A DNA stretch of 64,000 bases from positions 1 to 64,000 of the forward strand of contig KQ965885.1 of NCBI GenBank assembly GCA_001574975.1, given 5' to 3'. The stretch's first letter is position 1, and each line of letters opens with the position of its first letter. This DNA is from Gonapodya prolifera JEL478 (taxonomy: Eukaryota > Monoblepharomycota > Monoblepharidomycetes > Monoblepharidales > Gonapodyaceae). Shown here one piece after another: positions 1 through 64,000 of this stretch. The position numbers and the translations under genes are program-made. The notes under the pieces were generated by a model that did no database searches, was not told the DNA's origin, and saw only the letters and a program-made list of their open reading frames with translations.

Positions 1-112
1 GGTCGGGCCAAGGCTCGACCCGAGGTTGGCCCGAAAGTTCTCTGACCCGAGTCGGGCCGACCCGAAAGGTGCCTGGCCCGACCCGACCCGACCCGTCTGC
101 AACACTAACAAA
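1..112. repeat. GC-rich simple repeat
   Basis: Degenerate repeats of cccga/tcggg units, with both orientations interleaved (ggtcggg, ggctcgaccc, gacccgaccc), fill the first ~110 bases and end in several perfect cccga units. No reading frame is plausible. It may be the edge of a larger repeat that begins before the window. Confidence 0.7.
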
Positions 113-234
113 GAGGGCTGAAATGTCATCTACAGCTGCATTTGTCAAGCGATTCTGAGTGATAGATATAGCTTGAGTATGTGAATTGCTGGTTGATTCC
201 ATTTGGAAAGATCTTGTGACAGCAGAGGCTGCTA

Positions 235-1765
235 ATAAATGAGCTGATATGAGTTGTACACAAAGTCGTAAATAACTCAATGAGGAGTAGTCCAATTCAA
301 ACAAAACTTGTAAGTTGCAATATTGAATTAATCTAGCGTCGAATAGGGTTGAGGACGATGCGTTATTGCGCTTTGATCTGTGTCATCACTCCCGAGATTG
401 AAACCTTGTCAAACAAGATTGTGGTTCACCGAACGTTTGTTATGCAACAACAGTGTGCGTCCCTAATAGATGTAGTATTGAAGTGTGTGTGCGCAAATTA
501 GAGTACCAGTATAGCATCTGCGTTTTGCAATCAGTTGAATACTGAGAGTACCAATTTTGCTGAAGTTGCGTAAATAACTCCACGAGAAGCAGTCCAACTC
601 AAGCGAAAATTTGAGGATGCAACATCAATAATAATTTGCAAAGATTGACGTTGCTGAAGCCGCGATACTACACTTTGTTCTGCATCGTCGGCCCCATGAA
701 TTACATTACGCCGGCAAAGATATCTGCTCACTCAGTGGTTGAAATTTAACAAAAGTAAGCGGCCCTAAAGGATATAATAATGGAGTATGCGTCGGCAAAA
801 TTCACATCTCTGAATAGCTTCTGAGCCTTGCAGTGAGCTAAAACAAGAAGATGCTGCCGCAGTCATGTACTGATGGAAATTGCACACAAAGCTGTGAATA
901 ACTCCACGAGGAGTAGTCCAATTCAAATGAAACTTTATTGGTGCAATATCACATATATTGAGCGTAGAATCTTGCTGAGAACGCTTTGTTGTTACGTTTT
1001 GGTCTGTGTCCCCGCTCCCAAGGTTGAAACCTTGTCAATCAAGATAGCGGCTCAATGAGCGATTCAAATGTAACAACAATGTGCGTCTCTGATAGATGTA
1101 GTAATGAAGTATTCGTGCGCAATAATTTGGATACCAGAATAGCGTCTGCGTCTTGCAATAAGCTGAATACTGAGAGTACCAATTTTGCTGAAATTGTGTG
1201 AATAACTCCACGAGAAGCAGTTCAGATCAAGCGAAATTTCGAGGATGCAACATGAATTATAATGTGCAAAGAGTAACATAGCTTAAACCGCGATATTGCA
1301 CTTTGTTCTGTGTCGTCGACCCCATGACTAAAATTACGCCGGCAATGATGTCTGCTCACTCAGTGTTTGAAATTCAACAAAAGCATGCGGTCGTGATAGA
1401 CATTGCATGGAAGTATGTGTCTGCTGAAGATCTCATCTCTGCCTAGCTTCTGCGTCTTGCAATCAGCTGAATACTGAGAATAAAAATCTCTGATACTTCT
1501 GTGAATAACTCAACGAGTAGTAGTCCAATCAAAGCGAAAATTCGAGGGTGCATTAGAGATTGTAATATCCAACGAGTGGTTGTGCTTGAATTGCGATATG
1601 TGGATTCGTTCTGCGTCGCCGATCCCGTTTTCAAAATTACGCCAGGAGAGATTGCTGCTCACTGAGTGATTCAATTCAGAAAGCAACGCGTTGCCTCACT
1701 AGATTTTGTAATTGGGCGCGTGCCTGCTAAATATCACGTTCCTGTCTAGCTTCTGAACCTTGCAG
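235..1765. repeat. Tandem array, ~305 bp period
   Basis: A block containing 'aataactc.a.gag.ag.agtcca' recurs near 270, 571, 897, 1200 and 1506, about 300-327 bp apart. Shared neighbours include 'cttgcaatcagctgaatactgagagtacc' in variants, 'ttacgccggcaaagatatctgctcactcagtg' in variants, and 'gtgcgtc..taatagatgtagta' in variants. Alternate copies are more alike (for example 300-560 with 920-1150, and 600-780 with 1240-1440), which suggests a ~610-620 bp higher-order dimer. Short open frames inside it are incidental. No transposase or RNA gene is visible. It looks like satellite or minisatellite DNA, or tandem insertion of one element. Confidence 0.7.
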
Positions 1766-1800
1766 TCAGCTAAAAACAGGGAAGGAAGTTTGGCATAATG

Positions 1801-2044
1801 CTACACAACCTAGGTGAGCTGCATGAGCCTGTAAACTGCAGGAACGTGTATATATGATCAGATGTACATAGCAAAACGTGATGTGCATAGAACTCACCTG
1901 CAGGAACGTGATGCCAAACTTAGGGCACGTCCTGCAGGTGTGCACATCTAAACCCGCGGCCACAGTAGTGGCACAGCAGCTAATACCCAACACTCATACT
2001 ACATTATATACTCCACGTTAGTGGATGTCAGTGTGACAGTACTG
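1801..2044 (+). repeat. MITE-like repeat, copy 1
   Basis: Starts ctacacaacctaggtgagct and runs through two PstI-like ctgcagg blocks to a terminus near ggatgtcagtgtgacagtactgg. It matches copy 3 on the same strand and copy 2 in inverse orientation, with scattered substitutions and a short internal deletion near its right end. Non-coding. The outer ends are only roughly inverted (ccta-ggtga against cct.aggtga). The class is unknown; a non-autonomous DNA element is the simplest reading. Confidence 0.65.
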
Positions 2045-2460
2045 GGTTACCAAAACAAGCACAGACCTGATATTGGAGGTGGACCTGATGATATCTTGAT
2101 GATAGTATGAGTTAACAAGTGTATCAAAATAAGAAAATGTCCGATGCAATAAATGTTAGAAATATTTTTATATGAAACAAATTGAAGATTACCATACAAA
2201 TTTGATGTGTTCCTATATGTAAAATAAATATTACTTATAATCCAAGCTTTTTTATTTTTGGTGATCTGAAATATGAAAACATGTTGGGCTTGTTACTGGT
2301 TTAACAAATATAAGTAAGATATTTAAAAATTCAATCACCAAAATCCATAACTAAAATATTTAAAAGAATCAAACCTGTTATTCAAAAGTAAAAGATTAAG
2401 AGGTGAGGGTATCCCTCCTTTGAGTGGGGGTACTCCCCTGGGTGGGGGTATGTAAAACTT
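2045..2460. other. AT-rich gene-free stretch
   Basis: Strongly AT-rich sequence with no supportable frame. At its right end, 2398-2450, are three short GC palindromes of the type gagggtatccctc and ggggtactcccc, just before the retroelement remnant. Confidence 0.5.
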
Positions 2461-2990
2461 GTGACACGCCACGCATTAGAAATGGTAGTTGAAAATGGCG
2501 TGCTTGTTCGTACTGTAGTCCAAACGCGGACAGCACCAGACAGTAACAAGAAGCGCCGCACAATCAAGCAACGCATTGAAGGCGCCCCGTTACAAGTTGT
2601 CATCCTCAAAAACAGAAGGGAAGAGATGCTTCGCATGTACCACAATGATCCATCAAGTGCACATGCAGGCTCGACAGCAATGGTGAAAGCAATGACGGGA
2701 AAATTCTATTGGTACCAAATGGCATGAACAATACAAGATTACGTTCACAATAAGCGCTTGATGTGCCAATCGAGACAACCAAACCGGCCAAAGCACCAAG
2801 GCTTATTGCGACCGTTTGACTTCTCAGCGTCGCAGCCTTTTGATGACATATGCCTTGATCACGCTAGGCCATTCCCAGTTAGCAAGCATGGTAACGCATA
2901 TATTCTTGTGATTATGTGCATGTTTACAAGGGTAGTCAAGTTGGTTGCTGTACCCGATACCAGTGTCACCATAGCCTCAGGTGACATCCA
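2461..2990 (+). pseudogene. Ty3/gypsy integrase N-terminal remnant
   Basis: Reads as the integrase zinc-finger region and the start of the catalytic core of a Ty3/gypsy Pol protein. A His-His pair (MYHNDPSSAH) is followed by a degenerate Cys pair in which the first Cys is Arg (KRLMCQS), then PFD.ICLDHARPFPV, where family members have a D.xGPFP motif and the Gly is Ala here. There is an in-frame TGA at 2725-2727. The frame stops at the junction with the MITE-like repeat, before the second Asp and the Glu of the DDE triad. Reverse transcriptase, RNase H, protease and gag are absent. Dead element. Confidence 0.8.
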
Positions 2991-3202
2991 TTGACATGGT
3001 ATATATAGTGTGAGGTGTTAAGTGCTGTGCCACTACTGTGGTCATGTATTTAGATGAGTGCACCTGCAGGGCGTGCCCCAAGTTTGGCGTCACGTTCCTG
3101 CAGGTGAGTTCTGTGTGCGCTACAACATATTATGTATGTTTGATCAGATATATACACGTTCCTGCAGTTAACAGGCTCGTGCAGCTCACCTAGGTTGTGT
3201 AG
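2961..3202 (-). repeat. MITE-like repeat, copy 2, inside the retroelement
   Basis: Reverse complement of the repeat at 1801 and 8942: begins cagtgtcaccatagcctcagg and ends cacctaggttgtgtag. It sits between the integrase core remnant and the Pol C-terminal/chromodomain frame, exactly where ~150 residues of integrase should be. The insertion therefore accompanies, or replaced, a deletion of the catalytic core. Confidence 0.7.
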
Positions 3203-3737
3203 CAGGATCGGGCCTTTCAGAGTTGTGGAGAAGGTGACGGACGTGACTTATGAATTAGAGCACTTCCGCATGGGAAAAGTCATCCAAGCACACGTCAATA
3301 GGCTAAGAAAAATCAAGCCATACGTGCATGCAGTGGACAAGCCCGTAGCTGCACGTCTTCAAGATCAAGATGAGTCGGTAGATCTTACCACCGACCTGGG
3401 AATGTTACCAAAACGTAACTATCCTACACCAGTAGCATCTACAGCTGATAATGAAGCTAGCTCCGATATGGAGTCTATCATCAACGGAAGAATCCGCAAT
3501 GGTGCCGTCCAATACTTGGTGAAGTTCGTTGGATATGACGAACCCAAGTGGATCTTGGAAGACAAGATTGACAGTCACGACATGATTAACGAATTTAATC
3601 GACGTTTCCCAGTTGAGGCCGAAAAACTCAAGACTGGAAAAGCCACCAGAAAGGCGAAGCGGCGGCGTACAGCAGAAGCTCGCAAAAAGGCAACCGCAAG
3701 CACCGAGCAAGACGGGCCAGAGCAGATGATGACTTGA
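3203..3737 (+). pseudogene. Retroelement Pol C-terminus with chromodomain
   Basis: Starts at GPFRVVEKV, the conserved post-integrase GPF/Y-like motif of chromoviruses, followed by a linker and a chromodomain-like segment (IINGRIRNGAVQYLVKF then GYDEPKWILE) and a basic tail (KATRKAKRRRTAEARKK). It is open to a TGA at 3735. Chromodomains of this family direct integration to heterochromatin. The gene is headless because the integrase core upstream is lost. Confidence 0.8.
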
Positions 3738-4362
3738 TCGCGACGAGAACGGGTTATTAAGCCTGTTACGTCCACAATGTTGACGGGTTTTTACGTTGAT
3801 CAAAGTGGTGATCAACCACAGCATCAGCGACGGTGAACAGCAAACCGCGAGGGGTTTTCCTCACGAACGGTTTGGTCAGATTCCCTGAAAATCACCAAAT
3901 ACCCAGACAAACATTGGTCCAGTAAGAAAGCCCCATTTTTGCAAGGGTTGTCAGCGGCTTTCTCAAGTTGCATGTGCAACGAGAGGTTTCTCGGTTTTCC
4001 TCTCAAATGAGGCAAAGACGATGGAGAGGTTTTCATTTTTTATCCTCGATTGTCCATACGTGCTTTGGGAAGGTTATTTTTTCCCCTTCCGCGATGGGTG
4101 GTTTACCTTTTTCCCCGCCACTTGATGTTACGAAGGTTTATTTTTTCCTTCACGTGATGATTGTTATGATGGGTTTATTTTTTCCCCATACCGGTGGTTT
4201 CCAATTTTTACCACCAATGCTGTTGATGAGTGCAAACATGATTGGGATCACACAAAGTCCCAACGGGTTACATTCACGGGTTATTTTTTCCCCCCCGATT
4301 TATACGTACATTCCAGAGTTACATTTTTCTCTGGGTAGCTCCGGGCGAACGTGGGCGTCCGC
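3738..4362 (+). other. Retroelement 3' untranslated region with T6C4 motifs
   Basis: Non-coding stretch between the chromodomain stop and the polypurine tract. The motif ggtttattttttcccc or a close variant recurs near 4072, 4134, 4171 and 4278, with looser forms nearby, spaced about 35-105 bp. Open frames here are low-complexity. It is best read as the 3' UTR of the element. Confidence 0.55.
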
Positions 4363-4364
4363 CT

Positions 4365-4379
4365 AAAACAGGTGGGGGG
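4365..4379 (+). other. Polypurine tract
   Basis: aaaacaggtgggggg immediately precedes the LTR start, the expected position and composition of the plus-strand primer of an LTR retrotransposon. Confidence 0.7.
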
Positions 4380-4603
4380 TGTCGCGGAACTGACAACAAC
4401 CGCGAGGGCATTGGTACGCCGCTTCGGGGTGGCGCCCGACAGGGGCTCGGCGCCGGCTGGGCGTTAGGGCAATACCCTGAGGCACGACGCCAACACCCGG
4501 CGCACACACTATACAAGCCATAGCTACGGGGTTGTATTAATCAATCCAACCAATACACACGCTTCTACCCTATTCTACCACTGACCCACAATCCACAGTG
4601 ACA
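4380..4603 (+). repeat. 3' LTR of the gypsy element
   Basis: A 224 bp segment begins TGTCGC and ends GTGACA, an imperfect short inverted terminal repeat of the TG..CA type, directly after the polypurine tract. An interior TATA-like 'actatacaa' lies near 4508. No second LTR is seen upstream in the window, so the element is 5' truncated. A target-site duplication cannot be checked without the other end. Confidence 0.65.
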
Positions 4604-4668
4604 GTACCGTCACACGGTCCTGCAATTAGGAGGGTCAATGAGGTGTTTGGAGCGAACACATTCTATCA

Positions 4669-5146
4669 TATGTCCTGCGGCAACAACAATATTGTACTAC
4701 GCGTGAAGGAGTCGTACCAAGTTTATTTGACATCGCGATTGCGACTTGGGAAACAACTGGACGAGAAACCACATACTTTGCTGTTTTCGTTCATTTCATG
4801 TGGCGCCGCAGACGGACGGGCGTCGCATCTGGTGTATTTGGAAGCAGCAGTACTGTCATATATTTTAGATACCAAAACAACCTCAGTGTTTAAATGTGAA
4901 CTTAACACGAAAACAAATACACACTCTGTTTCACCTGATTACACTCCTTGGAGATTGTTGAATATGCCTCAATCCTTGGATGTTGGAATAAATAGACCAA
5001 AGCATTATGAAGTGCATGAGACACCATTAGAAGGGGATGATCCATTTACAAAGAACGTAAGTACTTATTTGAACCATCTGAATATGTTATTGTTAATATT
5101 GATTGTGTTTCAATTTACACTGCATGTACTCATCTTAAGAACTTGA
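4669..5146 (+). CDS. Unrecognised ORF after the LTR
   Basis: Open frame of ~159 codons from the ATG at 4669, AT-rich relative to its neighbours, ending in a hydrophobic tail (HLNMLLLILIVFQFTLHV). A donor-like gtaagt near 5058 suggests the tail may be intron. I recognise no family. The next ~250 bases (5150-5400) hold nothing identifiable. It could be a fragment of another mobile element. Confidence 0.2.
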
Positions 5147-5829
5147 TCAGTAAAAACCAAGAAGAGGTTACGTTAGGACCGTTCCGTAGAAAAATTGATA
5201 GCAGATACCTCATAATCTCCATAATCAACAAACGCACAGCTTTTATCTTTGATATCACACCCTCCTGATCTATTGTGGTAAAACATGTCTCTTAGATCAT
5301 TCGATTTGTTTGTTCGATAAGAGACGCAGATTTTCAGCAGGGGTCGAATATTTTTATGATCATTTGTTCATTTTATTGGCAAGTTGAGACTTGAGCTTCA
5401 CGTTATCGACAACATATGCTGATAATTGCATCCTGAAATCAGGATCCAAACAAGACAAACTGAAAAGGAAGTCTCATCGTCAACAAGAAGGAAAGCGACT
5501 CGTTGTCCTTGTTCAATCACTGGAAACAAAGGAAGTCAGCAAAAGTGCGCGGAGCAAGTGGCGACCCGCCGAGTTCTCTTCTTTTCCTTCAAGAACATCA
5601 TGCGGAAACAAAAGGTGTGCACACCAGCGACGCAGGCGCACAGGTGCAGGATTGCCATTGATGGACTTCTTGCCTCTCCGCGTCGATTTGCCGTTGAGGT
5701 AGGCGGTGTCGACCACCTGGGTGGACACGTGGTAGGAAAGGACTTGGTCGGCAATGGGGAGGACCTTTTCAAGACCGCCAAGCCTGAGTTCAGGGTTGTG
5801 AGATTTGGGACAAGAAGGGGGTGAAAATG

Positions 5830-6835
5830 ATGTCAATTTACAGAGTGATGGCGGAGGCAAAAGCGGCGTCGGCGCCTACAGCAGCCGTCGTCGCGTTGTT
5901 CACCGCCTCATGGTACGACGACCTCCACCGGGTCCCTCTCCGGGTCAGATCCAGTTCTACACAGAGGACAATCCCCTTTGCTGGTGGACGAGCCACGACG
6001 CAGGTGACGTGGAAGGTGTGGCCACACGGAAGGCTGCGGAACAAAGCCCCGCGAGTGAATGCGTCCAGGCAGATGGGGTAGTACTCCGAGCTGGGATCGG
6101 GTATGGTGCCTGTGGACGAGCGGCGGGTCCACGTGGGATAGCTAACTGCGCTTTTGGTGGGGGAGTGCAAGTGGAAGCTGCAGCAGAAGGATGTTCGATT
6201 GGTGATCTTGCTTTGGGCAATAATCCAGCTTCAGCATGGAGGATGTCTGAGCTTGAGCTGCCCGGAATCTGCAAATCAAGGCAAGTTTTGTTCTCCGCTG
6301 GAGGCTCTTTCCGCGTGGACTCGGTGGGGTATTGTTTGCCAGCACTGGCGACCCCTCCAGACGTTTTCTTCGACTTGCGACCCTCAAAGCGTCACACTTT
6401 TAAAGTCTGCAGTATGAGTGGTTCCCGAGTCTGCGGCGGCCTGAGCTCTGCGTCCGTCAATTCTCCGTCATCATCATCTGTATCGGGAACGTCGACCTGA
6501 GTGACCCCCTCTCGAAAGATTTCCGGGTTCTGGTGCTGCAGAGGCTCTAGAAGTCGTCTCCGGCGTAGGTTGACGTGTTTTAAGTCGACGAATCACCGAA
6601 AACTCCTGGAAGAGCACGATCCCACTCAACGGGAATATGACACCACATAATGCTGATGCAGAATCACCGCCACCGTCACGGCGATCAGCACCGCGATGAC
6701 CCCAGCAAAAACCATCAGCATGATGAAGATTGGACTGTCCCAAACGGACTCGGTTGTGCGGAGGGCGAGAAGGGGTCGATCATCCCCAACACAACACGAC
6801 GATGGGATTGATGGACTCACACTTTGGGTAGACAT
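5830..6835 (-). pseudogene. Decayed membrane RING-H2 E3 ligase
   Basis: From the ATG at 6833-6835 the product opens MSTQSVSPSIPSSCC and has one membrane segment (FIMLMVFAGVIAVLIAV). Downstream is an acidic linker, then a RING-H2 core spread over three frames: YPICLDAF (first Cys replaced by Tyr) and LPCGHTFHVTC in one frame, WLVHQQRG in a second, DCPLCR in the third. A stop also interrupts the linker (6409-6411 region). TM plus C-terminal RING-H2 is the usual layout of membrane ubiquitin ligases. At least two single-base deletions and a lost zinc ligand argue for a pseudogene. Minus-strand sequence down to ~5510 may be its former C-terminus. Confidence 0.65.
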
Positions 6836-7053
6836 TGTACGGCAACAGACTTGTCATTTCTCGGCTCTGGGACGCCTTTCGGCGATCGAGAGTCCTTTGT
6901 TTCGGCTCAGAATTTCAGGATTCGCCGGCTCATATTGGGCAACATATTTCATCAACGGATTGTGAACAAAACAGTTTGGAAACTTGGGGTATTATTATAC
7001 TCGTACATTTTTTCACTCTATTCCGCCCCTCCCGCTCCATCGCCACCCCAACT

Positions 7054-8037
7054 TTACACGCCACTACTTGAGGCCATCTTCTCAACAGTGACGGACGCCC
7101 TGGCACCCATGCTCTTCACCAATCCCTTCTTGATCGCGCCAGAGGCGGACTCCGTAGCATTAGAGCCATCTCCATTCTTGCCGCCAGACTCGAATCCTTG
7201 CAGCGCGCTGTTGGCGTAGATGAAATCCGTCGTGATCAGAACGGGGTAAATCCAGATGCTGCTATACCAGACGTCTTCATTGGCCGGCGGGGTGATTCCA
7301 ATGGTCAAAATGACGGCAAGGGCAGTCTGTGTGATGGCGACACTGTAAATGCGTTTAGCGACGGAGCCGAGAGCCGAGCCGCTCAGTGATCGGGACTGGG
7401 CAAAGAGTTTGCCAGCGACAACGAGCCCGAGACCTGCACGCATATATAACGAGACAAAGGTAAGGTAATTGCTGGCGTCCTGCCATGGGTTCGGGGTCGG
7501 GTTGATGCCGGCTGGACGGAGTTGGAATTGATCAGCGGCAGTTTACTCTCTGGTTCGGAAGCAAAAGACAAACGAAACCTCACTTGAGTATATGGATTGC
7601 ATGACCACAAGGCAAATATTAGCCATAATAACGAGTATGCCGATGAGGCCCACCCAGGCGAGAACCGCTTTCTGCACGAGCTTGGGCGTTTGCTTGAACA
7701 CAATTTGGGCCTGGTACCCCTCGATGATGACACCGCTGGGCTCGCTGACAACCAAGACCGCAGACACAAATGCTGCAGCGCATCCGTAGTTGAACACCGA
7801 GGGCGGGAAGACCTTCATGTAAGCAATCGTCCAATGGTGAATGATTTGGCCCGCCCACATAAAAAGAGCAAGCTGAGTGGTCCAGATGTTGAGCTTGACC
7901 CGCTTTGAGGAGATGAGAATCATGGTCAAGCAGGCGACCCAAACAGCTTGCATGACCCGAACATGCGTTCCGACACCTGGCGGGATGAGGACAAGGCCGT
8001 TGGCATTGTACGTTATTGTTCCAGTGCTGGCAGACAT
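7054..8037 (-). CDS. Polytopic membrane protein, unknown function
   Basis: Two exons, 8037-7584 and 7511-7054, joined across a 72 nt intron (GTGAGG..CCAG), give 303 residues from an ATG. I count about seven hydrophobic segments, for example VMQAVWVACLTMILISS, VFNYGCAAAFVSAVLVV, LVQKAVLAWVGLIGILV and IYSVAITQTALAVILTIGI. The N-terminus is short and outward-type, the C-terminal tail Gly/Ser/Ala-rich. The layout resembles seven-helix fungal membrane proteins of unknown function, but I see no receptor signature. The 218 bp up to the RING pseudogene start shows nothing else. Confidence 0.75.
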
Positions 8038-8039
8038 TG

Positions 8040-8940
8040 CAATATCACTGAGGTGCTATAGAGAGGGTTAGGTTGATGGAGCGGGTTGAGCTGATGATCA
8101 GTGATGAGGAGGGCGCGCGCCTGATGAGCTTGATTCAATCGAACAACTTTTGGATTCCCCTCAACTTACGCTGGCGGAAGAGCGCTCCTTCGATATGTAT
8201 GGGTGGACGACGATGTGCCTTTGAGGGATCAATTGATGGATGCAGCAAGAATTGCGCAAATGCTGTGGTTGGACGATTCCATAAGGCAGCCCATGCCGCC
8301 ACCCATCGGTCGATCACGCCTTTTTCTTTACCCCGGTGGCAATGGATTGCATGTTCGCTGGAAGAGGTGTATGCTCGATTTGAGCGTTTGATAGCCTGCT
8401 GAACTCTGGATTTGATCGTATCTTTTGAAGCCACGACCTTCATTCGCACCACCATGGGATGATTCCGGAATGGCACGCTTGAGTTTCTCAAGATTGAAAT
8501 CATGTGACGGTCCTGTAACGTAGCTCTCTTTCTTTTCAGAAGAATGTTCTGCTGTACGTGAATGCAAAATGAGTGCTGGCGATGTATTGTTTGAAAGTGC
8601 GGGACATTGAATCAAATTGGACCACGTGTAGAAGGACCAGTTTGATGAGCCAGTACTTTATCCTTATCATTTGTCTTCGTTTTTGGACAGAATTGTGTTT
8701 ACCGGCTCCCCCTCCGAGCAGGTCCTTACCTCTCGCCTTCCTCTCGTTGTTCCTCTCGCTTGCTCCCTTCACGGAGCAGATTAGGGCATCGCACGTGATA
8801 CTGGCAAGGAGCTCAGGTCAATTACGTCGATAATTTGACTTTGCACTCTGTGGTAAAAGAAGGAACATTCTCAAAACATAGCCTCAAACAAGAACAAGAG
8901 CAACGCACTTTTCCAAGGTTTGCTTATTAAATCTTGGAGT
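8040..8940. other. Gene-free stretch
   Basis: Short open frames on both strands here shadow one another and lack splice or family support. A pyrimidine-rich block (ctcccttcctctcg-like) lies near 8705-8765. Nothing else identifiable. Confidence 0.4.
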
Positions 8941-8941
8941 G

Positions 8942-9167
8942 CTACACAACCTAGGTGAGCTGCACAAGCCTGTAATCTGCAGGAATGCATATATATCATT
9001 AAAAGTACATAATGAGTTGGTTTATACATTGAACTCTCCTGCAGGAACGTGATGCCAAACATAGGGTGCAGACATCTAATCTCGTGACCACAGTAGTGGC
9101 ACAGCACCTAACACCTCACACTGTGCATATATGTCAATGGATGTCACCTGAAGCTATGGTGACACTG
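8942..9167 (+). repeat. MITE-like repeat, copy 3
   Basis: Same start (ctacacaacctaggtgagct) and same order of blocks as copy 1, ending ggatgtcacctgaagctatggtgacactg. That end matches the outer end of copy 2 closely. It directly abuts the ACTCGC-rich element at its right side. Confidence 0.7.
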
Positions 9168-9876
9168 AGCGAGCGAGTTACTTGCTCAATTTTCAGCGAC
9201 TTGTCACTCACTTGCTCAGATATAGTTTTAGTTCAACTTGTAACTAACTTGCTCAATTTTTTTCCAACTCGCAAGTCTACTTGCGAGTTGACCCTCAAAA
9301 TACATTGCCCGGAACAAGCCCCACCCAGATGCTCATTTTGAGCAATCGACAAACTCAAATAGCCCTTCCCAAGTCGCAATCAGGTCAGTGTCGTGAAGAA
9401 CCCACATTGTTGGTTGCCCGCAGGCTTGACCAAAGTTCAAGTCGGGACTGCTTTCAGCACCTGAATCCATCATAAATGCACATGCGCTGTATGTACTTGA
9501 GGCTTCTAATTTGTACAACTAGTCTTTCCTGCAAAAAAAAAAGCTCGAGTTTTGGGTTGAGAGCAGATTTTTGTGGTTGCGGGGTTTAACCACAGCGTTG
9601 ACTGACCAAAAACGACGCTATTGCCCCCAAGATGCCCGAGTCCAACGCAGTGATGGCACTAATAATAGTAGCGAACTTCTAACTTGTTGGGGGTGGCAAG
9701 AATCCGCCATAAATGTGCATGGTGCACTGAGGGACGGGCGACTGGGGAGTGAGCGAGTGAACTCGCGAGTTTTACAAATTACAACTCGCTACTCGCTCAA
9801 TTTATCTAAACCCAACTTGCTTGCAACTCGCGAGTTTCAACTCGCCGAGTTGGCAAGTTGTCACTCGCTCACTCAT
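9163..9876. mobile_element. hAT-like non-autonomous element
   Basis: Both ends are packed with short repeats related to gagcgag / actcgc / acttgc / actcgcgagt, pointing inward from each side (ctgagcgagcgagttacttgc at the left, tgtcactcgctcactcat at the right, which read as inverted copies). The interior (9310-9730) is unrelated sequence without a transposase frame. Dense subterminal repeats with short inverted ends are typical of hAT superfamily deletion derivatives. Target duplication is not clear. Confidence 0.55.
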
Positions 9877-9880
9877 AGCT

Positions 9881-10805
9881 TTATCGCTTGTCCTTGATCC
9901 GCTTCAGAAACCCTTTCCCTCTATTTTTGATGATGCGCAAAAGATCAACTTTTAGCTGCTTTGCTCCACAACGGCTTCCTTTCCCATTCCTTTGAGCCTT
10001 AAATTTTGGAACGCAAAGACGAAAGGGAGGCTTTTCGTCTTGGGAAGTGTTCACTGGGGCCACGCCAAAATATGTCTTGATGCACTTCTCTTCGTCAAAC
10101 AATGGAATGCGGTCAGCCGTTGCAGAGGTGGAGGTATTACTTGTAGTCAATGGGCTGAAGAGAGTTTTGGCATCATCATCGTGGTCCTTGGTATGTTTTG
10201 GGGGGAGGTGACCGAAAATGAGATCTACATTCGCCGATAGCAAAAGAATGACCACAAATCAAAGGAAATGAAACCTGTTTCGTCCGCAGCGAGCCAGAAA
10301 ACACATTGGTCATGGAGATCCCCCAAACATAGCCACCGAGGCACTCGCATGGTCACCCAAAAAGGGGTGATGGATTGAGACAGCTCCCAGAGAGCCATTT
10401 CCTAATACACCAAATCGTCCGAGTAGGCTTACGACTCACCAGAATGGTACTTTCAGAAATCAAAGTGGTTGGTGCACTCGATTCACCATCCGCGATTGTC
10501 TGGATCAAAGGTTGTAAGCAAAAGCACGTCAATCGGCATATTCCGGGCGAGCCTCACAGTGTTCTTATCGTCATTATCGACAGAGAGCATATCCACAATT
10601 TCCACAGGGTTACCTGAACTGCCCTGTCTCGCGACGTAATGAAGCCGGCCATTTGTGATAGCACGACAATACCGTTGTTAAGAAGACCGGCGATGGTGGA
10701 ACATCCAATCTGCGTCGCGGTCCGAAACCCCTTTGCCAGGAACTCTGGTATCGAAGACCCTTTCTCAAGAAGTTCTTTGAGCAACGACTTCTCGATTTGT
10801 GACAT
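9881..10805 (-). CDS. Hypothetical protein, basic C-terminus
   Basis: ATG at 10803-10805 opens MSQIEKSLLKELLEKGSS. A plausible gene has exon 1 to 10617, a second exon starting at ACAATCGCG (10502 downward) and a last exon ending 9881, coding LIFGHLPPKHTKDHDDD and a Lys/Arg-rich tail (IIKNRGKGFLKRIKDKR). Phase continuity works if exon 2 uses a GTACCA donor. The middle has a moderately hydrophobic Gly/Thr stretch (IAGLLNNGIVVLSQMAGFI). No family recognised. Its start codon lies inside a long inverted repeat (separate entry). Confidence 0.4.
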
Positions 10806-10875
10806 TGAAGAAGGTGAATTTGCCTATTAGATATTTAGAACATCTCAGTAAATTCGCCTTCTTCAATGTCACAAA
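10796..10875. repeat. 26 bp inverted repeat around a start codon
   Basis: Arms 10796-10821 and 10850-10875 are reverse complements with one mismatch (t versus c) and a 28 nt spacer. The left arm carries the start codon (10803-10805) of the minus-strand hypothetical gene, so its mRNA could fold a strong hairpin over the start. Confidence 0.8.
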
Positions 10876-10916
10876 CAATGAAAGTAGCGGGGAACGATGC
10901 ATCGTCCCTCACACAC

Positions 10917-11490
10917 CTAGGAAGAGTCACCGCTCAAAGTCGCATCAGTATCATCCATCCTCTTCCTTTTTAACGAACCGCTCGGCTTGTCGGACCCCGC
11001 CTCGGACTCGCGCAGAGGCGAATCATCTGTCCATTCTGTCGCACATCCAGCGTGTTGCGTCGTCGTCGGCAAATATGTTGACTGGTTCGGAATCGGGTCG
11101 GATACAACAGCCTGGCGAGCAAATGTCAGAGAGGATGCAAGAAACCTCTTATGAGATGCAGAGCACCTGTCAGGATTAACGCCATTGCATGGAGTTGTGC
11201 GAGGTTTCGGATCAACAATAAAGCCCCAATCCACCGCATCAACATCTCAGCGGGCGTGCTTTCCAATACACGCGACGGTCCTGCACCACAAGAAACCTAT
11301 TGCATAATACGATTCCCAGTGCTCCCTGGCTCGTGGCAGTTCGCAGAAATGCCGGACGATTCTACCGAGCACCACGGAAGATCCATCGAGGAAAGGACGT
11401 CGGGAGCACACAGACACCATTGCTCACCTCGGAAGCACCGCTCTCGTTTGGAATCATGTTCAAGGTGCCGTTTGCGTCAGAGTTTGCGTG
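10917..11490 (-). CDS. Possible small gene with KRKR motif
   Basis: A minus-strand frame of ~105 codons ends at 10917 with a Ser/Asp-rich tail containing SGSLKRKRMDDTD, a plausible nuclear-localisation signal. No ATG starts the frame directly; an upstream exon with GTGAGC donor near 11430 is possible but the junction is unresolved. No family recognised. The bases 11490-11985 show nothing identifiable. Confidence 0.25.
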
Positions 11491-11985
11491 GATGTGTGGG
11501 GTACGGGGTGTTGCGCCCTCAAACAAAACTCAGCCTTAGTCATCCCGCAAATCAATTGTTATTAGTACTTATTCGATTTCAGTCTCACCTCTACCTTTCG
11601 TTTTGGCTTTGAACCGGGTCTGGTCCTTTAGAAAACTTGAAGACAACAAAGCACAGCGCCGTCTACACTTCTTGAAACCTCTTTTTTTAGTTCCCATACA
11701 CACTAATACAACCTGGAATAAAACCGAACTCCACCATAGAGGCACATTTTTTTCCGTCATCGTGTCCGTATTCACAGATTTGGTCTGGCTTTCCCCATTG
11801 AACGACTGTGCGCTTTATTACACCCAATACTTGAGCCAGGTACACACCGTCGGCCGTCTCATCACCCTTTCGCCCTACTATTCCATGACCGCACCAGCCG
11901 GTGTGATCAAAGACTCACTCTCTGATTCCTTCGACCGTCCTATCCAACACCTCACTCCACCCCGCGCCACCTCCGCCGATTCCCT

Positions 11986-13270
11986 TCACACCTTACGACA
12001 CACAAACAGCAGTCCAATCCCCTCAACCCTCCCGCCCGCAATCTCCCTCTCCTCCTGCTCCCTCACAACCCTTGTGACCTTCTGCAACGCCTCGTCGCCC
12101 GCCTTGACTTTATGCGTGGCCATCAAATACAGCGCCGGCCCGCCCCGTTCCACTTTCACATTGCGCTCCCCGAACACGGCGCTCAGAGCCGACCGCATGG
12201 CGGAGCCGCCGGGGAGGGGCGGGTCGTGTGTCGTCATGCGGGTCCAGCGCGAGAGTGGCGGGTCGGTGGGGAGTCCTTCGCGTGGTGAGGAAGACGAGGG
12301 CGCGGGCCCGACATGCGCGTGGCCGTGGACGTAGGAGAGGTTCGAGCGGGAGTCTTGGTGCTGTGGTGGAGGGGTGTGGGCGTGGTCTGAGGCTGAGGCG
12401 GCATTGTGCGCGTGGTCGTGCCCTCCGGCTCCATGACCATGCTCTGCACTCTCGTGCCCTCCATGTCCATGCCCTGCCTCGTCATGCCCTCCGTGCGAGT
12501 GTCCATCGGACTGACCACGCCCATCGTGAGTATGCCCATGCGCATGACTACCAGGTCCGTCCTCCAGCAACCCAAGCGCGCGAAACACATCGATCCTATC
12601 AACAAGAAACCTCGCTCCTGCCTCTGTCACTTCATCCCTCGCAAACTCATCCGCGATCAGGACTCCACTGGTGCGAACCAACGAGTGGAGTTTGGACGTG
12701 GCGTCGGCGAGGGGGAATACGTGGTGCAGTGAGCGTTGGCAGAGGATAATGTCGAAAAGACGCGTGGGTGGTGAAGGGTAGAAGGAGAGGAGGTCGGATT
12801 GGATGAAGGAGAGGTTTGGCGTGGTGGTGGGAGGGAAGGCGGATTGGGCGGCGGTGACTGCGAGCGTCGAAGGGGAGGTTGTTGAGTGATGATTGTGACG
12901 GGGACATCCAAGGTCATATGAATGGAAACAGAGGATGTCAAATGAATGACGCATTGAATGACGTATAAGATGGGACTTACTTGCAGCGGGAAACGGGTCG
13001 ACTGAGAGCGAGGCGGAAATGGAAGCCGAGCGTAAGTCGACTGAACGAAACCCGGCACACAACACCGACGACCGACTCACTTGCCGTGACAGCAACTCTG
13101 GCGCCAAACTCGGTCGCGATCGCATGCGCGAGTTTTCCGTCGCCGCATCCGACTTCGAGGACCGCGAGCGGGGTGGACGGGGAAGCGGAAGGAGACGACA
13201 GCAGCGATGCGATTGCGGTCTGCGCGTGCGGGAGGAGCGTGAGCGACGGGTGCAGCGAAGGAGTCGACAT
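11986..13270 (-). CDS. SAM-dependent methyltransferase with His-rich insert
   Basis: Exon 1 13270-13081 and exon 2 12857-11986, phase-consistent across a 223 nt intron, give ~353 residues. A class I Rossmann methyltransferase: glycine motif I VLEVGCGDGKLA (residues ~36-47), motif II-type FDIILCQRSLHHV, and post-motif LIADEFARDEV. The substrate is unknown. Between the core and the last strands is a ~60-residue His/Gly/Asp-rich stretch (GHTHDGRGQSDGHSHGGHDE and similar), like metal-binding loops of zinc transporters and unusual for this fold. The gene is divergent from the AAA ATPase and shares a short promoter. The intron is longer than others here, so a tiny missed exon is possible. Confidence 0.8.
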
Positions 13271-13305
13271 TGGGCGGATTCGTGTGGAGCGGGGGAAAGT
13301 GAAGT

Positions 13306-13313
13306 TCTATAAA
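13306..13313. promoter_or_regulatory. TATA-like box in a divergent promoter
   Basis: ctataaaa lies between the divergent starts of the methyltransferase (13270, minus) and the ATPase (13416 or 13344, plus), only 146 bp apart. It is ~100 bp upstream of the 13416 ATG and favours that start over 13344, which would leave almost no leader. Confidence 0.45.
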
Positions 13314-13415
13314 AGTTGGTTGCTGGTTGCTGGTTGCGTGGGCATGGAGCAGCCGCGTCGGTCCGCAGCGTTCTTCACCCGTGGCCAGACTCCACCAACC
13401 CACGGCAAACCCACG

Positions 13416-16400
13416 ATGGCAGACTCACGCCGCACGTGGACGCGCGCACTGCCCGCGGCGGCAACCGCTGCGGTGTCTGTCGCCGCAGCCGCGCTCCTGG
13501 TCTCGCTGGCATCCACTCGCTCGCACGCACCCGCACACTCCCACTCCCACGACTCCCGCGCAGACGCCGCTTCCGACGACGACGGCGATGGCGATGGCAG
13601 CGGTAGCGACGCATCCGACTCGGATTACCCGCTCGCGTCGTCGCCCGGTGGCAGCTCACGGAGAGACGCGCACCGCGCACTGCAGCGGACTATCAGGAGA
13701 CAAAAGTCCATCAGCGACAGGGCCAGACGCATGTCGGCGTCCAGCAAGTCCCAGCAGAGCAAGAAAAAGAAACGGCCGCTACCCCACACCCCGTCCACAA
13801 AGAGCCAGAAGCTGTGGGAGGACAGAGTCACGGCTCTTGTCTCGCGGCCGTCCACCTCCTCTTCTTCACCCGGTGGCCGTATTCTTGCCAGTTTGGGTGG
13901 CCTGTTTGGATGGGTCAGAAAGTCTTCCTCGGCAGATGGTGCAGACCGAGATGCCAACAACGACGACGACGATGCCGCGTCAGACGCAGGAAGTGACGAT
14001 GCCGACGACGCAGAAAAGAAGAAAAAGGAAAAAGAGAAGGAGGAGGAGAAGCACGGGTTCAGGAGGATTGTCGGTGAGTCACAGACCAAGCGAAGGCCGC
14101 GCGAAGCGAAGTCGTCGAGTCTAACCACATTCGTTCCCGATGACCACCCTCCCGCTCCACTCCACTCCACACACGGACCGCAGAATACTGGAACAACCAA
14201 ATTGGAACCTGGGAGGAGCGCAAGGACGACCCGGCCGCCAAGGACGAGGAAAAGATCCGGTTCGTCGTGCATACGCGGCATAGGGTCGTTAGGGGGGAGG
14301 AGACAAAGGATGTTTAGTGAGTAGTTGGGGGGAGGGGGGGGGTTTGGGGGTTTGGGGTTATTGCGGGAGCGAGAATACGGTACCGTGGGGGTGGGACGAG
14401 TGGGCGGAGTGCGAGGGTTTGAATGGTGGAATCGGGAATTGCGAGGCGGAGACGGGGCGTCTTCCCACCGGACCTGTCATCTCACGCTCCACTCACCAAC
14501 CCCCCTCACACACGCGCACATACAGTGTCAAAATCAAATCCAAACCCCTCGCCGAAGTCCTGCGCGAATGCCTACCCGACAACGAGCAGATCAACGATGC
14601 GGTGCCCTTTTTGGAAGTCAAGGACGTGTTCCTGGAGCGCGACAAGATCGCCAGTGTCGTGCAGAGGTTGGAGCGCGAGGTTAAGGAGAAGGAGGAGGAG
14701 GAGGAGGCGGCGAAGAGCGAGGCGGCGAATGGGAAAGTAGAGGGAGGCGGGGAGAAGGTGGAGAAGGGGAAGAAGGAGGACAAGGGAACGGAGAAAGAGA
14801 AGGACAAAGAGAAGGAGAAGGGCAAGGAGGCGCAGAAAGACAAGGAAAAGGTCATGCCCGAAAGCGTGACCGTGACGGACCCCAAACACTCGAATGTCGC
14901 GACAACCTCGAAAAGCGACGCAACTGCATCTTCTGCTGCTGCTGCTGGCTCCTCCTCCTCTGCCGTCGCCACCACCACCACCACACCCGCCACAGCCGAC
15001 ACTGCCGCCTCCCCCGACACCGACACCGAACGACCCACCGCCAAACACCTGCAAACCCGCCTCACCGACACGCAAACCTTCTACACCTTCCTGACCGCCG
15101 AACTCGCCCCCGTATCCGCCAAACTGTCCCTCCTGCTGCAACACCAGACCATCTCGTACCAGCTGCTGTGGTACATCTTCCCCAAGGGCGAGCCCGTGTG
15201 GGCCATGGACCCCGTCACGGGGCAACCGCAGGCCGGGCGCGTCGAGTACTCGGAGTACATCTGGGGCGGGCCCAACCCCCACTTTGGGGTGGACGTTGTG
15301 ACGGTGGAGTATGGCGGCGGAAACAAGTTTTCGAGGCCCACGAGGACGTTTGCCGTGGGGACGTTTGGAGGGTTGAGGAAGATTTCGTCGGTGGGTTTTT
15401 CGTTGCGGTGGCTTTGGGTACGGGGTTTTACCTATTAACGGTTTCCCCCAACGCTACGCTCACTCGTAGTTGGCCATTGCCCCACTCAAATTCTGCCCGC
15501 CAAAGTTTGAGAAGGAGCTCGTGGAGCGCGGAAAGAAGTGGGTCCAGCTGTACGGCGGCAGGGTCCTTCCGGCCATCGTCAAGCAGCACCCGGATGGGCG
15601 CGTAGAGGAGCCCAAGCAAGCAGTGGCGAACGAGACTGTCTCGGCGACGGCTGATGCGGACGTGAACGCGGGTAAGGGTGAGGCCAAGAGCGAGGTCAAG
15701 GTGAATGGCCACGCTGCTGGGCCAGACAGTGATGCCGAAGACACCTCGGCGGATGGCGTGGGCACGGGCGCGGCCAAGGCTGGCGAGACTGCAGCAACAC
15801 TGACTCCGCAGTACCGCGAGTACGACGGCCCCGTGATTTACAGACAGGGCTTCGGGGACCGTATGCGAGTGCTCAAATACACGGGCACCGGGCGCGCCAT
15901 GGTGGACCTGACCTCTTTTGCGCGGATGAACCCCAGTTACGACTTGGCGGCCGACGATCCCTACGGGGAGGATGCCGGGTCGACCGAAGGCGGAGTTCCC
16001 GAGCCGGACTTGTTCATGTGCCCGCCTTCGGTGTACGGCTTTTCGATGGGGTGCAAGAAGTGGGGACAATTGCTAGTGTCAAATTTCAAGGAGTGCAAGT
16101 TCGACGACAAGGCATATGACTATTTGGTGTTGGGAGAGGATATCAAGAAGATGATTAGCGGGCTGGTGCAGAATGGGACGCGGGTCGGCGGGGAGGATGT
16201 TATTACGGGTAAAGGACAGGGAATCATATTTTTGTTGCATGGGAATCCGGGGATGGGTAAAACACTTACGGCTGAAGGTAGGTAGCCCACACGAACACAT
16301 GAGCGAAACTAGTTGTGCTGAGTCGATTCGGAACGACAGCTATTGCGGAGCTTTTGCACAAGCCTTTGTACGCCGTCAGTGTCGGCGAGCTCGGATCAAA

Positions 16401-17191
16401 CCCGGAGACATTGGAAGAGAAGCTTTCCGAAGGTTGGTCCGACGAGCGGTTCCATCATACGTGTCGTTAACGACCGACATCAATCAATTCATAGTACTTC
16501 AGGTCGCGAACGCGTGGGGTGCAGTGCTTTTACTAGATGAAGCAGGTGAGAACATTTGCCATGCGTCTTGTATGGGTGGAAGTAATGACTTTGGACTTTG
16601 TTGTGATAGATATATTTCTGGAACGCCGAAGTGCCATGGACGTTCACCGTAATGCACTGGTTGGAATATTTTTGCGACTGTTGGAGTATCACCAGGTAAA
16701 GCTCAGATGGCAATGACTATTTTTGCTCGGGGTTTCGTAATTCACCCTTTGTTCCTTCAATCGATATAAAGGGCATTCTGTTCCTAACAACAAACCGCGT
16801 GAGGACATTTGATCCCGCTTTCGCTTCCCGAATCAATGTCGCGCTCAAGTATCGCGATTTGGACGAGTCCGCGCGCGCCCTTATTTGGCGCAGGTGCCTT
16901 ATTCAAGGGGCGCAAACGAACGACAATCGGGATACCACCACCACCGCCTTCACTCCACAGGTCATCGCCCGTCTTTCCGAGAAGACGCTCAACGGACGAC
17001 AAATCCGTAGTATCGTGCGCACGGCAAGATCTATCGCTGCGAGCGAAGGGGTGGAAATGGACATGAAGCACATCAAGGTTGTGCTTGAGGTGGCTGAAAA
17101 GTTCACCAAGGACTTGGAGAGTGACGAAGCGAGCCTGATTTACGGTGCCGAAGGAGAGGAGCTGGGCTCTGCAAGGCATTTGTATCGATAG
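13416..17191 (+). CDS. Membrane-anchored AAA ATPase with DUF7025-type N-terminus
   Basis: Eight exons (13416-14073, 14184-14316, 14526-15390, 15470-16277, 16340-16432, 16495-16545, 16610-16695, 16772-17191) join in phase to ~1037 residues. There is an N-terminal hydrophobic anchor (residues ~10-33), then acidic/Ser-rich and Lys/Glu-rich low-complexity linkers. Next comes a conserved block (KFSRPTRTFAVGTFGGLRK, ELVERGKKWVQLYGG) that I associate with the fungal DUF7025 domain. The AAA core has Walker A GNPGMGKT (~811-818), Walker B AVLLLDEADIF (~862), sensor 1 GILFLTTNR (~899) and an arginine-finger region FASRINVAL (~913). Probably an organelle- or ER-membrane-bound unfoldase-type ATPase; the substrate is unknown. 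An upstream in-frame ATG at 13344 would add 24 residues. Confidence 0.88.
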
Positions 17192-17398
17192 TGAAGCCGC
17201 TTTTCTAGATTGGTAGAGGGTTAGATGAATAATCATGATGCGACAGCAAGCGACCGTTTCTCCCAGCTATCATGATAATAATGAACTTTAGGTAAATTCC
17301 AAGAGATAGATTGAACTCGCGGTTCGCTCAATTACAGAAATATCACATCAATAAACGCATACACATACACACTCAAAAAAAAAAGCACGTCTCACCAT

Positions 17399-19666
17399 TT
17401 AGAATCCACGCCCCCTCAAACGTTTCGGCCAGATGCCAGATTTTCCAGCTGGCACACGATGGAGAAGTAAGATTAAAGAGGACACAGATACAGGCCCAGA
17501 GAGTACTTACGTGCCAAAATTCCGTTTGGGTCTATTTTAAGCACGTTGAATGATTTTAAAAGCTTCAAAACGGGGGAAACATTGGAACTGAACTTACCGA
17601 GTGCATCCTTGATTGTATTATTTAACTCCATCAGACCTCCTTGCCCGTCCTTCTCACCCCAGTTGAAGGTTCCAGCAACTTGGTCCATAAATGCATAGTG
17701 GGTACGGTACTCGCCCCACCCTCATCGACGCACGCTCTGATGAGCTCACGCATCCGATCACGCTGGCTTTTGTCGGCGCGGTCGTAAATGAGCAAGTTAA
17801 CGCTATGAAGATCGTGCATGCCGATGACGAGGGTGTTGACGAAGTCGAACCCGTACTGGAATATTAAAGGTTGTCAATAAGTCGTAAACATTCTATGCTG
17901 GGGAAGATGCACCAACACACCTTGCGACAGTAATTTTCCACCACGTCAATTTGAGCTAATGCTTCGTCTCCGGTTACAGAAGAAATTGGACTGATGCCGC
18001 AATCAGATGCTCTTCGCATTGTACTTCAATCTGACGAAGATCCGGGCACTCACGAAAACCCGCAATGAGCTCCATTCGGAACCCACGATATCCAGTCCAA
18101 TTCCAGTAGATTCGGGATACCATTTAGTGTTTTAGCCCTTGAATGGAGCACCGATGAAGGGCCAACGTCCTCTAAGAAGAAGGACTTGGCACCCGGAATC
18201 TGAGACAGGGAACCCCAGATCGCGCCCAGAGCATGTCTTGAAGTGGAGGTGGGCCGTACAGAGCACCGTAGAATCCCCAGTACCCCTGGTTGAGTTCCTG
18301 TCAACAAATGTTGTCAGTTTAAAGACAGTGATAACCGGAAGTGGGATAAACCTTTGCAATTTCCTTGATTCGACCTTCAGACAGAGGCTCCGACGTTTTT
18401 TTTCCTCCCCACTCAGTCTTGCTCTTGATGCACGCTGCATCCAACAAAACATGTCTTATCGTGGGAGCATTCTGAATCAAATTGGCGTTCCGCAAAGGCC
18501 TCAAGCGCTCGATCAGTGGGTGGATATCCTCCCGATTCTCCACGGTAATAAGAAAAGGCTTATACCCGCCCGGATCTGGCATAAGCCACACCCCCATCTT
18601 GGTGACGATTCCAAAGTTGCTTTGTGTGAAAATTCCGTCATGGTATGGTCCGAAACCGTAGGGAAAGCATTGCCACGTGTTGCTGTTGGGGAGCGCACCC
18701 ATGCCGGTGCGGATAATTTTACCATTGGGGAGAACGACTACACGATGGGAAACGTTCGGAGGTTTATGAAGGTCAGTTCCTAACGCAAGAGGTTGCTTGA
18801 AATTATCAACAAACCTTCCATGCCACAATGAAACTAAAAGAGAATAAGACAGAACGGAAATATATCTGAATGACGTGGGAACGGTTGGCACACGGAAAGC
18901 CACGACGTACCATGAAGTGATCGCCCAGTGGGGTGTATCCTGCACCTCGCTCACATGTGTTTCCGATAATTGAGCCCCACCCAATATCCGGACAATCAAT
19001 CCAAAGCTTTGATCCTTTGGATCGGGGGTGTTCGTAGAGTTCAAAGTACGACACCCCAGGCTCAAGAAGAGAAAAGCATGATTCCTCGTTGACTTCCAGA
19101 ATCCGGTTCAAACACTTCAGGTCCAGTATTGCAGCTCCTCTGAGTCTAGGACTCGAACCTCCGTAGCCCAGGTTACGTCCAATTGAGATGGGGTGGAGCG
19201 GAACAAGGTACTTGTTTGCGGCTTTCACGATCTCTGAAACATCAAGTTCTGTAGCCGGCTGGATGTGGGAAGAGGCCATGAAGCGTTCGGGATCATCTAT
19301 CGCAAAGAAGTCTACGAAGGCAGGGAGGTTCAGATAGTCGCTCTAATGGTAGGGCCAAATACTGCTTAGCATGGGTGTGAGAAATAGTGCTCATAACAGG
19401 AATACATACATCACTTGATCTTGAGCACTCCCCGAGTAGTTGACATGCACATTCTCCACCCCAACGATTGCTGCAACCGCCTCTATGAAAGATTCAAATG
19501 TGTTTTCAGTTACATCGGGAGGCAATACGTAGTCCTTGTGTCCCATTGCAGATGGCTTGTTGTGGACGACCGTTTTGAACTTGTCGCGTTTCCCTTCACC
19601 AGCAACTATGCTTGCCAGTCGGTGAGACGTGGTCCCCTCACCACCAATTGCTTGGAGGATTGTCAT
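17399..19666 (-). pseudogene. Vanillyl-alcohol-oxidase-type flavoenzyme, frameshifted
   Basis: Exons: 19666-19415, 19342-18911, 18833-18815 (19 nt), 18737-18352, 18297-18054, 17990-17921, 17855-17598, 17531-17511 (21 nt), 17448-17399. The FAD-binding PP-loop ISIGRNLGYGG, ERGAGYTPLGDHF, VVLPNGKIIRTGMG and FTQSNFGIVTKMG place it in the VAO/4-cresol oxidase family (4-phenol side-chain oxidation). The C-terminus keeps EYRTHYAFMDQ and DPNGILAPGKSGIW. Two single-base losses break the frame: between QDMLWA and IWGSLSQIPG (~18223), and between CVDEG and WGEYRTH (~17712). All other joints are clean, so this is either a young pseudogene or two consensus errors. Confidence 0.8.
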
Positions 19667-19699
19667 TTGTTGGAATCGAGTCAAAGCTGTCAACTTTTG

Positions 19700-20090
19700 T
19701 TGGATTTGAGTGATAACGGTGAGCGCGAATGGATCATTACCTCATGTTTTATTTCGGGGCAATAAACTAGAAATTCCGAAATGAGATTACGTTGCGATTC
19801 ACAGGGGCAAGGGCAGGGGACATGGTCAACAACCCCTGAACTACGCACTGCGTGGTGTCTATCATTCCGCCTGTAGCACCTCATCACTCGAAATGCACGA
19901 GGGATGATTATAAATAAATAATAAGACAAAAATTGTATCATCCCCGATACTATCCTGCCACTGTTCCCTCACGATCGCCAATCAGGATGTGATGGCCCGA
20001 CAGACTCCAGCACGACAAACTGGTTGAGTAATAGCCTACTCAAAATAGTGTATCAGGATTTCAACTACCCATTGCAATTAGAAATCCGTA
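19700..20090. other. Intergenic region
   Basis: Upstream region of the oxidase and downstream of the F-box gene. AT-rich at 19890-19940. No supportable gene or clear promoter motif. Confidence 0.4.
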
Positions 20091-20092
20091 GC

Positions 20093-22144
20093 TCACCAGC
20101 CGCCATCTCGCTTTCTTCGAACTGCCAGCGGCGGATACTGCTCAATTTGAATGAACCGCTTGCGCTTAAACACTCGCCTCTTGGGGTTCTGGCGTCTGGG
20201 TGCAGGTTTCGCATTCGCATCTCCTTGGGAGGGGCTATTATGCACGGCTGTCTCCGGGGTAGGTGGCACTACTTCGACCTCTCCCTGGCCGTTCAGTTCA
20301 CCTGGTCTAGCTGTGGCGTGTGGTAAATCACTGCGGGCAGTAGTTGACTGCTCTCTGGGTTCACTGCGCGTGTTCAAACCAATTCCCCACGCAACAAACT
20401 CCACGGTTTTGATCACGCCATTCGCCAAAACTTGTGAGGCACCGACCAACGTGCGCGCGGTCCAGGATGACACCGACGCTGATGCACCACGGAGGAATCG
20501 ATTCATCAAGAGGCTATTGTTGCCGTGAGATGCAGCAACGGTGCCCTCAATTCCTCCATCCCCTTCGACCTGGCCAAACGCAGAAATGGTGCTGACAGCA
20601 CCTATTATCGACCTCGGCAGCCAAGCAGCCAAAGTTCCCAGCATTCCTCGAATCCAAGCTCGAGGCTGACCTTCATATAAAAGTGTGGTGATTGGGGCCA
20701 CGTACATCCAATCACTTGGGGATCCACTCTGATATCGCTCGCCAAATCCAAGAGTAGATAAGGTGGATGCTGATGATTGAACGGGCTCTTCGCCATCACC
20801 AAAGAAACGCCAGACCAGAACTACCCCATCCTCGAACATTCCGCTGGAAAAGCCACCGTCCGGGTGGAACTGGACCGAAACCATAGGTTACCGTCAGTCA
20901 CTTATCAAAAATCTATCTGACCGAAGAATTCTCACTTTTGCCCATATTGTTATCTTCTCCGGGTCATCGATACCAGCGGCTACGCCACCCCCTAGCCGCC
21001 ACCATATTGGATAGTTGCGGAACGAAAGTGACCAGCCCAGCGAGCAAAGCTCCGTTCGAGTAATGAACGTTCGAGAGATATCATGTGCGAAAGTGGTGTA
21101 GGAAAGTTTATGGATGCTGGGAAAGCGGGGGTTATATATTGACGAGGATATCGCTTGCGTTTGGACACAGTTTTGTCGGGCGGATTTACTGGTGTTGCCT
21201 TGATCTTCTCTGAGGTAAGGAGACAGATGTTCGCGCGATGGAGGAGAGGGAACAGGCACGTGGGGAACAGCAGACGCGGGGAAGTCCGGCACAGGAGAGA
21301 GGTAGTCAATGGGAGCTGTGATAAGATACAAAACGAGCTGGTAGGCGAGATTGGGCTGGTCAAGGGGGCGAACCGCCAGTAGCCAGTCGATTTCCTTGTC
21401 CCCTGGAAGTCCATAAACGCGACTCCGAAAGCGAACAATTTCGGTGAGGTTGCGAACAAAGTCAGCCTCGTCAGAGCGGGGTTCGTGGTCTCCTAAGACT
21501 TCCGAGTCACTTTGGTCGACACTTTCGATCACTTCGATACCGATACCGAGAAGCCGCGAGTGATTGGTACTCTTCTCCCGGGTGTTCGCGAGGTATCTCT
21601 CATACTCTCGAACAAGAGTGTGTGGCTGGTGAGAAAACGGTGTAAGAGGATGAAAAATATGTGGAGGGGGTATGGTTGGAAGGTCGATGTTCTTGCAAAG
21701 ATGGAGAAGGCGACTAAGAAATGCGGACGATAACAAGTGGTCGGTCTGGGTTGTATCTTCGACTAAGGTTCCGACCAACCTTGCTTCCTTCCAAACTGTA
21801 TCGTCATTTGCAATATTCCAACAAGTTCTGGACGCCTTCGAGAACTCGAGAACTGAATTGACTGAAACACGTAGTAAAGGGAACGATTCCAAGTGTTTGC
21901 GCCGAGGCTCTTGATTCGACATGAGAAGGGAAGTATCCGCATCAGCGCTCATCGAATCACTCGCATGGCTGGATGCTTCAGATGAGTGGTTCCTAGGGAA
22001 ACCTCGTGACCGATCGGCTCCATCAAACCCCGAGGAGGGGTCTTCAAATTCGAGTTCCAGAAGGAATCTGGCAACTTGTAAGCTTATCTCTCGCGGGAGA
22101 CGAGAAAATATGTCCAATCGATCTGTTGTGAGTCCCGTTTCCAT
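20093..22144 (-). CDS. F-box protein
   Basis: Exon 1 22144-20936 (403 codons) and exon 2 20869-20093 join in phase across a 66 nt intron to give 661 residues. The N-terminus has an F-box-like LPREISLQVARFLLELE, split by a Ser/Asp-rich insert, resuming with VLEFSKASRTCWNIANDD.VWKEA. Further on WRLGGG.AAGIDDPEKI joins FHPDGGFSSGMFEDG, a conserved C-terminal block of some F-box proteins. Exon 2 has a hydrophobic stretch (GMLGTLAAWLPRSIIG) and a basic tail (RRQNPKRRVFKRKRF). It is probably a substrate receptor of an SCF ubiquitin ligase; the target is unknown. Confidence 0.75.
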
Positions 22145-22237
22145 CGAAACAGTAAGGTGGGGCTTTTGGAGCTGAGTCTCTTTGCCCCCAAAACAAACAC
22201 ATCGCGAACATTATTTTTATATTTTACAACTAGAATT

Positions 22238-24334
22238 TTATGGCAGTGTTTGAACTTGAAGAAGTCCGCCACCCGCTCCAGGTCGACCTCCAAAAATCAT
22301 CTCGTCCTTCCACCCTTCCGCATTCACCTTGGCAGGGAACTTCTTGGCAAGATATTGCTGGAAAACTCCCTCCGTGAAACGTTCGACCTCGTTGTCAGGA
22401 ACAAGGTGAACCGTACAACCTCCCCAGCCTACGGACGGCAATGAATCAGAGAGGTGCGATTAAAACAGTTAGCCAACACAAATGAGCACACCTGCACCTG
22501 TCAGGCGAGAGCCAAGTGATCCGAGTGACCTGGTTGGGTTGTGATGATACATCAAGTCACCAATACCATGACAAAAACTGACGCTCATCAATCACTCACC
22601 TGCCAATGTTGCAGACCTCATCAATTTCAGGGCACGAGCATTCAAACAAGTCGCGGCAGCTGTCCTGGCTCTCGTTCATCAAGCGACCGAGTTCGTTAAC
22701 CGCATTCGCGCCTCCTTTCTCACAGACCTCGCGGAAAGCGTACACACGCTCCGCTTCCGTGAGAACGTGCCGTAATCGGTTGTAAAGCATGAACTGGTCC
22801 CCAGCAATCCGCATATCCCCAACAAAGCGGCTCCACCAATCGTTGCCGAGTTCCGAGGCAATCTCAGCGCGAGTCCAACCACGACTCGCACGGTCATCGA
22901 AAGCTGATTTTGGGCCCAAGAGATAGTCCACGAGTACGACCATCTGCTGTAGGACCGAGCGTGCCGTTTTAGGAGTGAATGCTGGTTGGCTTTGCTGTTC
23001 CAGGTACAAGTCTTGGAACGACCGGATTGTGGGTTGTTTCGGTAATGTTGGAAGAGGAATACCGTGGTGCTTGTACAGAAGCGCCGCTTTAGACGAGCAG
23101 TAAGGTCAGCTCATTTTGTGCGCCTAGGATATTGTCACCCACCAGCTGCCCGGGTTTCGACAACTCTTCGATTGTAGTTCGCCGGAGCGGTTTCTGCTTT
23201 ATCTGCAACTACTCCAGTATTGACCACGGCAAACTTGACACCCTGGGGAACGGTGACAACTTCAGCGGACAACTTTGGGACGAAGTTTATCGTGAGGCAG
23301 CATCCTCTCCTGCCAAGAAGCGAAATGGATTGGTCCATGCCACCACATGAGACACCTGCGAGGTGTTCAGCCCTGATGGCTTGTGGAACAAGGTCTTCCG
23401 ATGAAATGGTCGTTTGACCCAATCCAAAGGCGATAGCTTCGCAAAGGGAGCAGCTGAACGCCGCTGACGAAGAAACGCCGGCACCCTAATTGTAGGATAA
23501 TGATAGTGGATGGAGTGAATAAGAGCTACTGGTGTATAACGAGTGGTACTGACTGCAGGGACAGATCCGTCCACAAAAATGTCGAATCCGACAAGCGCTG
23601 TTGGCTTTAGAAAATCGAGCATGCTCTTCATGTAAAAAGTTTCAGAGCGTGTCATTAGGGGGTAGATTGATCGCGTTCATAGTCAAAAACAGCTCACCTT
23701 GAAGCCCCCCTTCAGGTAGTTCATCCAATCACTACTGTGACCGGAGGTGGCACTTAGTTGAACGTACCCTTGCTCCTGCGACAGAAGGGGGAACGAGCGT
23801 GTTGGGAATTTTTCGGGGCTGGAGTTGTGAACTGTGACGGTTGGAGGGGAGCTTGTGTTGACGCGAACGGCCATCTCCAATTCGATTGGTGTGAAGAAAA
23901 TGCGTATCAAGCGCAGATAGAGCTTCACATGCTTACCACAACATCCTGAGTTGAAAGCGCCAGTGGGAGGACTGAGTATCCAGAATAATCAATGTGTTCT
24001 CCAATAATGTTCACTCGGCCTGGATCAAACGGAGTCCAGTCAGGGTAGTTGACGCATTCGATTCGACGCCGAATCTTACCGGGACTTCGGGCGAAAAATG
24101 TGGGAGCATGTCCAAACTTGGCTTCAAAGTTGGCTTTGATAGTGTGCCAGCGAGCACTAGATCGGTATTCGCAAAGTGGTCACTTTTCGGTTTTATCGAA
24201 TTGGTCTGGTCCTTTTCTCACGTTTGCGAAGGAACGTCTGCTTCTTCGTACACATCGGCAAGAGATTGGAAAACTCGAAGTCCAGAGGAAGCTTCCATCT
24301 CGTTGTCCGCAGAGCCTGTTTGCGACACCGTCAT
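22238..24334 (-). CDS. GAL1: Galactokinase
   Basis: Nine exons (24334-24222, 24156-24080, 24019-23937, 23874-23698, 23625-23554, 23485-23143, 23086-22600, 22529-22492, 22428-22238) join in phase to 526 residues, the usual length for fungal galactokinases. It has the galactokinase signature [16 protein letters not shown] (~62-77), the GHMP ATP-binding motif [28 protein letters not shown], and the C-terminal GHMP motif [13 protein letters not shown]. The reaction is phosphorylation of D-galactose at C1, the first step of the Leloir pathway, in the cytosol. No epimerase or uridylyltransferase lies beside it. The regulatory Gal3-type alternative cannot be excluded, but both substrate motifs look intact. 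Confidence 0.93.
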
Positions 24335-24596
24335 TTTAGGACAGATTGGAAGCGTGAGTTGGCTTGGGTATTGTAGGAGCACGATTGTTGAACAAACAGG
24401 TGTTGGGCGACAAATCAAGGCAGATTGAGGAGTCTTTCGAAGCCTGACGTGGGGATTGAGAAATGGTCATCTGACCAAAGCCCTGATTCATTGGTCGGCC
24501 CCAACTTTACCCGCTCCCAAACACGAATCGTTGATTTGGATAATGATCAATGTATTACTTGATGAATACAAACCTTGACCTTCAATAACTCTGCCC

Positions 24597-27500
24597 CTAC
24601 TCCTCTTCCAAATCCTTCGTGACTGACAAAATAACCCTTCGATTGTTTCCCGCACTCCTCTCATCACCTTCCTTCTCGCGTTCCTTCTCCTTCTGCCCGC
24701 CCTTACTGGCTTCCGAGCTTGACTCAACCTTGAGGTGCCGCTGACTGCCGCTTCCGCCCGCGAAATCCCTCCAAACTTTAGCAGCCTCCTCATTGTAGAA
24801 GCGCACAATTTTCACAGCCCGGTTCTGTGTTGCCATGGTGGGGAATGTGATCTTAAATGTTCCGCCGGTGTGTCGCTCTGCGTCCTTGTCTTGTCGCCCG
24901 CGGCCCTTCATTTCGAGCTCAACCATCTCAAGCTTCCCGCCGACCACTGCAAATGATTCAGCAGAGATGCGCTCATCTTCGTTGGATTCGAAAAGGACCA
25001 CACCCAAGGGTGGTATGTAGCAGATGGATTGCCGGACCCAGCGCTTGCGAAAGATGTTACTGTGGAGGACGAGGCATTTGTTGCGAATGATCTGGGAATT
25101 GCAGGTTGCACAGTAAGAAGCCGAAATATCTTCCATGTATCGCACTGAGAATCCAACCCACATGCACAACGACTGGTGCTTCGCTATGTTTACACACCCC
25201 GTACAAATCGGTTTCAGTCACCGGGGCCATGGGATGAGCGTAGTCTCTGTCGGATTTTGTGAAACTCATCCCAGCAGAGTGATGTGACAGTTCGCCGGAG
25301 AAAGCGTCACTATCGTCTTTGCCATTGGCGGAGCGGTACACACGGAGAAGGCGCGGGCCATGAATCACCGAGATGAGAATGCTGCGAACGCGATTGCAGG
25401 TGGGAAACCAAGTCGAAATTAGGAGCGGTAGGGTAAACTCACACAATGAGTATGATAGAACACAGCGTCCGGAAAATAAAATTCCCCTCAGGACTGAGAT
25501 CTGTGGTGAACAGTACCAAAGTGCATACGCAACCCAAGAAGAGCGCGTTACCGCAAGCGAAGAAAATGTGTGAGCTCCGCTCAATCAGTGGATCAAACAC
25601 CTCCCGCGTTTTCCATGCGAGGACCATCGCGGAGACAAGTAAGCACCAATTGTATGCAATAAACACGATCAAATGAATGTTGATGTCAGTGTTCCGCCTG
25701 CCCAAGCCGCAGACCTGCATTCGAGCACCATCCTTGGAGGTTTGCTTGACGACTGACGGCGGATCCAATACAATCCACAGGATAAGAATAACCATGTCCC
25801 CTAGAAGGGGCAGAAGCGCGATCGCGAACAGTCTGGAGCGTGGCAGGGCGACTCCGGAGCTCTCGCTGATAAAGACCTTGTAAACTCCATACAGCCGCAT
25901 GATTATTGGGCCAATGATGGCACTGAATCCGGTACCCAAAAGAACGTAGATACTTGTACACGCAGCAGGAGACCGCGGACCGAGGAGGGACAGACTGGAC
26001 GAAAGAAATACGATGCAACCCACGAGGGTAATGGTACTCGTCAACGGGTTGATCATGGATGGATGTGAGCGATACTTCCACGCCGCCAAAATTACCACTC
26101 CGCAGAGGATTTGTGTGACAGCGGTCGCGGCGAAGCCAATTCCTCCAATAAAACTGTAGACTTGAATCGTAATTGGTTCCGGGAAGACCATGGTGTCGAT
26201 CTCAGAGCATGCGGCAGCGGTGGATTGATCGACGGTCATGTTTCCTTGTACGATACGAGCGAGCATCCGTGGAATAACCTTGCGATCTTCAACATTGGCC
26301 ACTAAAAAAATGACGCCGCTTGATAACGCGAAGGAAAAAGAAGATATGAGATAGCACACACTTTCGTAGAATGTAGATCTGCGTTTGGGATATGCGGACA
26401 TGAAAGATCAGGCATCACGTTCGAGTGCCAGTTATCACGAGGAGAAGCACTTACTGAGGAAACGTCTGTGGATACGAATAAGGACTATTGCAGGCTTTTC
26501 CGGATACAGACATGTCCGCAGGATTTTCCAAGTACTTTTCATGTTTTGATGACAGATCTTCAGACGCCATTTATAAACGAGTCGACCCGGGTAACTCACT
26601 TTCAAAGACGTATATGGGCTTATGAGATGCTGGTTGCGAATGGCATTTTGCATGTGACTCTTGCTTGGATCAAGCATAATCTTCATAAATTCGAAGGCAG
26701 CTCTTTTGCGATTGGACCGAGAAGAGATGGCAAGAGCAGTACCGCCACCTATTTGGCAAGGGAATGGTTGAGACCCATTCCGAAGGTGCAAAGGATTCCT
26801 CACGTAGCCTCGAACACTTACCGAAGACGAATCGGCCCCGTGGGCCTCTTGGCACCCTCGCGTAAGCAATGTGGATCTTACTTGTGTTGAACACCGTGTT
26901 TTTGAAGTCAAAGCCGCACTCGTAGTGCACCATGGAAGTATTGGACTGATTGTATGCGCGACTCCAAGTGTCTCCATCAACCATGTGGATGACTCTTCCG
27001 TCAGCAAAGAGGTCACTATAGCCATGTTCGCCAAAAACGACCGCTGAAGCTTCAGGATTTATCTTGGTAGAGCTGTTGAGAAACAGATCTGTCCAAAATT
27101 TGGTCGCTCCTGTGAACTGAGTTGTCGTTAATGCACACTGATACTTGGAGTCCACAATGGAGCCGCCCCAGCTGAGGTAGATTGCTTAAGATGGGTACAT
27201 CATAATGGGAAAAGGAGGTAAGTGTGAGCAAAAGGAAGGTGACGGAAAAGGAGGAAAGGAAAGAATACCTGCGAAATCTTGCAGAGGTCGACTGTCATCG
27301 ACCGAGTAAGACGCTATATAACCCCAATACACTTTCTCTTCCAAAGCAGCGGCCTGCTGGATTTTAAGAGAGTTCTCGAGTAATTCGTGCCACGAGTCCG
27401 GAGGGTCTGTTCGGTTTAGGTAGCGTTGATATAGATCGACACCTTAAGAGGCCGGCATAACAGCAATTCGCAAAGTATTGGATTGCAAAATTGGCAGTAA

Positions 27501-28100
27501 TAGCTCACGGTACACAAAAACTCGTATATCAAGCTCGTATGGGAGCGCCCACCATTGATTGTTTACGTAGTAATCCAAGCTGCCGAAATTGATCTTGAGG
27601 GTGTATGACAACGTCACAGCTTAAGAGAGACTTACAATGATGATCTGGCAATATCCGTTGTAATATCGCCGTCGGGCCTTTCTACCTGCCATCCGACCAA
27701 GAAGTCCGAGATCGGTGCAATTATTCCATCTTTTATAAGTGAACCGGTCCATGTATTCCCGATCAAAAAGACATCCTGCTCAGCCGATATTGAGTCCACA
27801 GATTGCGGGACTTGAAGAAACAAATCAACGTACCGCTACCGTCCCGGCTCTGTCACCGTTTCGAATGATACTGAGCTGTTCTCCCCAACTGGCATAACGA
27901 ACATCTATCCCCCAAGTACCAGCAAATGATTCATTGAACTCCTTAGCAGCAGTGTACCAGCTCGTGCTTTGAAATCCTGGATCCCCGGCTGGGTCGATGT
28001 AAGGTTGGATCAAGATTATTGTCTCCAGAGCGTTACTACTCCATGCCATCCGTAAGAAAAGGATTGCGGAAGGTATCCAGAGGGTGACTAGGTTCCGCAT
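24597..28100 (-). CDS. Class C GPCR fused to a solute-binding domain
   Basis: Eleven exons (28100-27834, 27775-27636, 27579-27509, 27442-27269, 27184-26822, 26748-26600, 26534-26455, 26378-26362, 26301-25443, 25381-25194, 25144-24597) join in phase to 951 residues. After a signal peptide (LVTLWIPSAILFL), residues ~25-455 resemble bacterial extracellular solute-binding protein family 1 (maltose-binding-like): VFLIGNTWTGSLI, YVNNQWWALPYELDIRVF, FGGGTALAISSRSNRKRAAF, RKVIPRMLARIVQGN. Residues ~462-715 carry seven helices of the family 3 type, with the Cys before helix 3 (AACTS) and the loop-2 Cys (MQVCG) that form the conserved disulfide. A ~235-residue cytosolic tail follows with a CATC motif. 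Likely a plasma-membrane sensor of a sugar or other small solute. Exon 8 is only 17 nt. The exon 6/7 acceptor is the weakest joint. Confidence 0.85.
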
Positions 28101-28334
28101 TGAATTGATGGTGCTACGAGAGTCGATCTTGTCAGTTCTTCGTCGCCTTCTGCGAAAGATGTGAAAAGGTATAACCTTAACGATCGGCGAAGGGAAAAGT
28201 AGGTAAGATGGACAATTCAATCATGTTTAAGAAGCCTGGGAAGCTCCGTGATTCGATGAGGGGCGATTGATTGCTTCATTGGTTATTTGCAGGGGCAGTC
28301 ATGGCCTGTCAGGTGACTCGAAACCGGACCACAA
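28101..28334. promoter_or_regulatory. Shared intergenic promoter region, receptor and LanC-like gene
   Basis: 234 bp separate two divergent ATGs (28100 minus, 28335 plus). It must contain both core promoters unless leaders are spliced. No perfect TATA box is evident on either strand. Confidence 0.4.
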
Positions 28335-30124
28335 ATGCGTCCCATGAGAAGAGACAGGAAACCTTCGCTCATCCACGATCGCTACATTGAAAACATTCAC
28401 GCTCAATCAAGTACACCTCTTCCTCGTCCTGAGTCCATCGCAACTTTGAAAGCAGCTCTCGAAGCTGCACTCGACACAAATGCCTCCAATATTCTCATGA
28501 ATCTTCCAAGCGAACCGAGAAGGGGACGTTGGCATGATGTGGATGTGTATACTGGCACGTCCGGTGTAGCGATCGTCTTTCAGAAGATTTGGAATGCTTT
28601 TCCGACCAAAATGCTTCACGCTCGAGGAACCCAGCGCTCTGGGAGCGTGAGTACACATTTCCTTCTTTAAATCCGCCTGTTATGTAACAGTACATCCTCA
28701 GGAAATCTCCCAAGCATATTGTGATATGGCTACAAGGATCATTCCACCTGATGCCTCTAACGGCGTTTCCTTTCTCACCTCTGTCGCGGGGTCCTTGGCA
28801 GTACATTCTGCCATTCTACACAGCTTGTCGCTCAAAGTCTCCACCGATGAAGATAACCGTGGAAGACCTCTAGACACCCTTCGTTCGCGCTCTGTGTCTC
28901 TCGCTCGTGCGTCGCTCGCTTCGGCAATGGAAAGCCTAAAGGATCCATATGACCTCGAGCTTCCTTCCGAATTACTTTACGGGCGATGCGGGTTCTTATA
29001 TCTCGTTCGTTTTCTCGCAGCTAATATTGGAATACAGGACGTGAAAGAAGCTTGTCCGGAAATCGAAGAATTTACCTCTCAAGTTCTTTCTGCTGTTTTG
29101 GAATGTGGTGAGGCAACTGCTCGGGACCCGCGGATTCGTAGGATGCTGGATCAAGTTGGTGGTCATTCTGCCATGGCTCCTCCGCCCAACCGCTTTTGGG
29201 TATGGCATGGAAGTGGCTACCTTGGCGCAGCCCATGGTGTCTATGGGGTTGTCGCCGAGTTGCCTCATTGGCTCCCCCCACTTGTCCAAACATCTACCGC
29301 GGAACTTCAAGGACTGACAAAACCAGCTGACGATATCGGAACATCTTCATCGCCACTCTCATCGCGATCACATCCTTTCTGGAGCAAACTTCGGTCCGAA
29401 ATTGTTTCTCAGTTGCGCTTCCTTCTCTCTCTCTCGAGGAAGGTCGAGCACCATTGTCGAGGCAATCTTCCCACCCGGCTAGAAAAGTGCGCAGGTCTGA
29501 TTTCCGGCACCGGATCCCGTGAGAAAATTCTCGTGCAAATGGTGTCACGGCTCTCCAGGCGGGGTGCTTGCGTGCGTAGCCGCGTATAAAGTGCTTGGCG
29601 ACAAAGATAGGTTGAGCGAGGCTAAAAGAGCGTCGACCGTCGTGTGGCAGCGGGGCCTCCTTACCAAAGGCGTCGGTGAGTATCAGCTAATGTTGTCGTG
29701 TGTTGTTCCGACCTCTGGATTTTTTCCCTACAGGTCTGTGTCACGGTATTGCCGGCAATGGATACTCGTTCTTGCACCTTTACTGGGCCACTGGAGATGC
29801 TGATTTTCTTGTCAAAGCTATTGTGTTTGCGGAGGAAGCAATCAATTGGAAGATTCGTGGGGCGTGATTTCCTTATAGTCGAACTTTGGCTCATTCATGA
29901 TCCTAGAGTCTGTCTCTCCCGCTTCGGACCACCCTTGGTCTCTATTCGAAGGCGATGCAGGGTTAATTGCTTTTCTAACGGACCTCCTCTGTACATTGGA
30001 TGGAAGGCAGGCAACTAATCCAGCGAGCGCCGGCTCTGGAGCCCATGTGGCGTTGAGAGGGTTTCCTGGTCAGATGGACATTCCTAATTGGTGGGAACTT
30101 GAAGCCGCGGAATATTTTGAATGA
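28335..30124 (+). CDS. LanC-like protein
   Basis: Exon 1 28335-28646, exon 2 from 28702, then exons coding WCHGSPGGVLACVAAYK, GLCHGIAGNGYSFLHLY and PWSLFEGDAGLIAFL, ending EAAEYFE-stop at 30124. The family zinc ligands (Cys in WCHG, Cys-His in GLCHG) and glycine helices of the LanC alpha/alpha toroid are present, as is the earlier FWVWHGSGYLGAAHGVYG. Eukaryotic LanC-like proteins add glutathione to dehydroamino acids to repair damaged proteins. The join before WCHG (29525-29545) is unclear: either one extra A or a very short (37 nt) intron. The gene diverges from the GPCR gene; no lantibiotic precursor or LanB is nearby. Confidence 0.85.
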
Positions 30125-30294
30125 CAACGGTGGGGTCCGTTTGCAATAAAACAGATAGACGGAATCGAGTATTGCATTTCTTGTAACGTGTGTGTTTGTA
30201 AAGTCCACGTTCAAGCCAGCGGTTCAGGCAGGTGAGGGGCCTGCTCCAAGAATCAAATTCTCACTTCAACGTCGGGGCGCCACGGCCCCCTGGG

Positions 30295-32058
30295 ATGGCC
30301 GATACTGTACCGAATCTTCTCGAGTTCCTCTTGCGTGAATCGAACATTCCATCCGGTCACAAGACCATGCATCCGAACAATCGTCGACCTCGGGCTCCTC
30401 CCCCTTCTTACACTCCTCTGCCCCGTTCGGAGGTGCACCTTCACGAAAACGAGGGAGATGAACGGGAATTGGCGGCGAAGGAACTTCGTTTGAGTGCCTA
30501 TTATGGGCTTCACGAACCGGGCACAGTTGTGTCTCTGTCCATCACTGGAGTTTCGACAGCTGCTGTCACGGCGCTGGTCGGAAAGAATGCGTTGGTGAGC
30601 CTTGTACAAGTTCGGTGGCCGTTGCGTCGGACGGTTGAAGTTTAACTTCTGCCTTTCCTTGGCAGGAGTGGGGAAAGTTGCTAATGGCAACACCACCACG
30701 AAGAGCGGCACTTATTGTCGCCGTATTTTGTGCTCTGATATCCTATTCGACTCTACGGCAGGCGGTGCGTGACGCTTTCTGTCTTTTTGAGCACCGGGGC
30801 GTGGTGGTGTGAACTTTAACCATTCGGTGATGGTATCTTCTAAAAGATTGGGCTCGTTTTTACTTCCTTCCACCACAAAAAGCAAATGGCTGTCCGCCTA
30901 GCGCGGCTTCTGGACCTATCTCCTTCTCCCGAACCTCCGGCTCAACCCATTCACCGAATCCTTGTGCTCCCTGCCTCGCGCAATCTCGTCGCAAACGCCC
31001 TTATTCTCGAAATGATGCGATTGGGGCGGAACCACGATGAGGTCTCGGTGGTGGTGTGCGACGATGCTCTGGAGATGACGGAGCAGGAAGAAATGACGTG
31101 CCTCGAGCTGACCCGTACTGAGGGGGCGGATGAGCGCATGTTGGAATTTGTTCGAGTCACTCCAGACGGCGTCGGTGTGCCAGGTTGGACGACCCCAGAT
31201 GCTGGAGAGGATCTAGGACTTGGAGGTGCATTGATTAACACCTCGCGCACCACAAATGGCGGAATGACCGCTGGTTCCCGCGTTTTCTCCAATGCGGCTC
31301 AGTTAGACTCAGACTCTGGAAACCTTACGGACTCCTCTACGTCGGATTCGACAATCTCGGGTGCGCCGCACTCATACCGAAGCAACACCGGCTCTCGCCC
31401 TGGCCTTCGAGCCCAACAATCGAATCCCTTCGTTTCTTCCACGACATCCTCTTCCGTGTCGTCTCCGCCACACTACCCATCGTATCCGTCAACAACCTCT
31501 CAATTCAACGGCGCTTCTGGAGTTCGTTCCGGGGGCACCCCCTTCTCTACCTCGCCCTCATCAACCCCCCTCCTTCTCCGCCTCCCTTTCCGCGATTCTT
31601 CCTTCGACGCTGTATACTGCTCATTCCTTCCGTCTTTGCTCCACAGCCCAATCTTCTCAGCCACCCATTCTCGCTTACTCCGCTTGCGAGCCCTCCGCGA
31701 ACTCGCACGGCTCGTCCGCGAAGGTGGAGCTCTCGTCATCTGGGACGTTGAACACGTTGCCGAGGAATATGAGCCCAGACTACGGGAGATGAGGTACGGG
31801 GACCGAGAGAGAGCAATCATGGCTGGGGAGTTGGAGGGCGACGGAGGCTTGGGTTGGGAGTACGGACCAGCTGGAGCACCCAACTGGGACGGCGTGGCAA
31901 GGGTTCCCGCCGCGGATCGGGGTGTCGGGTTGAAAGCAGTGGTTCGCTTACCGCAGCGGGACGGGGAGCTCATGTTCGAACGAGTGTGGTGCACGGAAGG
32001 CGAGGTTGCATTTGGAGGGTTATACAGCAGGGCGGTAATTGCAATTAAGAGATCTTGA
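30295..32058 (+). CDS. Membrane-anchored methyltransferase-like protein
   Basis: Exons 30295-30594, 30666-30764 and 30847-32058 join in phase to 536 residues. A Pro-rich, charged N-terminus is followed by one membrane segment (RRAALIVAVFCALISYS, ~115-131) and then a class I methyltransferase-like domain. Its strand-1 region is HRILVLPASRNLVANALILE (no classic Gly motif), a Ser-rich insert splits it, and it resumes with LPFRDSSFDAVYCSFLPSL, ALRELARLVREGGALVIWD. These match motifs IV-VI of SAM methyltransferases. Loss of the GxGxG loop may mean altered or absent cofactor binding. The first in-frame ATG was chosen as start. Confidence 0.65.
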
Positions 32059-32395
32059 GAGTGGTGGTGGTGTTTTGAGTTGTTGGTGATGCAATTGGTG
32101 GACTCGAGCTTGGACTACGCAGCGAAATTGAAATGGACTTCCGACGACTATTTCTGCATTTCGATAACCACTATACTTTTTTCTTGATTCACGGGGATAA
32201 ATACACTTGACCGAACTAAGTCCTTTTCATTACGTGTTTATGAAGCCCAAGCTGGTTTTCCTAGGAGGTAATAGGTAGAATGTCAGCCCACAACGTGTTC
32301 GGGGAATGGCTCATAACGTCCGCTCATGCTGCATCAGTCTCCCGCTCCTTCCCTCCTGGCGGGCGTTGGATCCCCTTGTCCTCGCTCCCAACCAC

Positions 32396-32830
32396 CGCCT
32401 ATGCCGGGTAGGTTCTCCCCTTATGACCGTATTGCTCGACGTCCTTCATCGTTGCCAGACTGGAAACGACGCCACATCGACTGTGTGGAACAAGAACGGG
32501 AACGTAGGCGTACGAGGACTCGCGCAAAAGGCGTGGGACAGAGCGAGGGTTGGGTAGAGAGTGCGTTTGCATCCTTGCAGCGCTTGATGAGAGCAGCAAG
32601 AGGTGGGGTCTCATACTCACAATTTGAAATGGGTACGAATAGTTCCTTGCCGAAGTTACCACATTGGCGGTTCTAAAAGCAAAGAATTCATCAGAACATC
32701 GAAGTCTTCATTAAAACGTATAGAGAAAGACACCATCCGTTCGCTCAAAGATCCGCATGTCAGATTGTCAGAGGTAGCTCAGTTAATTTCGAACATTCAC
32801 GTCTCAAGGACGCTTCAGATAAATGCCTGA
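32396..32830 (+). CDS. Weak hypothetical gene
   Basis: A frame from ATG 32401 (MPGRFSPYDRIARRPS) runs through a charged stretch (DCVEQERERRRTRTRAKG) to a donor-like gtggggtctc near 32605. A second segment (FIRTSKSSLKRIEKD) ends at 32828. The composition looks coding, but the junction and family are unknown. The bases 32830-33410 show no supportable gene. Confidence 0.25.
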
Positions 32831-33418
32831 ATCATCAGGATGTGGATCCGGATATGACTCCAGAGAGCGGCTCGGGGAGGTGGCAGACGTGGGGCGCAAA
32901 CGTTAAACTCACCATTTTGCAGGAAGTGTTTTCAAATTGGAGTTTCGTTTGTCTTCATGGGTTCTTTGATATGGGTGAAAGTACAGCAAATCTGTGTATT
33001 CACTCTTTTTTCAGTTATTGGGGGTGTTGGACCTGCGAAAGAAGAAAGAAAAGCGTGTTACAAGAGGCTAGGACAGCATTCGCAAAGATTATGGGTAATC
33101 CGCGAGTCAGAAGGAAGGCAGTATAACAACAGTGAATAGCATCACAGCCCGATTGGGCTAAGACGTGAAAACATCCGTTGCGTTCACATCATGAAATGGC
33201 GAACGAATCGAGCGAACGCGACATTGAGTCCGACACTACTCACATTGCGGCATCTTGGGGCATCGTCCACTCCGCTGCGATGTACTCGAATCCTGCGTTG
33301 CCTCGGTGCGAATGCCGGCAGATGATGGAAGGTGTGTTTTGGAATTGAGCAATCGAGGAAAGAGAAAACTTTTATACCCGCCGCAGCCGGGCCCGTGCGT
33401 TGTCGTCGGTCCTTGTAA

Positions 33419-35994
33419 ATGTGGCCACAGATTATTAGCATGCTTCGAGACTATTTCGGAGGGAGATCCACGTCCGGGCCACCTGGTGCAGCGGGTGCGA
33501 GACATCTTGGAACTCAGTGTCGCAGAAGTCCACTCTCGGCGGCTTGGTCGGTCAACGATGATGACGAGGGAACACCCGGATGGAGCTCAAAACAACCCAG
33601 CGATACTAATAAAGTACCAACACAAAATGAACCTGGAAAAGAGCGAATCGCTCCTGGCATTGCCCAACGTGCTTACATACAAAACGCGGGGGACGACGAT
33701 GCTCCTGGCGGTCTTGGTGATGACACTTATGTGGCCTTAGTACGGGGTGGTCGTACGGGAGCGACATCTGTCGGACTTGCAGTGGACGATGACGATGAGG
33801 AGGAAATGCGTGACTGGGTGGACGCGGACCTCCCATGGAGTGCTGTGGAGCTCACAGAAGAACGACCCCGCATCAAGTATCTTGCTGGAACCTCGCAGGC
33901 TAAAACGGCAATGTCTCGGCGATGTTCGCCAGCTACTCCAGCAGCGAAACCTAACGACACTCCTCGCGCGTTCCGACCTTACCCCAAATGGTTTCGTCCT
34001 GTGTTTTCGAACCCTTCACCCTTCGTGGACGCTGCTGAGTCTACCCCAGAAGTGAGGAAGGGCTCGTTGTCACGTGTTGTCTCGGTTGAGCTTCCGGTGG
34101 TGGACTTTCCTCAACAAGAGAATCACACGGCAAGCCCTCCACCTCCAGGGCAGCCTGACATATCTGAGAAATCCTGGGATGTTGTATCGGAGCAATGGCT
34201 TCGTGACCCGCAGTACTGCGCACCGTCCGTACTTCGGGCGGATATCCTTCGCGACGACCGGTTTCCCCCGCCGCAATTGTCCCAAACAGGATCTTCCACC
34301 TTCCTCGTCCGGCGAACGCTGAGAAAGCTTCTTCCGAAGCAATGGAACCGAGATCCTGTTTGCGAGCAGGTGGTGGAGGAGTGGAGAACTGTCGAGTTGA
34401 CCAATACTGGTACTCGAGGTTTGTGCCCGTTCCTTGCTTTCAGTGCAATAACGAACCACACAACGAATACCTCTTTCATCAGTTTCGCACCGTCTGGACT
34501 ACACTGCTGTCCGACTTGACTCTGTCTCGGATGATGTGTGGGCTCGTGGAGAAATGATCGAAGTGGAGCGAGCGAAACTTCCGTTCTGGATCCCACAAGT
34601 GAGCTCTCTTTCACTTATCAAGGGTATGCGAGTAGAAAGTGGCACATATGAGGAATCGTGTCTATTGTTCCCCATGCTGTAGGTTAGGACTTACAGCATC
34701 GTGTTCGAATCGTATGTGGAAAGTCAGAGTCACGGAACGTCAAAATGGAAAGGCACTCTCGCTTTCGATGTTTTACCGCTCCGTGATCCATTGGAACCAG
34801 GGGAGGTCAACTCCCAGGTGAGCCTCGGTGTTTTCACTGACACCTTACCTCTTCTCTCGCTGATTTGAATGTCTATGCTCTTAGACTCACCGCCTCGCGA
34901 ATCTGCTCTGTATCATGGTGCGGCACTCGATCGGGACGGAACGAGGATACGTCAAGCGCGTTCACCACGACCTTGTGGTTCCCAAGGTCATTTTTCAGGA
35001 CAAATATCGCGAGCTCAAGGACAAGTATGGTGTTTGGGCGAAGGGCGACGTTTGGCGACAATCTGGAATGAAGACGGACCCTGCAAAACACGTTTTTGAG
35101 GACATTGGAATCGCGAGTTGGCTGCTGTGCTTATGGGAGGCGGAAGGTGGGAATGTAGCACTCCAAGATTCTGAGTCTGGCACGACACCACCGTACTTCC
35201 TCGATCTCGCCTGCGGCAACGGTTTCCTCACTTACCTTCTGACAATGGAAGGCTATCGAGGCCTTGGGATTGATCAATCCAAACGAGCGGTGTGGGACGC
35301 GTATCCCGATAAGGTGAAGAATAGTCTGAGAGCGGAGACTGTCGATCCACGTGGGCTTGCGGAAGATGGGCGAATCGGAGGAGATTGGGTGGGCGCACGA
35401 TGGGTCATTGGAAACCACGCGGGTGAGTTCACATAGTATTACTCGTTTTGCCTTAGTATATGCTAATTGGAACAATACCTAGATGAGTTGACACTGTGGG
35501 CCCCGATGATTGCCACACTATGCGGCTACCAGTGCGGGTGAATGTAGTCCTTACTATGCACTTGCAACGTACTGACATCAGTGACTAGCTACGTTGTAAT
35601 TCCGTGCTGCTTCTTCGAGCTCTCGGGTCTCCGCTTTACTGAAATGGATCACTCAAAGGGCCGCTATGAGACATACCTCGGTCGGGTGAAGGAGCTTTCG
35701 GAAGAGACATGCGGGTTTGTGGTGGAACGCGAGTACTTGCGAATGCCCAGCACCAAGAATGTGTGCTTGCTTGGGAGGAGAAGGTATTATAGTCCTGGTG
35801 AGTCTCTTTGTGTGAGTTGACGTCGCTGTAGCCACCAAACCCCTACCGAATGAACCCAAGACGATGACAGCACCCACGCACAACATGTTAGTAAGGTCGT
35901 CGATCTTATTCGGTCCACGCCGTTTGTACCCCGTATCTCGGACTCGGAAAGGACCCGGCTGCGACAGGAAAAGCAAAGACTGATGGCCCAGTGA
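33419..35994 (+). CDS. TRM44: tRNA(Ser) Um44 2'-O-methyltransferase
   Basis: Seven exons (33419-34418, 34483-34598, 34683-34817, 34885-35422, 35483-35531, 35589-35797, 35861-35994) join in phase to 726 residues. TRM44 hallmarks are VVPKVIFQDKYRELKDKYG, the SAM motif FLDLACGNGFLTYLLTMEG, WVIGNHADELTLWAPMIA and YVVIPCCFFELSG, with the family C-terminus TPFVPRISDSERTRLRQ. The enzyme methylates the ribose of U44 in serine tRNAs in the cytosol. The first ~200 residues are acidic and poorly conserved, so the start at 33419 is uncertain; the conserved part begins near 34160. Confidence 0.85.
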
Positions 35995-36134
35995 TAGAGC
36001 CGCTTTTTGACGTTATTGTGATTATTCAAGAACGAAGATCTCTTGTAATTACATGTGTCCGCCATAGTTCGTAAGGTACTTTTTCGTGTGAATTGTATGT
36101 ACGTTGCAACCCGAGAAACAACAACCCAATCACT

Positions 36135-38289
36135 TCATCGGAATGTTACGTCATCTTCCCCGCCATCATCATCCAAATCGTCTTCAAAAGTTTCACTACC
36201 TAGACCGACCATTGCCTTCACCTTCCCAGCGGCAGCCTCGCCAGTTTTAGCACCAGGAAGGAGATCGCCCACGCTCCCACTAACAAGTCCAAGTCCGGCA
36301 AGAAAACCTGGCTTGTTTTGACCATCGCCAGGTATCCCGGACTCGGTCGAAGGAGCGGATGACCCCACCGATACTCGTCCAGCTGGTAGCCCAATTCTTG
36401 ATGGTGCCATGGCCGTTGAAGCACCATATCCAGACTTGTACAGTTTCTCCTCCTCCTCATCGTACCTCCTCGCCATATCCCTGAACCACTTTGAGTTTGC
36501 CACGTCAATAAGGGTTGCTCGTTTGTCTGCATCTGGATCAAGCATCCAGCGTATCATTTCCTTTGCACCTTGAGGATCCTTCATACGTGCCGACTCCGGA
36601 ATCTTCTCCGCGGGATTGGATTTCGTGAAAAAGGAGGTGAGGGAGGGCGTGTGTTGCTGGGGTGGGGCAAGATGTGTCCCGGGTTGATTGCCCAGATTAT
36701 CGATTACAGCATTGGTGCGCTTCTTCAGCCAAGTTTGGTAAAAGTGGTCTGTCGATGTCGCCGCATGCCACGGATATTTCTGGGTGCATAGGTAGACATA
36801 CAGCTGAAAGGCGAGTGGCGTGTTCAGTAAATGATTGTTCACAGACCCTGCAGAACAACTCACCACGCCAGCCATCCACACGTCCACCTGCCTGCTGTCA
36901 TACCATCCATCAGTTCCTGCGGTAGGATCCTTCCCCAATCCGCCAAACTGTTCGGGTGCTATGTAGGAGTTTGTACCCACAACCCCAAACGACAGCCTGA
37001 CCGGAGTCTCAGCCCGGAGTGAAGGCGGGAGCCATCCTGGAACCTCCGGCCCACCCTTAGCATCGCCTCCCTGCCATGTTGCGCCACCTGCCGCAGAATC
37101 TTCTGTCGCTGTGTGGAGCGCTGCGAGGTGCGACCTGGCATACCACCCCGCTTGGCCAGGAGCCAGCCCAACCATTTGCATATATGTCTGCGGTCCGAGA
37201 GGAACACCGTGTTCATCTTCGCTCGCTCGCGAGACGGGGCGGACTGCCCCGCCAGCAAGTTGTCGCATGGGTCGGCGGACTCCCCTGTTAACCATGTGGC
37301 CGACCTCGAGTGACTCCGATCCTCCGATAGGCTCAGCTGCAACAGCGGGGGCGGACCACTTCTCGCCATGCCCTCTGTCCATAAACTGCGGCGCGTCCGG
37401 GTTTTCGGGATCGGGTGCAGTAGGCGTAGATGCCCAAAATATTTCGCAGTTTCCGAGGTCGGTAAGCTTGACCTCACGTCGGGCGGGATGCCACATGATG
37501 TTTTCAAGCTTGACTGTCGAGAAAAGAAGACGTGATGAGACACCGACATTGCGTGAAAAGTTCAACTCAGCACACCGCAAGAACAACTTACCATCTCGGT
37601 GGGCAACACCTACCCCATGCACCCACAACAAAGCTCGTACCGACTGCACAAATATGCCATCCACGATGGCTTGTGTTCGCAAGTAACCTCGCGACAGTGC
37701 GTGGCGAAGATTTCCTCCTGGTAGATACTAACTCCGTCCAGGTCAGATGCGGGACATGCAGCAGTCGTGAGAATGCGCCCTCACCTCCATTACCGTAAAC
37801 GCAACGCCTCCTCTCCGATCAGTCTCCTCAGCCATATCTACTACTTGAACTACATTGGGCTGTCCACGAATCCTGCTCCCAACGATATACTCCCATCGTG
37901 CACGAGCGAGGTGAACGTCACGATTCGGGTATGTTTTAAAGACCTTGAAAGAACATATATGACTGATGTCCACAGATCATCCGGAATACGGAACCCCTCC
38001 ACCTCACCTTGGCAGCCCACAAACCCCCGCCACCACCTCCTTCCCGTACAACTCTAACTGTTCCTTCAGCCCCCCAACCTATAACTTTCCCCGTGTTCTC
38101 GTAGCGCACTCCTCGCACGCTGCGGGGCCCAAGAGGTGGAAGATCGGCGAACCCATTTGTGGAGGAGAATAACTCGGAATAAAGCATCGGGGCGGGAAGA
38201 AAGGACGACGAGTAGTGGAATGGGATGGGGGGTAGTACTGGGGGTTGTGGCCCTGTCGTAGAGGGGGGTGCCGCGGAGGGGATTGACAT
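36135..38289 (-). CDS. Serine/threonine protein kinase, DLG variant
   Basis: Exons 38289-38008, 37943-37785, 37727-37592, 37513-36864 and 36803-36135 join in phase to 631 residues. P-loop VIGWGAEGTVRVV (~67-79), catalytic Lys in WAAKVFK, HRD loop GVAHRDVKLENIMW, metal-binding DLG in KLTDLGNCEIF where most kinases have DFG, and substrate loop GTNSYIAPEQF. The activation segment between DLG and APE is about 145 residues, far longer than usual and Pro/Gly-rich. The C-terminal lobe has MIRWMLDPDADKRATLIDVANSKWF, followed by a ~120-residue Gly/Ser/acidic tail. It could extend upstream through the adjacent ORF (see next entry). Confidence 0.85.
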
Positions 38290-38587
38290 TGGTGTGACCG
38301 AACTGGGGAGAACGAGCGGAGCAGAGTGAGTGTCGCAGACCCGCGAAGGTCAGACATGAGAATTAAAATACGTCCGATGTGGTCAGACCTCTCATTCGTG
38401 AGAGAAGAGAGAGCAAAACGGTGCCCGTTCGTCAATTGTTGGATTAGCATCGACCCGTCACGCACGGTAGAAACTTCCACGGGGACCTCACAACAACGCC
38501 TCTCCAAATCAGCTTCAGCTTATAAAAGCACCAGCCGGTTTTCCTCCACCCCCTTTGTGAAGCTTCCTGTGAAGCGAATTCCATAAC

Positions 38588-39424
38588 TCACCCTGATTCA
38601 TCTTCCTCTGGCAGCTTTAGTGGTTGTAACTTTGGTGACTCAATCGCATCTTTTGCTGGCGCTTGATGAAGTGTCGCAAAGTCCTGTCGCGAGTCGCCTG
38701 GTTGAGGGCGCCCCATTTTGGATCGATGTCTAGAATCACCCCCGGGCGAGTCCGAGTCACGTCTCTCCTCGTCCGTGTCATCGATGGCAGCCAAAGAGGA
38801 GTGGTGTGGGCGCTCCGATGCAGGATCCGTCACCGCAACAGACGGAGCAATTGATGCAGAAGATGGGGAGACATAGTTTGGCGATGGTACGGCGTTGGAC
38901 TGCGAGCCGGTGTTATGGTTGTGGGAGTTCGGGTGATGATTGTGCCCCGTGGATGCTGAAGAACCAGCCCGGTGCACAGCTGCTGCAAGCGTAGAGGAGT
39001 GGCGTGCGGTTTGGTGTTGTGGGGAAGTGGGAGTGCCGACTGGCGGACGGTGCTTTCCGCCTCCAAATAGCTTTCCCACTGCTCCCGTGAGAGAAGCCAG
39101 TGAGTTTCTTCGCTGTCGTTGATCGGGAAGTGGGACAATCGGATAGGGCATGGGGGGATACGCTGCGTGCTGCGTTTGAGAGGAAGCGTTTCCTGTCTCG
39201 CCCGCGGAAGCAACGCTCACACCCTCAGCTCCCGAAGATACACCTCGAGAGTGCGTCCGAACGCTCGCCGGAACTCCATCGTCCCCTAGGTCTGACCCGT
39301 CAACTCCAACTCTGCCATCCAAGGAACTCCGAAGCGTTACTGAGCCAGCACTGCCCCGGCCTCCAGCCTCCCTTACAACCCCGTCTTGTAGTCGGTCTCC
39401 CACGGTTTCTTCCCCCGAAGTCAT
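38588..39424 (-). CDS. Ser/Gly/His-rich ORF, possible 5' exon of the kinase
   Basis: ATG at 39424 opens a 278-codon frame, low complexity, with RRNSLASLTGAVGKLFGGG and His/Asn-rich runs. It ends at EEDESG followed by GTGAGT. Splicing that donor to the CCCCAG acceptor at ~38308 gives an in-frame join into the kinase's MSIPSAAPP start, with a ~280 nt intron, long for this genome. A TATAAAA-like site near 38520 supports the alternative that the kinase has its own promoter. Confidence 0.45.
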   Translation of the reverse strand: MTSGEETVGDRLQDGVVREAGGRGSAGSVTLRSSLDGRVGVDGSDLGDDGVPASVRTHSRGVSSGAEGVSVASAGETGNASSQTQHAAYPPMPYPIVPLPDQRQRRNSLASLTGAVGKLFGGGKHRPPVGTPTSPQHQTARHSSTLAAAVHRAGSSASTGHNHHPNSHNHNTGSQSNAVPSPNYVSPSSASIAPSVAVTDPASERPHHSSLAAIDDTDEERRDSDSPGGDSRHRSKMGRPQPGDSRQDFATLHQAPAKDAIESPKLQPLKLPEEDESG

Positions 39425-39922
39425 CCGAGCTCAACGGAAAAGTTCTCCAGTACCAATCCCTGCAATGGGTGATCCCTCCAATCGAATTTCAGACGCGGAC
39501 AGCCGCAAAAGTAAACTGATTCAACCAGATCGGTCTTTTCGATGTGTTCTTAGTCCCCCGCTTGGTGGGCCGGGATTGTTTCTCTTCTTTGGGAGCTCCG
39601 GCTGGGACAAAATCATCCCGGCACGGCACCTTCCGTTCGGCCTCAAATTTTCCAACAACCCCCACAGCATTTTTGGTAGGCACTTAGTTCATGGGGGCTA
39701 AGTGACAGTAAAAATATGTACATTCCTGGTTTACTTGAGGGTGGAATTGTAAATCACGTCACTGCGTGATGAAGAGATCCCAGGAAAACGGAATTGCAAG
39801 AGCGCCCGCAAATAGAGTTTGAAATGTAAAGGGTGTCCAGTTTTGAGGGCTCAACTTCATGAATCGGCTCGGCGAATTTATTTCCGTCTTATTTCCCCCT
39901 TTGCCTTTCCGAGACTCCATCC

Positions 39923-41187
39923 ATGCCTGTTTCAACCAATTTAGCCGTATCTCTCACGCCCGCGCAGCGCAAGGCAGCGGCTGAGAAGGTGTCCTCAGAG
40001 GATGGTGTTCCAATTTACCCCATGTCTTCACTCGCTCCTTGGACACCGCCCACGTTCAGGACAGTGGACTTACACCGACACCACGTCCTCCAACGCCTTT
40101 CCGCATCGATGCGTACCTTTTCGCGCCTGGGATTTGATTTTGGGTTCGCAGGTGCACCTCGATCAGCCGACGTCCATTTTGTGAATGGGGCGCTGATGAA
40201 TCCTTGTTCGCAGGCATCTTGTGCGCCAGAGATCCGGAGTTTCCAGATGCGACGTGGGTGAATCCGCTTGGTCGAAACGGGTCAGACCTCAGTCCTAGTG
40301 AGTGCCCGCAGTCCACTGCTGCTCGTTGCCTCCTCACGTATCATTGAAACCTTTGTAATCCAGGTGACTTTGTATTAATCAACGCAAATGGAGAAACCGT
40401 GGCCGGAAAAGGGACCGTCGTGATTGCTGGTTGGGCTCTGGTATGTTGTCAAAGTGGTCGCAGGAGGTTGATTAGATTTGGAGAGACAATGATGGGCCCC
40501 ATGACAGCTGGCTGGCGTGCTCGCGGTTCTTCCTCAACGCACCGCTATCGCACACTTTCACACCCCGTATGGTAGAGCCTTGGCGGCTCGTGGGACTCCA
40601 ATCGAGCCTTTGTCACAAGACTCGTGCATGTTTTACGAAAGGCATGTCGTTCATGAGAGATACGAGGGGTGAGTTTCAGTTCTCACTTGGGAGCACGGGC
40701 GTCCGTGTGAGGTGATTGGTCGCCAAACATTTTCTGGCCCATGTCGCAACCGATAACCTTAGGATCGTTGATTTTCGGGAAGGCCAAATCGTGGGCAAGT
40801 CCCTCGCTGCCATCAATGGACACCTGGCCATCCTGAGAAATCACGGCTTTGTCACCGTCGGGAACACTGTTGATGAAATGGCATGGTGGCTCATCGCCGC
40901 CGAGGAAGTTGCAAGGACTCAAGTGAGAGACATTTGGCGCGGACAAACTTTTTGACCCACAGAATGTCTGATTCCTTGTATCACCACGCCTCATCTTACA
41001 GCTCGTCGCACAAGCCGCTGGTCACATCGTTCCCATCGCTGCGGCAGCAGCTACCCGGTCTCGGAATCTTCTAGTTAACCCAGCCACCGCGGCCGCACAG
41101 TTCCAGCAGTACTACGAGACTGTGCGAAGAGGCGATCCAGAGATGTTTGAGCCTGTCTGGGAAGATGCGAAAAGCTCGGAACAGTGA
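39923..41187 (+). CDS. Class II aldolase/adducin family enzyme
   Basis: Six exons (39923-40151, 40214-40297, 40364-40440, 40508-40668, 40763-40922, 41002-41187) join in phase to 298 residues, the family's usual length. Conserved blocks are FSRLGFDFGFAG, RDPEFPDATWVNPLG, SDFVLINANGETV, the metal-binding HFHTPYGRALAARGTPIEPL, and ILRNHGFVTVGNTVDEMAWW. These zinc enzymes cleave or form C-C bonds in sugar phosphates or hydroxy-keto acids. The segment before HFHTPYGRA is less like the family than the rest, so the exon 4 start may be off. First of a run of catabolic genes. Confidence 0.85.
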
Positions 41188-41524
41188 ATGTCCTATAGCT
41201 CGTTTTCAACGGGACTTCGTTGTTCGCTTTTAGAATTGAATCTTAATGAGCTGTTTCACTGGAGGGTCACGTTGTAAATAGAAAATCCACGAAGCTCAAG
41301 TTTTCGCCAGATTGGCAGTCTAGCATTGTGCACCTGCATCGATACTTGATTCCATTTCCACTTCGCGTGTTTTGTTTTCCGCAACATCGAATGGTTTACA
41401 TGTATCCGCGCCCGCGGTAATATATCGATCACCACCCGCCCGATCCATTGAGCGGTCCATTAATCTGCTCTCACTCCAAGGGAGATATTGCACTACACTC
41501 GAAAATGAATGCATTGAGGCAGGA

Positions 41525-43624
41525 GCCCCAAAAAACGTGGGCAGGTCCCTTGCTGATGTGCCTTCAGTTCAGTCGATCGTTCACCGAGCTCGTTTGGTCA
41601 CCCTACCCTCAACCAACAGCGTACGCGTCAAGCTGCTCGGCAAGGGGGTTGCCTCCGTACCCCTCGCGCTCTTCACGCAGCTCGAGGCGAGCATCGGCGG
41701 CCGGGTCGTGCTCAAGTCTCATCCCGACTACGAGCAGCTGCGCCGACCGACGTTCAATATGGCGATCGATCCGTTCCCGAGCGCGATTGTGATGCCCAGT
41801 GATTCGGAGGACGTGTCGCAGTGTATCAAATGGGCGAGAAACCACGGGATTGAATTGACTGTAGCGTGTGGTGCGTATCGGCGATGGTGTGGTGCGTCGT
41901 TTGCCTTCGAGCTCGACCCCGCCTTCGGGTTTGGGACAGGTCGCCACACTGTTCACAGTAGCAAGAACGACCGCGTAACCCTATCCCTGCAGAACATGAG
42001 GGCCGTGATCCCGATCCCGGCGCAAAACGTTGTTCACGTGCAAGGCGGGGCTCGGCTGAACGATTTGGACCGGGTATGTTCGCTTGTCCTGCACCCGCCG
42101 CCTGAGAGCACTTCCTGAAGCTTTGGCTGATTGTTTCTGTTCACGGTTGCACTGTATGGACGATGGCGATTAGGTCACTGGCCGCTACAACCTCGCGGCA
42201 GTTGCTGGAACAAACTACGACACGGGTGTGGGTGGATGGACAATCGGTGGAGGATGGGGTTTCCTCAGCCGGCAGCACGGGCTGGGCGTCGACAACCTTC
42301 TCGAGGTGAGCAGATTGTGCTTATGCTTGTGCTTGTTCAGTACAGAGTCGCCAAACTGGCACTGATGTCCGACCACCATAATCAGGTCGAGATGGTGCTT
42401 TCGAACGGCGACATCGTGATCGCCAACGCCAAGCACAACGCCGATCTGTTCTGGGCCGTTCGCGGCGCCGGTGCAAACTTTGGCGTCGTCACTCGAGTGA
42501 GGAACGTCCCCTAGCTCATGCGCGACAACATGCTGACTTTGTTGGCTGCCTAGTTCACCTTCAAAGCCCACCCGATCGAGTCCGTCCACGGAGGAGTCAT
42601 GGCGTATCCCTTTTCTGCCGCACCGGCCATTCTCACGCTTGTGCAAGAGACGGTGGCGCAAGGCCCACGATCCAACGTGACCATGGCCGCGCTCGCGTAC
42701 AGCCCTGGACCCGCTGGGTCCGACAAGATGCCCATCGCCATGCTGCTTCCGATTTACGTCGGGACTGGGACGAAAGGAGACGCAAGGGAGGACGACCGGA
42801 AACGGGGCAGGGCGGTGTTGGAGAAGCAAGTCACGGCTGTGCCGAACCCACTTTTCCAGAAAGTGGGGCCGTTGAAGTACCATACGGAGCTCCAGCATCT
42901 TTTAGATAAGGTGTCCCCCGCTGGGCTCAAGTACTACGAGAAGGTGAGGCCGGTGTCCGTGTCCCACAAGGGGAGATTTGAGTGATAATGTGATATTTTC
43001 GCCGCTCCGCCTAGCACCTTTTCGTCAAGGCCCTGACAGCGGACCTTATTCAGCTGATGCTTGCGCGGTTCCACGAGTGTCCACATACGGGCGCACAGCT
43101 GATCATCATTCCGATCGGGGGCGCTATTGGCGACGTGACGACGGAATCGAGTGCGGTGGCGTCGCGTCTCAAGGAGGGATTCTGGGTGAGTTGTGGATGG
43201 GGTTGTCGTATAATCTCGAAACGCCAGCGCTCATGAAAATGACGCAACGCAGCTGATATCGTATTGTAGTGCGCCGAACGGAACGGATGACGAGTACGAC
43301 CAGGCGCGTGCATGGGCACAGGAGAATGCTAGAGTGTTTGAGCCCTACCGAGCTGGACTGTTCGTCAACGGTGAGGCTGTAGTTCTCTTGCTATGGTTGT
43401 CACCACAGTTTGTAAACGTGATCGTGGACCTTCGCTTTTCAGAGCTTGGCGGCTCCGCCGGACGCGACATCGAAATGGAGAGCGCCGACAGTTCATCGCT
43501 CATGTCATGGTCTGCCAAAGACCTGTACGGCGCCAACTACGACAGGTTGATCGCGCTCAAGAAGAAGTACGATCCGGAGAACTTCTTTTGCAATAATCAC
43601 AACCTAGCGTTGGGACGGTTGTAG
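41525..43624 (+). CDS. BBE-type FAD-linked oxidoreductase
   Basis: Exons: ~41525-41870 (5' end unresolved, no ATG in frame), 41940-42073, 42174-42305, 42386-42496, 42554-42943, 43015-43185, 43253-43370, 43443-43624. PCMH-type FAD domain: IVMPSDSEDVSQCIKWAR, VHVQGGARLNDLD, DTGVGGWTIGGGWGFLSR, DLFWAVRGAGANFGVVT. The C-terminal berberine-bridge motif is YDPENFFCNNHNL. The 'RGGGHS' loop of the family reads VACGRHTVHSS here, so the usual 8-alpha-histidyl flavin site needs checking. Oxidases of this type act on alcohols, sugars or amines. The start exon is probably a short upstream one. Confidence 0.8.
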
Positions 43625-43874
43625 TACTGTTTTTTAACAGCGTTCGTTGTACGGTTTTTGACGCAGATGTGTTTTGGTTCTTTGATGGTTTTCAGGGTCG
43701 TTCACACTTCGGAACAGACAATCCAACTTGGCAAAAACTGGGCCACCACTGCTCGAAATTCGAGTTTCAAATGAAATTGTACTCTACCCTTCTGCTCCAA
43801 ATAAATTAATGCTTGAGATTCCGTGACAATGGCCGTCCGCAGCCAGGAGACCACAGACAGACAGACCTCCACCG

Positions 43875-45191
43875 ATGCCTAGCAAAGTCTTTGAAACGGC
43901 GGAGCTTGTGCACGCGATCATGCTGTCGCTCGGGGGAACGTCGCTGTCGCGGTGTGCGCAGGTCTGGTGGGTCTGTCGGTGTGGCCTTGCGAATCCCCCG
44001 TTCTGGCAACCACAACGCAATTCACTTGTTTCTCCGCATTTCCCTCTAATTTCCTCCAGCAAACTGTGGCATCCGATTGCAACTACTCTCCTCTGGCGCG
44101 AATGGACTCTTGGTACCAACTCCACGGATCGCAGACGTCTCCTCTCATACATGTCGATGCCTCCCTCCACAAAACGCCTTGTGGCGCCAACTCGTGTTGC
44201 CATCCGCGTGGGCACTGAGCCGGAAGAACGAGATCTTGTACCTGATGTTTGCGATGTTCTCGATATCATATCTTCGGGCGTTCTGTGGTGGGAATGCGAC
44301 GTGGAGGCGCCAGACATGTTCGCACTCTGGCTGCGCAGCGTGGCTGCCGGCCGTGTCAAGGAGCTCACGCTGACCACGTGGCCCGAGCAGGGCGTCGTGT
44401 GGGTCAACAGGTTCCTCCAGCGGTGCAGCGACTTGACGGCGTTGGACGTTGCCGAACCGGCGGACGGGGACGGCATGGAAAGCGACTTGGACCTTCCCGA
44501 ACGCGCACCGCCCGCACTGCGCCATCTCATGATTCACCACCTGCTCAAGCCCTCCGAATACTCCAAGGTCGGCTCCTACACCGGCCTCACCCGCCTGCTG
44601 CTCTCGGACATTGTCGAGTCCGACCACCTCGAGGCGCTCGTCTCCCTCTCCTCACTCACGCACCTCCTCCTGCCCTTCTCCTCTCTCACGTGGGACGACG
44701 GGTTCTCCACGCTCCTCACCCACCTCGGACCCACCCTCCTCGCCCTGGACCTCTCCCGGGACACGGACCTTGAGGAAACACTGACGCTGTCCTGGATCGC
44801 CGGCATTGTGTCCCACTGCCCAAATCTGGAACAGCTCGCCCTGGATGGTTGGAGCGGCACGTCAGGGCCTGACGCACTGGCCTCGGCAAAAGTTTTATGG
44901 ATGGGACTTCCCCACCTCCGCGCGCTCTCGATCCTCGCAAAACCCCTCGACATCACACCTCTGGAAAAGCGTGCCCTGGAGGACGCCATGGCGCTTGCGG
45001 GCACCGGTGGCGCTGCGGCGGCGGTGTCTAATTCAAACACGGACTCCGCTCCCGCTCGCTTCTACTTCCGAGCCGTTGAGCCGGTGACAGTTGCAGGGTG
45101 GGACAGGCGCAATGCACACGAACGCACATATTGGGACACAGCGAACGACTGGGAGCTTGACGTACAATGTGAGTGTTGGCGTTGTGGTTGA
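43875..45191 (+). CDS. F-box protein with leucine-rich C-terminus
   Basis: Exon 1 43875-43966 and exon 2 44060-45191 join in phase to 407 residues. The F-box spans AELVHAIMLSLGGTSLSRCAQ|VCKLWHPIATTLLWREWTL, across the intron. The remainder has leucine-rich repeats such as GLTRLLLSDIVESDHLEAL and LTHLLLPFSSLTW. A likely SCF substrate receptor. Confidence 0.8.
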   Translation: MPSKVFETAELVHAIMLSLGGTSLSRCAQVWWVCRCGLANPPFWQPQRNSLVSPHFPLISSSKLWHPIATTLLWREWTLGTNSTDRRRLLSYMSMPPSTKRLVAPTRVAIRVGTEPEERDLVPDVCDVLDIISSGVLWWECDVEAPDMFALWLRSVAAGRVKELTLTTWPEQGVVWVNRFLQRCSDLTALDVAEPADGDGMESDLDLPERAPPALRHLMIHHLLKPSEYSKVGSYTGLTRLLLSDIVESDHLEALVSLSSLTHLLLPFSSLTWDDGFSTLLTHLGPTLLALDLSRDTDLEETLTLSWIAGIVSHCPNLEQLALDGWSGTSGPDALASAKVLWMGLPHLRALSILAKPLDITPLEKRALEDAMALAGTGGAAAAVSNSNTDSAPARFYFRAVEPVTVAGWDRRNAHERTYWDTANDWELDVQCECWRCG

Positions 45192-45500
45192 GAGGTATCG
45201 TTGAGTGACAAGTGCATTTGGATAGCTATTGACGACGAGTGACGATACAAGGGTGTGGTGTGTGATGTCCTGCTAAATATACAACCAGCATTGTGACGAT
45301 GGGGCGACACGAGTGGCGGCGTTGATTCTTGGGTAAAGTTCGATAAATCTGATTGTTTCCACGTATTGTAACCACCTACATTGAATGAATTGTTTGACAC
45401 GAGCAAGTTGGATCACTGACCATAGTCACCACAGAGCAACAAAGAGTAACGATTTGATTCTCCTCAAAGTCCCCCTATTTCACCGGAAATTCTTCACCCT

Positions 45501-46695
45501 ATGACATCACCCGCCGTCTTCGTCTCGTTCCCTCTTGTAAACCTTGCTGTCGATCCCATCACATTTTTCAGGTTGACGATATCATCCGCCTTTCGTCGAC
45601 CTGCCGCTCGACTCGGAGGCTTTTGGGCCTCCAAAAACTTTGGAGGCGCTTGGATTTCTCGGCATTGGGGAGGAAGCTGGACGATGCGGCGCTGGAACAG
45701 TTTTTTGACCTGCTCGACACATGCTCACTCCTTCGGCAGCACGTTCAACAGGCCGCGAAGAGTATTTAATGGCTCGTGCATAGCAAAGGTTCAGTGCACT
45801 GGGAGGAATCAATACGCTGACACTTGACGGCACCCAGATCACTCTTTGGGCCGTTATGGTTCACGCCTTTCAGCACGCCAATCTGGAAGAATTGTCGCTT
45901 GTGGGATGCCATTCCGTGGATTGGAATGCGTTTTACACTATCTTTCACAACCAAGTGACGTGTCGTCACTTGGCAAACGTTCCAGCCGCGAGGGCGTTGA
46001 AGCGACTCTCGGTTGCCCCACACAGTGCCCAAGGCTGGGACATATTGGAATTCCGCTCTGTGCTGGAGCACATGTTTCCTCGCGTCATTGCAATTTCACC
46101 AGCCATCTGCTCCAACTGCGACGAAGCAGCAGTCTTGTCAATCAGGGGAGCAGAGCGAAGGAGGCTGTTTGATCATTTGGTTCGATGTCTCCCCGAAAAG
46201 AACGCCAGGTTGTTCTTTGCAGACCTTGACAAGTAGTGTTTGCAATCCGCTGCAAGGGCAAAGTGTAGTCACTGCAAAACATATTTTCCTGATTCCGTGG
46301 CCGTGTCCGAGGATGGCATGAATCAACCCCTGTTCTCGTTTTTGACATGCAGCGACTGTAAGGACGAACCACAATTGAGCGAACTGTGCAGCGAATCGTG
46401 GCTTTCTTGCACCGAATGCACGAACAACCCAAAAACCATGATTTGTACATACTGTGTCCAGAGGAAGCGGCGGCAGGCTGGCGCGCTTCTTGCAGCTTGC
46501 TATCAGTGTCAAAAATCACCTATTTGCACTCAACATTACGTGCGTGGATGTGATGGTGATCACCGATGCTGCCAGCAATGTGCACCGGGCCTTGGGAAAT
46601 GGAAGGATTGTGAACACGAACTTTGCACGTTGTGTATTGGACCTGGTCGCGATAATTGTCTGAGATGCGAGTCTCAGGAACGTTATTTGGATTAA
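45501..46695 (+). pseudogene. F-box protein with Cys-rich tail, interrupted
   Basis: Exon 1 45501-45536 joins 45572 onward, giving an F-box-like VDDIIRLSSTCRSTRRLLG and LQKLWRRLDFSALG. A later exon (GGINTLTLDGTQITLWAVM, from ~45800) runs to FFADLDK and an in-frame TAG at 46234-46236. The same frame reopens at once as a 150-residue Cys-rich zinc-binding region (CSHCKTYFP, CTECTNNPKTMICTYC, CYQCQKSPIC, CLRC) to 46695. The middle splice (~45766-45800) does not close in phase. Nonsense codon plus open splice suggests decay, though recent. Confidence 0.5.
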
Positions 46696-46946
46696 ACTAT
46701 TTTACATGGTCAGTATTGATTAAAGGCCCAGTGTTTTTGAAACAGTTTGACGCGGAGACCGTTCTATTCAATACCATCGTGCATTGATATGAACTTTGGG
46801 GGTTGGCGGCGATCAATCGGGCTCACGTCTTTAGTTGGACGTCTCACGTCAAACGCACGCAAATACTGTGATATACACATCACAAACATACAACAAGAAT
46901 AGATCTGGTACGTTCACAGGGCAAACTGAACGACGTCCTGCCGATA

Positions 46947-48018
46947 CTAACATGCGAGAGTCGCCAAGACCGCGACAGCAACGATTGTTGACCCCCAGGT
47001 ACTCAAAAATCTCACTGCCACTGGCGGGCCTCTGTGGGAGGGAAGATCGTCGATACTCCTCTTCATCGGGCGACGGGGAGCGAGCTCCGTGGGAGGGAGT
47101 TTGGCACGGACACGGCGAACAAATACTGTGGAAAAGTGTGGCGTTGAAAACCAGGATGAAGCGAGACATGAGTGGGTTGAGGGGTGGTAATTCCCACACT
47201 CACCCTCGGGGTCGTAGTCAACGCCAATGGGGTTCTGAGAGAAATTAGGGCCAACCTGACTAAAAGAGGAGTTGAAATTTCAGACAACCAACCTTGCTAT
47301 ATATTCAACATTTGGAGCAAAATATTCATCATGAAGGCGTTCGCCTCTTCGTTCTCCAGCAAGTCCACCTGGCACTCCACCTCGTTGCTGTCCGGGTCGC
47401 CGTAATCTGTGGGTGCGCAGAGTCGCAGACAGACACCGGTCAGATTCTCCGGAGCAAATTTTTTCGTTGCGAGGACCACCAAGGACCACTTATACTTAGA
47501 TATCGTCATGTCATGATTGACGCACCAGAAGGGCTTTATGCCTTTTGCTCTCCGCGCTTCGTACGCGTCTGCGAGATCTTCGAAGGTGTTGTGGGCTGGA
47601 ATATAACGACCAACAAAATGGGGTCGCCGTCAGATAGCATCTTTCAACAGCGGCTTACCAAACGCAAAGTGCATGAGGCCCGTCTGAAGCTCCGCCTTGC
47701 GCTTGAAGATCGGTGGAACCTGGTGTGGGAAAGCATTTTAGACGACATTTGCATAATGTCGTCCACGGTTGTACGCCTCACCTGCGCAATGGCGATGCGA
47801 TGGTGCTCGGAGTCGTACGTCATAACGATTATATCAGCGCCTTTGAACTGCGTGTGCACTGTTGGAAACCGACGTGGAACGCATTCAGGGGAAGTTCCAC
47901 CCAAAAGAACATGTATTCACTACCCAAAGCATCCTCGTACCACTTTTGAAGACGGTCGCGGTTCGTGGACTTGGTCGGGCACGATTGTGGACTTCTTTTC
48001 GACTATCTTCGCGGCCAT
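46947..48018 (-). pseudogene. VOC dioxygenase-like pseudogene, copy A
   Basis: Aligns along its length with the gene at 53258-54418, same exon order. It has lost 20 bp (at ~47973-47974; in copy B the bases tagcacaatgtggcagaatc) near its start. This shifts the frame right after MAAKIVEKKS and removes the segment with the first metal-ligand His. The donor of the intron after CVNHDMTIS is AT where copy B has GT. Conserved remnants include MTYDSEHHRIAIAQ, YGDPDSNEVECQVD and the C-terminal membrane segment STWGSTIVAVAVLATLA, which ends at a TAG earlier than in copy B. Confidence 0.85.
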
Positions 48019-48395
48019 TTCCGAGGGGGAGGAAGAGTTGGCATGCAGCTGCAAATGTTAAGTGACCGGGCTCTGGTGCCTCCGGACTGAATCAATTTAA
48101 CGGGAGCTGCGGTCGCAAAATTGCCGTGGCCGGGCTGCGGCCGGGCTGCCTTGTGGGGGGAGTGCGTGGGGGTGTACATCAGTGTGACTGAAGGGGTTGG
48201 GTGTCAGTACAGACTGGCCACTCAGTGTTTCTCCACATCTGTTCTCTTGATTCCGGTGGGCCGGTTTCACCTCCGGTGGTGAGTGTGGGGGCTGTGGCCG
48301 GGCGGAATGGTTTCAGGTCCGACCCAACTTTTCTCAAAGTGGGGCGAAAGAATGACATTTGCACCCGCGAACATCACTGCCCATCTTCTTTTGAA

Positions 48396-49774
48396 ATGCC
48401 ATCGTGGAAACGGTTGATTCGTTTTGAGGCCGTGGAAGGTGATTGAATGATCAAAAGACTCGGACCCTTCACTTCAAGGATCTTACATTCATCTTCTAGG
48501 TGGAATCCACTTTGGCGAGCCCGTTGATGAGACGCCTCTCGATGCAGCTAAAGTCGAGTCGATCAAGGCCAGGGAAATCACAGGTGGACCATTCGACGGA
48601 AAGGTTGGAACACGCATTCTCACTGTCAAGAAGGTGTTTTTCCGTTCTTCCTCCGTGTCCTTGAAGCCACTTGGTCAACACTATGCGTTTCAGCTCCTTT
48701 CTCCCCTCGAATCAACACCACTGATCCCGTGTATCGGTTTGAACTACCGCAAGCACGCAGAGGAGTCAGGGGTGAGCTTCCCGTCGTTCGTCCCCGAAAC
48801 TGAGACAAACATCACACATACTTTCTCTAGCATCCCATTCCCAAGTATCCCATGCTCTTCCAAAAGCCTCCGACATCTTTGGCGGGTCCATTCGAAACAA
48901 TCACCCTCCCAGCATTCACGAACGATGGACAAATGGACTACGAGGGAGAGGTGAATCTGGCATGGTCTGACTTACCTGCCAGACAAGTTTTGCTTACGTA
49001 AACCCTTGAAAGCTGTGTGTCGTGATCGGGAAGGGGGGCAAGAACATTCCACTCGACAAGGTTCTGATCATCACCATAGCATGCTTGCTTCGTCGTAATT
49101 CTTAAAACCACCTCGCACTTTCACCACAGGCTCTTGATCACGTTTTGGGATACACCGTAGGGAATGACATCTCCGCCAGATGGTGGCAGATCAAGCATAG
49201 CGGTGGACAGTTTTGCTTTGGGAAGGTGAGCGATTCGCCTCAGTGTTCCCTCCCGAACAATAGAACTTCAACACGAGTGTGTAATAATTCGTCTTCAGGG
49301 AATGGACAAGTTTGCTCCAATTGGTCCACTAATCGTCAGCCCGGAGGTCATCCCGGACCCACAAAAGCTCCAACTTACCACCAAAGTCGACGGAATCGTA
49401 AGACAAAGCGAAAGCACGCAGGACATGATCTTCTCTGTACCGGAAATTATTTCCTTCCTTTCAAAAGGTGTGTGTTTTGTCTAGTGTAACATGCAATAAT
49501 ACGACCAACATATTTACATTCCCTCTAGGGACGACACTCCTTCCCGGAACTGTCATAATGACTGGGTAAGCACTGTTCCGCTCTCAGTCACGCCGACAAA
49601 CGGTTTAACACTGGTCATCTCGCTTTTAGAACCCCATCCGGAGTAGGATTGGCGCAAAAGCCACCCGTCATCCTCAACGAAGGAACCGTATGTCGCGTGG
49701 AAATTGAGGGCGTTGGCGCTATAGAGAACACTTTCACATATGCGACGGACGATTCATACGTCGCTTTGTCGTAG
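48396..49774 (+). CDS. Fumarylacetoacetate-hydrolase-family enzyme
   Basis: Nine exons (48396-48438, 48500-48633, 48694-48771, 48831-48950, 49013-49060, 49130-49225, 49299-49467, 49529-49565, 49630-49774) join in phase to 289 residues. FAH fold motifs are CIGLNYRKHAEESG, YPMLFQKPPTSL, DYEGELCVVIGKGG (the Glu metal ligands), GYTVGNDISARWWQ and VIMTGTPSGVGLAQKPP. Family members hydrolyse or decarboxylate acylpyruvates or 2-oxo-dienoates produced by aromatic ring cleavage, and are soluble. The specific substrate cannot be read from sequence, but the neighbouring monooxygenase and VOC gene fit a ring-cleavage route. Confidence 0.92.
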
Positions 49775-50240
49775 AAATTATGTACCACGAATAAATAGTT
49801 CCAATATCTCATACCGCGATCGCACATGCCATGCTGAATCAATGCCGTACAGGTTTTAGTGCAGTGTTTGCCATGTCGTCGACCACTCGTTTGTCAGCTG
49901 TTTTGGGCCTTACGGTTGTTCATTCTTCCTAGTTGTCCCATGACTCAATTGAGAAAAAAAGGGTGGTGGAAAAGTTGAATAGAGAATTTACAAGTAGAAG
50001 AGCAAATAAAATTTGATTGCGTTTCGAGTATAATGAATGTCGCCACGACAGTTCACCGTATCGCCGTCACGCAAAAACACGAAGAACACATCGTTCGGGT
50101 GTGGTTGGCTTCGACCTGAGTCGGTAGATAAAAAAGCTTGCACAAGAAGAATAAATTGACAAATATACAAAGAACGAGCGTTTTTGCAGTGCTGTCAGAC
50201 CTACGAGGATGCTCGTCAGTGATAAACTACAAAACAATAC
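49775..50240. other. Intergenic region between convergent genes
   Basis: Convergent 3' ends of the hydrolase (plus) and the Zn2Cys6 gene (minus). AT-rich, with a purine run gagaaaaaaagggtgg near 49950. Nothing coding. Confidence 0.4.
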
Positions 50241-50241
50241 A

Positions 50242-52690
50242 CTAAATGAATGAAACATGGGGCCCATTAGCGTGACTCTGTGCCTCTTGCACGCCCACGA
50301 GGTGATTAAACTGGGAAAGTGCGAGCTCCTTTTGACGAAGCAAATCCTCAACATAACGAACTATTACGCCCCATTTTCCGACATAGTACGAGAGTTCGAG
50401 AAGCGCAATGTCTACGTCAGAGGGGACAGGCTGATCTGGATTACCGGTAAAGCTTTGGACGAGAACTGCGAAACGTAGGCCATCAGGTGGTTGCGTTGCG
50501 CCAAAGAAGCAGCATCAGCTCACCTTTCGCGCAAAGATAAATGCAGAACAACATCGTCGGGCTCCAGAAGGTCCCCTTGCCCAAGAACATTCTCACCACC
50601 TCCATCGCTTCGGTGGCGTGCGAAAGCACCATGGCATCCGTCGATGTCCCGACCTGGTTTCCAGGAGCGCCACCAAAGTGCGGTGGGACGCACACGATAA
50701 TGGCGGTCGCGTGGAAGAGAAGAAGCCCCTGTGCCGCGGCTGACTCTAGTGGTGGAAGTGCAGAGGTGGTGCGAGTGGCGGCTGGGTGAGCCGCGAGGAA
50801 GGAGGCGTGCCATTTGGCAAGGTCGCCCAAAAGACGAGGGGACGCAAACTCGCCAGACTGGCGTTTGAGCGTCTGCGCCTCGCCCATGATGCGGTACAGT
50901 TCGATGGGTGAGTGTTCGCTGTACTCCTACCGGTCACAAACACAAACAATCACAAGGGTGCTGGGGGTGGGCTCACAGACGGAACTTGAACTCACAACGT
51001 CGCCAAATATGGGCTCCCCGTCAAGCTCACTCCATGCAACACTGTCGCTGGGAAAGGCAACTGTGACCTCGCTGTCGGTAAGTACGGCAGTCTTGTTGGC
51101 TCCGACGGAAATGATGCGATCCGTCGTGTAGATCCACCACGCGGTCATTGTGCGAGCCTCGCTCTCAATCTCCCCAGTCGTTGTCGAAGTCGAGCTTTCG
51201 TACGGAGGGGGGGAGAATATTCCAAATTCACGTGCCTTCAAGACGGCGAGGGCGTGGAGCGGGTCTGAGAGATCACTGGAGATGGGGGCAGAGGGCGAGT
51301 AATGAGGAAGACCGCTACTGCCAGTGGGGTGGCAGCAAGAGAAGGAAGTGAAAAACGTACCTGTCACCACTGGCGCACGTGTAATGCGTCATCAGATTCA
51401 AAGCTTGCACGACCGAGAGGCTTGCGTCCGCAACGTCCAGACATACCGGCAGAAGGCGCATGCATCGGGCGAAAAAGGTGGCACAGTTTGACTTTTGGGT
51501 TTGGTAGGAGCTTGAAGAAGAAAGAAATGTTATGCGTCATTTCATTTCGCACTTGACAGGAAATGGAAGGGAAAGGAAAGGGGAACGTACCCGACGTCGG
51601 AGAATGACGACGTGAAAGCGAGCATGGCGTACAAGAGCAGCGTGTCTTGAAGTGAGTCTCCTGCAAACAGGCGGCTGCGTCGCAGTTTCGGAAACCCGAC
51701 TGAAACCAAACCACGAGTGTAAAGAAATAGCGAAAATTTCTCGTTTCGCTGGAACTCGTTTCTTACCTTTGATGAACCTGAAGTCCCACACGTGCCCGTA
51801 GTAAGCCTGAACCAGTCCGTTCACGTCGTCTGGCGATGCAAGGACTGGAAGATCGTCAAAGATTGAGAGTTGGTGCGGGATTGGGTATCCTGTTTCCGGA
51901 AGAGAGAGAGAGCTGCGTGAAGGTGTGAGGGAGAAGGACGCATCATCCAGTGTGGCAAAGAAATTATCGTCAAGTACGCCTTGTTGCGCAATGGGGTAGA
52001 GCGGCTGTTCGAGAAGGGAGGTTGGTGTTGCAATTCGGATGGCAGTGTCTCCTCCAGATGTTTTGGAGACCTGGTCCAAGTCACACCATTCCGTTTTGCC
52101 ATTGTCGCAATACCTTGTAGTCGGTGAAGCACTGTCCGTGATGCCGGCAGCACCCTCCAAGTCGTTGCACATGTCGGTCACCATTTGTTCAATGTTTCGC
52201 AGGGCGGCGTCGATGCAGTCGCGGGGCGAGCCGTGGGTACGCAATAATGTGGCCTGGTCCGAGAATTCGTGGCGCGGGGAGAATATGCCACTTTTGCTCT
52301 TGGCGATGAGTGTTGAGAGGCGGTGGACTGAGCGTTCTGCGGCTTCGATACGAGCCTTGAAGTCGTCGACCCAGCCCCGTCTTGGCCTGGTTTGCAGAAT
52401 GACCAATGAGATGAGTTCCTGTACCGTGCAAGAGCGAACTGGTCGTGGCCGATGTAGGCACTCACCCAGCAATCTTGGTTGGACGTACTGTTCAAAAGGG
52501 TTCGTTATAGCTCGCCGTCTTCGACGTAAGCTCGCTGACAATAGACTCACCATACGAGCACATCAATCCCCTTCCTGTGCACCGGGAGCAGACCGGTTTC
52601 ACTCCATCACATTTGTCATGTCGGGACTTGCACTTTGGGGAAGAACAATCACTTGTAGCCCTCAGAAGGCAGATGACCGAGAATTCCCCC
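50242..52690 (-). CDS. Zn2Cys6 transcription factor
   Basis: The DNA-binding cluster at 52646-52552 reads KCKSRHDKCDGVKPVCSRC then RGLMCSY, the fungal binuclear zinc cluster with the linker VRPTKIAGPRRGWVDDFKARI in the next exons. Expected Cys-1 of C-x2-C is a Ser; a Cys lies two residues further upstream instead. Later exons carry the fungal-specific middle-homology region (DSLQDTLLLYAMLAFTSSFSD, ATFFARCMRLLPVCLD, SVVQALNLMTHYTCASGD, MTAWWIYTTDRIIS) and end at the TAG 50242-50244. The 5' exon with the ATG is not resolved (52690 is approximate). Probable nuclear regulator, possibly of the neighbouring catabolic genes. Confidence 0.8.
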
Positions 52691-52699
52691 CTGGCACTA

Positions 52700-53255
52700 C
52701 ACGTACCTCATTGCACGCTGCAGGTACCGAAGTTAAAGAGTCAGGATCTCTTGTTCAGGTCAATCGACACAGCTCACTAAGCTAACCTTTTGAAGCGCGG
52801 TCCGCGGCCACTCTCGCTCTCTCACGCGGTGATCCCCCTACGTCGTCGCCGTCGAGCCAGCGTCCGGGCATCCGTTGTTTTCAAGTAAGTAAAGTTTCGT
52901 TTGATGCCGAAGTGGTGACGAGAGGGAAGGGTCCCGGGCTAATTATCTTTCATCCGACTTGACGTCTCCCACACACTTTGCGACATCGCGTCAAGTTCAA
53001 GGTCATGCCACCAAATCCACGCTGGTGCAAAGGAAAGAAAAGAGAAGAACGGTCGGGACGGAAGAGATTGACGGCGACGAGATACATGCTGGAATGAAAC
53101 CGTCCACGATCGCATGGCCGGCCAAACAACGAAAGCAAAAATGGATGTGCGTTGCACGGATGCGGTCTAAGAAGAGCTTGCTACTCCAACGACTGGGGAA
53201 AGACCTTGGATTCTATGAATTATGACATTGCACAAACAACAAAGCATACAAATAG
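52700..53255. other. Intergenic region upstream of the regulator
   Basis: Between the Zn2Cys6 gene 5' end and the 3' end of the VOC gene. The short plus-strand frame at 52959-53225 has no family or splice support. No clear elements beyond an expected promoter for the regulator. Confidence 0.35.
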
Positions 53256-53257
53256 GC

Positions 53258-54418
53258 TCATCGAGCTAACTGAGCTAACTGAATGATATCCTGCTGGTGC
53301 TCCCACGCAAGAGTCGCCACGGCCGCGAAGGCAATGATTGTCGACCCCCATGTGCTCAACACCCGAACTATCAGTGGCAGGCCTCCGGGTGAAGGAACAT
53401 CTTCGATACCCCTCTTCATCGGCCGTCGAGGAGCAAGCTCAGAAGTAGGGAGTTTGGCGCGGACACGGCGAACGAATTCTGTACGGTGAATGCTGAGCAC
53501 CAGGTCGGGTCGGTGGTACCAATGCCTTGACTCACCCTCAGGCTCAAAGTCCACGCCAATAGGGTTCTGCGAGAAATCAGGACCGGCCTGGAAGCACGAG
53601 ATATCGCAATGAAATTTCAGATAACAAACCTTGCCGAAAACGACATGTGGAGCAAAGTACTCGCCATAAAAGCATTCGCCTCTTCGTTCTCCAGCAAGTC
53701 AACCTGACACTCGACCTCGTTGCCGTCCGGGTCGGCGTAGTCTGAGCAGGCAGACGAAGGTCACATTCTCTCTCACGTTTCTGTTGCGCGAGGACCGCCA
53801 ACGACCACTCACACATGGATATCGTCATCCCATGATTGACGCACCAAAAGGGCTTTATACCTTTTGCTTTCCGCGCTTCGTACGCGTCTGCGAGATCCTC
53901 GAAAGTGTTGTGGGCTGGAATGTAATGAAAGCAAGGAGGTCGTTGTCAGATGAGCTGTACAAAATTGTGCCGGTATCTTCAACATCCCACCGAACGCAAA
54001 ATGTGCAAGACCCGTTTGAAGTTCCGACGGGCGCTTGAAGATGCGTGGAACCTGGTGAGGTGTGGGAAAGACATTTCAGAACCGGGAAGCGAAAGACACA
54101 TGCAAATACACTGAAGTGCGCAAGTGTTGTCCACGGCTGCAACTGGCACTCCTCACCTGCGCAATAGCAATACGGTGGTGCTCGTCGTCGTACGTCATGA
54201 AAGTAAGTCCTGAACTTTTGTGCTGCACTCGCACTACGACATTTGTATGGAACGTGTCAAGTTCAAGGACGCAAATTCCACCCAAAGACCATACACTCAC
54301 TGCCCAACGCATCCTCGTACCACTTTTGAAGCCGGTCGCGGTTGGTGGACTTTAGCACAATGTGGCAGAATCGGTCGGGCGCGGCTAGAGGCTTCTTCTC
54401 GTCTTTCTTGGCGACCAT
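53258..54418 (-). CDS. VOC dioxygenase-like protein with C-terminal anchor, copy B
   Basis: Exons 54418-54301, 54233-54157, 54051-53991, 53914-53813 and 53741 onward join in phase: FCHIVLKSTNRDRLQKWYE (first metal His), TFMTYDDEHHRIAIAQ (second His), GLAHFAFAHNTFEDLADAY, WCVNHGMTISMYYADPDGN, EVECQVD (Glu ligand). Then AGPDFSQNPIGVDFEPEEF and a C-terminal membrane segment (TWGSTIIAFAAVATLAW). The fold is that of extradiol ring-cleavage dioxygenases and glyoxalases; metal ligands are intact. One join near 53685 (after ANAFM) needs a frame change I cannot explain by an intron; copy A shows the same. Homologues I know of are soluble, so the anchor is unusual. Confidence 0.75.
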
Positions 54419-54872
54419 TTTTGAAAGGTGTAAAATCGCAAGTAGGTGCAAATGATTAAGTGACAGGGCTCCTTGCGCTTCCGCAGCTTTATGTAAAAAC
54501 ACGGGGCGGAGTTGTTTCCTTTCCCCTCTCCCCTCCCCCAGCAAAGGTCAGGGTCTGTGGCCTTTCGGTTTGGGGGTGCCGTTTAGCCGAAGAGTCACGT
54601 CAGGTCATGCACAGGAGACTGACCAGGATCGAAGCGATCCGTGGATGGCACGCGCGCCGGGCGATTGCTGTAGCACTACGCGGACATCTGGTCGTGAGGT
54701 GGCTTCCTTCACTCATCTGTCTGACAACTCCGTCTGCGGCGGAATTGTAACACTTCCGTGACCCCTCAACTCTCCACTGAAAAGATAAAGACGGATTCGG
54801 TTGCGCTACTGACACGAAGAGCGTCTCGTCGAATCTCATGGGGGCGTGGTTCTCGGTGTCCGATCGGTGCGT

Positions 54873-57420
54873 ATGTCTCCCGGGGTTAATTGCGGCAAAT
54901 ACCTCACCCAAACGAAATCTTGGCCAATTCATCTCCCGAACAGCTCCGCGATTGAGGAGAACGTCTTCTCCACCGAAGGAGAGGATCAGCTTTCGGACGA
55001 CAGCGATGTTGAGAGCACCCTGTACGACGTCGCGATCGTGGGGTTCGGTGAGTGAGCTCATCTCACAGAACGCTTCCTACTTCACGCTTACGGAACCTCA
55101 TTTTTTGCTCTACGTTGTGCACTAAGGTCCGACGGGTAATCTCCTTGCGAATCTCCTGGCTCGGCAGGGCCATAAAGTTTGCGTCGTGGAACAAAGCACC
55201 GATATCTACGACAAACCAAGGGCGATTGCGTTGGATAACGAGAGTCAGCGCGTACTACAAATGTGTGGCTTTTCCGAGTACTTGCAGGGGATGACCGAGT
55301 GAGCCAGTTTTGTACTAGTTCAAGTTCACGCTTTTAGTTACGGGAATGGATGTCGAAGGCCTTTCGCCGGTGTAAACTTTGTCGGAGTTGACGGTGGTAT
55401 AATATTCTCTCAAGATACGGAGGTATGTTTGTCGTCAAATGCTCATGACCAAGTTCGCAAGTCATCTACAATCTGGTGTCAGCCCAAGCCATACCTTCTT
55501 GCATGGCCGACTGTAAGTTTCGTGGCAACCGTTTCAAATTTCGTATATTTTCCAACAGGTCGCCCTCAACCCAGTCGGTCTCCTTTTCCCAACCAGAGCT
55601 CGAGCGGCATATGTATAACAAGGGGATTAAACGGTTTACTGCTCCCGCTCCGTCAGACTCTGAAAAGACGGGCAGCGTCAAAATGTTCCTTGGACGACGT
55701 GTTCTCAAGCTGGTTGAAGGATCGGATACCGTGAAGCTTGAAGTGGAGGTGCGTCGCTTCTTCCTGTCCAACATACTCTTTGTTCAATATGGTACGTCGG
55801 CACTGACAGGACGTCAGCGATGATCCAACGTTCGTTTTCCACGACATTATATCGTCCAGCAAATTGGCGGCGGCTGGTACCCCTCCCAAGACGATGACCA
55901 CGAATTGCACGTCACGTAGAGCACGAACAAGGATAGAGGCGAAATTTGTTGTTGGCGCCGACGGGGGGTCAAAACAGAGTGTGGTCAGACGACATCTCAA
56001 AATCCCCTACAAGAGCCTCAACTTTGACGAGGTTAGAGCTTCGTTCCACTTTTCTTTCCGACCCTGCGTGCTCATATTCTTGACGTTTATTCTCGGATTT
56101 TTCGGGTCGTGTTCCCGGATTCTGTATTTGCTTAACACTGCAGTGGTGAGTTGAGTGGTGCTGTGCGTCATCTTACCACTTCTGAGAACTCTGCAATCGA
56201 TTGTCAAACTTTAGGTGGGTCGTAGTGGACGCCAAGCTCAAGCGGCAACCATCGCACCCGATCCCTCAAAGATCGCACCAGTATTGTTTCCCAGAACGGC
56301 CGACCACCTTTATCATCGGACCGAATGGACACTTGCGGTGGGAAATCAAGGTGATGCGTGGCGAGAGCCCAGAAATGTTCCTCGACACGACGCACGGTGA
56401 GTTCTCATTTCGCAACTCAATTCATCACGCGCCATTTTGCTGAAGTGACGTTTCAAGGAATTGATCGGATCTGCGAAATCTTGAGAGTTACCTGGCCTGA
56501 TGTCGAAGCTCTCGAACTGTGGCGCGCCTCCTGCTACCGGTTTCACGCTCTTGTGGCATGCAGATGGACCAGTCATGGCGGTCGGATTTTTTTGGCTGGC
56601 GATGCAGGTATTTGACCTCGCGATTACGGTTTAAATGTCTCTGTCGAATTAGATTTTCTCTGTAGCCCACCAAACCCCCCCTTTCCTCGGTCAAGGTCTA
56701 AACTCTGGCTTGCGTGACGCCAGCCACCTCGCCTGGCGCCTCTCCCACGTCCTACGGTTCCTCCCGAAAGATTCAGCATTCCCAGCGACGTCACGTCTCT
56801 TGAAAAGCTATGAGGAGGAGCGCGCACCACACGTAACTCGTGCAGTGGACATTGCTCGCAGTTTGGGGAAGATTGTTGGTCAAACCAACTACTTCCTGGC
56901 CCGTATTCGCGATTATGTCATGCGACTCTCCGCATGGCTCTTCCCTCCAAAACCTTTGAAATATCCGACGATTCATTCTGGCTGCATGTATCAAGGCAAG
57001 CCACTTGCAGGCGATCTGTTTCCGCAACCGTGGGTACTTGATCAGTCGGGATCCACGAAGAAGATGGACGACTGCCTCCCTCTACAAGATAGGGCAGTGT
57101 TTGTGGTGGTTGGGACGGCGCCTGAGCATGTTGGCGATTGGCTGTCAGAGGAAAGCAACGCATTTCTTAATTCGATTGACACGCAGAGGATTGTTGTCCT
57201 CCCGCTCCAGCTCAATGGAAATGGTTCGGACATCAAAGGTGTGGCACATCCTGGCGTCGTTACTGTCGCGGAAGTGGGAAACGTCCTGTCAGGATGGATG
57301 GCGAAGGCGGGCTGTAAGGTGGCGCTCATGAGGCCAGATCGTTGCTATTGTTTTGGAGGCGCGAATGATGCTGAGAGTCTTAACTCCCTCGTAGCGGAGC
57401 TCAAATTATGGTACAGCTGA
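54873..57420 (+). CDS. FAD-dependent aromatic monooxygenase
   Basis: From the ATG at 54873: Rossmann FAD motif YDVAIVGFGPTGNLLANLLA, VCVVEQSTDIYDKPRAIALDNE, SFSQPELERHMYN, the DG motif KFVVGADGGSKQSVVRRHL, GRIFLAGDAAHQTPPFLGQ and GLNSGLRDASHLAWRL, with a thioredoxin-like C-terminus ending 57420. This matches the phenol/4-hydroxybenzoate hydroxylase class: NADPH-dependent ring or aryl hydroxylation in the cytosol. Exons are separated by ~50-70 nt introns. The segment 55430-55565 before SFSQPELE does not close in phase with the introns I can see, so one exon or a single-base error remains there. Confidence 0.85.
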
Positions 57421-57890
57421 TGTATTTTGTGTGATCAAAAATGAAAAAATGAAATCATGTAACGGAAACCATTCCTTCAACACCATTCGCTCAAGCACAC
57501 TTGGAAGCAGTCAGAGGTCGGAAGTTAGCAATGAACAAAAATACGTCACGCTTTTCATGTCATTTGAACGCGTCACGTCACGTCTATGCATGGACAAGAG
57601 TTTTATGCGAGAAATTGAGCCAGAATATAAATTGTGGCCGGAGAGCATACAAAGGGAGAGTACACCGACACAAAGACCAAATTTCGTGCATAAAATAGCA
57701 TATTACATCGCTAGATTTGTTAGGGGACGTTACTACTCTCCCTTGTGCTTCCTCGTCAAGTCTCCACCCTCGACAACCTGGCATTCAAACATGGGTCTGG
57801 CGTGCTCTACAACCATATGGGCGGCTGTGACTGAAGCAGTTCGGATAGCGGGTGCCGTGGTGACCCCAGGGTTCAGCTGTTGAAAGTGCG
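57421..57890. other. Gene-free stretch
   Basis: Downstream of the monooxygenase. A 150-codon plus-strand frame (57431-57883) starts without strong context and resembles no family; I do not call it. Confidence 0.35.
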
Positions 57891-58309
57891 GCAGTTAGAA
57901 TTTGTGCCGACCCGAATTGAATATGCACGTTGCACATACCACAATGCTCTCCATCGTGACGCGCACCTCGTCCCTTTCAAACACAACTGGAAGACTGATG
58001 CGTCCCCGGCTGAACAATGAAGTGGCAAGCACGACAACAAGCTCCGACTTGGTGCAGTTTCCCACAGGGAGGTTGTCCACACGGCAACACCGTAGGAGCC
58101 ACTTGACAGAGACTTGCTCTTTGGTCAGAAACACTGACGAAAATACCTTGAGAATGATACACCACGCAATTGGCAGGGAGAGTTGTGGTGGCTTGATTGT
58201 GGAAGAGATTCTCGTGGGGGGGGATATGTGCCATTCGTGTTCTTTAGTGAAAAATATGTTGGTGGGTGATATGCGTAGATCTGCAGTAAATCGTTCAAGC
58301 TCACAAGAT

Positions 58310-58928
58310 TCAGGGGACATAGGGCTTGTCTCCATTCACGTGCTTCTGCTTGGAAGAAGTTCCACCTCCTGTGGTGACAAGGGGGCCACTTCTAACCAAA
58401 GACGGAGTCGTTTGAAGTTGTACCATCTGCCCGTTCACCAGGTTGTGCGCCGTTGGAATGAGGTTTGCACGGCTGTCGAGCACGGGCGTCTGCACCGGCG
58501 GCAAGGCGGACTTGTCGAGATCGTCAGTTTTGTATAAAGTGCCAAAGTATTCTGGAGACAGAAAGCTCACCGTATGACGAGATACAAATGGCACATTGGA
58601 TGGCGCGGTACTGGTTTGGGGGTTCTTCTTCACGGTTGGTCTCTTCGTGCCATTAACAACCGCAGCTCCTCCAGCTGTTGTAACACTGCCACCAGCGGTC
58701 GACCTGTCGTCCAATACGTCTGCAGCGTTGAGGGGTAGGGAGCCTGGAGCCGCGCGTTCTCGTTGCAGAGGAGGCGGAGTCATTGCTCGTACATCCCTCG
58801 ATACGTATTGTCCAAGTCTCGCTCGTAGAGTTGCTCCTTCGACATAGAGGGTGATGGCGCGGTCTTGACGTTTTGAGTCTTGTATTTGGACATGAGCGCA
58901 ATAATGACTGCCTCGTTTAATGTCGGCA
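58310..58928 (-). CDS. Hypothetical protein
   Basis: ATG at 58926-58928 opens MPTLNEAVIIALMSKYKT and a helical, charged stretch (MSKEQLYERDLDNTYRGM). A GTACGAG donor near 58785 could join a Thr/Ala/Pro-rich frame (ADVLDDRSTAGGSVTT, FVSRHTVSFLSPEYFGTLYK) ending at 58310. Phase at that junction is not settled. A minus-strand frame at 57895-58335 may belong to it or be incidental. No family recognised. Confidence 0.35.
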
Positions 58929-59049
58929 TCGTCGACTGATTTCGACGAGGCGATGAGAGGGAAATTGGGATCGAGTTGGCGCAGACCGACGATTGCCTAT
59001 TATATAGCACCGCCTTGGATGAATGGTGGTGCCCGGCGACTTAGGGTGA

Positions 59050-59165
59050 TTGCCCGTGTGCCTGTGTGCCCGTTTGCCCATGCCCGAGCCCGATGCCTCT
59101 TTCCATGGGCACCGCTGTGGCCACGGGCTCGGGCAACGGGCAGCGGGGTCGAAAAACGGGCAGCA
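59050..59165. repeat. GC-rich imperfect inverted repeat
   Basis: gcccgtttgcccatgcccgagcccg is followed, after ~25 bases, by cgggctcgggcaacgggc, its near reverse complement, then cagcggggtcg. A strong stem of ~18 bp is possible. The flanks also carry gcccgtgtgcctgtgtgcccg. The composition resembles the repeat at the left window edge. Confidence 0.6.
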
Positions 59166-59495
59166 CGTCTGCATCGTTTTGGTTTTTCAATTGGGATTTT
59201 ATTTTCATTGAAACGGCCATGCTCTGTCCACGTCACCATTCTGCGGTTCTGTGGGTGCATCTTGAGGCCCATTTGTACATAGTCCACTTTATGGGTCACA
59301 CGGTTGCTAATACTTGCCCGGTGACGTGGATGGAAAACGGAAGCACTTTCTGGCGCTGAACTGGCTGCGGTCCGATTCGCCTTAACCCGCCTTGGCACTC
59401 CCCCCTCGTCTTCATTTCTTTTCCGACCTCGCTGTACTCTCCTCTCTTCCACTCACCGCGCCCATCATCTGCGCACCTACGCTGCACCTCTCACC

Positions 59496-61628
59496 ATGGC
59501 AGAACGCCACTTCGAGCCGGGCGTATCGGTCGTTCAATACCCGGAGGGCCTCGTAAACGATGCGCTCAACCCTTTCAACGCGCAGGATACCTGGGGTGAG
59601 TGGAAACCCGGGCACGAGGCGGAGTAGGTGGATGGGTGGACTGGCATCACTGGTGGATTCCTTCATCTTCCGTCACTGGCAGGTGGCATCGGAGCCCTCT
59701 TCCCACAGATGCGCCTACCTTTTTACGCGGGGGAATAGGAAGACGAGTTGTTGTGGCTGGAAAGCTCATGTGGGGGCTTCATCAGGACTGAGCAATGGGG
59801 TCTGCGATTTGGATGGAACATATCCGCCATTTTCCATGCCGACAAAGGAGAGAAAGGGACAAATAAGCATGAGCAACGAGGGCTTATTGCGTTCCAGACT
59901 CCATGCTTACTTCTTCTCTTTATTCTTCACTCTTTCATTCAACCACCGACACCAACTCCTCCAGCTAAGATCCAAGCCCTTCCACAAACCATACCCGCAG
60001 AGGCCAGGCTTGTCCGCAAGACATTTTCAAAGGGCCGAACTGCCCACTACCCTGCGATGGGCATTGCTTACACATTGGCACGTGAGTATGGATGTCAGGC
60101 TTTGGATTGTGTGAGCAAGTGCTCCGGCCTTTTGGGTACCAGTTGGTGGAACTTGTGGTGTAGGAAGATAAGAATGCAGACAACCTGTCGACCTGATGTG
60201 AGGGCTGAGAAGGGATGTGCTGTGGGGAACCGGTCAACAAATGAGACAACCTCTGACTTACTCTCTCTCCCACGCACCGTTGCCACCCATTCCTTCAGAC
60301 CCCTCTCTATGGGGCATTGTCATAGGGGCCCTCTGCTGCACCCTTCTCTTCTCACTAGCCTGGACCATCGTCCTTTTTGCCGCCGTGTTCCCTGCAATGT
60401 CGCGCGCCATCGCGGCTGCGGGGTGTCCGCCATGGCTGGCTTGGATTGTTGGTGTGATTATAACCCTCATTGTAAGTAATGGGGAGAGTCGGGTTGTGAA
60501 GATGCTCGTCAGACGTGGACGTGAAGGAATCAATACCTCCCTTCTTCTCCCCTGTGAACGAATGCCTCTTATCTCTTATTCTATACGCACCTTAGATGAT
60601 CTTCCTTGGCTTTCTCGTTTGCGGCATCTTTCTTTTCGGCGGCTTCGAAAGCTCCCTTTTTGACCGTGTGATAAAGCTTGAGGGTTTCGAGAGCCTCATG
60701 AAGCAGAAACGGGGATGGAGCATTTTGTAAGTTGCGTGCGCTCCTCGTGGCTCGTACCAGCTGGAGGGAGGGCGGCTCAAGTTTCTCTTCTCTGCGTACA
60801 GCACACCGTCACTGCCTGTTGCTGCGCTCTTCAACCTTACTCGGTAGGTACAAGTTGGGACACTGCTCTGCCGGCTCCTCCTCATGTGATTTACCTCCTC
60901 TCCCTTCCCCCCTCGTGTGGTAAATCTGCTGAAGCCTAACCACGCTCACGATCACCGTCCCGCTCAACATCCTTCCATTCTTCGGAACCGCTCTCTACGC
61001 CTGGCTCAACGCGTCCAACTACGCGATGGAGCGGCATGTGCACTGTGAGTACAGTATCTGATTCCGTCCTCGACCCGCCTTACACTCCACCGATCCGCAC
61101 TTGGCCGATTTTCACACGGCTGCAACCTGTCACCCGCCCAATTCCACTTTTCCTGCAGACCTCGTCGACTTTAAACATCTCGACCTTGAGCGCACGTGGA
61201 AATACACGCATCATGCTGACCGTCGAGCCGAATACGCCCAATTCGGTTTCGCATGCCTCCTCATGGAAATGGTCCCCGTCGCCCAGGCCTTATTCGTTCT
61301 CACTAACACCGTCGGCGCCGCTCTGTGGGCGTGCGATATTGAGAGGGGCATGATGGCAGGCCCCGAGACGACGGACTTTGAAGATAACGAAGAGGGTCAA
61401 AACGCGCCTGAGGCGACGTCTGGGTCCAGGAGCGAGGAGGAGGGACGCGCCGGGAGCTCCGTGCATAGCACTCAGGCGGCACTAGCTGTGAGCTCGAAGA
61501 GCTACGGAACCCAAGGGTCTGGGAATGGAATGGGGAACCGAATGGGTTCGAACGCATCCATGACGCTGGGCGGGTCACCAGGGGCGTCTACGCATACGGT
61601 GGTGGTAGCACCAAACGTGAAGGGGTGA
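59496..61628 (+). CDS. Rrt8/EI24-like multi-pass membrane protein
   Basis: Six exons (59496-59595, 59965-60081, 60299-60471, 60596-60726, 60935-61044, 61159-61628) join in phase to 366 residues. Membrane segments are SLWGIVIGALCCTLLFSLAW, WLAWIVGVIITLIMIFLGF, LTITVPLNILPFFGTALYAW and FACLLMEMVPVAQALFVLT. The blocks LFDRVIKLEGFESLM, YAWLNASNYAMERH and LTNTVGAALWACDIE match the fungal outer-spore-wall/lipid-droplet Rrt8 group of the EI24 superfamily. The Ser/Gly/acidic C-terminal tail is cytosolic-type. The first intron is unusually long (369 nt). The role is probably in lipid-droplet or wall biology. Confidence 0.8.
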
Positions 61629-62045
61629 TCGTGAGGCGGGCGTGGGACTTGGGGTTGAGTGGGGACTGGTTTGGTGAATGAACGGAACATTAGTAGAATG
61701 GGTAATTGAGATATGTTGAATACTAAAGCGCATCTTCGAAAGTGAAATGAATGTATTGTCATGTCTTGGGATGGCGAAACCTGAAGGGAAACAACCACGA
61801 GGGAGGAGAGGAAGGCAGGGCATTCCCTGTTTGCCTGGTGTGAATCCATACCAACATCCTCCGATCCCCTTGTCTTGGTCGGAGTTAACAATTTTACAAG
61901 AAAGATACCCCCGGATTCCAGTGACTTGTTTCTGTCAACCCGAGTCAGCATGATTGCTGTCCGAAAATCGACACCAAAGAGACCTGACATCTCTGTAACA
62001 GCCAGTTCAAGTGAATGACAGCTTAAAGACGGGGTTTGGGAAAGG

Positions 62046-62941
62046 ATGGGGGGTAGTTTGAATTCCATTCGACCTGAAACGGAGCCCTGCGTGGTTACTG
62101 TGATGAAAACATCGGTTCAATCAATCCCAGCGAAAGCATCCCGGATCAAACGCAACACGCCGACATCATTTGAAAACTCCCTTTTCACCAACGTGCCGGC
62201 TTCTGGCGCCGAACCCACCCTTGAACGCAACGTCTGTTTGACATGCGACCGTACATTCACGAGGCCTCTCATTTCCTCAGGTACTGCTTCGCAGAGTCGA
62301 TTCTGCCATTACATAAAGAAGATGGGAGGGATTGCACGGGACTTCACCAAAAACAACTAGATTGTCGCATTACAGATAATCTCACGCGGCACCTGAGCTC
62401 TAGAATTCTTTCCGAGTTACAGCTTGATACCATCAATAACCTAGATCATGCCATTACCCCAGCAAAGCCAGAAGGACCAACTTTGCAAGAGCAGAGTTCG
62501 TTCCAGGTCGTCAACCCAAAACCCCTTTCCTCTCTCGCACATGAAGGCCCTGAGGGTAGTTGCAACTCAGGTCCACACCCTCGCCGCAGCCATGGTCCGT
62601 GCACTGTTCCCACCACGAATTCTTGCAAAATTGCACAGACGACCGTTCCATTCCCAGAACATGATACAAACCCACCTTTCCACACCAATGCCCTGCCCTT
62701 ACCGTACACAAAAAAGCAATATTTCCCCCAAACCTCCTCTCCAGCACTTGAGCCTCAACCAAAGATTGTGACTCCCACAGGCTCAACTGCAGATCTTGGT
62801 TTGTGGCGATTTGCAGCTCTCCTGAATGTTGGAGATCTTCGACCTTCACCATCTTATAGGCCCTATGTCGCTACCCCATTCGTAACTCAGGGAAGCGTTC
62901 AGGATCGTAAGTTGTTGGGTGAGCAAGATGCCACCTGTTAG
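62046..62941 (+). CDS. Possible Cys-pair nuclear regulator, unresolved
   Basis: A first frame (from ~62046) carries basic SRIKRNTPTS and a Cys pair NVCLTCDRTF at ~62235. A second frame (62243-62941) continues with RYCFAESILPLHKEDGRDC and a Pro/Ser/Thr-rich tail. CLTC followed by YC is reminiscent of fungal Ecl1-type zinc proteins, but the join between frames is not resolved and no ATG context is convincing. Sequence from 62945 to 63560 shows only fragments in the same style (NVEFSGSGIPLK near 63065). Confidence 0.3.
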
Positions 62942-63564
62942 CACAGGCGTTATTAATCTATGAATCGTCACAGACACCCCATGTAATAGTGAAGCAAACG
63001 TCACAACTCCATCTCCCACGCCTTTCTTTTCCAACCCACAATATGACGTTTTCAAAACCCGAAACGTGGAGTTCAGTGGTTCTGGGATACCTCTCAAGGT
63101 TGGACATGAAGCAGAACCACAGCGATTTTTGAGTTCGTTAGGGGGTGGAACATACCAAGGTCCGAGATATGTAGGCGACGGGAAGATTGGGGGAGAGCGG
63201 GCTTGACTTCAGACGAGCAATTCATGATGACGAAGGGGATGTAAAGCACTAAGAGAACGGCAACTTAATTATTTGTAAATACGAGTACGACTTCATGGTA
63301 CTTCAAATCTTTCAAATCGGTGATTGACGGTTGAAAATTTATCCGGTGTTCACTACAATCAGCCCCAAAAGCAACATAAGCCGACCGCTGATCAAGGGGA
63401 CGGCGCGCGCCAAAGCTGCAACATCGCTCGGTGGAACTGGAATCGGTTCGCTCGCACCAGAGGATTTGGAGCGTGTGATCAGAACAATCCCCCTTTGACA
63501 GGGAAAGGTGGGGTTTACGGAGAACTGCCCCTTAGACTCTCGAAACTACGATTTGGGAAGAAAA

Positions 63565-64000
63565 ATGAACTTTGGGAAGCGGACGGCTGGTGTCGATAGT
63601 CCTGCGGAGGACGACTTCCCTCCACTTTTTGCGAACCCAGCTGATGACCCAGAGGAGGAGGAAGATGACGAGCTCACGGAGAGCTCGCGGCTTCTGCGAT
63701 CAGCTGGTATTCCGCTGCCATCCAGTGGTGAGTGCAGCTCCTCGTGGGACTGGATGTGAAGGGAGAAATCCAAGGGATTAGTGGTATTCTCAATCATTGC
63801 CCACTCCTGGCAGGTTCCCCTGTTGCCTCAGCGCCAACTTCGCGGTCGAGATTCCCTTTTGACTTTCGCCTACCCCAGCCGATTCCCAAGCGAACGTCAT
63901 CCCAATCTTCAAACCTCTCGACGTCCTTGTCCACACAAAGAGATCTCATCAACCCTCCTACGAGCGCTCACCAGACAGACCAGCACTCGGGATTTGTTCT
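63565..64000 (+). CDS. Hypothetical protein, N-terminal part, runs off the window
   Basis: ATG 63565 opens MNFGKRTAGVDSPAEDDF, with an acidic run DDPEEEEDDELTESS. The first exon ends at a GTGAGT after SAGIPLPSS (63726). An acceptor at ~63813 (ctggcag) continues in phase with GSPVASAPTSRSRFPFDF and a Ser/Thr-rich stretch to the window end. No domain is visible in the part present. Confidence 0.6.

What the first reader, a model, noticed from the sequence alone, without database searches (positions are those of the whole stretch)
24597..28100. Class C GPCR with a bacterial-type solute-binding sensor domain
The gene encodes signal peptide, ~430-residue solute-binding-protein fold (family 1, maltose-binding-like), seven helices with the family 3 disulfide cysteines, and a long cytosolic tail, all in phase over 11 exons. 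Metazoan class C receptors use an ANF/LIVBP-type clamshell; the domain here looks like a different periplasmic-binding class. It would let a fungus sense an extracellular sugar or osmolyte directly through a GPCR. Such fusions are, to my knowledge, known only patchily in early fungi.
Basis: partly seen in the sequence, partly recalled or inferred. Interest (0 to 1): 0.8.

Follow-up and report, generated by a model that had tools for sequence, protein, structure and literature searches.

The report
Fungal receptor with bacterial-type sugar sensor

Summary
On the minus strand, 28100 to 24597, one 11-exon gene encodes about 949 residues: signal peptide, family 1 (type II) solute-binding domain, class C seven-helix domain, cytosolic tail. 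On the first, 10-exon draft, Pfam gives SBP_bac_1 63 bits, SBP_bac_8 45 and 7tm_3 88.9, all above cut-off. One uninterrupted exon (26301-25443) runs from the end of the binding domain into helix 7. Paralogs in the same genome share intron positions (7 of 8, 7 of 8, 7 of 10 and 4 of 9), so two separate genes are very unlikely. Nearest solved relatives by sequence profile: trehalose/maltose-binding protein (E 1.7e-17) and GABA-B helices (E 3.1e-20). The architecture is published: Allomyces (PMC3251606), gut fungi, where almost half of class C receptors have it (PMC5168858), and Plasmodiophora (PMC4815078). So this is a new member of a known kind. Most likely it senses an extracellular oligosaccharide; ligand and G-protein coupling are untested. 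The least ordinary part is a conserved tail domain that resembles a PH domain, below every cut-off.

The parts
27840..28100 (-). exon 1: start codon, signal peptide (about residues 1-24, by eye), start of the solute-binding domain
   Evidence: spliced model
27636..27775 (-). exon 2: solute-binding domain
   Evidence: spliced model; introns 1 and 2 shared with C45, C132, C18
27509..27579 (-). exon 3: solute-binding domain
   Evidence: intron 3 shared with C45, C132, C18
27269..27442 (-). exon 4: solute-binding domain
   Evidence: intron 4 shared with all four paralogs compared
26822..27184 (-). exon 5: solute-binding domain
   Evidence: intron 5 shared with C45, C132
26600..26748 (-). exon 6: solute-binding domain
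   Evidence: the exon 5/6 join lies inside one weak (16.6 bits) match to PDB 7c6f; intron 6 shared with all four paralogs compared
26455..26534 (-). exon 7: solute-binding domain
   Evidence: intron 7 is in none of the four paralogs compared
26362..26378 (-). exon 8 (17 nt)
   Evidence: intron 8 shared with all four paralogs compared
25443..26301 (-). [quoted passage not shown]
   Evidence: hydrophobic segments
25194..25381 (-). exon 10: end of helix 7 and start of the cytosolic tail
   Evidence: intron 9 shared with C18 and C81
24597..25144 (-). exon 11: tail with a conserved, perhaps PH-like, domain and a charged end, stop codon included

Best explanation
It is a class C G-protein-coupled receptor whose extracellular clamshell is a type II (SBP family 1) solute-binding domain of the bacterial carbohydrate-binding sort. 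Most likely an oligosaccharide or glycoside outside the cell closes the clamshell; the closure is passed through a short linker (no cysteine-rich domain, as in GABA-B receptors) to the seven helices, which activate a heterotrimeric G protein; the conserved tail domain probably holds the receptor at the membrane or binds a partner. Shown by sequence: the domains, their fusion in one gene, the family in the genome, G-alpha matches in the genome. Inferred: ligand class, clamshell closure, G-protein coupling, role of the tail.
For: Pfam SBP_bac_1 63 bits (cut-off 26), SBP_bac_8 45 (27), 7tm_3 88.9 (33.5) in one protein, the 969-aa draft. With the SBP profile 11 distinct PDB sequences match at E <= 1e-5, led by trehalose/maltose-binding protein 1eu8; 7 of the 11 carry a sugar, maltose or trehalose name. 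GABA-B subunit 2 leads the 7TM matches. One exon spans SBP end and 7TM; same layout in C18 and C81. Intron sharing and codon-position bias. C45/C132 dN 0.012, dS 0.074. G-alpha matches.
Against: No transcript, ligand or coupling data. The one SBP found in the large protein search is only 23% identical, so the sugar cannot be read off; 4 of the 11 PDB matches bear no sugar name. No structure model of the spliced ectodomain was made. One paralog (C3) looks decayed.
Confidence: 0.72

Rival explanations
1. The clamshell senses something other than a carbohydrate (osmolyte, amino acid, peptide).
For: SBP family 1 profiles cover varied solutes (recalled); identity to known binders is low; 4 of 11 PDB matches bear no sugar name.
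Against: 7 of the 11 PDB matches with the SBP profile bear a sugar name; gut-fungus relatives are reported as invariably similar to sugar-uptake SBPs (PMC5168858, passages).
Confidence: 0.2
2. The fusion is not a signalling receptor but an uptake device: the clamshell captures sugar and the seven-helix part moves it or hands it to a transporter, as proposed for the Plasmodiophora fusions.
For: The Plasmodiophora authors call SBP_bac_1+7tm3 fusions putative transporters (PMC4815078, passages).
Against: The helices are class C GPCR by profile, closest to GABA-B in the PDB; no ATPase or permease domain matched; TM3/ECL2 cysteines invariant in the three aligned.
Confidence: 0.05
3. Two neighbouring genes, a secreted SBP and a 7TM protein, wrongly joined.
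For: Nothing direct; no cDNA was available.
Against: Exon 9 is open from the SBP C-terminal helices into TM7; same layout in paralogs on other contigs.
Confidence: 0.02

Closest known systems
SBP_bac_1 + 7tm_3 receptors of Allomyces macrogynus (Krishnan et al. 2012, PMC3251606)
   Same: Class C 7TM with an N-terminal SBP_bac_1 domain; 8 sequences reported.
   Different: Sequences were not compared directly here; no tail domain is described in the passages I read.
Class C GPCRs of anaerobic gut fungi with SBP type II domains (Seppala et al. 2016, PMC5168858)
   Same: Type II sugar-type SBP, no nine-cysteine domain, 7TM; almost half of the receptors.
   Different: The word pleckstrin is absent from the main text. 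Those fungi had no ANF-type class C receptor; this genome appears to have one with a type I clamshell (unspliced).
Plasmodiophora brassicae 7tm3 + SBP_bac_1/PBP fusions (PMC4815078)
   Same: Same domain pair in another eukaryotic lineage.
   Different: Interpreted there as transporters.
GABA-B receptor
   Same: Best 7TM match in the PDB; clamshell joined to the helices without a cysteine-rich domain.
   Different: GABA-B clamshell is type I (ANF); here type II.
Trehalose/maltose-binding protein 1eu8
   Same: Best solved match of the ectodomain.
   Different: A bacterial/archaeal importer component (recalled), no 7TM.

Membership tests
Class C (family 3) GPCR | 7tm_3 seven-helix domain above curated cut-off | tested here: met
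   88.9 bits, cut-off 33.5
Class C (family 3) GPCR | TM3 / ECL2 disulfide cysteines | tested here: met
   C533 and C616 invariant in the 3 members aligned; their assignment as the pair is by recalled position
Class C (family 3) GPCR | large clamshell (Venus flytrap) ectodomain | tested here: met
   met by sequence, but type II rather than type I
Class C (family 3) GPCR | nine-cysteine domain (absent in GABA-B, so not required) | tested here: not met
   no NCD3G match in Pfam at E up to 1
Class C (family 3) GPCR | ligand-driven G-protein activation | not testable with these tools
   only G-alpha matches in the genome shown
Bacterial solute-binding protein family 1 (SBP_bac_1/8) | profile match above curated cut-off over most of the domain | tested here: met
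   63 bits over profile 14-303 of 307; SBP_bac_8 45 bits, cut-off 27
Bacterial solute-binding protein family 1 (SBP_bac_1/8) | type II alpha/beta clamshell fold | not tested
   spliced protein not submitted for folding; inferred from homology to 1eu8 and others
GABA-B receptor | type I ANF-type clamshell | tested here: not met
   no ANF or Peripla_BP match at E up to 1; not filed as GABA-B
PH domain (tail) | PF00169 match above curated cut-off | tested here: not met
   1 of 4 tails hits PH, 14.2 bits against 25.1; not filed as PH
PH domain (tail) | PH fold | tested here: inconclusive
   single-sequence AlphaFold2 pLDDT 41.2; hhalign score above all 45 controls but probability 1.85%

The most novel reading that the evidence does not exclude
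The receptor joins recognition modules on both sides of the membrane: a bacterial-type sugar clamshell outside and a divergent PH-like domain in the tail that could bind lipid or a G-protein partner, so the receptor carries its own membrane or effector dock. The tail domain is conserved in four members of the family in this genome, and I found no description of it in the searches named.
Probability: 0.35. Interest if true: 0.5.

Novelty: new member of a known kind. Interest (0 to 1): 0.3.

Why it matters
It adds a spliced, paralog-supported example of fungal class C receptors with a type II sugar-type clamshell, in a genome that appears also to have a class C receptor with a type I clamshell. 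It fits the published idea that 7TM and periplasmic-binding domains were joined more than once, and gives a concrete candidate for how swimming fungal spores might sense sugars. A 2026 review table lists the fungal glutamate class as not functionalised (PMC13308352, passages).

Tried and rejected
My first 10-exon, 969-aa model contained an extra hydrophobic stretch before TM1; paralogs showed that it is an unspliced intron, so the model was replaced. Searches used the 969-aa draft or a piece of it, with 20 extra residues around 415-438. That stretch lies outside the SBP_bac_1 (52-364) and 7tm_3 (492-730) matches; those searches were not rerun.

Protein database searches gave little: one hit each for the whole protein and for the SBP profile (in one search only the 7995 best candidates were scored). 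P0001 is another 7tm_3 protein, with a PBP_like_2 domain; P0002 is an SBP without 7TM. The genome-contig scan found no confirmed relative (72 stretches matched a pattern, none confirmed), so no bacterial donor can be named. The organism was not identified; radial-spoke matches say only that it is probably a fungus with a swimming stage.

Rows left out: alignment A2 holds 3 members (window, C45, C18), A3 holds 3 (window, C18, C81), A1 holds 4 (window, C132, C18, C81); partial, N-interrupted or decayed copies were left out. In one search I left out C3, C25 and C97, dropped one leading piece of the C45 reading and one trailing exon of the C81 reading, and skipped codons with N.

The tail: single-sequence folding failed (pLDDT 41.2), so no fold search was made. 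Its profile found nothing meaningful in the PDB (one hit at E 1.2). The longer open frame around exon 11 gave only MGC-24 at 11.1 bits, below cut-off. Tail sequences were not found at C3 (one strand, two tails as query) nor at C25, C97 and C47 (both strands, one tail). A PDB search with one PH domain of the genome found no PH chain. For one search I used five of the seven PH pieces. Literature searches for such a tail gave nothing relevant (8 papers, 6 listed; 0 papers).

A six-frame search of the genome with PF01547 found nothing, not even the window gene, because the domain is cut into small exons; it says nothing about copy number.

Full report
WHAT IS THERE. The minus strand from 28100 to 24597 carries one gene of 11 exons. 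Introns are 49 to 84 nt; I placed them by hand at GT-AG sites that keep the frame. Residues 1 to about 24 are a signal peptide by eye, about 23-457 the solute-binding domain, about 472-710 the class C helices, and the rest a cytosolic tail.

DOMAINS. On the 969-residue draft, Pfam gives 7tm_3 E 5.6e-25 (88.9 bits), SBP_bac_1 E 6e-17 (63 bits) and SBP_bac_8 E 1.6e-11 (45 bits), all above the curated cut-offs. By sequence against the PDB the draft matches trehalose/maltose-binding protein 1eu8 (E 2.9e-12), other SBPs, and GABA-B and metabotropic glutamate receptors (56 distinct sequences at E <= 0.1). With profiles made from three family members each, the SBP part reaches 1eu8 at 1.7e-17 (11 distinct sequences at E <= 1e-5, 7 of them with a sugar, maltose or trehalose name) and the 7TM part reaches GABA-B subunit 2 at 3.1e-20 (68 distinct sequences at E <= 0.001, 60 shown). 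The join of exons 5 and 6 lies inside one weak match (16.6 bits) to the sugar-binding protein 7c6f.

ONE GENE, NOT TWO. The open frame that holds exon 9 runs without a stop from the last helices of the binding domain into the seventh helix. The same layout recurs in C18 and C81. No transcript data were available.

A FAMILY IN THE GENOME. The window lies in an assembly of 47.6 Mb in 207 contigs. 7tm_3 matches five places at E <= 0.001; the protein search (E <= 0.1) matches loci on C45, C132, C18, C81 and C3, plus smaller pieces on C25 and C97, besides the window. Spliced reading gave: C45, SBP and the first part of the 7TM, then a run of N; C132, SBP, a run of N, then the tail; C18, nearly complete; C81, from mid-SBP to the tail in the main alignment, with an N-terminal piece found separately; C3, looks decayed; C25 and C97, fragments only. 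Of the window introns lying in the covered part, 7 of 8 are shared with C45, 7 of 8 with C132, 7 of 10 with C18 and 4 of 9 with C81 (same phase, within one alignment column). Because the window protein guided the splicing, some of that agreement is built in. The third codon position is the most different in all ten pairs compared, and the near-identical pair C45/C132 has dN 0.012 and dS 0.074 over 406 codons, as expected under purifying selection. The 7tm_3 place on C47 appears to belong to a different receptor with a type I clamshell: Peripla_BP_6 33.8 bits (cut-off 31.7) in one open frame, and 7tm_3 29.3 bits, under its cut-off of 33.5, in the next; I did not splice this gene.

CYSTEINES. 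Four cysteines of the SBP domain (C232, C305, C401, C450) are invariant in the three members aligned, which suggests disulfides in a secreted protein (inference). C533 and C616, at the TM3 and ECL2 places, are invariant in the three 7TM domains aligned. No nine-cysteine domain matched.

TAIL. About 120 residues of exon 11 are conserved in the window gene, C132, C18 and C81: 12 invariant columns including a tryptophan near the end; identity to the window tail is 50, 26 and 24%. The only Pfam families reported at E up to 10 for these four tails were two PH families, in 1 of 4 members, at 14.2 and 12 bits, below their cut-offs. hhalign against five PH pieces of the same genome scored 16.9, against at most 11.8 for 15 windows of the SBP and 7TM alignments and at most 13.3 for 30 column shuffles; yet the reported probability is only 1.85% and only 32 columns align. 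The alignment puts the tail's conserved tryptophan on that of the PH C-terminal helix (a PH hallmark, recalled). Against it: the PDB profile search found nothing, single-sequence folding was uninformative, and the longer frame gave only a sub-threshold, unrelated match. I call it PH-like, unproven.

HOW IT PROBABLY WORKS. Sugar closes the clamshell, the short linker passes this to the helices, a G protein is activated. The genome has G-alpha matches on several contigs, the best at E 1.1e-65, and a radial-spoke protein, which points to a swimming stage. A galactokinase-type gene lies just downstream on the same strand; this is circumstantial. Ligand, coupling and tail function are inferences.

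WHAT IS KNOWN. Read as passages: Krishnan et al. 2012 (PMC3251606) report SBP_bac_1 in 8 Allomyces receptors, and other domains of Pfam clan CL0177 in receptors of Allomyces and Spizellomyces. Seppala et al. 2016 (PMC5168858) report that almost half of gut-fungus class C receptors have a type II SBP domain resembling sugar-uptake SBPs, and that none was found with ANF. The Plasmodiophora genome paper (PMC4815078) reports seven proteins joining 7tm3 with bacterial SBP or PBP domains. Liu et al. 2025 (PMC12842992) count 918 glutamate-class receptors in a survey of 1357 fungal species, enriched in Blastocladiomycota and Chytridiomycota. A 2026 review (PMC13308352) lists this class as not functionalised. 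Read as a section: the eLife 2025 study (PMC12716839, section 9) describes other ectodomains in relatives of animals. So the architecture is known; this gene is a new member. Direct sequence comparison with those published receptors was not made.

VERDICT. Observation confirmed; interpretation right on anatomy, unproven on function, too generous on rarity. Interest 0.3, mainly for the family in one genome and the tail domain.

Noticed in passing
window 24597-25144 (-) and tails in L018, L019, L023: Conserved tail domain with weak PH resemblance, below every cut-off.
   Followed up: partly
L021 (G000:C47:304000-312000), about 2262-4950 +: Probably another class C receptor gene in the same genome, with a type I clamshell (Peripla_BP_6 33.8 bits; 7tm_3 29.3 bits, below cut-off; not spliced).
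   Followed up: partly
L020 (G000:C3:777500-785500) -: A paralog of the SBP-7TM receptor that looks decayed: part of the helices is missing and no tail was found.
   Followed up: partly
L022 and L023 (C45, C132): Two SBP-7TM copies 97% identical over 406 codons, both interrupted by runs of N; recent duplicates or separated haplotypes.
   Followed up: no
window about 22600-24217 (-): Galactokinase-type gene (galactose-binding signature 60.8 bits, GHMP kinase 33.7 bits) just downstream of the receptor on the same strand.
   Followed up: partly
window 28317-30200 (+): A gene on the other strand beside the receptor's start, perhaps LanC-like by eye only; the longest piece has no Pfam hit at E 0.001.
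   Followed up: no
P0001: An unnamed 1115-aa protein joining PBP_like_2 (117.8 bits) with 7tm_3 (153.7 bits): another non-ANF clamshell on a class C receptor.
   Followed up: no
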